Below are positions 1-39,553 of a DNA stretch of 39,553 bases, piece after piece. Numbering within the stretch: position 1 is the stretch's first letter; every line of letters starts with the position of its first letter. Origin of the DNA: an uncultured Erysipelotrichaceae bacterium (GTDB taxonomy: Bacteria; Bacillota_I; Bacilli_A; RF39; UBA660); NCBI GenBank assembly GCA_902789425.1, contig CADANX010000007.1:4957-44509 (forward strand), given 5' to 3'. The notes under the pieces are model-generated. The model worked only from the letters and a program-made list of their open reading frames with translations. It was not told where the DNA came from and searched no databases. Made by a program: the position numbers and the translations under genes.

Positions 1-734
1 ACTTGATAACCTGTACTTTCTTGATATCTAGTACAAGGCTTTGAGAAATTAAATCTATCTTTTTGCATACCTGTAAATATACTTTTGCCAGATATAGATA
101 AAACAGTTATTAATAAAAGTAATAATACAAATCCAAATCCAGTTAACCTTGCTTTAATAAAGGTAGCAACTGGCGAAATATAAAATAAAAATACTACAAT
201 AGAAAATATTATTAAACCTGTTCCTCCATCTGGTTGTAGTAATGTTAAAAGTGTCATAAATCCACCAATAATTACTGGAATTAAGGCATTTACTGGAAAA
301 ATAGATTTTAATTCATCTAAATTTCTTATATTATATTTATAGTAACATGCCATATGAAGAATAATGGCTACTTTTGCTATTTCACTTGGTTGAACTGCTA
401 CTGGTCCTACATAAAACCATGATTTCGAATTATTTGTTGCAGTACCTGAAACAATTAAAGACATAAGTAAAAATATTATTCCAAAAGAAATAAGATAAGA
501 TGCTAAATACACATATTTATTAAACTTCTTAGGTGGAATTAGAATAATAACTAAACCCGCTATAAAACTAATTATTAATATGGCAAGTTGCTTTGTAAAA
601 TACCTAGTACTTACACCATAAACGATAAATGATTTCATACTTGATGCATCTAAAATCATAAATAATCCAAATAAAAACATAATAATTGTAAGAAGTAATA
701 ATGGTTTATCCATTTTATTTAGCAATCTAATCAT
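1..734 (-). CDS. ftsW: FtsW/RodA-type SEDS peptidoglycan polymerase (3' part outside window)
   Basis: Reading leftward from an ATG at 734 gives an open frame of about 244 codons that runs off the left edge, so the C-terminus is missing. It is a polytopic membrane protein with several long hydrophobic segments. It carries the SEDS-family motifs QPSEIAKVAIIL and QPDGGTGL (family form QPDxGT), then KPCTRYQESTGYQ, which resembles the extracellular loop after the middle helices of FtsW. SEDS proteins polymerise lipid II glycan strands in the membrane together with a class B penicillin-binding protein. I prefer FtsW to RodA because of the GYQ loop, but RodA or SpoVE is not excluded without the C-terminal half. 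An AAGGAGACG-type ribosome site precedes the ATG. Confidence 0.85.
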   Translation of the reverse strand, partial: MIRLLNKMDKPLLLLTIIMFLFGLFMILDASSMKSFIVYGVSTRYFTKQLAILIISFIAGLVIILIPPKKFNKYVYLASYLISFGIIFLLMSLIVSGTATNNSKSWFYVGPVAVQPSEIAKVAIILHMACYYKYNIRNLDELKSIFPVNALIPVIIGGFMTLLTLLQPDGGTGLIIFSIVVFLFYISPVATFIKARLTGFGFVLLLLLITVLSISGKSIFTGMQKDRFNFSKPCTRYQESTGYQ

Positions 735-853
735 ATTTATCGTCTCCTTATAGTAATAATAACATAATCTAAAAAAAATAACTATACATGGGTAAAACAA
801 ATAACATTTTATTTACATTGTTAATAAAATATAATATCAAAGGAGGTATAAGT

Positions 854-1030
854 ATGTATTATTACGGTTATAGCGGCGGATACAATTCATGCTGCAATGG
901 CGGTGGATATCCTTATCCATACCCAGTTTATGGATATAATCAAGGAAACGGTTATGGATCTGCTATTATATTAGTATTATTTATATTACTTGTTATAGTA
1001 ATTGGATCTAGATTTTTCACAAATAACTAA
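854..1030 (+). CDS. YjcZ-like small membrane protein
   Basis: A 58-residue protein. The start is set at the ATG at 854 because AAGGAGG lies just upstream; an in-frame ATG at 788 would add 22 residues without a ribosome site. The first 35 residues are rich in Tyr, Gly and Pro with a Cys pair (YNSCCNGGG), followed by GSAIILVLFILLVIVIGSRF, a single hydrophobic helix. This Gly/Tyr head plus one C-terminal helix is the layout of the YjcZ family of small sporulation-associated membrane proteins in Bacillus. Assignment rests on that layout only. It has its own terminator and lies divergent from the FtsW gene. Confidence 0.6.
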   Translation: MYYYGYSGGYNSCCNGGGYPYPYPVYGYNQGNGYGSAIILVLFILLVIVIGSRFFTNN

Positions 1031-1034
1031 CTTT

Positions 1035-1069
1035 AAACTCTACATTTTAGTAGAGTTTTTACTTTTTTA
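1035..1069 (+). terminator. Intrinsic terminator of the YjcZ-like gene
   Basis: AAACTCTAC and GTAGAGTTT form a 9-bp stem around an ATTTTA loop, followed by a T-rich tract. It starts five bases after the stop codon. Confidence 0.85.
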
Positions 1070-1086
1070 AAAAAATATGTTAAAAT
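1058..1086 (+). promoter_or_regulatory. Candidate promoter of def
   Basis: TTTACT (1058-1063), a 17-bp spacer and TAAAAT (1081-1086) form a reasonable sigma-A promoter overlapping the end of the preceding terminator. The def start codon is 23 bases downstream of the -10 box. Confidence 0.5.
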
Positions 1087-1109
1087 AACCTTGTTTTGAG
1101 GTGGTATTT

Positions 1110-1658
1110 GTGATATTAAGTAAAGACATTATAGATGAATATGATAATAGAATTAGAAAAAAAAGTAAGGAAGTTACTTTTCCACTTGATCCTAAGTATA
1201 AAAAAACTATTGAAGATATAATAGATATGCTTAAAAAAAGTCAAATTGAAGAAGAAGCTGAAAAATATAATTTAAGACCTGGTATGGGGCTTTCAGCAGT
1301 ACAGCTAGGAATACTTCAAAGATTTTTTGTTATAGTATATGAATATGAAGAAGGAAAGTTTGAAACTTACGTCGTAATTAATCCAAAATTAAAATCAGCA
1401 TCTGAAGAAATGATTTATGTTTCTGAAGGTGAAGGCTGTCTTAGCATAAATAGACCTATTGATGGAATTGTAAAAAGACATGCTAGAATTAATGTTGAAT
1501 ATTATGACATGGAAGGAAAAGTACATAATTTAAGATTAAGAGAAGAGTTGTCAATAGTATTTCAACACGAAATGGATCATTTAGATGGAATATTATTCTA
1601 TGATAGAATCGATAAAAATAATCCATATAAAGATGCAGAAAAAATGAGAGGAATTTAA
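1110..1658 (+). CDS. def: Peptide deformylase
   Basis: Removes the formyl group from the N-terminal Met of new proteins; a metal-dependent cytoplasmic enzyme. All three family motifs are present: GMGLSAVQLG (motif 1), EGCLS (motif 2, Cys metal ligand) and QHEMDH (motif 3, HExxH with the two His ligands). The 182-residue length and the insertions before motif 1 and motif 2 fit the longer Gram-positive type. The frame is also open from a GTG at 1101, but that codon sits inside the ribosome site GAGGTGG, so the GTG at 1110 (protein starting MILSKDII) is the better start. Single-gene unit between two terminators. Confidence 0.95.
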   Translation: MILSKDIIDEYDNRIRKKSKEVTFPLDPKYKKTIEDIIDMLKKSQIEEEAEKYNLRPGMGLSAVQLGILQRFFVIVYEYEEGKFETYVVINPKLKSASEEMIYVSEGEGCLSINRPIDGIVKRHARINVEYYDMEGKVHNLRLREELSIVFQHEMDHLDGILFYDRIDKNNPYKDAEKMRGI

Positions 1659-1673
1659 TCCTCTCTTTTTTTT
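1646..1673 (+). terminator. Intrinsic terminator of def
   Basis: GAGAGGA and TCCTCTC pair around ATTTAA and are followed by eight T. The def stop codon lies in the loop. Confidence 0.9.
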
Positions 1674-2364
1674 AATCACAAGTTACTCTAATTTTTCCTG
1701 TTCTATAAAGATACTTATATGCATCCTTTGTAATGAATTCTTTTTCTTTCATTATTTTTAATGCCTTACAATCAAAATCTTTAACAGGCATATCATCTTT
1801 TTGTTTTATTAATTTATTTATTTCATCAAATGTATCTAAGGTTTTTTCTGTTGCATTTGAAACAAATAAAGTTTTACTTAATATAATTGGTCTAATTGTA
1901 GATTCATTGTAAAGTCTTGAATGAAAATTAAACGTTGGAAAAGATAATGAAAATAATACTATAAATGCAATCAAATAAAATTCTACTGCACCAAATATAG
2001 CACCAAGCACTCTAGATGGTATTTCAAGAATTTTTGTTATTTTTATTAAGCTATCTAATATTGAACTTATTCTTAAAATAATAACAAATAATAATTCTAA
2101 AACTGATAATACTAAAAAGAAAGCAATAAGTTCATATACAAGTATATTTAAGACTGTACTGTTTTTCACTACCATATCAAAACTAAAAAATGGCATATGT
2201 TCATACATATAAAGTGAAACAGGATTTTTTAGAATATAAGATAAAACAATTATAACTACAAGACCTATTGTCATAACTCCTTGTTTTATAAATCCCCTGC
2301 TAAAACCTAATACTGCACCAAATAAAATTGAAAATATTATTAATAAATCTAAAATATTAAACAT
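1672..2364 (-). CDS. CvpA-like membrane protein
   Basis: A 230-residue protein with four hydrophobic segments in the first 150 residues and a soluble tail of about 80 residues. The N-terminus (NILDLLIIFSILFGAVLGFSRGF) is typical of the CvpA family: a first helix, then the G-x-x-x-G-x-x-R-G-F turn. CvpA proteins are inner-membrane proteins linked to colicin V export in E. coli and to envelope stress tolerance elsewhere; their biochemical role is not settled. GGAGGT precedes the ATG at 2364. It is convergent with def and divergent from rnhC. Confidence 0.75.
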   Translation of the reverse strand: MFNILDLLIIFSILFGAVLGFSRGFIKQGVMTIGLVVIIVLSYILKNPVSLYMYEHMPFFSFDMVVKNSTVLNILVYELIAFFLVLSVLELLFVIILRISSILDSLIKITKILEIPSRVLGAIFGAVEFYLIAFIVLFSLSFPTFNFHSRLYNESTIRPIILSKTLFVSNATEKTLDTFDEINKLIKQKDDMPVKDFDCKALKIMKEKEFITKDAYKYLYRTGKIRVTCD

Positions 2365-2421
2365 AAGTACCTCCTATTTTTAAATAATTATAGTATATTT
2401 TTAGAAAAAAATAAAGATATA

Positions 2422-2430
2422 TGATAAAAT
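2422..2430 (+). promoter_or_regulatory. Extended -10 promoter candidate of rnhC
   Basis: TGATAAAAT fits an extended -10 box (TG, one base, TAAAAT). No clear -35 box lies 17 bases upstream. The -10 box ends eight bases before the GAGGTG ribosome site. Confidence 0.45.
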
Positions 2431-2450
2431 ATAATTATGAGGTGAAGAAA

Positions 2451-3377
2451 ATGACTATTTCTTTTAAAGTTAGTGATGAAACTAAAGAAAAAATGATTGA
2501 TTATTATAAAGATTTAAAAAGAGAAAAAACTCCCCCATATGCTGTATTTCAAGCAGATGAGGCTGATACTGTTATAACACTTTATGAATCTGGTAAAGTA
2601 GTTTTTCAAGGAGTTAGTGCAGATATCGATGCAAATATTTGGAGAGAAACTGAAAAAATAACTACAGGTAAAGAAGTAATTGAAAATGAAAAGAAAGAAA
2701 AAAAAGAAGATGCTGATAGATTTGATTATTATTTTGTAAATTCTATTGGATCAGATGAAGTTGGTACTGGTGATTACTTTGGTCCAATTATAGTTACTGC
2801 ATCATATGTTAGTAAAGATAATATTTCTTTTCTAGAAGAACTTGGTGTTAGAGATTCAAAAAAAATAACTGATGAAAAAATAATGAAAATTGCAGATGAT
2901 ATTATTAAAAGAATACCACACGAAACATATATATTAACAAATGAAGAATATAATAAAATGCAACAAAACAACTGTAATATGAATAAAATAAAAGCAATAC
3001 TTCATAATAAAGTTTTACTAGGTCTTATGAAAAAAGATAATTATGTTACTGATTATGTTGTAGTTGACCAATTTACTACACCAAGAAGTTATTTTTCATT
3101 TTTAAAAGATGAAAGTAATGTATATAGAAAAATAACATTTACACCAAGAGCTGAAGATAAATGTTTATCTGTTGCTTGTTCATCAATTATAAGTAGATAT
3201 ATTTTCTTAAATAAAATGAAAGAACTTGGAAAAGAATTAAATGTTGATATTCCAAAAGGAGCTAGTGTAATAGTTGATAATGTTGGAAAAGAAATAGTAC
3301 AAAAAAATGGTAAAGAAATATTAAATAAAATTGCTAAAACAAATTTTAAAAACACAGAAAAAATCCTAAATAATTAG
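2451..3377 (+). CDS. rnhC: Ribonuclease HIII
   Basis: Cleaves the RNA strand of RNA-DNA hybrids, for instance at primers and R-loops. The catalytic domain opens with SDEVGTGDYFGP, the DEGxGD-like motif of type 2 RNases H. Further Asp residues of the catalytic set appear in VVVDQF and near the C-terminus (VDNVGKE). The first 90 residues form the N-terminal TBP-like substrate-binding domain that separates HIII from HII, and the total of 308 residues is the usual HIII size. The ATG at 2451 was chosen because GAGGTG ends six bases upstream; the in-frame ATG at 2421 has no ribosome site. A strong terminator overlaps the stop. Confidence 0.93.
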   Translation: MTISFKVSDETKEKMIDYYKDLKREKTPPYAVFQADEADTVITLYESGKVVFQGVSADIDANIWRETEKITTGKEVIENEKKEKKEDADRFDYYFVNSIGSDEVGTGDYFGPIIVTASYVSKDNISFLEELGVRDSKKITDEKIMKIADDIIKRIPHETYILTNEEYNKMQQNNCNMNKIKAILHNKVLLGLMKKDNYVTDYVVVDQFTTPRSYFSFLKDESNVYRKITFTPRAEDKCLSVACSSIISRYIFLNKMKELGKELNVDIPKGASVIVDNVGKEIVQKNGKEILNKIAKTNFKNTEKILNN

Positions 3378-3387
3378 GATTTTTTTA
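3359..3387. terminator. Bidirectional terminator between rnhC and the zinc-ribbon gene
   Basis: AAATCCTAA and TTAGGATTT form a stem around ATAA, with a T-run on the right and an A-run on the left. It can therefore stop transcription of the two convergent genes. Both stop codons lie in or beside it. Confidence 0.85.
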
Positions 3388-5034
3388 ATAACCACAATAA
3401 CTAATATTTGAATAAACTAAATCAACAGAATTATTTGATTCATTTATTTTATAAGCATCACATTTCATATATTCTTTCATTAAGAATAAATATGTTCCAT
3501 TAAAATTCATACCATCAATATCTATATTATTTTTATTAGTTAAATATTCTGTCTGTAATTGAAGATCTTTTGGTGCATTAAAGCTAATACTTTTTATAAC
3601 ACTATTTGTATCAGCATTATAAACTTGAACAGAATTATTATTGTATGTAATAAAATACTTACCTTGTTCACTAACAATTTGCTTTTCATATTCTTTTGAT
3701 TCTTTGCTATTTCTATCATATGTTGCATATCTATTATATGAATAAGCGTAAACCTTATTTTCTACTTCATAATAATTTGAATAAGTATTTTTTAATACAA
3801 CGTTAAAATTATCATCTAATAAATGATTACCATCTTTTTTTGATAAAACAGGAATACCATTACTTTCAACATATTTTCCATCATCTATTACAGTATTCTT
3901 TAATTCCTTATTAGTATTAATATCAATTATAGAATAATATGTATTTTCTAACATACGAACATATTTAGAATTAGGTATATTTGTTGCATTAGTAATAATA
4001 TTATATCTAACAATATACCCTTTTTTATAATATGAAGGATAAAAGAATAACTTATTTCTATTACCAATTTCACTTTCACCTAAATTAACTGTTATTTTTT
4101 TATCTTTTAGTGAATAATAAATAACATCTCCGTCAATAAATTTGTTATTAATAATACCAACTATTTCATTATTATAAACTGCTTTTTCAAATTCATTATA
4201 ACTACCTTTTACTTTAACACTTGTTTTAATTTTTTCATTTGTTTTATAGTTATAAAGAACTACTTTTTTATTATCATTAATTAATACAGTATCATTTTTA
4301 TCATCTTCATTATTTGCCATTTCACAAATTTTACTTTCACATTTATAAATTCCTATTACTTCTTCATCTTCAATCATATCACCAATTACATATGTAGAAA
4401 CATTATATTTTGTTTTTAATTGTAATTTATTTTCTTTTTTTGTAATATAGTACTCCCCTGTTTCACTTATTTCAATTTCTTTTTCTATTTCTTTCTTATT
4501 AATATTTAAAACAGTTTTATTAATATTATTATCATAACCTTTAGTAGCATATTCTTTTCCACATTTTAGATATGTTTTTTGTTTGCTTTGATCCTTCCAT
4601 TCTTTATCTTCTGATATCGTTACATATCCATCACATTTTTTTAATAATCTTTTATCTTTATTATCAATATAATATTTCTTATATCCTTCTTTCTTTAAAA
4701 ACTTTTTTAAATCAGAAACCATTATTACATTATTTTTTGTATAATCCAAAGATACTTCATATTTTCCTTTTTCTTCAGCTTTTATTTTTTCAGTATTCTC
4801 ATAACTATAAGCAACTCTATTTAAATCTAATTCTAAAAATTCATAATCACTATCAAAAACAACAAAATTAGATATTATTAAATCAAATATAGTACCTGAA
4901 AAAGTAAATATTAAACCAACTATTACAATTAATACTATTTGTTTTTTAGATAACTTCTTTAAAGTTTTTGTTCCACAATTTTTACATACATTAGAATTTT
5001 TTTCTAATTCATTTCCGCATTTCTTACATTTCAT
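3385..5034 (-). CDS. Membrane-anchored protein with N-terminal zinc ribbon and large extracytoplasmic domain
   Basis: Not recognised as a named family. Starting at the ATG at 5034 (AGGAG eight bases upstream; a GTG at 5043 overlaps the ribosome site), the 549-residue protein begins with MKCKKCGNELEKNSNVCKNC, a CxxC-x(12)-CxxC zinc ribbon. A basic stretch and one transmembrane helix (about residues 33-55) follow. The remaining 490 residues are hydrophilic, rich in Tyr, Asn, Lys and Thr, with repeated short beta-strand-like units such as YYSLKDKK and YYSIIDINTNKEL, which suggests a beta-propeller-like fold (inference). The zinc ribbon should be cytoplasmic and the large domain outside. The 184-aa membrane protein lies 11 bases upstream on the same strand, so they are probably co-transcribed. 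Confidence 0.6.
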   Translation of the reverse strand: MKCKKCGNELEKNSNVCKNCGTKTLKKLSKKQIVLIVIVGLIFTFSGTIFDLIISNFVVFDSDYEFLELDLNRVAYSYENTEKIKAEEKGKYEVSLDYTKNNVIMVSDLKKFLKKEGYKKYYIDNKDKRLLKKCDGYVTISEDKEWKDQSKQKTYLKCGKEYATKGYDNNINKTVLNINKKEIEKEIEISETGEYYITKKENKLQLKTKYNVSTYVIGDMIEDEEVIGIYKCESKICEMANNEDDKNDTVLINDNKKVVLYNYKTNEKIKTSVKVKGSYNEFEKAVYNNEIVGIINNKFIDGDVIYYSLKDKKITVNLGESEIGNRNKLFFYPSYYKKGYIVRYNIITNATNIPNSKYVRMLENTYYSIIDINTNKELKNTVIDDGKYVESNGIPVLSKKDGNHLLDDNFNVVLKNTYSNYYEVENKVYAYSYNRYATYDRNSKESKEYEKQIVSEQGKYFITYNNNSVQVYNADTNSVIKSISFNAPKDLQLQTEYLTNKNNIDIDGMNFNGTYLFLMKEYMKCDAYKINESNNSVDLVYSNISYCGY

Positions 5035-5045
5035 TTTTATCACTC

Positions 5046-5597
5046 CTATTCAAACATTTCTATTTTCCATACCCCTGAATCTTTTTTAAATATAATATAT
5101 TCTGGATATTTACTTTTTTCACCTACACTATACGACTCATTACTATCTTCATCTGATATTTTTGTTGGTGTATATAATCCTGTTGCAACTGCTGTTTCAT
5201 CATCATACATTCTAAGTGTTAATTTTCTTAAACCTTGATCTGTTGTATTAAATATTGAAGTTAATAATAAAGAACCAGTTGTATCAGTATATAACTTCTC
5301 TACTTCACTTAAACCTTTTTTTGTAAAATATTTACTTAAAGTTTTTTCATCATATTCTAAGTTTTCTCCATTATTAATATAATAAAATGCTTCTTTATAA
5401 ACATCTTTTATATTACTTAAAACTATTTTTTCTTTCTCTTTATCTTTTTCTTTACTTGTTTCTTGTGTTTTTGTATCTAATTCTTTGCAATCATCATCTT
5501 TTGGAGTAGAATTAATAATCAAATATGTACTTAAACCAATAACAGCAAATAGTAAAACTATAACACACGATAATAATACTTTATTATTATTCCCCAT
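5046..5597 (-). CDS. Membrane-anchored protein of unknown function
   Basis: A 183-residue protein with an N-terminal transmembrane anchor (about residues 7-29, rich in Val, Leu and Ile). A charged Lys/Glu linker of about 30 residues follows, then a globular domain of about 125 residues ending KDSGVWKIEMFE. That ending, with its alternating strands, is like that of NTF2-like extracytoplasmic domains, but I cannot name a family. ATG at 5597 was chosen over a TTG at 5600 because AGGAGG is seven bases upstream of the ATG. It lies directly ahead of the zinc-ribbon membrane protein, and the two may act together at the cell surface. Confidence 0.55.
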   Translation of the reverse strand: MGNNNKVLLSCVIVLLFAVIGLSTYLIINSTPKDDDCKELDTKTQETSKEKDKEKEKIVLSNIKDVYKEAFYYINNGENLEYDEKTLSKYFTKKGLSEVEKLYTDTTGSLLLTSIFNTTDQGLRKLTLRMYDDETAVATGLYTPTKISDEDSNESYSVGEKSKYPEYIIFKKDSGVWKIEMFE

Positions 5598-5648
5598 CAA
5601 TATGCCTCCTATTATTTTTATTATATAATCATTTATATAAGAATAATT

Positions 5649-5674
5649 AAAAAAAAGTTACTTTTACAGTAACT
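5649..5674 (-). terminator. Intrinsic terminator after the rhomboid gene
   Basis: On the minus strand AGTTAC and GTAACT pair around TGTAAAA and are followed by seven or more T, a few bases past the rhomboid stop codon. Confidence 0.85.
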
Positions 5675-5680
5675 ATACAT

Positions 5681-6835
5681 TTATCTTAAAAATCCCATAT
5701 AAATCATGAATGCAGTTAATATTATAAATACTATCATACCACTTATTTTTTGAGATCTGTCTTCATCTAAATCAGCACCAAGTGCAAGACTTACTATATA
5801 ACCACCAACAAGCCCACCTATATGAGCTGGAGCACTAATAAATGGTGATAAAAAACTGATAAATAAATTTATTGCAATTGCAGGAATCATTTGATTTAAA
5901 AGTAAATTACCAATATAACCTCTATAATTATATCCAAAGTATACTATTGCACCAAATAATCCAAATATAGCACCTGAAGCACCTACTGATACAATATTTG
6001 ATTTAGTAAATACTACTACAAACAATGAACCCATAATAGCAGATAATAAATATATTAAAATATATTTTTTTCTTCCAAAAAATTGTTCAACTTGTGGTCC
6101 TACTACTAAAAGCGCATACATATTACAAAATATATGATAAAATCCAACATGTAAAAAAGCACTTGTTATTAATCTATAATATTCAGTTGTATTTGATGTA
6201 AGTCCACCAAATCTATAAAGTGTATTACTATCAATAGATGATAAATTATGTGACATTAAGCCAGTAATAATAAATAATAAAATATTAATAAAAACTAATA
6301 TATAAGTTACGATTGGAGTTTCTTTTTTAAACATACTATTTCTTTTCTCACTTTCTCTTATATTTTTTTCACTTATACCATTTGTTATTTTACTTATTAA
6401 TTCCATTCCATCTTCTTTAAATGTCATTGAATTTTTTATATCACTATAATATTTATCAAATAATTCATTGTTAAAAACATCATCTTCATTTTCTATAACA
6501 AGAGTATGATAATTTTTTTCATTATCATTTAATTCATCTAGATTTTCACCTACATTAGTAAGTATTGATAAAGTACTTACACTTAATGATAGCATTCTTC
6601 TTTTTATTTGTGATAATATATGTTTTGTTCTTAAAACATCATAATTATATTGTTCATTATTAAATATGTTTCTTGTTACAATTCTAATTATTCTATACTC
6701 TTCTTTTGGATTTTCAAGCCATATTTCATTATCAACACCATGAATAATTATTGGTGAATAATTCTTTTGAGTAATAAAATAATTTATTAATTTCATAACT
6801 AGAACATCTCTTTCATTATTAATTGAAAATTCCAC
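5681..6835 (-). CDS. Rhomboid-family intramembrane serine protease (GluP/YqgP-like)
   Basis: A 384-residue protein: a soluble N-terminal domain of about 170 residues followed by six or seven transmembrane helices. The catalytic Ser is in SVGASGAIFGLFG (GxSG motif) and the catalytic His is in APAHIGGLVGGY. HxxxN-type residues are seen in the second helix (HVGFYHIFCNMYAL). This is the full rhomboid core, so an active protease that cuts transmembrane segments is likely. The long cytosolic head resembles Bacillus YqgP/GluP. The start is a GTG at 6835 preceded by AGGAGGT. It follows the RluD-type gene by nine bases, so the two form an operon ending at the 5649 terminator. Confidence 0.88.
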   Translation of the reverse strand: MEFSINNERDVLVMKLINYFITQKNYSPIIIHGVDNEIWLENPKEEYRIIRIVTRNIFNNEQYNYDVLRTKHILSQIKRRMLSLSVSTLSILTNVGENLDELNDNEKNYHTLVIENEDDVFNNELFDKYYSDIKNSMTFKEDGMELISKITNGISEKNIRESEKRNSMFKKETPIVTYILVFINILLFIITGLMSHNLSSIDSNTLYRFGGLTSNTTEYYRLITSAFLHVGFYHIFCNMYALLVVGPQVEQFFGRKKYILIYLLSAIMGSLFVVVFTKSNIVSVGASGAIFGLFGAIVYFGYNYRGYIGNLLLNQMIPAIAINLFISFLSPFISAPAHIGGLVGGYIVSLALGADLDEDRSQKISGMIVFIILTAFMIYMGFLR

Positions 6836-6844
6836 AGTTACCTC

Positions 6845-7738
6845 CTAGTCATTTTTATACTTTTCTAATATCTCATAAAATTCTTTTGGAGCATCTACAC
6901 TAAATTCTAAATACTCTTTTGTTTTTGGATCAATAAAACCAATTTTTTTAGCATGAAGCATTTGTCCAAATGATGTAAATTTTTTAGTACCATATACAGG
7001 ATCATTAATAATTGGATGATTAATATATTTCATATGTACTCTTATTTGATGTGTTCTACCAGTTTCAAGTTTACATTCAATTAAAGTAGCATTTTTATAT
7101 CTTTCTAAAACTTTAAAATGTGTTATAGCTTCTTTTGAATTATCAGCTGTTACAGCCATTTTTTTTCTATCTTTACTATCTCTTCCAATTGGAGCATCTA
7201 TTGTACCTGTATCATGATTAATTACACCACTTACAAGTGCAATATAAGTTCTATTTAATGTTTTATCTTTTAATTGTTTTGCTAAAAAATTATGTGCATC
7301 ATCATTTTTTGCAACTACTAAAAGTCCACTAGTATCTTTATCTATTCTATGTACTATTCCTGGTCTAAATTCACCATTAATGTTACTTAATTCTTTTCCA
7401 TAATATAAAAGTCCATTAACAAGTGTCCCATGTAAATTACCAATGGATGGATGAACTACAACACCACTTGGTTTATTAATAACTATTACATCTTCATTTT
7501 CAAATACTATATCAAGATCCATTTTTTCTGGAATTACATCCATTTCTTCTTCAACTACATTAATAGTAATCTCATCATTTAAATTTACTTTATAAGAATT
7601 TTTAATTTTCTTTCCATTAACTAAAATATTTTCAGTATCAATTAATTTTTGAATTTTAGCTCTTGTTAAATTTATATCTAAAGAAGAAAGATAACTATCT
7701 ATTCTTTTTCCTTCTACATCTGAAATAATTTTTTCCAT
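6845..7738 (-). CDS. rluD: RluD-type 23S rRNA pseudouridine synthase
   Basis: Converts uridines to pseudouridine in RNA; RluD-family members act on 23S rRNA or tRNA. The N-terminal 80 residues are an S4 RNA-binding domain (RIDSYLSSLDINLTRAKIQK). The catalytic motif HRIDKDTSGLLVVAK carries the essential Asp, and VVHPS, the GRTHQIRVH motif and the closing LHA motif (QMLHAKKIGF) are all present. The 297-residue length is standard. Substrate position cannot be told from sequence, so the symbol means the RluD family broadly. It has its own extended -10 element at 7772 and is followed closely by the rhomboid gene. Confidence 0.9.
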   Translation of the reverse strand: MEKIISDVEGKRIDSYLSSLDINLTRAKIQKLIDTENILVNGKKIKNSYKVNLNDEITINVVEEEMDVIPEKMDLDIVFENEDVIVINKPSGVVVHPSIGNLHGTLVNGLLYYGKELSNINGEFRPGIVHRIDKDTSGLLVVAKNDDAHNFLAKQLKDKTLNRTYIALVSGVINHDTGTIDAPIGRDSKDRKKMAVTADNSKEAITHFKVLERYKNATLIECKLETGRTHQIRVHMKYINHPIINDPVYGTKKFTSFGQMLHAKKIGFIDPKTKEYLEFSVDAPKEFYEILEKYKND

Positions 7739-7771
7739 TTTATCACATCCAAAACTTGTTATAATATAAGT

Positions 7772-7780
7772 ATTATATCA
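7772..7780 (-). promoter_or_regulatory. Extended -10 promoter of rluD
   Basis: Minus strand TGATATAAT, an extended -10 box within the element AATTTATGATATAAT that also precedes lspA and polA. The -35 region is weak. Confidence 0.55.
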
Positions 7781-7806
7781 TAAATTACTTAAACTTAAAA
7801 CTAACC

Positions 7807-8247
7807 CTATTCTTTTTGAAATAGGATTAGTAAAAAAGCTGATACAACTATTGCAATATCCGCTATATTAAATATTGCAAAATTATAATTAAAAATTTGA
7901 AAATCAAAATAATCTATAACATAATTTAAAAATACTCTATCTATTAAATTACCAATTATACCTCCTATAAAAAGACCATAAGAAATATAATCTAGTTTAG
8001 TAAACATTACTTTTTTCTTTAATGCATAAAAAATTATAGATAAAATTATTATAGATATTATTATAATAAAAAATTGTTTACCATAAAATATAGAAAAGGC
8101 TGCACCTTCATTTTGACAATATGTTAAATAAAAGAAATTTTTTATAATAGTGTATCTTACATTTAATTTTAAAAAAATAGACACTAACACTTTTACTATT
8201 CTATCAATAATAATTGTTATTAAAGAAATTATAGATATTTTTTTCAT
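7807..8247 (-). CDS. lspA: Prolipoprotein signal peptidase (signal peptidase II)
   Basis: Cleaves the signal peptide of lipid-modified prolipoproteins in the membrane. The protein is about 146 residues with four hydrophobic helices. The two catalytic Asp residues are in GNLIDRVF and FNIADIAI, the family C and D motifs. NEGAAFS matches the conserved Asn-Ala-Gly-Ala-Ala-Phe motif with a Glu-Gly variation. The ATG at 8247 is preferred because the GTG at 8256 lies inside the AGGTG ribosome site. A possible substrate in this window is the LSAC-type lipoprotein at 23828-24940. Confidence 0.92.
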   Translation of the reverse strand: MKKISIISLITIIIDRIVKVLVSIFLKLNVRYTIIKNFFYLTYCQNEGAAFSIFYGKQFFIIIISIIILSIIFYALKKKVMFTKLDYISYGLFIGGIIGNLIDRVFLNYVIDYFDFQIFNYNFAIFNIADIAIVVSAFLLILFQKE

Positions 8248-8263
8248 TTTTTTCACCTATTAA

Positions 8264-8272
8264 ATTATATCA
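8264..8272 (-). promoter_or_regulatory. Extended -10 promoter of lspA
   Basis: Minus strand TGATATAAT, identical to the polA and rluD elements, only five bases upstream of the AGGTG ribosome site. Transcription would begin at or next to the Shine-Dalgarno sequence. Confidence 0.5.
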
Positions 8273-8283
8273 TAAATTATTAT

Positions 8284-10146
8284 TTATTCATATCTTAATG
8301 AATCTACTACATTTAATTTTGATGCTTTTTTTGATGGCTTTATACCTGATATAGTGCAAACTATAATACTTAGTATAATACATAATATTATATGTTTAAT
8401 ATTTATATCTATAAAACTATATTTATATGTTTTTTTAGTTATACTATTTATTAGAATACCAAAAACAGATGATACTATGCATCCATATATACCAGAAAGT
8501 AGTCCTATTAAAGATGATTCATATAAAAACATTTTTTTAATATCACTTACTTTTACACCAAATGCTCTATAAATTCCTATTTCTTTAGTTCTTTCAATAA
8601 CATTTATATACATAACAACAATAATCATAATTGATGATACTATAAGTGATATACTAGATATTCCTATTAAGATATATGAAATCATATCTACATAATATAT
8701 TATTTTATTTACTATTTTAGATGAATTTGATATTGAGTACCCTTGTTTTTTTATTTTATTTTTTACTTCTTTTACATTTTTTATATTATCAACTTTTATA
8801 TTTAATAAAGTTGGTCTAAGTTCTATATTATTTTCTTTATATATTTTATCTAAATAATCATATTTTATATATGCATAAGAAATTTTATCAAGTAACTCTT
8901 CTTCTTTTATTATTCCTGAAATTGTTACTTCTTTTTTTATTAAAAGAGGTTTATTATTGTCAATAACATTAAGCATTACTTTTTTTCCTATAACATCTTT
9001 ATAATTATTACTAATTAAGTTTGATACATTTTTTGATATAGCTATTTCATTATCTTTTGGAGCGTTACCATATTCTATCATTTTTTTATCTAAATAATTA
9101 AATGTAGAAAGTGATGATAAATCATATTTTTCTTTTAATTCTAATGAAGATAACTGGCTAATAGTAAATTCTTTATTAACAGATGTAATATGTTTTATTT
9201 TTTTTATTTTATTTAAATCATTTTTATCAAAATATGAGTAGTTTAAAATATCATCTGTTTTATTTACTTCGATCATTCTAGGATTCATATTATTCTCTAT
9301 TTCATTTCTTATATATTTTTTAATACCACTTCCTAAAAATAACATAAATGATATTCCAAATATTCCAATTGATGAACCAAGTACTATAAGTAGATTTCTT
9401 TTTTTATTTCTAAGTATATTTTTTAATGATATTTTAAGTAATGTTATTAAATTAATTTTACTTTTTTTATTCTTTTGTTCAATGATTATTTCTTTTACAT
9501 TTTTTCTTTTTTTGGTAATTACTTTACCAGATGATATTTGATATATATAATCGGCTCTTTCACTTACTTTTTTAGAATGAGTTACAACTATAACAATTTT
9601 ATTCTCTTTAGATATTTCTTTTAAAATATTTATTACTATTTCACTATTCTTATTATCAAGTGCACCTGTTGGTTCATCTGCAAGAATTATTTTTGGATCA
9701 TTAATTAATGCTCTTGCTATTGCAACTCTTTGTTTTTGACCACCAGATAGTTCATTTGGCATTTTATACATAATATTATCAATTTTTAATTTTTTAAATA
9801 AATCAATAATTTTCTTTTTATCATTTTTATTATGTATATTTTGCATAACTCTAACATTTTCATAAGCATTTAAATGTGGTAATAAATTAAATGATTGAAA
9901 TACAAAACCAATACTATTTTTTTTATAATCATCAACATTATTTTTATTTATTAATAAATCATTAAAATAAAGGCTTCCTGAATATTTTTGATCAAGTCCG
10001 CCTATTATATTAAGTAAGCTACTTTTTCCACTTCCACTTTCGCCCTCTATTGCAGTAAGACCATTGTTAAAAACTAAATTTATATTATCTAATACAAAGT
10101 TTTCTTCATTCTCATATTTCTTAGATACGTTCTTTATAGCAATCAT
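8284..10146 (-). CDS. MacB-like ABC transporter, ATPase fused to FtsX-type permease
   Basis: A 620-residue fusion. Residues 1 to about 220 are an ABC ATPase: Walker A GESGSGKSS, signature LSGGQKQRVAIARAL, Walker B ILADEPTGALD and switch His in VVTHSKK. After a basic linker comes one helix (about 250-272), an extracytoplasmic domain of about 220 residues, then three helices near the C-terminus with the FtsX/MacB signature ERTKEIGIYRAFG. This is the MacB topology (mechanotransmission ABC transporters), which moves peptides, toxins or lipoproteins rather than importing small solutes. No MacA-like partner is adjacent, so the substrate is unknown; peptide resistance or peptide export are both possible. 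Confidence 0.85.
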   Translation of the reverse strand: MIAIKNVSKKYENEENFVLDNINLVFNNGLTAIEGESGSGKSSLLNIIGGLDQKYSGSLYFNDLLINKNNVDDYKKNSIGFVFQSFNLLPHLNAYENVRVMQNIHNKNDKKKIIDLFKKLKIDNIMYKMPNELSGGQKQRVAIARALINDPKIILADEPTGALDNKNSEIVINILKEISKENKIVIVVTHSKKVSERADYIYQISSGKVITKKRKNVKEIIIEQKNKKSKINLITLLKISLKNILRNKKRNLLIVLGSSIGIFGISFMLFLGSGIKKYIRNEIENNMNPRMIEVNKTDDILNYSYFDKNDLNKIKKIKHITSVNKEFTISQLSSLELKEKYDLSSLSTFNYLDKKMIEYGNAPKDNEIAISKNVSNLISNNYKDVIGKKVMLNVIDNNKPLLIKKEVTISGIIKEEELLDKISYAYIKYDYLDKIYKENNIELRPTLLNIKVDNIKNVKEVKNKIKKQGYSISNSSKIVNKIIYYVDMISYILIGISSISLIVSSIMIIVVMYINVIERTKEIGIYRAFGVKVSDIKKMFLYESSLIGLLSGIYGCIVSSVFGILINSITKKTYKYSFIDINIKHIILCIILSIIVCTISGIKPSKKASKLNVVDSLRYE

Positions 10147-10195
10147 ATTTTCCCTCCATATATTATATACAAGGGAAATAAAAAAAATCCCCGAA

Positions 10196-10414
10196 TTAAC
10201 GGTCGATTTTATATTTTTTCTTATTTAGATCAAGTCCCATAAGTTGTAGTTTTATTCTGATATGATTTATTTGGCTATCAGCTACACCTATCTTTTTTAA
10301 GTCAGTTCTTTTTAATGACCAAATGTCATTAATTGTATTTACATTGTTTTCTCTTAAAAGAGAAAGTGTATCACTATTTACTTTTAATTCCATTATATTT
10401 TGTTCTGTATACAT
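10196..10414 (-). CDS. Stand-alone RNA polymerase alpha-CTD-like protein
   Basis: A 72-residue protein. Its length and pattern follow the C-terminal domain of RpoA: MELKVNSDTLSLL aligns with the ELDLSVRSYNCL segment of RpoA, VNTINDI with INTVQEL, and KLQLMGLDL with KLEELGLGL. The domain is a helix-hairpin-helix fold that in RpoA binds promoter UP elements and activators. Here the key DNA-contact Arg (E. coli R265) is replaced by Asn, and the NLGKKS turn is altered to GVADS, so classical UP-element binding is doubtful. The start is fixed by GGTGG six bases upstream. It forms a single-gene unit between the tRNA-Ser and the ABC transporter. Confidence 0.7.
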   Translation of the reverse strand: MYTEQNIMELKVNSDTLSLLRENNVNTINDIWSLKRTDLKKIGVADSQINHIRIKLQLMGLDLNKKKYKIDR

Positions 10415-10445
10415 AAACTACCACCTTTTTCAAATATTGCTTGTT

Positions 10446-10454
10446 ATTATAGCA
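10446..10454 (-). promoter_or_regulatory. Extended -10 promoter of the alpha-CTD-like gene
   Basis: Minus strand TGCTATAAT, a perfect extended -10 box. A TTTGCT hexamer 17 bases upstream is a weak -35. Confidence 0.6.
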
Positions 10455-10482
10455 CAAAAAATATTTAAAGCAAACAGAAAAA

Positions 10483-10505
10483 TAAAAAAAACCTTAAAAA
10501 AGGTT
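10483..10505 (-). terminator. Terminator of tRNA-Ser
   Basis: Minus strand AACCTT and AAGGTT pair around TTTT, followed by a T-run, about ten bases after the tRNA CCA end. Confidence 0.85.
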
Positions 10506-10515
10506 ATTTTCTTAA

Positions 10516-10606
10516 TGGCGGAGCAGGAGGGATTTGAACCCTCGCACCAGTTACCCGGTCTACATCCTTAGCAGGGACGCCTCTTCAGCCTCTTGAGTAC
10601 TACTCC
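10516..10606 (-). tRNA. tRNA-Ser(GCT)
   Basis: A 91-base class II tRNA including an encoded CCA. The acceptor arms GGAGTAG and CTGCTCC pair, with a G discriminator. The anticodon loop CTGCTAA gives GCT, reading AGC/AGT. The T arm is GAGGG/CCCTC with TTCAAAT in the loop, and the long variable arm marks serine. A clean promoter lies upstream and a terminator directly downstream. Confidence 0.95.
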
Positions 10607-10617
10607 AGCTGTTATTA

Positions 10618-10646
10618 ATTTTATCATTTATTGATATGTCAGTCAA
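10618..10646 (-). promoter_or_regulatory. Promoter of tRNA-Ser
   Basis: Minus strand TTGACT, 17-bp spacer, TAAAAT, with TG one base ahead of the -10 box (TGATAAAAT). The -10 box is 11 bases before the mature 5' end. Confidence 0.8.
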
Positions 10647-10666
10647 TAATAAAAAAGAAAAAAACA

Positions 10667-11047
10667 TCAATTAAATGCAAGTTCTACATCTAAGTTTTCA
10701 TCTGCAAATGCTAAATACAAAAATATAAATCCACTTATAGCAATTAATAAAGAACTAACAAATGATAAATATACTAATCTTTTCTTTTTTTCACTATCGC
10801 TTGGTTTAAGTTTTTTTAATCCATCAATTGAATCTTTTAAAAAATATAAATATACAAATATCAGAATAAAGAAGATTATTTTAATTATAAACCTATATTT
10901 ATCTTTTGCTACATTATCTTTAAATACAAAATATTTTCTTTCTTGTGAATTTGAATACCAACTTAAAAAAATAATACCTATATATATTAGCCATATAAAA
11001 TCTTCAGTATTTATTTCTTTAATTTTATCTTCTAATTCACTATTCAT
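10667..11047 (-). CDS. Small membrane protein of unknown function
   Basis: A 126-residue protein with three predicted transmembrane helices: about residues 17-32, 51-70 and 91-113. They are separated by basic and charged loops (SQERKYFVFKDNVAKDKYR and LKPSDSEKKKR) and followed by a short acidic tail. I recognise no family. It lies 36 bases downstream of the 371-residue coiled-coil gene on the same strand with no terminator between them, so the two are probably co-transcribed. Charge placement suggests the loop rich in Lys and Arg before the third helix is cytoplasmic. Confidence 0.5.
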   Translation of the reverse strand: MNSELEDKIKEINTEDFIWLIYIGIIFLSWYSNSQERKYFVFKDNVAKDKYRFIIKIIFFILIFVYLYFLKDSIDGLKKLKPSDSEKKKRLVYLSFVSSLLIAISGFIFLYLAFADENLDVELAFN

Positions 11048-11083
11048 AACATATTATATGAATAAAACCATTAAAAAAGAAGA

Positions 11084-12199
11084 TTATACTACTTTTTTAT
11101 TTATAGTACTATCTTCATTATATTCTTTTATTTTTTTAATAAGTTCGTTTAAATAATCATGTATTTCATTATTAGACATTTCTTTTTTCTTTTTATTATT
11201 CTTTTTAGTAACATTTTCTATATATGCTATTTCATCTTTATCTAATGAATTATTATTTATTCTATTTAATAATGTAGTTATAAAATACATAACTATAGTA
11301 AGTTCATTTAAATTAATTATTGATTTCATATCTTTGTTTTCTATTACTGCATTTAAAGAACTTGTAATTCTATACGAAAATCTACGAATAATATTAAAAT
11401 ATTTTATTTTTTCATTTTCTAAAAGATTATCTGTAATAACATTGCTATTATTTATTTCATCTTTTATTTCATCTGATATACTTTTTTCAAATATACTTTT
11501 TTCTTTTATATATACCGCATAATTATTTAAAAAGCCTTCGAAAAAGTAAGATGTTTCTTTCTTTTCTTTTTCATCAAAAGAAAACTCTTTATTAACAGTT
11601 GATTCAAGTTCTGTTTTTGTTATATCACTAATTTCTGGATTAAAATCATCTAATTGATCTTTAGAATATAATACTGATTCCATAGTAATAATATTTGATA
11701 AACCTCTAATATCGTCCATATTGTCTTTTATTTCATTTAATGAATCACTTTTATTCTTTTTATAATCATCTATTGATTTTAATTTTGAACCTTCTTCCAA
11801 CTCTTTTTTTATTGTTGAAAGTTCCATTGTTAAACTTGAAACTTTATATAATGATTCTGAATCAAGTTTTAATAAATCATCTTGATAGTTAGAAAGTTCA
11901 TTTGTTAATTCTTGTAATTTATTCTCTAGTTCACTTAATTCCTTTTTATTTTCTTCGATTGAAATTGAAGATCCACTTACTATATCATTTGAATTTTTTA
12001 TACTATTAATTTTATTAGAATATTCATATATTAATTCTGAAAGTCTTGCTTGATATAAATCAAGATTAGATGGAACTATACTATAGAAAACTTTTACTAA
12101 ATCTCTTCTTAAATCTTCATTCTTTGTATAATTAGATATAATCATATTAGTCATTAAGTCTTTTGGTTCATTTTTACTAAAAAATATTTCTCTATTCAT
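11084..12199 (-). CDS. Coiled-coil cytoplasmic protein of unknown function
   Basis: A 371-residue protein with no signal peptide or membrane helix. Residues of about 80-155 have heptad-like spacing (KKELSELENKLQELTNELSN) and should form a long coiled coil. The C-terminal third is helical, ending in a Lys-rich segment (KKNNKKKKEMSNNE) and another charged helix. No catalytic motif is visible. GGAGG precedes the ATG at 12199. The tiny membrane protein downstream may be its partner. A structural or scaffolding role is conceivable but not shown. Confidence 0.55.
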   Translation of the reverse strand: MNREIFFSKNEPKDLMTNMIISNYTKNEDLRRDLVKVFYSIVPSNLDLYQARLSELIYEYSNKINSIKNSNDIVSGSSISIEENKKELSELENKLQELTNELSNYQDDLLKLDSESLYKVSSLTMELSTIKKELEEGSKLKSIDDYKKNKSDSLNEIKDNMDDIRGLSNIITMESVLYSKDQLDDFNPEISDITKTELESTVNKEFSFDEKEKKETSYFFEGFLNNYAVYIKEKSIFEKSISDEIKDEINNSNVITDNLLENEKIKYFNIIRRFSYRITSSLNAVIENKDMKSIINLNELTIVMYFITTLLNRINNNSLDKDEIAYIENVTKKNNKKKKEMSNNEIHDYLNELIKKIKEYNEDSTINKKVV

Positions 12200-12271
12200 A
12201 ATAGTCCTCCATTATTAATATAATTATAACTATTTTTTTTAAATTTATAAAGTCCTATTCTTTTATTTTAC

Positions 12272-12295
12272 AAAAAAAGCACAATTTAGTGCTTT
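12272..12295 (-). terminator. Terminator of tdk
   Basis: Minus strand AAAGCAC and GTGCTTT pair around TAAATT, followed by a T-run; it overlaps the tdk stop codon. Confidence 0.85.
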
Positions 12296-12878
12296 AATTA
12301 ATCTTATATTTAAGTTTCATATAGCATTTGCCACATGTTGGCTTATATTCTGTATTAGAAGTGCTTCCATCGATCAAAACAGAATCACCATCTTCAGTAT
12401 ATTTATTATCTACATATCTTACATTAAACTTAGCTCTTTTACCGCATTCACATATAGTAATTAATTCTTCCATTTCATCAGATAATTCAAGAAGTCTTTT
12501 ACTACCAGGAAATAAATTAGATCTAAAATCCACTTTAAGACCATAACAAATAACTGGTATATTAAACATTTTTGAAACATACCATAATTCTTCGACTTGC
12601 TCTTCTGTTAAAAATTGTGCTTCATCTACTAAAATACATGAAATAAAATTATCAAACAATTTATAATAATTAGTAAATGATTCATCCTCACCTATTAAAA
12701 TATCAACCTTTCTTTCAAGACCAATTCTAGATGATAATTTATCATTTGCTTTAGTATCAATAGCTGGTTTTATTACAACTATTTTCTTTCCATTTTCTTC
12801 ATAATTATGAGCAACTTGCATTAAAGCACTACTCTTTCCACAATTCATTGCACCAAATCTAAAATATAATTTTGACAT
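12294..12878 (-). CDS. tdk: Thymidine kinase
   Basis: Phosphorylates thymidine to dTMP with ATP (salvage). The P-loop is FGAMNCGKSS near the N-terminus, the Walker B-like motif is LVDEAQFL, and the lasso/active-site region GLKVDFRSNLFPGS is present. Zinc-binding Cys residues are in ITICECG and PTCGKC, as in type II thymidine kinases. The 194-residue length is standard. The dTMP product is the substrate of the thymidylate kinase at 13659-14330, which is a separate unit across the tRNA pair. Confidence 0.95.
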   Translation of the reverse strand: MSKLYFRFGAMNCGKSSALMQVAHNYEENGKKIVVIKPAIDTKANDKLSSRIGLERKVDILIGEDESFTNYYKLFDNFISCILVDEAQFLTEEQVEELWYVSKMFNIPVICYGLKVDFRSNLFPGSKRLLELSDEMEELITICECGKRAKFNVRYVDNKYTEDGDSVLIDGSTSNTEYKPTCGKCYMKLKYKIN

Positions 12879-12902
12879 TGTTTTACCTCTACCTTTATCT
12901 AT

Positions 12903-12924
12903 AAAAAAAGAACCTATTGGTTCT
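12903..12924 (-). terminator. Terminator of the tRNA-Ile2/tRNA-Leu unit
   Basis: Minus strand AGAACC and GGTTCT pair around AATA, followed by seven T, just past the tRNA-Leu CCA end and before tdk. Confidence 0.85.
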
Positions 12925-12936
12925 AATTTATTTAAG

Positions 12937-13021
12937 TGGTGCAGGTGAAGGGACTTGAACCCCCACTCCGTAAGGAACTAGATCCTAAGTCTAGCGCGTC
13001 TGCCAATTTCGCCACACCTGC
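12937..13021 (-). tRNA. tRNA-Leu(TAG)
   Basis: An 85-base class II tRNA with an encoded CCA. The acceptor arms are GCAGGTG/CACCTGC, the anticodon stem is CTAGA/TCTAG with loop CTTAGGA, so the anticodon is TAG (reads CTN, chiefly CTA). The T loop TTCAAGT and discriminator A fit leucine. It lies four bases after the tRNA with anticodon CAT. Confidence 0.95.
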
Positions 13022-13025
13022 ATAG

Positions 13026-13102
13026 TGGTGGACCCTGCAGGACTCGAACCTGCGACCGCCCGGTTATGAGCCGGATGCTCTAACCAACTGAGCTAAGGGT
13101 CC
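13026..13102 (-). tRNA. tRNA with anticodon CAT, most likely tRNA-Ile2
   Basis: A 77-base tRNA with an encoded CCA. The acceptor arms are GGACCCT/AGGGTCC and the anticodon stem CCGG/CCGG encloses CTCATAA, giving CAT. The acceptor GGACC, D arm and CTCATAA loop resemble the lysidine-modified tRNA-Ile2 of low-GC Gram-positives more than elongator tRNA-Met, whose acceptor usually starts GGCGG. It is not initiator tRNA. If Ile2, it needs TilS to read ATA. Elongator Met stays possible. Confidence 0.75.
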
Positions 13103-13110
13103 ACGTATAA

Positions 13111-13139
13111 ATAATATCATAATAAAGTAGTTTTTGCAA
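13111..13139 (-). promoter_or_regulatory. Promoter of the tRNA pair
   Basis: Minus strand TTGCAA, 17-bp spacer, TATTAT, with TG one base before the -10 box (TGATATTAT). It is located eight bases before the mature tRNA. Confidence 0.7.
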
Positions 13140-13158
13140 TAACAAGTTTGTATTTTTT

Positions 13159-13614
13159 TTATTTTTTATTATCAATATTACTTATTTTAACATTTGGATA
13201 TTTCTTTTTAAATCTTTCTATAGCTTCTTTTTGTGAATATAACTCTATTCCTACAAGATTAATCCCACTCTTTTTTACATCATCAACTAAATTATAGTAA
13301 TAATTATTCTTTAAATCATTTATATATTCATTTGTAAATTTTTCTGTATCTTTATCAATACTTAAAAAATCATATGAATAATATAATTTGTTTATTACTT
13401 TTTTTGGATATATTTTATTAACTTTATAATTATATCCTGTAAAAATAGATAGTTTTAGTTTTATATTTCTTGTATTTAAACAATCATTTGTAAAATCTAA
13501 AAAATAAATATCATTTTCATTAAATGACATATAATTAAATGCATTTATTGAACTTTTATTATAATTTATAATAAATAAAAAAATTATAATGATTACTATT
13601 AATACTTTTTTCAT
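13159..13614 (-). CDS. Small secreted or membrane-anchored protein of unknown function
   Basis: About 151 residues from the ATG at 13614, which has GGTGA just upstream; an ATG at 13626 is in frame but overlaps that site. The N-terminus MKKVLIVIIIIFLFIINYN is a signal peptide or anchor. The rest is rich in Asn, Tyr and Lys, with a plausible alpha/beta domain ending in AIERFKKKYPNVKISNIDNKK. No known family is recognised. It is the last gene of the operon that runs from 17.8 kb, 44 bases after the thymidylate kinase stop. No clear terminator hairpin follows. Confidence 0.5.
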   Translation of the reverse strand: MKKVLIVIIIIFLFIINYNKSSINAFNYMSFNENDIYFLDFTNDCLNTRNIKLKLSIFTGYNYKVNKIYPKKVINKLYYSYDFLSIDKDTEKFTNEYINDLKNNYYYNLVDDVKKSGINLVGIELYSQKEAIERFKKKYPNVKISNIDNKK

Positions 13615-13658
13615 ACACTTCACCATTATAATTATTTACTTATTTTTATTTTTTATAA

Positions 13659-14330
13659 CTATTTTAATAATAATTTCTTTATTTCTTCATGAATATTTTC
13701 TTTTGATTTAATAGAACCATTTTCTTCGCAATTTACATAATCAAAACCTTGATTATTTGCAACAAATAATGAATTTTCATAAACTCTTTTTAAGTATTCA
13801 TTATCTTTCTCATGAATATCATTTTGTATTCCTTCATTATCTACTCTTTTATTTCTAAGTTGCTCAGCCATTTCATATGATGTACATAAAAATACTACAT
13901 TATCAGGTCTTTTTGTACCTAATTTATTGTATTCATAATCAGCCATAAATTCTATAAATTCTTTTTTTACTTTTAAATCATCTATTACTGAAGATTGATA
14001 CATAAGCGATGATGTTACATATCTATCTAGTAATACTACTTTACCAGCATCAAGTGCAGGTTTTATTTCATTTTTATAAACAAATGCCCTATCAACTGCA
14101 TATAACATGTGAACAAAATATGGTGATAATTCTCTTGGATCACCTAAATTACCTTTTAAATATTCCTCAACTGGTTTTCCATAAAAAGTATTATAGCTTG
14201 GAAAATGATGTGTATAAATATCATATCCTTCTTTTAATAAATAATTCTTTAAAAGTTCATATTGTGTTGTCTTACCTATTCCATCACAAGCACCTTCGAT
14301 AACTATTATTTTTCCATTTAATTTTTCCAT
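13659..14330 (-). CDS. tmk: Thymidylate kinase
   Basis: Phosphorylates dTMP to dTDP. The P-loop is IEGACDGIGKTT; the usual form is GxDGxGKST, and here a Cys-Asp pair fills the middle. The DRYVTSSLMYQ segment carries the family DR(Y/H) motif and the following Ser residues. VVFLCTS is the strand leading to the LID region with Arg residues (LRNKRVDNEG). The 223-residue length is slightly above the usual 205-215. Its start overlaps the end of the GDPD gene by 13 bases, so the two are translationally coupled. With tdk nearby this supplies dTTP by salvage. Confidence 0.88.
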   Translation of the reverse strand: MEKLNGKIIVIEGACDGIGKTTQYELLKNYLLKEGYDIYTHHFPSYNTFYGKPVEEYLKGNLGDPRELSPYFVHMLYAVDRAFVYKNEIKPALDAGKVVLLDRYVTSSLMYQSSVIDDLKVKKEFIEFMADYEYNKLGTKRPDNVVFLCTSYEMAEQLRNKRVDNEGIQNDIHEKDNEYLKRVYENSLFVANNQGFDYVNCEENGSIKSKENIHEEIKKLLLK

Positions 14331-15049
14331 TTTAAAACCTCCTTATTTTCACATATTAAATTATCAAAACATTTTTTATATTTTATAAAATCTTTCGTAT
14401 CTTTAATAGTCCAAGCTAAAATTACATGATTCTTTTTTAGCTTATTTATTTTTTTATTATCAAACATTTTATAACTACATGATATAAAATCCGGTGAACA
14501 AATATTTAATAAATACATATTATGAAGTATTTTATCTTTTATAGTTTTATTTCTATTTGATACAAGTAATCCTCTTACATAAGAATTTCTATATTTTTTA
14601 AACCATCTTACTGAAAAAGGATTAAAACTCTTTACTGCAAATTCTCCATCATAATTATCAAGCATATCTGCAAGCGTTTTTTCTAAAGTACCTACACTTT
14701 TTATATCTTTTACTTTTAGTTCAATAATAATTGGAACTTTTTTATTTACTAAAGATAAGACATCTTTTAAAAGTGGAATCTTATAATTTGTATTTAATAG
14801 TTTTAAATCTTTTATATCAGTGTAATTTACTTTTTCTACTTCGTTATCAACATTTGTCATTCTTTTTAAATTATGATCATGAAATACAACTATTTGATTA
14901 TCTTTTGTAATATGAACATCAAGTTCTATAGTATAACCTTCTTTTAAAGCATCTTTAAAAGAACCTAACGAATTTTCAGGAATCTTTTTGTTATCATATA
15001 TTCCTCTATGAGCTATTATTTTATTCTTTAAAAAATCAATATTTTTCAT
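14318..15049 (-). CDS. Glycerophosphodiester phosphodiesterase
   Basis: Hydrolyses glycerophosphodiesters, releasing glycerol-3-phosphate and an alcohol. It contains the GDPD signature: IAHRGIYDNKKIPENSLGSF (catalytic His and Glu-Asn), IELDVHITKDNQIVVFHDHNL (metal-binding Glu-x-Asp and second catalytic His), and LLKDVLSLV with IIIELK. The 243 residues have no signal peptide, so it is a cytoplasmic UgpQ-like enzyme. AGGTG sits six bases before the start. The operon context (tRNA thiolation and nucleotide kinase genes) does not explain its role; lipid turnover is the likely one. Confidence 0.9.
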   Translation of the reverse strand: MKNIDFLKNKIIAHRGIYDNKKIPENSLGSFKDALKEGYTIELDVHITKDNQIVVFHDHNLKRMTNVDNEVEKVNYTDIKDLKLLNTNYKIPLLKDVLSLVNKKVPIIIELKVKDIKSVGTLEKTLADMLDNYDGEFAVKSFNPFSVRWFKKYRNSYVRGLLVSNRNKTIKDKILHNMYLLNICSPDFISCSYKMFDNKKINKLKKNHVILAWTIKDTKDFIKYKKCFDNLICENKEVLKWKN

Positions 15050-15075
15050 ATTATCACCTATTATAATTATATGTT

Positions 15076-15900
15076 TTATTTATCATATTCATCTAGAAAA
15101 GAATATTTTTTTTCATCTTTATTATAACCAAGTACACAGTTTAAATTTACATTATTAAGAGCTGTAAAAATATTATTATCAACATTTTTATTTCTCTTTT
15201 GCATTCTTTTAATAAGTTCTTTCATTTCTTTTCTTTTACTTGTTCCATCATCAATTAAAGAGCATCCATTAGTAAGTGGACATGCACAGTTTATAAAACT
15301 TAGTTCATTATAATTTTTCCATGAAATAATGTCATCTTCTTTTACTAAATATAAAGGTCTAATTAATTCTAATCCTTCGAAATTTGTACTATGAAGTTTT
15401 GGCATCATTGTTTTTACTTCAGAAGAATAAAATAATGATAATAAGGATGTTTCAATAACATCATTAAAGTGATGACCAAGTGCTATTTTATTACAACCAA
15501 GTTCTTTTGCTCTATTATAAAGAAAACCTCTTCTCATTCTTGCACATAAATAACATGGACTATCATCTACATTTGAAATTACATCAAATATATTACTATC
15601 AAATATTTCTAAATTTACATTTAGTATTTTTGCATTATTTTTAATGGTGTTTAAACTTTCTTCATCATATCCAGGATTCATAAGTACATAATGAGCTTTA
15701 AATGGAAATTTACCATGTTTTTGTAGTTCCTCAATGCACTTTGCGAGCAAGAAAGAATCTTTACCACCACTTATGCATACCATAACATTATCATTTTCAT
15801 TAATTAATTCATATTCTGCGACTGCTTTTACGAACTTACTCCAAATATCTTTTCTAAATTTTTTTATTATGCTTTTTTCTATTTCTTTATATTTTTCCAT
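15076..15900 (-). CDS. ttcA: TtcA-like tRNA thiolation ATPase
   Basis: A PP-loop enzyme, family of TtcA (2-thiocytidine at tRNA position 32) and TtuA. The PP-loop SGGKDSFLLA is near residue 44. The paired Cys of the Fe-S cluster site are in PCYLCARMRRG, and GHHFNDVIETSLL is the conserved adenylation-domain motif. A third Cys cluster (NCACPLTNGCS) lies toward the C-terminus. The 274-residue length fits. The start codon overlaps the cysteine desulfurase stop (TAATG), so the sulfur donor and acceptor enzymes are coupled, which supports a sulfur-transfer role. Exact tRNA position and base are not determined by the sequence. Confidence 0.85.
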   Translation of the reverse strand: MEKYKEIEKSIIKKFRKDIWSKFVKAVAEYELINENDNVMVCISGGKDSFLLAKCIEELQKHGKFPFKAHYVLMNPGYDEESLNTIKNNAKILNVNLEIFDSNIFDVISNVDDSPCYLCARMRRGFLYNRAKELGCNKIALGHHFNDVIETSLLSLFYSSEVKTMMPKLHSTNFEGLELIRPLYLVKEDDIISWKNYNELSFINCACPLTNGCSLIDDGTSKRKEMKELIKRMQKRNKNVDNNIFTALNNVNLNCVLGYNKDEKKYSFLDEYDK

Positions 15901-17015
15901 TATATTTCACCATATAGTTTATCAAACACTTCATAGAATGTATTTAAATCTTCCTCTGTTGTTAAATGTGATAAACTAAGTCTCATAGATGATTTTGCAA
16001 GTGATTTATCATTTGTTAAAGCAAGTACGTGTTTAGATGGTGTTTTATTTGGACAGCATGATGTTTTTGGTGACATATAAATATCATTATCACTAAGTTT
16101 TTTAATAAATTCTTCACTGTTAACACCCTTAATACTAAAATTAATTGTATATATTACAGAATTATTTGTGTTATTAATATGTACTTTATCATGTTTTTCT
16201 AAAAATGAAATAACTTCTTTGTTTAATTTTCCCACATATTCATCTCTTTTATCTTGATTATTAATAGCTTTTTCTAACGCATAAGCATTTGCAACAACCA
16301 TAGGAAGTACAGGCGTTCCACTTCTGTAAATCGTTGTACTTTTTCCACCTAATATAATTGGCTTTAATAAAACATCTTTCTTTTTTATTAAAATACCAAA
16401 TCCATTAAGACCATAAAATTTATGTGGAGCAATTGTAACTAAATCAACATTTGTAAAATCCATTTTAACTTTACCTATTGCTTGAGATGAGTCTGTATGG
16501 AAATGAGTATTTGGGTAATCTTTTAGAACTTCACCTATTTCTTCGATTGGTTGTTTAATACCAAGCTCACTATCAACAGATGTAATACTAACTAAAATAG
16601 TATCATCTCTAATTAGTTTTTTTAGTTCATCTACACTTACTTTCCCATCAACTGAAACATTTAATACATCAACCTCAAAACCTTGTTGTGTTAAATAATT
16701 AACAGGAGCAACAATTGATGTATGTTCTAAACTACTAATAATTATATGTTTACCAAAATTTTTATATTTTTCACATAAACCAATTATAGCTAAATTATTT
16801 GATTCCGTTGCACCAGAAGTATATATTACTTCTTCTGGTAAACAATTAAGTATTTTAGCTATTTTATTTGTAGCCATATCTATTTGATTTTTTGCTTCTA
16901 CTCCAAGTTTATGAATTGAATTTGGATTAGCAAAATATTTTAAACTTACATCATAATATAAATCAAGAACTTCTTTATCTACCACAGTATTTGCAGCATA
17001 ATCTAAATATACCAT
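15900..17015 (-). CDS. Cysteine desulfurase (NifS/IscS-like)
   Basis: A pyridoxal-phosphate enzyme that takes sulfur from Cys and passes it to acceptors. Fold-type I motifs are present: N-terminal VYLDYAANT, SSLEHTSI, HTDSSQAIGK, and the PLP Lys in TIAPHKFYGLNG. The active-site Cys is probably one of the two in TSCCPNK, followed by the SMRLSLSHLT motif. ATG at 17015 is chosen because AAGGAG is eight bases upstream; a GTG at 17024 lies in that spacing. At 371 residues it is of normal length. Its tight coupling to the TtcA-like gene suggests it feeds tRNA thiolation, with general Fe-S supply also possible. Confidence 0.92.
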   Translation of the reverse strand: MVYLDYAANTVVDKEVLDLYYDVSLKYFANPNSIHKLGVEAKNQIDMATNKIAKILNCLPEEVIYTSGATESNNLAIIGLCEKYKNFGKHIIISSLEHTSIVAPVNYLTQQGFEVDVLNVSVDGKVSVDELKKLIRDDTILVSITSVDSELGIKQPIEEIGEVLKDYPNTHFHTDSSQAIGKVKMDFTNVDLVTIAPHKFYGLNGFGILIKKKDVLLKPIILGGKSTTIYRSGTPVLPMVVANAYALEKAINNQDKRDEYVGKLNKEVISFLEKHDKVHINNTNNSVIYTINFSIKGVNSEEFIKKLSDNDIYMSPKTSCCPNKTPSKHVLALTNDKSLAKSSMRLSLSHLTTEEDLNTFYEVFDKLYGEI

Positions 17016-17027
17016 ATTTATCACTCC

Positions 17028-17789
17028 TTATTTGCTTATTTTTTTCTTACTTAAATCATTTATTATTTCATCTCTAAACACATTATAAAATGCTGAATGA
17101 GCATATATTGCATTTAATTCTTCTTGATATTCATCCATATCATTTATCATATCTTTATTATTAATTCTTTGTATTTCTTTTGCATGTCTAAAATTATAAT
17201 AACCATCTTTATTTATAATTGCATTCATAGTGTAATCAATTACATATTCTTTATCAAACAATTTTACTTCCACCCAGCTATGAAGATATTCTGATTTATC
17301 AGTATATCCATAAACTATACCTGTTACTAAATCATTTTCATTACTTATTCCAAGAGATAGTTTTCTAGATCCACTAAAACACTTATTTGCTCTATCTAGT
17401 GTATCAAGTTCTGGAAATTTTTCTTTTAAACTTGGAATTGCTGATGATAAAGGTATTAACGATATCTTTCCATTTTTAGTATCAATTGTAAGTTCATTCA
17501 TATGAAAAGTATTATTAACATCTATTGATATACCATTTATATAAACTCTATCAGAAAGAATTTTTTCATATAAAGATTGAATTAAATAGTCATTTTTTTC
17601 TTTTAATGTTTGACTAAAAAACAATGAAAAAATAGCAAGATCTGTTTCATATGTTTCTTTTATATTATTATCTTTAATAAAAGCACTTAAATCTTCATTT
17701 GTTTTAATAATATTTTCATACATAAAATCAAGTTTTTTTCCATTAATCGAATCAAATAATAATTTATAATTTTTTTCACTATTTTCCAT
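17028..17789 (-). CDS. Transglutaminase-like (papain-fold) protein, function unknown
   Basis: A 253-residue cytoplasmic protein (no signal peptide). Residues of about 135-190 look like a transglutaminase-like core: Cys137 in NKCFSG, His170 in LHSWVEV and Asp185 in VIDYTMN. The pattern HxWVEV...(V/L)xDxT is typical of that superfamily, which includes peptidases and amide-bond enzymes; the Cys context is unusual. Start at ATG 17789 with AAAGG upstream; a GTG at 17798 is inside the ribosome site. It is the first gene of the operon with cysteine desulfurase and the TtcA-like enzyme, 12 bases away. Confidence 0.55.
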   Translation of the reverse strand: MENSEKNYKLLFDSINGKKLDFMYENIIKTNEDLSAFIKDNNIKETYETDLAIFSLFFSQTLKEKNDYLIQSLYEKILSDRVYINGISIDVNNTFHMNELTIDTKNGKISLIPLSSAIPSLKEKFPELDTLDRANKCFSGSRKLSLGISNENDLVTGIVYGYTDKSEYLHSWVEVKLFDKEYVIDYTMNAIINKDGYYNFRHAKEIQRINNKDMINDMDEYQEELNAIYAHSAFYNVFRDEIINDLSKKKISK

Positions 17790-17806
17790 GTCTAACACCT
17801 TTATAT

Positions 17807-17815
17807 ATTATAACA
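17807..17815 (-). promoter_or_regulatory. Extended -10 promoter of the desulfurase operon
   Basis: Minus strand TGTTATAAT, a perfect extended -10 box lying just after the terminator of the bactofilin-like gene and six bases before the AAAGG ribosome site. Confidence 0.5.
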
Positions 17816-17817
17816 TG

Positions 17818-17846
17818 AAAAAAGTAGATTTAAAATCTACTTTTTA
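17818..17846 (-). terminator. Terminator of the bactofilin-like gene
   Basis: AAAGTAGATTT and its complement form an 11-bp near-perfect palindrome followed by a T-run on the minus strand. The TAG stop codon is inside the stem. Confidence 0.85.
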
Positions 17847-18919
17847 CTTTTCTTTTTAGCAAATAATACAGCTTTTGAAGATGTTATAAATATTCCTGTA
17901 CCAAATAGTAAGCTTGCAATTGTAGTTATTGAACCAATAAATGGAAGTGCATTAAGTATAACAAGTACAAGTAAACTAATTGTAAGAATTAAATAATCAT
18001 TATCAATTTTTGAGTTTAATACTTTTTTACCAAAGTAATATGCTGTAAATGCTGTTGATGAATATAGTGCAATTATAAATAAAGCAATTAATATAAATGC
18101 TGTTGAAACACCAACAGATGAAATTAATAAGAATATTGTAACTATTGGTAATGTAAATAGAATTAATAATCCAATACCAATATTTTTAAATACATTAGAT
18201 GCAGTAAGTTCTGTTGAATCAACTTTATCAAATAATTTTTTAAATACAAATAATAGTAATAAACCAAATACTAAAATATTAGCAAATGAACCTAATATAT
18301 CAAAAATCATTGTTGTAACAGATGCTGTTGCAACTACTTTTTTATCTTTTGATTTATATGTTTTTGTTTTAATACTATATGTTGCTTCGTTATCAAATTT
18401 TGCATCATCATTATATTTTAATGTACCTCTTACTTTTGCATCTTTAGTAATTTTAATAGTGCTAGCTGAGATTGAAACATCACCATTAATAGTACCATCA
18501 ATAATTACTTCATCACCTGCTGCATATAAATTTCTACCAAGTGTACCATTAAAATTAATAGTACCAGCAGCTATATATGCATCTCTTTTAATACTACTTT
18601 GTTTGATAGTTATTTCACTACCTGCTAAAAATAAATCTTTTGTAACAAAATCATCAAAATTAATAATATTACCAGCTATAAATGCATAATCTGATTCACT
18701 TGAATCATTTATAGTATTACCAGCAACAAAACTAATTCCATCAATTTTACTACTAATATTAACTGTATTTCCTGCTTTAAATGATGTTCCAGTAATATTT
18801 TTTTCAACTGTTAATGTTTCATCAGCTTCTGCTAAATCATCAATTGAAATTGCATAAGTAGTTGGAACAAATAATATTAAAGCAAATAATAAAGCTAAAT
18901 AAACTCTTACTTTCTTCAT
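17837..18919 (-). CDS. Bactofilin-like beta-helix protein with signal peptide and C-terminal membrane helices
   Basis: A 360-residue protein with a signal peptide (VYLALLFALILFVPTTYA). About 140 residues of short repeats follow, such as GTSFKAGNTVNISSKIDG, AFIAGNIINFDD, LFLAGSEITIK, AYIAAGTINFNG and NLYAAGDEVIIDGTINGDVSISAST. These spaced rungs are typical of bactofilin/polymer-forming beta-helices, which usually are cytoplasmic. After a linker come about four transmembrane helices (from residue 205 on) and a basic tail KKKSKK. Here the beta-helix should lie outside the membrane, giving a possible surface or periplasm-like scaffold. GGAGGAG precedes the ATG. It ends the operon xerD-ppdK-smr. 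Confidence 0.7.
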   Translation of the reverse strand: MKKVRVYLALLFALILFVPTTYAISIDDLAEADETLTVEKNITGTSFKAGNTVNISSKIDGISFVAGNTINDSSESDYAFIAGNIINFDDFVTKDLFLAGSEITIKQSSIKRDAYIAAGTINFNGTLGRNLYAAGDEVIIDGTINGDVSISASTIKITKDAKVRGTLKYNDDAKFDNEATYSIKTKTYKSKDKKVVATASVTTMIFDILGSFANILVFGLLLLFVFKKLFDKVDSTELTASNVFKNIGIGLLILFTLPIVTIFLLISSVGVSTAFILIALFIIALYSSTAFTAYYFGKKVLNSKIDNDYLILTISLLVLVILNALPFIGSITTIASLLFGTGIFITSSKAVLFAKKKSKK

Positions 18920-18944
18920 ACTTCTCCTCCTTATTATGATTATA

Positions 18945-19217
18945 TTATATATCTATTTTTATTTCAACTATTGTTTCACCTATATTATTATAATTAAGTG
19001 AATAGTTAATTACATTCTTATTATGTTTTAAATAATCATGTACTTCTTTTTTTAAAATACCCTCACCCATACCATGAATAATAACAATTTTTTTATTTCT
19101 TAATTTTTTATTATCATTTATAAATTCTTCACATTTAACTCTAGCAGCTACTCTATCAAGACCATGAAGATCTATTCTAGGTAGATTATAAGTAAATGGA
19201 TCCATAAATTTATTCAT
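18945..19217 (-). CDS. Stand-alone Smr-domain protein
   Basis: A 90-residue protein made of one Smr domain: the DLHG motif in IDLHGLDRV, the long helix RVKCEEFINDN, and the IIHGMGEGILKK motif (HGxGxG). Smr domains occur at the C-terminus of MutS2 and alone; they bind nucleic acids and some are nucleases acting on RNA or DNA. The start overlaps the ppdK stop by eight bases with AAAGG inside ppdK, so it is translationally coupled; a second ATG at 19205 is a weaker start. A role in ribosome rescue or recombination is possible, but neither is shown. Confidence 0.8.
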   Translation of the reverse strand: MNKFMDPFTYNLPRIDLHGLDRVAARVKCEEFINDNKKLRNKKIVIIHGMGEGILKKEVHDYLKHNKNVINYSLNYNNIGETIVEIKIDI

Positions 19218-21792
19218 TTAGTTTTGCCTTTGCTGAAAGTAGTATTGCAAGGGGTACTCTATAACTTGAAACTGATATATAATTAAGTCCTATATTATTA
19301 CAAAAATCAATTGCACTCTCATCTGCTGCTTGTTCACCGCATATTCCAATTTTAATATCTTTGTTTACTTTTTTAGATGCCGTTTTTGCATAAAGCATAA
19401 GCATACCTACACCGTCTATATCAAGTGAATTAAATGGTGAAGAAGTAAATATATTATCTTTATAATATGTATTTAAAAAGTTTGCATCATCTCTTGAAAA
19501 ACCAAAAGTAAATTGAGTTAAATCATTACTACCAAAACTATAAAAATCAGCTTCTTTTGCAAGTTTATGACTAGTTAGTGCACTTCTAGGTGTCTCAATC
19601 ATAGTACCAATTTTATAATTTATTTCACTATCTATTTTATCTATTTCTTCTTTTATAATATTTTTTACATATTTAAGTTCATTAATATCAGAAATAAGAG
19701 GAATCATTAAATCTAGTTCTATATTCTTATTTACTTCTTTATATGCATTTATTATTGCTCTTGTTTGCATTTTAATAATTTCTGGTCTAGTAATTAAAAG
19801 TCTAACTCCTCTATTACCCATCATTGGATTAAATTCTTTTAAATTATTTATTCTAGTTTTAAGTTCATCCATATTAATATTTAAACTAGTTGATAAATCA
19901 AAAATAGTTTCGTCATCTTTTGGTAAGAATTCATGTAATGGTGGATCCAAATATCTAATAGTAATAGTTTTATTATCTAGTAAATTAAACATACTAATAA
20001 AGTCTTCTTCTTGATATTTTTCAAGTACCTTTATCCATTTATCTTTTTCTTCTTTTGTTTCTGCTAAAATCATTTTTCTAAAACTTTTAATTCTATTCTT
20101 TTCAAAGAACATATGCTCAGTTCTTACAAGTCCAACACCTTCTGCACCAAATTTAAGAGCTAAACATAAATCTTTTTCAGTATCCGAATTTACATACACA
20201 TCAAGATCTTTTATTTCTTTTGCATATGATAAAAACTCTTCAAACTTTTCATTTATTTCTGGATCTAATGTATTTAATTTTCCTAAATAAACATTTCCGT
20301 TACTTCCATCTAGTGATATGTAATCTCCTTCCATAAGCATTACATCATTAAATGAAATTGTTTTATTTTCTTCATCTATTTCAATATCACTTGCACCGCA
20401 TACACAGCATTTACCCATACCTCTCATAACAACTGCTGCATGAGATGTCATTCCTCCAGTTGCAGTTAAAAGACCATCTGCTTCTTTCATACCAGCAATA
20501 TCTTCTGGTGATGTTTCTTTTCTAACAAGTATTACTTCTTCACCTTTATTTTTAGCATCAACTGCATCTTTTGAATTAAAGTATATTTTCCCACAAGAAG
20601 CACCAGGTGATGCATTAATACCTGTTGTAAGTAGGTTTTCATCATCTTCTTTTATATCAAATCTTTTATGAAGTGCACTTTCAACATCTTCTTTTTCTAT
20701 TCTTAATATAGCTTCTTCTTTTGATATTAATCCTTCATTAACTAAATCTACAGCAATATTAATTGCAGCAGTACCTGTTCTTTTACCATTTCTTGTTTGA
20801 AGAATATATAATTTATTATCTTCAATTGTAAATTCCATATCTTGCATGTCTTTATAATGTGATTCTAATTTTTTTGCAATATTTTTAAATTCTTCATAAA
20901 TACTTAAACTAAACTTTTTAAGTTCACTAATTTTTTCAGGAGTTCTAACACCAGCTACAACATCTTCTCCTTGTGCATTAAGTAAAAATTCACCAAATAT
21001 TTCATTTTCTCCTGTAGATGGATTTCTTGAAAACGCAACACCTGTTCCTGATTTTTCATTATAATTTCCATAAACCATTTGTTGTACATTAACAGCAGTT
21101 CCTAGTGCATCATCAATATTATTCATTCTTCTATAGCTAATTGCTCTATCATTATTCCATGAGTCAAATACTGCATATATTGTTTTAAATAATTGTTCAT
21201 ATACATCATTTGGAAATTCTCTTCCAGATAATCTTTTGTATATTCTTTTATACTCATTTGTAATATTTTTTAAATCAGTAGCATCAAGCTCAACATCAAA
21301 TTTAACACCTTTTTTTGTTTTAAATCTTGTTATAACTTCCTCAAACTGATTTCTATCAAATCCCATTACAACATCAGAAAACATTTGAATTAATCTACGA
21401 TACGAGTCATATACAAATCTAGGATTAACTTTCTTTTCAAGTTCACTTGCTATTTCATCATTCATACCTATATTTAAAATACTATCCATCATACCAGGCA
21501 TAGATATTTTAGCACCACTTCTTACGGATAGAAGCAAAGGATTTTCTTTATTACCAAATTCTTTAGACACTTGTTTTTCAAGTTTTTTAATAGCATTTTC
21601 TATTTGTCTTTTCATTTCTACTGTAACTTTTTTCTTTTCATTATAATATTTACAAACTTCTGTTGTTACAGTAAATCCTTTTGGTACATTAATATTAAGA
21701 TTTGTCATTTCAGCAAGATTAGCACCCTTACCACCAAGCAAATCTCTCATATCTTTATTTCCTTCATTAAATAAATATACGTACTTTATCAT
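19210..21792 (-). CDS. ppdK: Pyruvate, phosphate dikinase
   Basis: Interconverts pyruvate + ATP + Pi and phosphoenolpyruvate + AMP + PPi. The N-terminal nucleotide-binding domain has GGKGANLAEM; the central swivel domain has TATGGMTSHAAVVMRGMGK with the phosphorylated His; the C-terminal PEP-binding domain has RTEHMFF, GTMIETPRSAL and GICGEQAAD with the catalytic Cys. The 860 residues are close to the standard 870-890. In anaerobic Firmicutes it usually works in PPi-dependent glycolysis. It follows the xerD-like gene by 19 bases and overlaps the Smr gene. Confidence 0.96.
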   Translation of the reverse strand: MIKYVYLFNEGNKDMRDLLGGKGANLAEMTNLNINVPKGFTVTTEVCKYYNEKKKVTVEMKRQIENAIKKLEKQVSKEFGNKENPLLLSVRSGAKISMPGMMDSILNIGMNDEIASELEKKVNPRFVYDSYRRLIQMFSDVVMGFDRNQFEEVITRFKTKKGVKFDVELDATDLKNITNEYKRIYKRLSGREFPNDVYEQLFKTIYAVFDSWNNDRAISYRRMNNIDDALGTAVNVQQMVYGNYNEKSGTGVAFSRNPSTGENEIFGEFLLNAQGEDVVAGVRTPEKISELKKFSLSIYEEFKNIAKKLESHYKDMQDMEFTIEDNKLYILQTRNGKRTGTAAINIAVDLVNEGLISKEEAILRIEKEDVESALHKRFDIKEDDENLLTTGINASPGASCGKIYFNSKDAVDAKNKGEEVILVRKETSPEDIAGMKEADGLLTATGGMTSHAAVVMRGMGKCCVCGASDIEIDEENKTISFNDVMLMEGDYISLDGSNGNVYLGKLNTLDPEINEKFEEFLSYAKEIKDLDVYVNSDTEKDLCLALKFGAEGVGLVRTEHMFFEKNRIKSFRKMILAETKEEKDKWIKVLEKYQEEDFISMFNLLDNKTITIRYLDPPLHEFLPKDDETIFDLSTSLNINMDELKTRINNLKEFNPMMGNRGVRLLITRPEIIKMQTRAIINAYKEVNKNIELDLMIPLISDINELKYVKNIIKEEIDKIDSEINYKIGTMIETPRSALTSHKLAKEADFYSFGSNDLTQFTFGFSRDDANFLNTYYKDNIFTSSPFNSLDIDGVGMLMLYAKTASKKVNKDIKIGICGEQAADESAIDFCNNIGLNYISVSSYRVPLAILLSAKAKLNE

Positions 21793-21811
21793 AATAATTC
21801 TCCTTTTTATT

Positions 21812-22696
21812 CTATCTATTTCTTGGGTGACACTTTCTATATACTTCTTTTAGTTTTTCATTAGATACATGAGTATATATTTCTGTTGATGATATTGATT
21901 CGTGACCAAGTAATTCTTTTACTGCTAGTAGATCGCATCCTTGATCTAGTAAATGTGTTGCAAATGTATGTCTAAACATATGTGGTGTTATATTAAGTTT
22001 TAAACTAGTTTTTTTAATAATATCATTAATTATTTGTTCTATTCTTCTTGTTGTTAATTTCTCTTTATTATTACCAACTATTAAATATTCACTTTTTACA
22101 TCATTTAAAAACTTTTTTCTACCATCTTCTATATATAATTTTAACATATCTTTTGCATAATCTCCATAACATACTACTCTTTCTTTAGATCCTTTACCAA
22201 ATATTAAAATAGTTTTATTAGAAAAATCTATATCTTTAATCTTAATATTAACAAGTTCAGATACTCTAACGCCTGATGCATAAAGTATTTCTAATATTAA
22301 TCTTTCTCTTTGTCCTTCTTTTGTCTTGATGTCAGGAATATCAAGAATTTCTTCCAAATTTGTATAATTTATATATTTAGGTATTAGTTTTTCTTTTTTT
22401 GGGGATGTAACAAGTAAAAATACATTAGTATTAATTTTATTATTAATTACTAAATATTTATAAAAACTTCTTATACTACTTAGTTTTCTAGAAATACTAT
22501 TTCTTGAATCTTTTTTTTCATTTAAATATTTTAAATAAGAAGTAGTATCTTTATATTTAATTTGTTTGTAATTTAATTTATTATCATCTAAAAAATTAAA
22601 ATATTCATCTAAATCTAATTTATAGTTTTTAATAGTATAATCAGAATAATTTTTTTGATATTTTAAATACTCTATAAAATCTATTACGTCCTTCAT
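21812..22696 (-). CDS. xerD: Tyrosine recombinase XerC/XerD-like
   Basis: Site-specific recombinase that resolves chromosome dimers at dif with its partner. The N-terminal SAM-like core-binding domain is in residues 1-90, followed by the catalytic domain. The catalytic set is visible: Arg in ASGVRVSEL, Lys in FGKGSKERVV, His-x-x-Arg in HMFRHTFATHLL, His in LLGHESISS and the nucleophile Tyr in TEIYTHVS. The 294-residue length is standard. Only one such gene is in the window; whether this is XerD or XerC cannot be decided. It heads an operon with ppdK. Confidence 0.9.
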   Translation of the reverse strand: MKDVIDFIEYLKYQKNYSDYTIKNYKLDLDEYFNFLDDNKLNYKQIKYKDTTSYLKYLNEKKDSRNSISRKLSSIRSFYKYLVINNKINTNVFLLVTSPKKEKLIPKYINYTNLEEILDIPDIKTKEGQRERLILEILYASGVRVSELVNIKIKDIDFSNKTILIFGKGSKERVVCYGDYAKDMLKLYIEDGRKKFLNDVKSEYLIVGNNKEKLTTRRIEQIINDIIKKTSLKLNITPHMFRHTFATHLLDQGCDLLAVKELLGHESISSTEIYTHVSNEKLKEVYRKCHPRNR

Positions 22697-22707
22697 ATTT
22701 CACCCAC

Positions 22708-22732
22708 AAAAAGAGAAGTTTAATACTTCTCT
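22708..22732 (-). terminator. Terminator of the lipoprotein/coiled-coil pair
   Basis: Minus strand AGAGAAG and CTTCTCT pair around TATTAAA, followed by TTTT. The stop codon of the 363-residue gene overlaps the stem. Confidence 0.75.
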
Positions 22733-23822
22733 ATAATTTCATACTTTCACTTTCTGCTAAATATTTAGAAAGTTCTTCTCTTATTTTTTCTTCTAATTCT
22801 TCATCATTATTATTTTGTGCTCTTATTAAATCAGCTTCAAGTTTTTCTTTATAAGAATCTTCTATATCCGAATATAAATCTGGTGCTGGAGCTAAATTTA
22901 CATCATTTGATGCATCTTCAAACATTTTATCAACTAATTGATTTTTTAAATCATCTAAAGTTTTTCTTACAAATCTATCATCTTGTTTATAAGCTTCTGC
23001 CGCTCTTTTAGTTTTTTCTTCTTTTGTTTGGAAGAAAATAGATAATTTACCATATAAATCTCTAAAATCTCTATAGTTTTTATTATAGTTTTTCATTGAT
23101 TCACGTGTTTTTTCTTTTAATTCTTCAATAGTTTGAGTTTCAAAAGAATACTCACTTAATGTTTTATCTTCATTTATTTCAATTATTTTCTTTTCTTTTA
23201 TTTCTTCATTTGTTTCCTTTGATGCCATTTTTAATAATTCATCTTTTTTATTTTGTCTTTTTTCTAAATCTTCTTTTATATCTATTAATTTAATTAAACT
23301 ATTAAGTGAACTTATAAGATCTTTATTTAAATGTAGATTATCGACAGTTCCTTTTAAATAAATATATTCATTTTTTTCTTGTTCTTGCATAAATGACATA
23401 GATAATTTTTGAGAAAATAAATTATCCCATAAATATACTTTATTATCATTTAGTTTTTCTAATTTTTTTCTCTCTATATCTGTGTATTTACTAACAAGTT
23501 CATTATAAAAATCATTAAGTATTCTAAAAAGTGGCATAGGTATTATTCCATTTATAAATTCTTCATAATCTATATTTTCTTGATCAACTATTACACTATT
23601 AAATTGTGAATAATATGGATCTATATAAAATCCTTTTGGTGTTTTTACTTTTATTCTTGCAAGATTATACTCAAACATTAATCTATCATCATCAAATAAA
23701 TGATTTAACAATTCATTTTCTGATTTAAATATAGTTGTAAATTTATCAATATCCTTTAAAGGTGCTTTTAATGTAGCTACTTCTTCTTTTTCATATTCGA
23801 CTATTAAGAAATAATTTTGCAT
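22731..23822 (-). CDS. Coiled-coil cytoplasmic protein of unknown function
   Basis: About 363 residues from the ATG at 23822 (AAGGTGG upstream; GTG codons at 23834 and 23831 overlap that site). No signal or membrane helix. The first 120 residues form a mixed alpha/beta region (YFLIVEYEKEEVATLKAPLKDIDKF). The rest is highly charged helix with several coiled-coil stretches, for instance ERKKLEKLNDNK, KEKKIIEINEDK and EADLIRAQNNNDEELEEKIREELSK. No known family seen. Five bases separate it from the upstream lipoprotein gene, so they form one unit. Confidence 0.5.
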   Translation of the reverse strand: MQNYFLIVEYEKEEVATLKAPLKDIDKFTTIFKSENELLNHLFDDDRLMFEYNLARIKVKTPKGFYIDPYYSQFNSVIVDQENIDYEEFINGIIPMPLFRILNDFYNELVSKYTDIERKKLEKLNDNKVYLWDNLFSQKLSMSFMQEQEKNEYIYLKGTVDNLHLNKDLISSLNSLIKLIDIKEDLEKRQNKKDELLKMASKETNEEIKEKKIIEINEDKTLSEYSFETQTIEELKEKTRESMKNYNKNYRDFRDLYGKLSIFFQTKEEKTKRAAEAYKQDDRFVRKTLDDLKNQLVDKMFEDASNDVNLAPAPDLYSDIEDSYKEKLEADLIRAQNNNDEELEEKIREELSKYLAESESMKL

Positions 23823-23827
23823 TATTT

Positions 23828-24940
23828 TCACCACCTTAAAGTATATGGATTATTTACAGTTCCATCTCCAGAATTATATAAAACATTCGCATCTAAATAG
23901 AATGTTAAATATATATTAAATGAAGATGATGCTCTAATGTAGTTTACTCTACCATCACTAATAGATAGTACTTGGTATGAATTTTCTAATGTCGGATTTT
24001 GTGTAACTATTGACCATTGATTAATATTCATCATATAGTTATAGTTTCCACATTCGTAATTATTAATTGTTTTACAATTGCTATCAATACTTGCTCTAAA
24101 GTATTCATTAGCTTGAAGTAAACCAATATATTGATTTTCTGAAACAACTTGACATTCTACGTTACCAGAAAAATCACTATTATCTTTTGGAACTGGTCCA
24201 ACACAAATATCATGAGGAACAATAACACTTCTTAGGTAATCAGTAAAATATTCATTATCAGTTTCATAATAAGAATTTAAATAATCTTTTAATCTACTCT
24301 TTTCAAAAATATTAATACCATATTCTTTACCAACAGTATTATTATATCTATCATCCCAAGGATTTCTATCAGTATATTTTTTAGTATCAACAACTCTTAC
24401 TTCTCCATTTTCACTTATAGAAACAATTCTATATGGTCTTTGATTAATAACTAAGTTATTTTTTGCTCTTTCACCTCTATATACTAAAGTATTATTATAA
24501 TTATATAACCCATCATCAGATGTAACTACTTTATCATTTTCTTTAATATAATTTGAAAGAGTCATTGTTTCATAATATTTACCACACTTAATAAATGGTA
24601 CATATGAATATGTCCCTTCACTTTTTTTTGTAATTGAAACATAACCTGTACATGCTTTTGATGAATCTTCATTAGCATAAAATTGAGCTAGTTTATCATT
24701 AGTTACAAGAATTCTCATATTAAGTTTACTTGATTCATTAACTTCTTGTGGAAGATAACGAGTATTTTCTTTTGTAAATTTAATAGCTGCTTCTTTTAAT
24801 TTATTTTCCATTTCTTCATATTTTGAAGATGCTGGTTTTCCTGCAGAAAATTTACTGCAAGCACTTAATCCAAATATAAATAAAAATATAACTATAATTA
24901 TAATAATTATTTTTAAAATATTATCTCTTATAAAATTCAT
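23828..24940 (-). CDS. Putative lipoprotein with DUF6273-like ending
   Basis: A 370-residue protein. Residues 10-25 are a hydrophobic segment followed by LSAC (25-28), a lipobox that LspA in this window could cut. A helical stretch and an extracellular Cys-containing domain follow. The central segment VINQRPYRIVSISENGEVRV and the C-terminal ending SGDGTVNNPYTL resemble Firmicutes surface proteins with WRI.. / GGDGT..NPY elements (DUF6273-like or formylglycine-enzyme-like domains). This is a pattern call, not a firm assignment. Five bases ahead of the coiled-coil gene. Confidence 0.5.
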   Translation of the reverse strand: MNFIRDNILKIIIIIIVIFLFIFGLSACSKFSAGKPASSKYEEMENKLKEAAIKFTKENTRYLPQEVNESSKLNMRILVTNDKLAQFYANEDSSKACTGYVSITKKSEGTYSYVPFIKCGKYYETMTLSNYIKENDKVVTSDDGLYNYNNTLVYRGERAKNNLVINQRPYRIVSISENGEVRVVDTKKYTDRNPWDDRYNNTVGKEYGINIFEKSRLKDYLNSYYETDNEYFTDYLRSVIVPHDICVGPVPKDNSDFSGNVECQVVSENQYIGLLQANEYFRASIDSNCKTINNYECGNYNYMMNINQWSIVTQNPTLENSYQVLSISDGRVNYIRASSSFNIYLTFYLDANVLYNSGDGTVNNPYTLRW

Positions 24941-25001
24941 AACAATACCTACCTTTTTCTTAATTATACCATAAAAAATAAAAAAATAAACTTTTTCAAG
25001 T

Positions 25002-25427
25002 TTATTTATTTAACATATTTAATAAATTTATTTTGAACATATCTTTATCAGCATTTTCTTTACTTATCATAACACCTTTATATGCACCAAGTTCTGTTTT
25101 ATGTCCTTCTAGTAAAAGGTCTTCTGGTGTCATAGTTTTAAGTAAGATTATGTGTTCATTTTTATAAACGTCATAATGAAGTACGATTTCACCATGAACT
25201 TTTGTAAATAATTCATCAGTTGGAAGAACTAATTCATAAGATTCAGTATTTTTTTCTTTATCTGTTAATACTTGATTACCTAAAAAATTACCTTCTTTCA
25301 TTTCTGGATAAAATTCAAACACAAGTTTTTTAAAAGCAAACATATTATATTTCTTTAATGATCTCTCTCTTTTTTTGAATTCAGCCTCATTTAGATATTC
25401 AAATATGTATGGTCTTTTATTATTCAT
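25002..25427 (-). CDS. Conserved-looking small protein of unknown function
   Basis: A 141-residue soluble protein without membrane segments or recognisable motif. It begins MNNKRPYIFEYLNEAEFKKRE, is basic in the first third, and has alternating strand-like segments (SYELVLPTDELF, VHGEIVLHYDVYK, EHIILLKTM). It stands alone with a good promoter and a GAGGTGATGAAG ribosome site, between polA and the lipoprotein pair. No function is proposed. Confidence 0.5.
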   Translation of the reverse strand: MNNKRPYIFEYLNEAEFKKRERSLKKYNMFAFKKLVFEFYPEMKEGNFLGNQVLTDKEKNTESYELVLPTDELFTKVHGEIVLHYDVYKNEHIILLKTMTPEDLLLEGHKTELGAYKGVMISKENADKDMFKINLLNMLNK

Positions 25428-25463
25428 ACTTCATCACCTCACTTTATATAGTCAAGTTTCAAA

Positions 25464-25493
25464 ATCTTATCATAGATTTTGATGCTTTGTCAA
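25464..25493 (-). promoter_or_regulatory. Promoter of the 141-aa gene
   Basis: Minus strand TTGACA (25488-25493), 18-bp spacer, TAAGAT (25464-25469), with TG one base before the -10 box. The -35 box sits inside the inverted repeat ATGCTT-GACA-AAGCAT, and the stretch 25460-25481 is a further 8-bp inverted repeat (CAAAATCT/AGATTTTG). The rest of the 170-base gap holds the polA terminator. Confidence 0.6.
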
Positions 25494-25523
25494 GCATTTT
25501 TCCCCTTTGTTATTATAATTATA

Positions 25524-25575
25524 GCATTAAAAAATGTAATAAATGCATTTTAAATATGTGATTTACTACATTTTT
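25524..25575 (-). terminator. Terminator of polA
   Basis: Two 15-base arms with one mismatch (AAAAATGTAGTAAAT and its partner) form a long AT-rich stem around a 16-base loop, ending in six T on the minus strand, 25 bases beyond the polA stop. Confidence 0.7.
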
Positions 25576-25599
25576 ACACATAATTTAACAAAAAGTTTT

Positions 25600-28173
25600 T
25601 TATTTGGCATCATACCAGTTTTTTCCCTCTTCAAGTTCAACCTTTAAAGGTACTTTAAGCTTATATACATTCTCCATTTTTTCTTTAATAAGCTTTTTAA
25701 CTTCGTCTTTTTCACTTTCTGGAACATTAAATATAAGTTCGTCGTGTATTTGAAGAAGCATTTTAGTTTTTAACTTTCTTTTATTAAGTTCTTCATATAT
25801 ATTTATCATTGCAAGTTTTAAAATATCAGCACTAGTTCCTTGTACTGGAGTATTAAGTGCCATTCTTTCACCACCTGCTCTTATGATATAATTTGCATTT
25901 TTTAGTTCATCTATTTTTCTTTTTCTATTCATAAGAGTTAAAACATATCCGTTTTTATAAGCATCATCTAATGTTTTTTGTTTATACTCTTTTATTTTAG
26001 GAAAAGCTTCTAAATACTTATCTATAAATTCTTTTGCTTCTTTAATAGGTATTTTTAAATCTTCAGATAAACCAAATGAACTAATTCCATATAATATTCC
26101 AAAATTAACTGCTTTTGCAGATCTTCTCATATTTTTAGTTACTTCACTTTCACTTACATGAAATATTTCACTTGCAGTTTTAGTATGTATATCATCTTCA
26201 CTATTAAAAGCATTTATCATATTTTCTTCATTAGACATATGAGCAAATACTCTAAGTTCTATTTGTGAATAGTCACTTGATATAAACACTGAATCTTCTT
26301 CTGGAACAAATGCTTTTCTTATTAATTTTCCTTCTTCATATCTTATTGGTATATTTTGTAAATTAGGTTCTATAGATGAAAGTCTTCCAGTTCTTGTAAG
26401 AGTTTGTGTATATATTGTATGAAGTTTACCATCATCCATAACCATATCATTTATTCCAACAATATATGTACTATATAATTTAGCTAAAGTTCTATAATCA
26501 ATTATTTTTTGTACTATTTCATGTTCATCCTTTATTTTATCTAGTATTTCTCTTGATGTTGAATAAGAAGTTGCTTTCTTTTTAGGATAAGGAATTGCTA
26601 GTTTATTAAATAAAACATCTGCAAGTTGTTTTGGTGATTGAATATTAAATTCTTCACCTGACATCTTATATATTTCTTCTTGATATTCATCTATTTTTTC
26701 TTTTATTTTTTCGCCCATTTTATTTAAAACGTTCTTATCTACTCTAATACCAGTTAATTCCATATCTGCAAGTACTAAAGATAATTTCATTTCTATTTTA
26801 TTAAATAAATCATATGAGTTTTCTTCTTTCATTTCATCAATGAATCTATCTTTTGTATCAAATATAAATTTAGCTTTTTTAATTATTTCTTCTTTTACTT
26901 TGTTTTCATCTTTTTCTTTTAAAAGACTATTATAATCAAGAACATCATAACCAAAAATATTACTAACGACAGATATATCATCTTTTTCATTATAATTTAA
27001 TATATAAGTTGCAATCATAGTATCAAAATCACATTTGTTAAATTTAATACCATATTTATTAAGTGCAACAATATTCTTTTTTATATCGTATGTATATTTA
27101 TTATATTTATCTAAAATATCTTTATTATTTATTAAGAATTCTTTATCTAAATAATAAGCATTTTCACCATCATAAACAGACGCACCTATTATATCTGATG
27201 TATGATAATTAGAACCATCTAATTCAATATATACAGCAATATCATCTTTTAAAATGAGTTCGTCTTTTTCTTTTACTTCTTTAAAAGATATATTTTCTTC
27301 TTTTTTTACTTTAAATTCATCATTCTTAAGAAAACTAAAGAATTCTAATTCTTCATACATTTTCTTAAGTTTAATAGTATCAGGACCTACATATTTTAAT
27401 TCATCTAATGAATATTCTACAGGTACTTTTGTATAAATAGTAGCAAGATCTTTACTTTTAAAAGCATTTTCTTTATCATTAACTAATTTATCCCTAGTAG
27501 CACCTTTTAAATTATCAATATTATTATATAAGTTTTCAACAGTATCATATTCTTGAAGTAGTTTTAATGCAGTTTTTTCACCTATTCCTTTTACACCAGG
27601 TATATTATCTGATGAATCCCCCATAAGTCCTTTTAAGTCTATCATTCTAATAGGTTCAATACCATACTCTTTTTTAAATTCATCTCTTGTCATTCTAATA
27701 TAGTCTTTACTTTTTAACAGTTTTACTTCAGTTTCATCATTTATAAGTTGAAGTAAATCTTTATCACTACTTACTATAATAGCCTTAAAGTCTTTATCAT
27801 TACTTGCCATCATAGAATATGTACCTATAATATCATCTGCTTCATAATTATCTATTTCATATGATTTAATACCCATAAGCGGAATAAGTTCTTTTGCTAC
27901 TTTAAATTGCATTTTAAGTTCTTCAGGAGTAGCACTTCTTCCTGCTTTATAATCTGAGTATTGTTCATGTCTAAATGTTTTACCTTTATCAAAAGCAACA
28001 AGCATATACTCTGGTTTTTCTTCTTTTATAATCTTATTTAACATATTAACAAGTCCATATATACCATTAGTTGGAAATCCTTTTGAATTATTCATAAAAT
28101 TTCCTGAATATGCAGTTGCATAATAACTTCTAAAAAGTAAATTATTACCATCTACTAATATAATATTCTTCAT
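25600..28173 (-). CDS. polA: DNA polymerase I
   Basis: Repair and Okazaki-fragment processing polymerase. The N-terminal 5'-3' exonuclease domain (to about residue 290) has VDGNNLLFR, VAFDKGKTFRH, YEADDIIGT and KGIGEKTALKLL. The central 3'-5' exonuclease-like domain has lost its metal ligands: VYIELDGSN replaces FDTETDSL, and the second and third acidic motifs are also missing, as in Bacillus Pol I. The polymerase domain has motif A DYSQIELRVFAH, motif B RRSAKAVNFGILYGIS and motif C QIHDELIFNV. ATG at 28173 is chosen over a GTG at 28182 inside the AGGTG ribosome site. Confidence 0.96.
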   Translation of the reverse strand: MKNIILVDGNNLLFRSYYATAYSGNFMNNSKGFPTNGIYGLVNMLNKIIKEEKPEYMLVAFDKGKTFRHEQYSDYKAGRSATPEELKMQFKVAKELIPLMGIKSYEIDNYEADDIIGTYSMMASNDKDFKAIIVSSDKDLLQLINDETEVKLLKSKDYIRMTRDEFKKEYGIEPIRMIDLKGLMGDSSDNIPGVKGIGEKTALKLLQEYDTVENLYNNIDNLKGATRDKLVNDKENAFKSKDLATIYTKVPVEYSLDELKYVGPDTIKLKKMYEELEFFSFLKNDEFKVKKEENISFKEVKEKDELILKDDIAVYIELDGSNYHTSDIIGASVYDGENAYYLDKEFLINNKDILDKYNKYTYDIKKNIVALNKYGIKFNKCDFDTMIATYILNYNEKDDISVVSNIFGYDVLDYNSLLKEKDENKVKEEIIKKAKFIFDTKDRFIDEMKEENSYDLFNKIEMKLSLVLADMELTGIRVDKNVLNKMGEKIKEKIDEYQEEIYKMSGEEFNIQSPKQLADVLFNKLAIPYPKKKATSYSTSREILDKIKDEHEIVQKIIDYRTLAKLYSTYIVGINDMVMDDGKLHTIYTQTLTRTGRLSSIEPNLQNIPIRYEEGKLIRKAFVPEEDSVFISSDYSQIELRVFAHMSNEENMINAFNSEDDIHTKTASEIFHVSESEVTKNMRRSAKAVNFGILYGISSFGLSEDLKIPIKEAKEFIDKYLEAFPKIKEYKQKTLDDAYKNGYVLTLMNRKRKIDELKNANYIIRAGGERMALNTPVQGTSADILKLAMINIYEELNKRKLKTKMLLQIHDELIFNVPESEKDEVKKLIKEKMENVYKLKVPLKVELEEGKNWYDAK

Positions 28174-28190
28174 ATCTATCACCTATATAA

Positions 28191-28199
28191 ATTATATCA
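28191..28199 (-). promoter_or_regulatory. Extended -10 promoter of polA
   Basis: Minus strand TGATATAAT, preceded by AATTTA as at lspA and rluD, with the -10 box ending about six bases before AGGTG. The -35 is weak. Confidence 0.5.
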
Positions 28200-28203
28200 T
28201 AAA

Positions 28204-28232
28204 TTGACATATAAGAAAGTATAATATATAAT
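28204..28232 (+). promoter_or_regulatory. Consensus sigma-A promoter of the kinase-like gene
   Basis: TTGACA (28204-28209), exactly 17 bases, TATAAT (28227-28232): a perfect consensus promoter, back to back with the polA promoter. Confidence 0.8.
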
Positions 28233-28257
28233 ATTATGCCCGTGTGGTGAGAAAAAA

Positions 28258-29025
28258 ATGAATAAAATTACTTTTGACGAAAAGAATATTGTTTATGAAT
28301 ACAACCATGGTATGGAAAGTACTGTATATTTATATGATATTAATGGTAAAAGTGTATTACTAAAATACTTTAAAGATAAGATTATTTTAGATGATACATT
28401 TTATGGAAATAAAAAAGAAGACAATATAAGATATATACCTGAAGAAACTTTTATAAACAAAGAAAAAAAATTAGAATTAATAAGTGAAATGGATTGTTTC
28501 AAAGACGAAGTTAAAATTTTAGATCTTGTTTATAATAAAGAAGGTAAATTTGTAGGTTATACGATGGGTATTGAAAAAATGAATACTGTCGAAGATGTTT
28601 ATAGTCGTAAACAAAAAATTAAAGTTCTTGAATTATTAAAAGAAAAAATAGAATTACTTAATGAAAATAATGTTTATATTGGTGATATTAGTTCAAGAAA
28701 CATGTTATATGATGGAAATACACTTAAACTATGTGACCTTGATAACTATAGAATTGGTGAATATGATATAGATTTAAAAACATTATTAACTAAAGATTAC
28801 GAAAAAATGAGAAAAGATCCAAAAAATTTAGATAATTATATGTTTAATTTATACCATTATGGACTTGTTTATAGATATCATTCATCAGTAGTTTTAAGAA
28901 CGCTTAGACAAAATGGTCTTCCATTTAGACTAAGAACACAAGAAAATGAAAAATTACTTAAAGATATATTAAGTGATAAAAAAACATATCAAAAGAGATA
29001 TTTTTTAGATAATATGAGATTTTAA
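28258..29025 (+). CDS. Small protein-kinase-fold protein
   Basis: A 255-residue soluble protein. Kinase-fold motifs appear in order: a loop HGMESTVYLY (17-26) in the place of the Gly-rich loop, the VAIK-type Lys in VLLKYF (Lys36), then YIGDISSRNMLYD with catalytic Asp143 and Asn148, and LCDLDNY with Asp160 in the DFG position. The order and spacing match a protein-kinase or aminoglycoside-kinase fold; the His of HRD is missing (YIGD). The C-terminal 60 residues are basic and helical. Substrate unknown. It reads from a consensus promoter toward, and shares a terminator with, the convergent STAS/sigma pair. Confidence 0.65.
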   Translation: MNKITFDEKNIVYEYNHGMESTVYLYDINGKSVLLKYFKDKIILDDTFYGNKKEDNIRYIPEETFINKEKKLELISEMDCFKDEVKILDLVYNKEGKFVGYTMGIEKMNTVEDVYSRKQKIKVLELLKEKIELLNENNVYIGDISSRNMLYDGNTLKLCDLDNYRIGEYDIDLKTLLTKDYEKMRKDPKNLDNYMFNLYHYGLVYRYHSSVVLRTLRQNGLPFRLRTQENEKLLKDILSDKKTYQKRYFLDNMRF

Positions 29026-29056
29026 TGAAGGATTAAACAATTTTATCCTTCATTTT
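29024..29056. terminator. Bidirectional terminator between the kinase-like gene and the sigma factor gene
   Basis: TGAAGGAT and ATCCTTCA form an 8-bp stem around an 11-base loop, with T-rich sequence to the right and the complementary A-rich/TTAAAAT tract to the left. The kinase stop codon is at its edge. Confidence 0.7.
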
Positions 29057-29692
29057 ATTTAATATTTTTTTCTCATATCTATATATCTTAACTTGAGTTA
29101 TGTTTTTTTCTTTTGCAAGCTCAGTTTGAGTTTTATTATTATAATATCTTTCATATATAAATGCCTTTTCTTCTTGAGATAATGAAGATATTGCATCCTT
29201 AAGGGCAATTAAATCAAAATCATCTATTACTTTTTTTGATTCAATTGTATCGATAAGTGAAATATTTTTTTCTTCATTTATATATGAGTCTAAACTTTCT
29301 ACTTTTAAGCATGCATTTTCAATTTCATATATTTTTTCAGAGGGTAAACTTAAAGTTTTTGATATTTCTTCATTAGTAATTAGTTTTCCACTTGTTTTAT
29401 ATATTGTTTCTTTTAATAAAAGAATTTTCTTATATAAGCTAATTACATCTTTACTCGGCCGAATTGAATTACTTTCTCTTAAATACTTAAGAATTTCCCC
29501 CTTAATATAATAATATGCATAACTAGAAAATTTAGTATTTTTATTTTCATTATATTTTTTAGCGGCTTTAATAACTGCCATCATACCAACTTGATATAAA
29601 TCTTCTTTATTATCACCTTTACTATATTCATTAATAATGGAATAAACTAATTTTTCATTTAATTTAAGTAAATCATCATCTATTTTAATCAT
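29033..29692 (-). CDS. Sigma-70 family factor, sporulation/stress (SigF/SigB) group-like
   Basis: A 219-residue sigma factor. Region 2 is seen as YQVGMMAVIKAAKKYNENKNTKFSSYAYYYIKGEILKYLRE; region 3 as the helical part around KLITNEEISKTLSLPSEKI; region 4 as SLSQEEKAFIYERYYNNKTQTELAKEKNITQVKIYRYEKKIL with the helix-turn-helix. Size and the absence of region 1 place it in group 3 (SigF, SigG, SigB). The start overlaps the STAS gene's TGA stop by four bases, as in spoIIA and sigB operons, but the anti-sigma kinase gene is missing between them. Confidence 0.8.
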   Translation of the reverse strand: MIKIDDDLLKLNEKLVYSIINEYSKGDNKEDLYQVGMMAVIKAAKKYNENKNTKFSSYAYYYIKGEILKYLRESNSIRPSKDVISLYKKILLLKETIYKTSGKLITNEEISKTLSLPSEKIYEIENACLKVESLDSYINEEKNISLIDTIESKKVIDDFDLIALKDAISSLSQEEKAFIYERYYNNKTQTELAKEKNITQVKIYRYEKKILNKMKDKIV

Positions 29693-29991
29693 ATTGACAT
29701 CATCCTTAAAGCAGTAAGTTCATTTTTAGCACTTTCGTAATTTAAATCATTATTTCCACAAATAATCATTCTTCCATTATTATTTAGAATAGCTTCATTA
29801 CATTTTTCAAATAAATCAATTTTATTGTTAATAACTGCATCTGAAATATTAAATACTAAATATTTAATACCACTTTTAGTAAGAATATTTACTACATTAT
29901 TCTTAATGTTACTAGCATTATCATTTGTAATATCACCTGATAATCTAACAAATAATACTCCTTTTGAAAATTCTATATTAACATCAAGCAT
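29689..29991 (-). CDS. Degenerate STAS-domain protein (SpoIIAA/RsbV-like)
   Basis: A 100-residue single-domain protein shaped like an anti-sigma factor antagonist: the start VNIEFSKGVLFVRLSGDIT matches the first strands of SpoIIAA/RsbV, followed by helix NASNIKNNVVNIL and strand KYLVFNISD. At the place of the phosphorylated DSSG motif it has INNKID, so the regulatory Ser is gone. It is followed at once by the sigma gene. If it still binds an anti-sigma kinase it cannot be switched off by phosphorylation in the usual way. AAGGAG precedes the ATG. Confidence 0.65.
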   Translation of the reverse strand: MLDVNIEFSKGVLFVRLSGDITNDNASNIKNNVVNILTKSGIKYLVFNISDAVINNKIDLFEKCNEAILNNNGRMIICGNNDLNYESAKNELTALRMMSI

Positions 29992-30062
29992 ATGTTCATC
30001 TCCTTGGTATTATGATTAAAACACTATTTTTAAATAATTAAAATAGATTCGACAAAAGCTTA

Positions 30063-30086
30063 CAAAAAAAGAACAAAATGTTCTTT
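30063..30086 (-). terminator. Terminator of the beta-helix surface protein gene
   Basis: Minus strand AAAGAAC and GTTCTTT pair around ATTTT, followed by TTTT. It touches the stop codon. Confidence 0.8.
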
Positions 30087-31824
30087 AATTTATAGCTTTA
30101 TTATTTACATATAACTTATATCCATTAAAATCTATATTACTATTTGATGTATCTTCATTATCAAGAGATGTCACATAACTATCACCTGTTAATGTTATTT
30201 TTGAATCTTTTGAAAGTTTTAATGAAATACTTTTTGCTTCATTATTACTATTAATTGTTCCTTTATAAGTTGATGATGTTAAATTCATAGATAATTTACT
30301 TATATTATCTAAAATAATATCACCAGCTAAAGTTTGTTTTTCTGCATTTAGTGTAACATTACCTCCATTTGAACCAGATGTTCCCCATTCACTTGTTCCT
30401 TTAGCACTTAATAATATATTACTTCCATATGTTATTTTTGTGTTAGTTAGATTAATAACAGCATCAGTATTTGTTACAAAAAATAAAGGAGCACTTTTAT
30501 AATAACTTGATGTACTTAGTATTTCAAGTGATGAATCTTTAGATGTAAAATTACCTGTTCCAACAGATGCATCACCACTCATTGATTGATAAATCATTAT
30601 TCCTGCATTATCAACATCATTTCTATTTCCTTTTCCTGATGCAGAAATATTACTATTTAAAACATTTGCACTATTTTTTCCTTCGACAACAACCATTTGT
30701 GAATTATTTGCTGTTCCTGTAACATTATCAATTGAAATATCACCTGTTGAGTATATTAATGGAGATCCATTTCCATTTGTTTCAAGTTTTGAATTACTAA
30801 CACTAACTGTTCCTTCACCTCTATCTGTTGCAAGAGTTGCAGATGATGCACCATTTGTTTTAACCGTTAAGTTATCACCAATTATTTCTCCTCCATAGGT
30901 TGCATCAAGTCCACGTGAAGATGATGAGCCTTTTGTTGTAATAACTGAATCTGATATAGTTATTTTTGAATTTGAACCCGTTGCAAATACTGCGTTTGCA
31001 CCTTTTGCATTTGTATTTATTGTAATATTTTTTATAGTAGCAGTACCTGAGTCTTCTGCAAGAATAGCGGCATTAACTCCAGAAAAATCAGAACTTTCAG
31101 TATTACTACTATCACCTGTTTTATTGATAGTTGAATCAGATAATGTTAAATTACCGCCTTTTTTTACTAAAACTGCATTTGTATCTTCGCCTTCTTCATT
31201 ATATGTTTTACCAGATAGAGTTTCTGTATCATCTATTTCAACTTGTCCTTTTGCACTTACACTACTTTGTGAATTATTCATATTATTACTCATTGATTGA
31301 TTATTTTTTTTACTCACTAATTTGTTTGAAAGATAATAATCAGAAAAAGTAAATATTCCAGTCATTAATAATGATAAAAGTATAAATATTATTAATTTAT
31401 CACCTGCTAAGGCTGAGGCAATAGATAATTTATGAAATACAGTCATTATTAATATTGAAATTATAACTGAAAGTAATAATGATTCTGATGCAAATATTAT
31501 TAATTTTTTATAATTAACATTATTATTTTGACTATTTTGATTAAAATCAGGCATCATTTGATTATTACCTGGTCCAACATTATCATTTGAATTTTGTGAA
31601 TTATCAGAATTCATATCTGGTGGTGTTCCACTACCGTTTGATGAATTATTATCGTCTGGCTTTTCTGGTGGTTCACCCATACTATTTTGATTATCATTAG
31701 GTGGTGTCATATTCGTATTAGTATTTGCTACATTATATTGTTTAGTAATACTAAAATATGATGTAATAGCAAGTAATGCTATTAAAAATATAGAAATAAA
31801 ATTCTTCACTTTTCTACTTATCAT
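30085..31824 (-). CDS. Membrane protein with extracellular beta-helix repeats
   Basis: A 579-residue protein. Helix 1 is at about 10-26. A Pro/Asn/Asp/Ser-rich low-complexity segment follows (about 30-100), then two more hydrophobic segments (about 108-130 and 142-165). After a Gln/Ser/Asn-rich linker comes a 370-residue region of short repeats such as ANAVFATGSNSKITISDS, ATLATDRGEGTVSVSNS and PLIYSTGDISIDN, the right-handed beta-helix (pectate-lyase-like) pattern used by surface adhesins and carbohydrate-active proteins. No catalytic residues can be assigned. A surface adhesin or scaffold is the best guess. Confidence 0.6.
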   Translation of the reverse strand: MISRKVKNFISIFLIALLAITSYFSITKQYNVANTNTNMTPPNDNQNSMGEPPEKPDDNNSSNGSGTPPDMNSDNSQNSNDNVGPGNNQMMPDFNQNSQNNNVNYKKLIIFASESLLLSVIISILIMTVFHKLSIASALAGDKLIIFILLSLLMTGIFTFSDYYLSNKLVSKKNNQSMSNNMNNSQSSVSAKGQVEIDDTETLSGKTYNEEGEDTNAVLVKKGGNLTLSDSTINKTGDSSNTESSDFSGVNAAILAEDSGTATIKNITINTNAKGANAVFATGSNSKITISDSVITTKGSSSSRGLDATYGGEIIGDNLTVKTNGASSATLATDRGEGTVSVSNSKLETNGNGSPLIYSTGDISIDNVTGTANNSQMVVVEGKNSANVLNSNISASGKGNRNDVDNAGIMIYQSMSGDASVGTGNFTSKDSSLEILSTSSYYKSAPLFFVTNTDAVINLTNTKITYGSNILLSAKGTSEWGTSGSNGGNVTLNAEKQTLAGDIILDNISKLSMNLTSSTYKGTINSNNEAKSISLKLSKDSKITLTGDSYVTSLDNEDTSNSNIDFNGYKLYVNNKAIN

Positions 31825-31873
31825 AGAAAATCCCTCCTTTGTTAACTCTAACTTACTAGAAGATTATGGGTAA

Positions 31874-31902
31874 ATTATGTAATATTTATGTATTTTTTTC
31901 AA
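31874..31902 (-). promoter_or_regulatory. Promoter of the beta-helix surface protein gene
   Basis: Minus strand TTGAAA, 17-bp spacer, CATAAT. The 50 bases to the start contain AAAGGAGG next to the ATG. The opposite strand of this 132-base gap carries TATAAT boxes (31916, 31932) suited to the divergent prsW gene. Confidence 0.5.
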
Positions 31903-31956
31903 AATTATTTTACTTTATAATACCTTATATATATAATTAATATAGAGGTGAGAATT

Positions 31957-32742
31957 TTGAGTAATGATTATTTAACTTATATGGCTATTTTACCAGTTAT
32001 ACTTCTTTTATTATTTATTTATAAAAGAGATACACATAAAGAGCCAAAAAAATTATTAAGAAAAACATTTATATTTGGATGTTTAACAGTAATACCAGTT
32101 ATAATTGTTGAATTAATATTTGAGGTAGTTTTTAAAATATATGGAGATGATACTCAAATAATGAAATTTGCATCAATATTTATTGGTGTTGCACTTGTTG
32201 AAGAATTATTCAAGTGGTTAGTTGTTAGATTTATTCCTTATAAAGATACTGAATTTGATGAAAAATATGATGGTATTGTTTATGCTGTATTTTCATCACT
32301 TGGTTTTGCGGTTATAGAAAATTTATTATATTGTTTAAATAGTAATATAAGTGTAGCAATACTAAGAGCACTAACTGCTGTTCCTGGACATGCATGTGAT
32401 GCAGTTGTTATGGGTTACTTCCTTGGACTTGCTAAATATTATGCAATTAATGAAAATAAAAAATTAGAAAATAAAAATTTATTTTTTGCAATATTATTTC
32501 CAGTAATAACTCATACTATATATGATTATTTATTAACAGCTGGTATTCCCCTTTTAAGTATTATATGGTTAATATTTGTAATTGTATTTACTATAATATG
32601 TTTTATACTAGTTATTAAATCGTCAAAAAGTAATATTTATTTACAAAAGAAAAATTCATCGGTATATTGTAAAAACTGTGGTAATTATGTAGAAGGAAAA
32701 AGATATTGCTCTAAGTGTGGAGAAAGAACAAGCAATGAATAA
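31957..32742 (+). CDS. prsW: PrsW-type membrane protease with C-terminal zinc ribbon
   Basis: Site-1-type intramembrane metalloprotease family that in Bacillus cuts the anti-sigma factor RsiW. Motifs: VEELFKWLVV (EExxK), FAVIENLLY (ExxN), VPGHACDAV and ITHTIYDYL (His ligands). There are about seven helices, then a cytoplasmic tail with YCKNCGNYVEGKRYCSKCG, a CxxC-x(8)-CxxC zinc ribbon that PrsW of Bacillus lacks. The frame is open from a GTG at 31948, but that codon is in the GAGGTG ribosome site; a TTG at 31957 six bases after it is the better start. It may cut an anti-sigma factor for one of the sigma factors here (inference). Confidence 0.8.
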   Translation: MSNDYLTYMAILPVILLLLFIYKRDTHKEPKKLLRKTFIFGCLTVIPVIIVELIFEVVFKIYGDDTQIMKFASIFIGVALVEELFKWLVVRFIPYKDTEFDEKYDGIVYAVFSSLGFAVIENLLYCLNSNISVAILRALTAVPGHACDAVVMGYFLGLAKYYAINENKKLENKNLFFAILFPVITHTIYDYLLTAGIPLLSIIWLIFVIVFTIICFILVIKSSKSNIYLQKKNSSVYCKNCGNYVEGKRYCSKCGERTSNE

Positions 32743-32756
32743 TTGCTTTTTTTTTG
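32730..32756 (+). terminator. Terminator of prsW
   Basis: AAGCAAT and ATTGCTT pair around GAATA, followed by eight T; the stop codon is in the loop region. Confidence 0.85.
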
Positions 32757-32757
32757 C

Positions 32758-32779
32758 ATAAAAAAAGATAATTATCTTT
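32758..32779 (-). terminator. Terminator of the aspS-gatCAB operon
   Basis: The palindrome AAAGATAATTATCTTT followed by a T-run on the minus strand. The gatB stop codon lies inside it. Confidence 0.75.
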
Positions 32780-34244
32780 CATAATTATCTAATTTTTCTT
32801 TCATTAATTTTGCAGCTATAGATGGATTTGCTTTACCTCTAGTCTTTTTCATTATTTGTCCTATAAAGTAATCAAGTAATCTTGGATTTTCTGGATCATA
32901 AGCTTTTGCTTGATCTGGATTTTCACTTAATACTTCATTAACAATATTTTCTATTTCACTATCATCAGTAATTTGCATCATACCTTCATCTTTAACTATT
33001 TGTTTTGGTTCTTTCTTTTGTTCAAGAGCTTTATAGAATACTTGTTTACCTTGTTTACTTGAAATAGTTTTATCGCTTATTAATTTAATCAAATCGTATA
33101 ACATAGATGGTGTTAAATAGAAATTATCAATAGTAAGTTCATTATCTATATTATTAAGTTCAGCAAGTATCATACCATTTACCCAATTACAAGCTTCTTT
33201 TGGATCTGCTCCAAGTTTAACTGTTTCTTCAAAGTAATCACTTATTTTCTTTTCTTTAACAAGAATTGTTGCATCATAATCACTTAGTGAATAGTCATTA
33301 ATATATCTTTTCTTTCTTTCATAAGCAAGTTCTGGAATAGATGCTCTTATTTCATCTAACCATTCTTTTGTTAATTTAAACTTTGGAATATTTGGTTCAA
33401 CAAAGTATTTATAATCAACTGCATCTACTTTACTTCTCATACCAATTGTTGTACCTGTTTCTTCATCCCAACGTCTTGTTTCTTGAACTACTTCAGTATC
33501 ATAAGTTCCATCTTCTTTTGCTTTTGTTTGTCTTTTTATTTCATATTTAATACATTCTCTAACTCCACCAAATGAGTTAACATTTTTCATTTCTACTTTT
33601 GTACCCCAGTTTTTAGGATCTTCTTCATCTAATGTTTCATCCATAATAGAAACATTAACATCACATCTAATATGACCTTTTTTTGAATCACATTCAGATA
33701 CACCTAAATATTGATATACAGTTCTCATATGTTCTAGAAATGCTTCAGCTTCTTCACCTGATCTAAAATCTGGTTCTGTAACAAGTTCTAGAAGTGGATT
33801 AGCTGCTCTATTATAATCAATTACTGTTGTATCAAATAAATGATCTGAAGAAGCAGCATCTTCTTCTAAGTGAATATTATTTATTCTAACTCTTTTATCT
33901 TCACCATTACATTCATAATCTACATAACCATATATTCCAACAGGAATCGGTTTTGTTTCTTGTGTAATTTGGTAGTTCTTTGGCATATCAGGATAATAGT
34001 AATTCTTTCTTTCAAAATACATATATTCTGGTTGTTTACAATTTACTACCATAGATGCTTTTATTGCATATTCAACAGCCTTTTTATTAACTACAGGAAG
34101 TACTCCTGGAAATCCCATATCATATGGTCTAATGTTTTCATTAGGAGTCATTGAATAAGAGTTTCTTGCGCTTGAGAATACTTTTGAATTTGTTTCACTA
34201 AATTCACAGTGCATTTCAAGACCTATCATTGCTTTATAACCCAT
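32772..34244 (-). CDS. gatB: Aspartyl/glutamyl-tRNA(Asn/Gln) amidotransferase subunit B
   Basis: The GatB subunit activates misacylated Asp-tRNA-Asn or Glu-tRNA-Gln by phosphorylation and binds the tRNA. The N-terminus GLEMHCEFSETNSKVFS matches the family start (GLEIHVEL). The kinase-like core has GFPGVLPVVNK, YYYPDMPKNYQI, IHLEEDAASS, DYNRAANPLLELVTEPDFRS and KGHIRCDVNVS. The C-terminal helical and YqeY-like tail (about 330-490) is intact. Its ribosome site AAGGAGG lies within the end of gatA, one base before which gatA stops, so coupling is tight. Confidence 0.96.
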   Translation of the reverse strand: MGYKAMIGLEMHCEFSETNSKVFSSARNSYSMTPNENIRPYDMGFPGVLPVVNKKAVEYAIKASMVVNCKQPEYMYFERKNYYYPDMPKNYQITQETKPIPVGIYGYVDYECNGEDKRVRINNIHLEEDAASSDHLFDTTVIDYNRAANPLLELVTEPDFRSGEEAEAFLEHMRTVYQYLGVSECDSKKGHIRCDVNVSIMDETLDEEDPKNWGTKVEMKNVNSFGGVRECIKYEIKRQTKAKEDGTYDTEVVQETRRWDEETGTTIGMRSKVDAVDYKYFVEPNIPKFKLTKEWLDEIRASIPELAYERKKRYINDYSLSDYDATILVKEKKISDYFEETVKLGADPKEACNWVNGMILAELNNIDNELTIDNFYLTPSMLYDLIKLISDKTISSKQGKQVFYKALEQKKEPKQIVKDEGMMQITDDSEIENIVNEVLSENPDQAKAYDPENPRLLDYFIGQIMKKTRGKANPSIAAKLMKEKLDNYER

Positions 34245-34245
34245 A

Positions 34246-35703
34246 TTACTTTTCCTCCTTTGCTATTTGATTTTTAAAATCCATAGTACCTTCTAATGCA
34301 TAAGCTATATTAAGTACATTTTCATCATCATAACAATTACCTGTAATATTTAAAGCAACAGGCAATCCATTTATAAATCCATCTGGAATAGTTATAGAAG
34401 GAAAACCACCAAAGTTACCTACTTGTAAATGTTCTTCAAGTGTAACTGTTTCTTTTGAAAGCATATCATCATCGCCATCAAATTTTTTAGCAGGTCCACT
34501 TGATACAGGTAGAATAACTGCATCATATTTTTTAAATAAATCTTTCCATGCATCAACTAAAAGTCTTCTTACTCTTTGTGCATTTCTAAAATATCTTTCT
34601 TGATTTTCTGATTGAAGTACATAAGAACCAATTACAAATCTTCTTTTAATAAGTGAAGAAAATCCTTTAGTTCTATAATCTTTAGTTTGTTCATCCCAAG
34701 TCTTACCTTCACCTCTTGGTCCGAATATAATACCAGTTAAATTTGACATATTACTTGTTGCTTCAGCACATGAAATAACAACATATACAGATGCTAAAGC
34801 ATTTAAAAGTGTTCTATCAACTGATACTTCATCTACTTCCATACCAAGTTCTTTTGCTTTTTCTATTGCATTAAAGAAATTATCAAAATGACTTTTTAAT
34901 TCATCTGATGGATTTTCATATTCTGAAATATCACATATTTCTTTTATATAACATAATTTTTTACCTTTAACATCACCAGTTAATGATTTAGTTAAGTTTA
35001 TTTTACTTGAATCCCATGAAGTCATATCATATTTGTCTATGCCTTTCATGTTATCAACAACTATAGCAGCATCTTTAACACTTCTTGTAAGTACTCCAAG
35101 GTGATCTAAAGATGAAGCAAACGGAAATAAACCATATCTTGAAATCATACCATATGTTGGTTTATATCCAACAATACCGCAATATGCAGCAGGTTTTCTA
35201 ATTGAATCACCTGTATCTGAACCTGTTGCATATGGATAAACACCAGCAGCAACAGCACAAGCAGAACCTGCGGATGATCCAGCACACATTCTTGATTTAT
35301 CCCATGGATTTAATACTGTTCCTGTATGACCAGTAGTTCCAGTTCCACCCATACCAAATTCATCCATTACAGTTTTATTTACCATAACTGCACCTGCTTC
35401 TTTTAATTTTGCATAAGCAGTTGCATCAAAAAATGGAACATAATCTTTTAAAGTATTACTACTTCCTGTTGAAAGTATTCCTCTTGTTGAATAATTATCT
35501 TTTATACCGCATGGTATACCTGATAATGGATTTTCTGTTACTTCAACTTCTTTTGCATCATCTAAAATTGTTACAAATGCATTATATTTATCTTGCACTT
35601 CATGTGATAGTTTTAATGATTCTTCGATTAATTCTTTTGATGTTACTTCACCACTTTTTAATAGTTCATGAAGTTCTTCTATTGATTTATTCATATATTT
35701 CAT
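34246..35703 (-). CDS. gatA: Aspartyl/glutamyl-tRNA(Asn/Gln) amidotransferase subunit A
   Basis: Amidase subunit that frees ammonia from Gln (or Asn) for GatB. The Lys of the Ser-cisSer-Lys triad is in GIPCGIKDNY, the cis-Ser in AGSSAGSACAVAAG (commonly GGSSGGSAAAVAAG), and the nucleophile Ser in GSDTGDSIRKPAAYCG (commonly DTGGSIRQPA). The Gly-to-Asp change beside the nucleophile and the Gly-to-Ala change are unusual but leave all three catalytic residues. The 485-residue length is normal. The ATG is one base after the gatC stop, with GGTGG inside gatC as ribosome site. Confidence 0.95.
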   Translation of the reverse strand: MKYMNKSIEELHELLKSGEVTSKELIEESLKLSHEVQDKYNAFVTILDDAKEVEVTENPLSGIPCGIKDNYSTRGILSTGSSNTLKDYVPFFDATAYAKLKEAGAVMVNKTVMDEFGMGGTGTTGHTGTVLNPWDKSRMCAGSSAGSACAVAAGVYPYATGSDTGDSIRKPAAYCGIVGYKPTYGMISRYGLFPFASSLDHLGVLTRSVKDAAIVVDNMKGIDKYDMTSWDSSKINLTKSLTGDVKGKKLCYIKEICDISEYENPSDELKSHFDNFFNAIEKAKELGMEVDEVSVDRTLLNALASVYVVISCAEATSNMSNLTGIIFGPRGEGKTWDEQTKDYRTKGFSSLIKRRFVIGSYVLQSENQERYFRNAQRVRRLLVDAWKDLFKKYDAVILPVSSGPAKKFDGDDDMLSKETVTLEEHLQVGNFGGFPSITIPDGFINGLPVALNITGNCYDDENVLNIAYALEGTMDFKNQIAKEEK

Positions 35704-35704
35704 T

Positions 35705-36001
35705 TTATCCCACCACCTTTGGCACTTCTACTTCTCTTGCTGTACAATCTTTACAGTTTTGAAGTAATTCTTCGATTGGAATAGATTCTTCAACTTCATC
35801 TTCTCTAAGCTCATATTCAAAATCATCAAGAGTATGAGTCATAGGTTCAACTTTATCTATTCCAGGTATATCATTTATTATATTTATTTGATTATCTATG
35901 ATTTCAAATTCATCTAAAACCATTTTATTTTCATCATCAGTTAAACCAATTAATAGTTTATCTGCATAACCATCTACCATCTCTTTAGTAAATTTTCCCA
36001 T
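35705..36001 (-). CDS. gatC: Aspartyl/glutamyl-tRNA(Asn/Gln) amidotransferase subunit C
   Basis: A 98-residue small subunit that wraps GatA and joins it to GatB. The N-terminal helices (GYADKLLIGLTDDENKMVLDEFEIID) and the segment GIDKVEPMTHT match the family pattern (xVxPxxH). The order gatC-gatA-gatB is the usual bacterial order. A GGAGG site precedes the ATG; the 55-codon ORF ends ten bases upstream. Confidence 0.9.
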   Translation of the reverse strand: MGKFTKEMVDGYADKLLIGLTDDENKMVLDEFEIIDNQINIINDIPGIDKVEPMTHTLDDFEYELREDEVEESIPIEELLQNCKDCTAREVEVPKVVG

Positions 36002-36011
36002 ATTATCCTCC

Positions 36012-36179
36012 TTATATTTGTATATTTTGTCTTAATTCTAATTTTTTTACTTTTTCTTTTCTTTTTGAATTTTCAAAATATTTAGTTTCTTGTTTTATGC
36101 TTGTAAAAACTGGAACTAATTTTGTCTTTTTTATTTCATTAACATTAATATATGTATGATTTCTAGTTCTTACATCCAT
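36012..36179 (-). CDS. Small basic 55-aa ORF between aspS and gatC
   Basis: A 55-residue open frame filling the 190-base gap between aspS and gatC. It starts at the ATG at 36179, with GGGGG eleven bases upstream and directly after the aspS stop codon, and its stop is two bases ahead of the gatC ribosome site. The product (beginning MDVRTRNHTYINVNEIKK) has a mixed first half and a very basic end (SKRKEKVKKLELRQN). Its tight fit between the neighbours, with start and stop placed like those of an operon gene, favours a real gene. No family is recognised. RNA or transamidosome binding is a guess from its charge and place. Confidence 0.5.
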   Translation of the reverse strand: MDVRTRNHTYINVNEIKKTKLVPVFTSIKQETKYFENSKRKEKVKKLELRQNIQI

Positions 36180-36190
36180 AATAATGCCCC

Positions 36191-37945
36191 CTATTCTTCT
36201 TTTGCTATTTCTATACCTAATTCCTTTAATTGTTTATCATCAAGTACACTTGGTGAGCCCATCATTTGATCTTGTCCTGTAGAATTTGTTGGGAATGTTT
36301 GAACTTCTCTTAAATTTGGTTCATCTAATATAAGCATTAAAATTCTATCAATTCCAGGAGCCATTCCTCCATGTGGTGGAACACCATATTTAAATGCTGT
36401 AAACATACTATTAAATCTTTTTTCAATAACATCTTCGGTATAACCTACTTTTACAAATCCTTTAGTAATTAAATCTAAATCTGTATTTCTAAGTGCACCA
36501 GATGCCATTTCACATCCATTACAAACAAAGTCAAATTGATGTGCAATTATATCTTCTATATTATGATTGTCATAGTCTTTAAATTCATCATATGGTTTAG
36601 AAAATGGATTATGACAAAAATCCCATTTTTTAAGTTTTTCATCATATTCAAACATTGGGAAATCTTTAATGATACATAATTCTAATTTGTTATTGTCTAT
36701 TAATTCTAATTTTCTTCCAAGTTCATCTCTTATTTGACCTGCAAATGTTTGAGCTACTTTTAAATTTTTATTTGCTATAAAGAACATTACACTATTTGTC
36801 TTCATATCAAATTCTTTAATTAAATTATTTCTTTCTTCTTCACTTAAGAATTTATCTATAGGTCCTTTAAAAGTTCCATCTTCAAGTAATGTAATATAAC
36901 CAATACCTGGCATACCAATACTACTTGCAAAATCAACTATTTCATTAAACCAACTATTTGGTTTAGAACCAATATCATCAACAACTATTACTTTGATATT
37001 ACTATTTTTGAATGGTCCAAATGTAGTTTCTTTTAAAACCTCAGTTGCATCTTTAATAATAAGTGGATTTCTTAAATCAGGTTTATCGGTACCATAATCA
37101 TTCATAGCATCTTTATAAGATATTTGTCTAAATGGTTTTGGACTTACTTTTTTATCTGAGAAAGTACTAAATACATCATAGAATATGTCTTCACCTATTT
37201 CAAGAATATCACTTTCTTCTGGAAAACTCATTTCAAAGTCTAATTGATAGAATTCTAATGTTCTATCTTTTCTTGCATCTTCATCTCTAAAACATGGTGC
37301 TATTTGAAAATATTTATCAAGACCACCAACCATTAATAATTGTTTATATATTTGTGGTGCTTGAGGTAGTGCATAAAATTTACCTTTAAAGTTTCTTGAT
37401 GGAACAACAAAATCTCTAGCTCCTTCTGGTGATGAAGCTGTTAATATTGGTGTTTGAACTTCCGTAAATCCTAGATTATGCATTTTACCTCTTAAGAAAT
37501 GTAATACTTCACTTCTTAATTTAATATTTTTAGCTACTTTAGGATTACGCATATCAATATATCTATATTTAAGTCTAACTTCTTCTTTTGTTTCTTTTGA
37601 TGAATCTATTTCAAATGGTGGAGTCATAGCTTTTTCAGATAATAATTCTAAAGTTTTACATTCTACTTCGATTAATCCAGTATTAATTTTTTCATTAATG
37701 GTTTCTTCATCTCTTTTAATAACTTTACCAGTTACTCTAACTACACTTTCTTTTGAAATTCCTTCAAGAAGTTTTTCATCGTGAACAACAACTTGTGTTA
37801 TTCCAAAACTATCTCTTAAGTCTAAGAACATAACACCACCATGGTCACGAATTGTATTTACAAAACCAGATAATATTACTTCTTTATCTAAATCATTTAT
37901 TGTAAGTTCATTACAATTATTTGTTCTATAAAAATTTGCTTTCAT
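36191..37945 (-). CDS. aspS: Aspartyl-tRNA synthetase, probably non-discriminating
   Basis: Class IIb synthetase charging tRNA-Asp and probably tRNA-Asn with Asp. Structure: N-terminal OB-fold anticodon-binding domain (1-110), catalytic core with motif 2 region CFRDEDARKDRTLEFYQLD, a GAD insertion of bacterial type (FGPFKNSNIKVIVVDDIG to MFFIANKNLKVAQ), and motif 3 GGMAPGIDRILMLI. The anticodon-domain sequence RDHGG has His at the position where non-discriminating AspRS enzymes carry His and discriminating E. coli AspRS has RDLGS. Co-transcription with gatCAB and a T-box with an Asn codon fit that role. The 584-residue length is standard. AGGAG lies upstream of the ATG. Confidence 0.93.
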   Translation of the reverse strand: MKANFYRTNNCNELTINDLDKEVILSGFVNTIRDHGGVMFLDLRDSFGITQVVVHDEKLLEGISKESVVRVTGKVIKRDEETINEKINTGLIEVECKTLELLSEKAMTPPFEIDSSKETKEEVRLKYRYIDMRNPKVAKNIKLRSEVLHFLRGKMHNLGFTEVQTPILTASSPEGARDFVVPSRNFKGKFYALPQAPQIYKQLLMVGGLDKYFQIAPCFRDEDARKDRTLEFYQLDFEMSFPEESDILEIGEDIFYDVFSTFSDKKVSPKPFRQISYKDAMNDYGTDKPDLRNPLIIKDATEVLKETTFGPFKNSNIKVIVVDDIGSKPNSWFNEIVDFASSIGMPGIGYITLLEDGTFKGPIDKFLSEEERNNLIKEFDMKTNSVMFFIANKNLKVAQTFAGQIRDELGRKLELIDNNKLELCIIKDFPMFEYDEKLKKWDFCHNPFSKPYDEFKDYDNHNIEDIIAHQFDFVCNGCEMASGALRNTDLDLITKGFVKVGYTEDVIEKRFNSMFTAFKYGVPPHGGMAPGIDRILMLILDEPNLREVQTFPTNSTGQDQMMGSPSVLDDKQLKELGIEIAKEE

Positions 37946-37980
37946 TTTCTTTTCTCCTTTTCTTTTTTTAATTAATAAAT

Positions 37981-38021
37981 AAAAAAACAGTTATCTTCCC
38001 AAAAAGGGACGAATAACTGTT
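37981..38021 (-). terminator. T-box-controlled intrinsic terminator before aspS
   Basis: Minus strand AACAGTTAT and ATAACTGTT pair over a loop that contains an inner CCC/GGG stem, followed by seven T. The T-box sequence overlaps the alternative antiterminator. Confidence 0.9.
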
Positions 38022-38218
38022 AAATCCGTGGTACCACCCAAATTACTATATAATATAGTCACTTTTAGAAATTAACGCTTATCTAACGTATTATCCTACT
38101 AATTTCAGATAATAAACTCCAAGGTGTTCTTTCATATTACTATCAATATCCATTTTCACCATCTAGGACTCTCTTTTAATGAATCGCAATATTACTCGTC
38201 CTCTTCTTTGTTTTTTCT
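37981..38218 (-). promoter_or_regulatory. T-box leader of the aspS-gatCAB operon
   Basis: Minus-strand leader of about 240 bases filling the 357-base gap before aspS, the only gene-free stretch over 300 bases. Stem I starts with GACGAGTA near its 5' end, contains AGAGAG and an apical GGTG, and descends to the specifier loop. The conserved T-box GGGTGGTACCACGG lies at 38026-38039. The terminator hairpin (37987-38021, stem AACAGTTAT) ends in a T-run. The specifier loop holds AGAACACC: AAC (38126-38128), overlapped by GAA (38127-38129). No GAC or GAT codon is in the loop. Uncharged tRNA would stabilise the antiterminator and switch on the operon. Confidence 0.92.
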
Positions 38219-38224
38219 GTAAAT

Positions 38225-38253
38225 ATCTTATCATATAGGATGCTTAAAGTCAA
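38225..38253 (-). promoter_or_regulatory. Promoter of the T-box/aspS operon
   Basis: Minus strand TTGACT (38248-38253), 17-bp spacer, TAAGAT (38225-38230), with TG one base before the -10 box. A TSS near 38218 would begin the T-box leader. Confidence 0.75.
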
Positions 38254-38273
38254 TGAAATAGCATTATTTTACA

Positions 38274-38300
38274 TAAAAAAACTAATATTTAAAATATTAG
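38274..38300 (-). terminator. Terminator of the divergent sigma factor gene
   Basis: Minus strand CTAATATT and AATATTAG pair around TTA, followed by seven T, just after the stop codon. Confidence 0.85.
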
Positions 38301-38302
38301 CT

Positions 38303-39553
38303 TTATATAATTCTTTTTTTATTTTCTACTACTATTAAATCATTTTCAACAAAATCATCTAGAACTTTAGGATTTCTTAATTTTCTTAAAGCTTTAAATT
38401 CAAGATTACGAATCATTTCTTCTTTAACATTAAATGTTTTAGCTACTTCTTTTACAGAAAGAGCTCTTGCTGGTTTTATACCATTTTCATTTTCTTCAAT
38501 ACCGAATCTTAATTTTAAAACCAATTGCTCTCTTTCAGTAAGATTAGATAAATTATCAATTACTTTTCTTCTGATTAATTCATTTGATACATTTTTATCA
38601 TATTCTGCTTCATATGAAATATTATTTACTGGATTATCCATATTATCTTCATTTAATTCTTCAACTGACAAATTACCATATTCAATTTTAATTGCTTTTT
38701 TAACCATTTCTTTATATGAATCTGTATTTGGTATGTAATGAAGATTTGCAAGTAAATCAGTAATATCTTCTATCATATCATCTTCTCCATTAAAATCTTT
38801 ATCATATTCTTCTTCAATGATATTTTTAATTCTTGGGAAAATACCTCTTATATCAGCTGGTAAGAATGAAAGCATTTTAGAAGCTTCATTCATTATTGTA
38901 TATTGAATTTCAACTCCTGCGTATGTTGAAAATTTAGATTTTGATGGATCATATTTTTCAACTGCTTTAATTAATGCAATTGCACCTATTTGCTCAAGTT
39001 CAGCTTCAGGAATATCATATTTTTCTACCAAATTAAATTTCCATATAAAGAATTGAACAAGTCTCATATTTCTTTCAACTAATTCATTTCTTATTGCTAT
39101 TTTTTTATTAGGATCAGTTTCTTCTTGATATTCTTTAAATTTATTTAATTGTTCATTTTCACTAAATGGTTCTAAATACACATTATTATCATAATTAATA
39201 TATGTATCTAGTGAATCAACATCATATTCATTTTTTTCATACTCAGTTATTTCGCCGCATACTCTTATTCCATTTTCGTTAAGTAAATTAATAATATGTT
39301 TTATTTCATCTTTATTAAATCCTTTATTTTTAATTTTACTTAAAGCAACTGATGGATATGGTGTATTTTTTTCTAGTTTATCTTTTGCAGCACCATTTCT
39401 TTTTATTTTAAAATCTAAATTGTATTCTAAAAATTCGTTAGCAATATATTCATCAAGTTCATGATAATCTTCATATACTATTTCACCATTTTCATATTGT
39501 ATAGTAGCCATTTTAGGTTTATTTGTATTTGTTTCTTTCTTTGAAACTATTAC
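38303..39553 (-). CDS. Divergent RpoD-like sigma factor (N-terminus may lie outside window)
   Basis: Open from the right edge; the first Met is at 39511 (402 residues), but no ribosome site precedes it and the 14 codons upstream (ending NTNKPK) contain no stop, so the gene probably starts outside. Regions seen: a region 1.1-like part (NLLNENGIRVCGEI), region 1.2 (DSLDTYI to FSENEQLNKFKEYQEET), region 2 (ELEQIGAIALIKAVEKYDPSKSKFSTYA) and region 4 (LTEREQLVLKLRFGIEENE and VKEEMIRNLEFKALRKLRN). Where primary sigma factors have STYATWWIRQAI (2.3-2.4), it has STYAGVEIQYTI, without the Trp pair. So it looks like an RpoD paralogue with altered promoter melting. Terminator follows. Confidence 0.75.
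   Translation of the reverse strand, partial: VIVSKKETNTNKPKMATIQYENGEIVYEDYHELDEYIANEFLEYNLDFKIKRNGAAKDKLEKNTPYPSVALSKIKNKGFNKDEIKHIINLLNENGIRVCGEITEYEKNEYDVDSLDTYINYDNNVYLEPFSENEQLNKFKEYQEETDPNKKIAIRNELVERNMRLVQFFIWKFNLVEKYDIPEAELEQIGAIALIKAVEKYDPSKSKFSTYAGVEIQYTIMNEASKMLSFLPADIRGIFPRIKNIIEEEYDKDFNGEDDMIEDITDLLANLHYIPNTDSYKEMVKKAIKIEYGNLSVEELNEDNMDNPVNNISYEAEYDKNVSNELIRRKVIDNLSNLTEREQLVLKLRFGIEENENGIKPARALSVKEVAKTFNVKEEMIRNLEFKALRKLRNPKVLDDFVENDLIVVENKKRII

Follow-up and report, generated by a model that had tools for sequence, protein, structure and literature searches.

A probable asparagine T-box on an aspS–gatCAB transamidation operon and its overlapping glutamate triplet

A two-codon T-box of Clostridium acetobutylicum was reportedly described by Saad et al. 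2013 (PNAS 110:12756; cited in PMC4052509 and PMC7778990). It is reported to belong to the transamidation operon of this organism, to carry overlapping Asn and Glu codons and to show dual binding. Here, we analyze a T-box leader in a 39,553-nucleotide stretch of DNA (the window) from an uncultured Erysipelotrichaceae bacterium, for which a preliminary description had proposed sensing of tRNA-Asn and perhaps tRNA-Glu. Both leaders belong to operons for tRNA-dependent transamidation, and in both the Asn and Glu codons overlap with a shift of one base. T-boxes of this sort, with Asn specificity and a transamidation operon downstream, have been described in C. acetobutylicum (PMC4052509, PMC4206432). 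However, the host studied here is of another class; a bacterial-type AspRS gene opens its operon, which also encodes the sole GatCAB. Dual binding is reported for the clostridial T-box; the overlap described here is known from sequence, and the organism's own family gives no support for its selection.

Ordinary Asn T-boxes, which precede asnS, asnA or asnB, share with our leader the AAC triplet, the following A and the pyrimidine-rich helix arm, and many of them also read GAAC. They differ in that they control direct Asn synthesis or charging and in that most have a one-nucleotide linker before AAC. With the Rfam family RF00230 in general, all parts are shared, but two nucleotides instead of one separate the loop E GAA from the specifier.

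The leader occupies positions 38217–38002 on the minus strand, as do all the leader and operon features given below. It matches the RF00230 covariance model over its full length (model positions 1–219 of 219) with 129.4 bits against a gathering threshold of 93 and an E-value of 1.2e-28. This is far above chance level and is the top score among the 11 T-boxes of the 1.03-Mb genome. The leader is a genuine T-box; besides a promoter and a Stem I that covaries, it has a UGGU bulge and both an antiterminator and a terminator. The sigma-70-like promoter (38225–38253; TTGACT, 17 nucleotides and TAAGAT, with TG before the −10 element) is a consensus match only, and its end at 38225 lies 8 nucleotides upstream of the first T-box position. 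The lower Stem I helix is composed of a 5′ arm, GAGG (38200–38203), and a 3′ arm, CCUU (38121–38124), both placed by the Rfam alignment and by covariation in 27 leaders. Both sides of the loop E motif (AGUA, 38193–38196, on the 5′ side and GAA, 38131–38133, on the 3′ side) are invariant in these 27 leaders. The Rfam alignment also locates the T-box bulge UGGU (38033–38036), predicted to pair with the NCCA end of the tRNA, and the antiterminator (38006–38039; GGGUGGUACC...GUCCC). An intrinsic terminator, read from the sequence (37981–38021; AACAGUUAU arm, loop, AUAACUGUU arm and U run), shares bases with the 3′ arm of the antiterminator. It is absent from the list of a simple terminator scan, its loop being too long for the rule of that scan. 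Unconstrained folding of the leader gives a different minimum, as expected of a bistable switch, and we preferred the covariation result.

Positions 38129–38126 read GAAC and are followed by A (38125) and CC (38124–38123), the letters given in the preliminary description, so that the RNA from the loop E GAA to the CC of the lower helix is AG-AAC-A. That description had placed AAC before the conserved A and the closing CC, with GAA shifted by one base, and the RF00230 alignment that it proposed as a check agrees in both respects. AAC (38126–38128) is in the specifier position, with the conserved A and then the CC of lower Stem I directly after it, and GAA (38127–38129) begins one base upstream. 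The G that completes the Glu triplet belongs to a two-nucleotide linker, AG (38129–38130), which joins the loop E motif to the specifier. AAC is followed by a purine, as RF00230 specifiers require, whereas the GAA frame would have C there. Neither GAC nor GAU occurs in the specifier loop of this aspS leader, again as had been stated.

The helices that frame the loop are paired in 94.8% of cells across 27 leaders with the same loop type. Their covariation is 0.759, compared with 0.229 for shuffled alignments and at most 0.211 when the arms are slid by one to three columns. Since the framing helices covary strongly across the 27 leaders, the register of the specifier is not an artefact, and this check of Stem I favours no alternative triplet. 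The same +0 frame names the right amino acid in all six other synthetase T-boxes of the genome, as judged by alignments and gene families (gltX GAA, pheS UUC, tyrS UAC, serS UCU, proS CCU and thrS ACU). By this rule, the aspS–gatCAB leader is an Asn T-box. The GAA overlap alone is not beyond chance: given AAC, it needs only G at position −1.

Three other T-boxes of the genome (L002, L005 and L011) stand directly before genes other than those for aminoacyl-tRNA synthetases. By the +0-frame rule, these are a gene for a protein without assignment (GUU), a calcium/sodium antiporter gene (AUC) and cmk (GCU).

The T-box is followed by aspS (36191–37945; bacterial-type aspartyl-tRNA synthetase, NF001750, 704 bits), an ORF of 55 amino acids without a family match (36012–36179), gatC (35705–36001; TIGR00135, 43.9 bits, slightly below the curated cut-off of 47.1), gatA (34246–35703; TIGR00132, 431 bits, below the curated cut-off of 481) and gatB (32772–34244; NF004012, 562 bits). 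The family matches bear out the earlier assignment of aspS as the first gene, followed by gatC, gatA and gatB. The 55-residue ORF fills a stretch of about 190 bp that separates gatC from aspS; in relatives of the same genus, gatC follows aspS almost directly. The aspS gene comes first in the clade of the window, and most of the family has the order gatC–gatA–gatB–aspS, often together with asnS (L053, L142, L173, L222). In two genomes of the same genus (G006 and G010), a gene for an archaeal-type AspRS precedes aspS–gatCAB in the same T-box operon, and in a third (G007), archaeal-type AspRS and AsnRS genes precede the gat genes in the operon.

The AspRS of the operon carries the sequence RDHGG, which is present in all AspRS of its clade read so far, and an AspRS of another clade (G019) has RDLGG at this place. 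Histidine or leucine at this position presumably marks non-discriminating and discriminating bacterial AspRS, respectively; we use this signature as a lead only. The window also contains two genes of the sigma-70 family (29033–29692 and 38303–39511). One is SigF/SigG-like and lies right after an ORF of 100 amino acids; the other is RpoD-like, divergent and located beside the T-box.

No canonical AsnRS above cut-off was found in the genome, nor in most genomes of the genus, and searches of the genome for GlnRS and AsnB likewise gave none. The genome has one GatA and a single GatCAB, together with two AspRS. The bacterial type is encoded in the operon and the archaeal type elsewhere, and the latter exceeds the cut-offs of NF003483 and TIGR00458 (aspartate–tRNA(Asn) ligase). 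A tRNA-Glu(UUC) gene is present. tRNA-Asn was not found in the assembly, which is 91% complete, and we therefore infer the ligand of the T-box from relatives: tRNA-Asn(GUU) occurs in all 11 same-genus genomes examined, and in most of the genus its genes are found near the operon. With an AAC specifier, one GatCAB, a tRNA-Asn near the operon in most relatives and neither AsnRS, AsnB nor GlnRS, Asn sensing that drives tRNA-dependent synthesis of Asn-tRNA is well supported.

U1–A72 is given as the determinant for bacterial GatCAB (PMC4206432). The tRNA-Gln genes of the window's genome retain this pair. The tRNA-Asn of all genus relatives has G1–C72, as does every tRNA-Asn read in the family (L246–L275, L013–L016, L051, L054 and L199) and likewise the tRNA-Asn of class relatives with AsnRS. 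In many family genomes with a G1–C72 tRNA-Asn, no AsnRS was seen, GatCAB is single and GatA scores below the curated cut-off. Either GatCAB tolerates G1–C72 here, or Asn-tRNA arises in another way.

Having established the parts of the T-box, the register of its specifier, the make-up of the operon and the set of pathway genes, we consider it highly probable that the leader is a transcriptional T-box of Asn specificity on a transamidation operon and that the overlapping GAA has no tRNA-Glu function. Uncharged tRNA-Asn(GUU) would pair through its anticodon with AAC and through its acceptor end with the UGGU bulge. The bound tRNA would stabilize the antiterminator, allowing RNA polymerase to read into aspS–gatCAB, and the terminator would form when tRNA-Asn is charged. 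Both the binding and the antitermination are what we infer from the leader. A non-discriminating AspRS would make Asp-tRNA-Asn, which GatCAB would amidate to Asn-tRNA-Asn, and the same GatCAB would also serve Gln-tRNA-Gln. The overlapping GAA would derive from the purine linker (AG) that precedes the specifier. We count against this explanation that tRNA-Asn was not found, that UGGU forms a wobble with G73 and that the tRNA has G1–C72 instead of U1–A72.

In a two-codon reading, along the lines of the preliminary description, AAC and the GAA shifted by one base would read both tRNA-Asn and tRNA-Glu and balance the formation of Asn and Gln. GAAC does sit on a transamidation operon, and, GlnRS being absent, GatCAB must also serve tRNA-Gln. 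The clostridial T-box is a published precedent (PMC4052509). We nevertheless regard this reading as unlikely. A role of the overlap in transamidation would predict that G at −1 persists and is more frequent in leaders of gatCAB than in those of ordinary asparagine genes. We searched 291 genomes of the family with a pattern that specified AACAC, GTTA and the T-box but left the −1 base free, and used the flanks to classify the downstream genes. With further leaders included, the final set comprises 113 AAC T-boxes from 69 genera, 44 of which have G at −1.

In dozens of the family's genera, a gatCAB operon stands under an AAC T-box. Roughly a third of the gat leaders have the overlapping GAA; the others read UAAC, AAAC or CAAC, and the variants include close pairs that share genus and operon type, such as G460 (GAAC) with G565 (AAAC) and G553 (GAAC) with G446 (UAAC). 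Counting each genus and base once, we find G at −1 in 17 of 51 cases before gatCAB operons and in 8 of 27 cases before asnS, asnA, asnB or editing genes (Fisher p=0.80), so that the overlap is not kept in homologous transamidation operons beyond other Asn T-boxes. Both G and another base occur before the same kind of operon in five genera, and a GatA tree with 71 rows requires a minimum of 15 changes between G and non-G. Among homologous operons, the base at −1 is thus free to vary. Elsewhere in the class, in other families, GAAC is found in 10 of 13 AAC T-boxes; the majority of these T-boxes precede AsnA or AsnRS genes, and a few are unclassified. Since GAAC T-boxes precede asnA/asnS in two genomes (G043 and G046) in which GlnRS is present and GatA was not seen, the overlap is common where no transamidation role is possible.

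Judged by their sequences, the 113 related T-boxes show no sign that the GAA overlap is kept for a purpose. The gltX gene has a separate GAA T-box, and tRNA-Glu would thus already be sensed elsewhere in the genome. Of the sensing proposed earlier, the Asn part therefore stands, with an AAC T-box, a transamidation operon, one GatCAB and a genome without AsnRS, GlnRS and AsnB. The Glu part, with a selected GAA, is left without support by the similar frequencies before the two kinds of genes, the repeated changes at −1, the GAAC of asnA/asnS leaders and the gltX T-box. A possible specifier overlap of a different kind occurs in a T-box upstream of two tandem aspS genes (L060:2546), where the loop before the helix is GAAAAACAAC and AAC overlaps with CAA (Gln).

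The acceptor side offers a further point for tRNA-Glu sensing: the U of UGGU would form a Watson–Crick pair with A73 of tRNA-Glu but only a wobble with G73 of tRNA-Asn. However, UGGU is shared by all 11 T-boxes of the genome, including that of serS, which faces a tRNA-Ser with discriminator G (one sequence checked), so that this pairing does not discriminate between the two readings. Among gat leaders, 29 of the 31 with G at −1 and 34 of the 43 without it have UGGU (p=0.11, relatedness ignored). The other two with G carry UGGC, which cannot pair with A73.

The linker before AAC defines two classes among the 113 T-boxes. In the one-nucleotide class, GAA-N-AAC, N is T in 47 leaders, A in 19, G in 16 and C in 2. 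The two-nucleotide class, GAA-AG-AAC, comprises 29 leaders, including that of the window, and 28 of these have G at −1. This loop recurs in several lineages of the family, its state changing at least four times on the GatA tree. In it, a single nucleotide separates the GAA triplet from the loop E motif, so that GAA takes the position that AAC has in the one-nucleotide class. These features would favour a role for GAA, and they also suggest a two-register specifier in which GAA is counted from loop E and AAC from the lower helix. Such a T-box, if real, could answer two tRNAs in a genome whose single GatCAB makes Asn-tRNA as well as Gln-tRNA. We consider the two-register loop quite unlikely, and a structural or historical cause would explain the AG linker no less well. 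The two-nucleotide loop is found before asnB (L187), before asnS in the absence of gat genes (L184) and before a PF04073 editing gene (L148, L195, L240, L241) as well, which argues against a tRNA-Glu function of the overlap. In the clade of the window (16 rows), where G is constant, about 1.0 changes are expected at the rate of the one-nucleotide class; as the probability of no change is 0.36, this constancy is not evidence of selection. We also rejected Watson–Crick pairing across the loop, between the −1 G and the C in GGACGAGUA, as a reason for the constancy of this G, because many leaders of the two-nucleotide class have A in place of that C.

The Asn T-box (GAAAGAAC) before a free-standing PF04073 aminoacyl-tRNA editing gene is found in three genera (L148:5486–6121, L195:70–654, L240:325–984 and L241:392–994). 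The nearest solved relatives of these proteins are Atu3699 and ProXp-ala. The arrangement predicts a trans-editing factor linked to tRNA-Asn.

The G at −1 might also be a relic of an Asp T-box that gained one base (GAAAGAC-A to GAAAGAAC-A), by which control of aspS passed from Asp to Asn. The aspS T-box of genome G023 (L056) reads GAAAGACAUCC, one inserted A and a minor change from GAAAGAACACC. However, this aspS belongs to a different AspRS clade (40% identity), and the two-nucleotide loop occurs before asnB, asnS and the editing gene without a link to aspS, which makes such an origin improbable. It is hardly credible that the T-box answers tRNA-Asp: aspS heads the operon and GAC is found in some aspS leaders of the family (L056, L050), but this loop is without GAC or GAU, and leaders of aspS or gat genes retain AAC across dozens of genera.

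The Asn T-box preferred here bears on a wider claim. In the cited literature, a single system studied by experiment underlies the idea that overlapping specifier codons confer dual tRNA specificity. The family supplies natural variants, with dozens of homologous transamidation operons controlled by Asn T-boxes, which make this claim directly testable, and the comparison within the family predicts that the overlap is mostly incidental.
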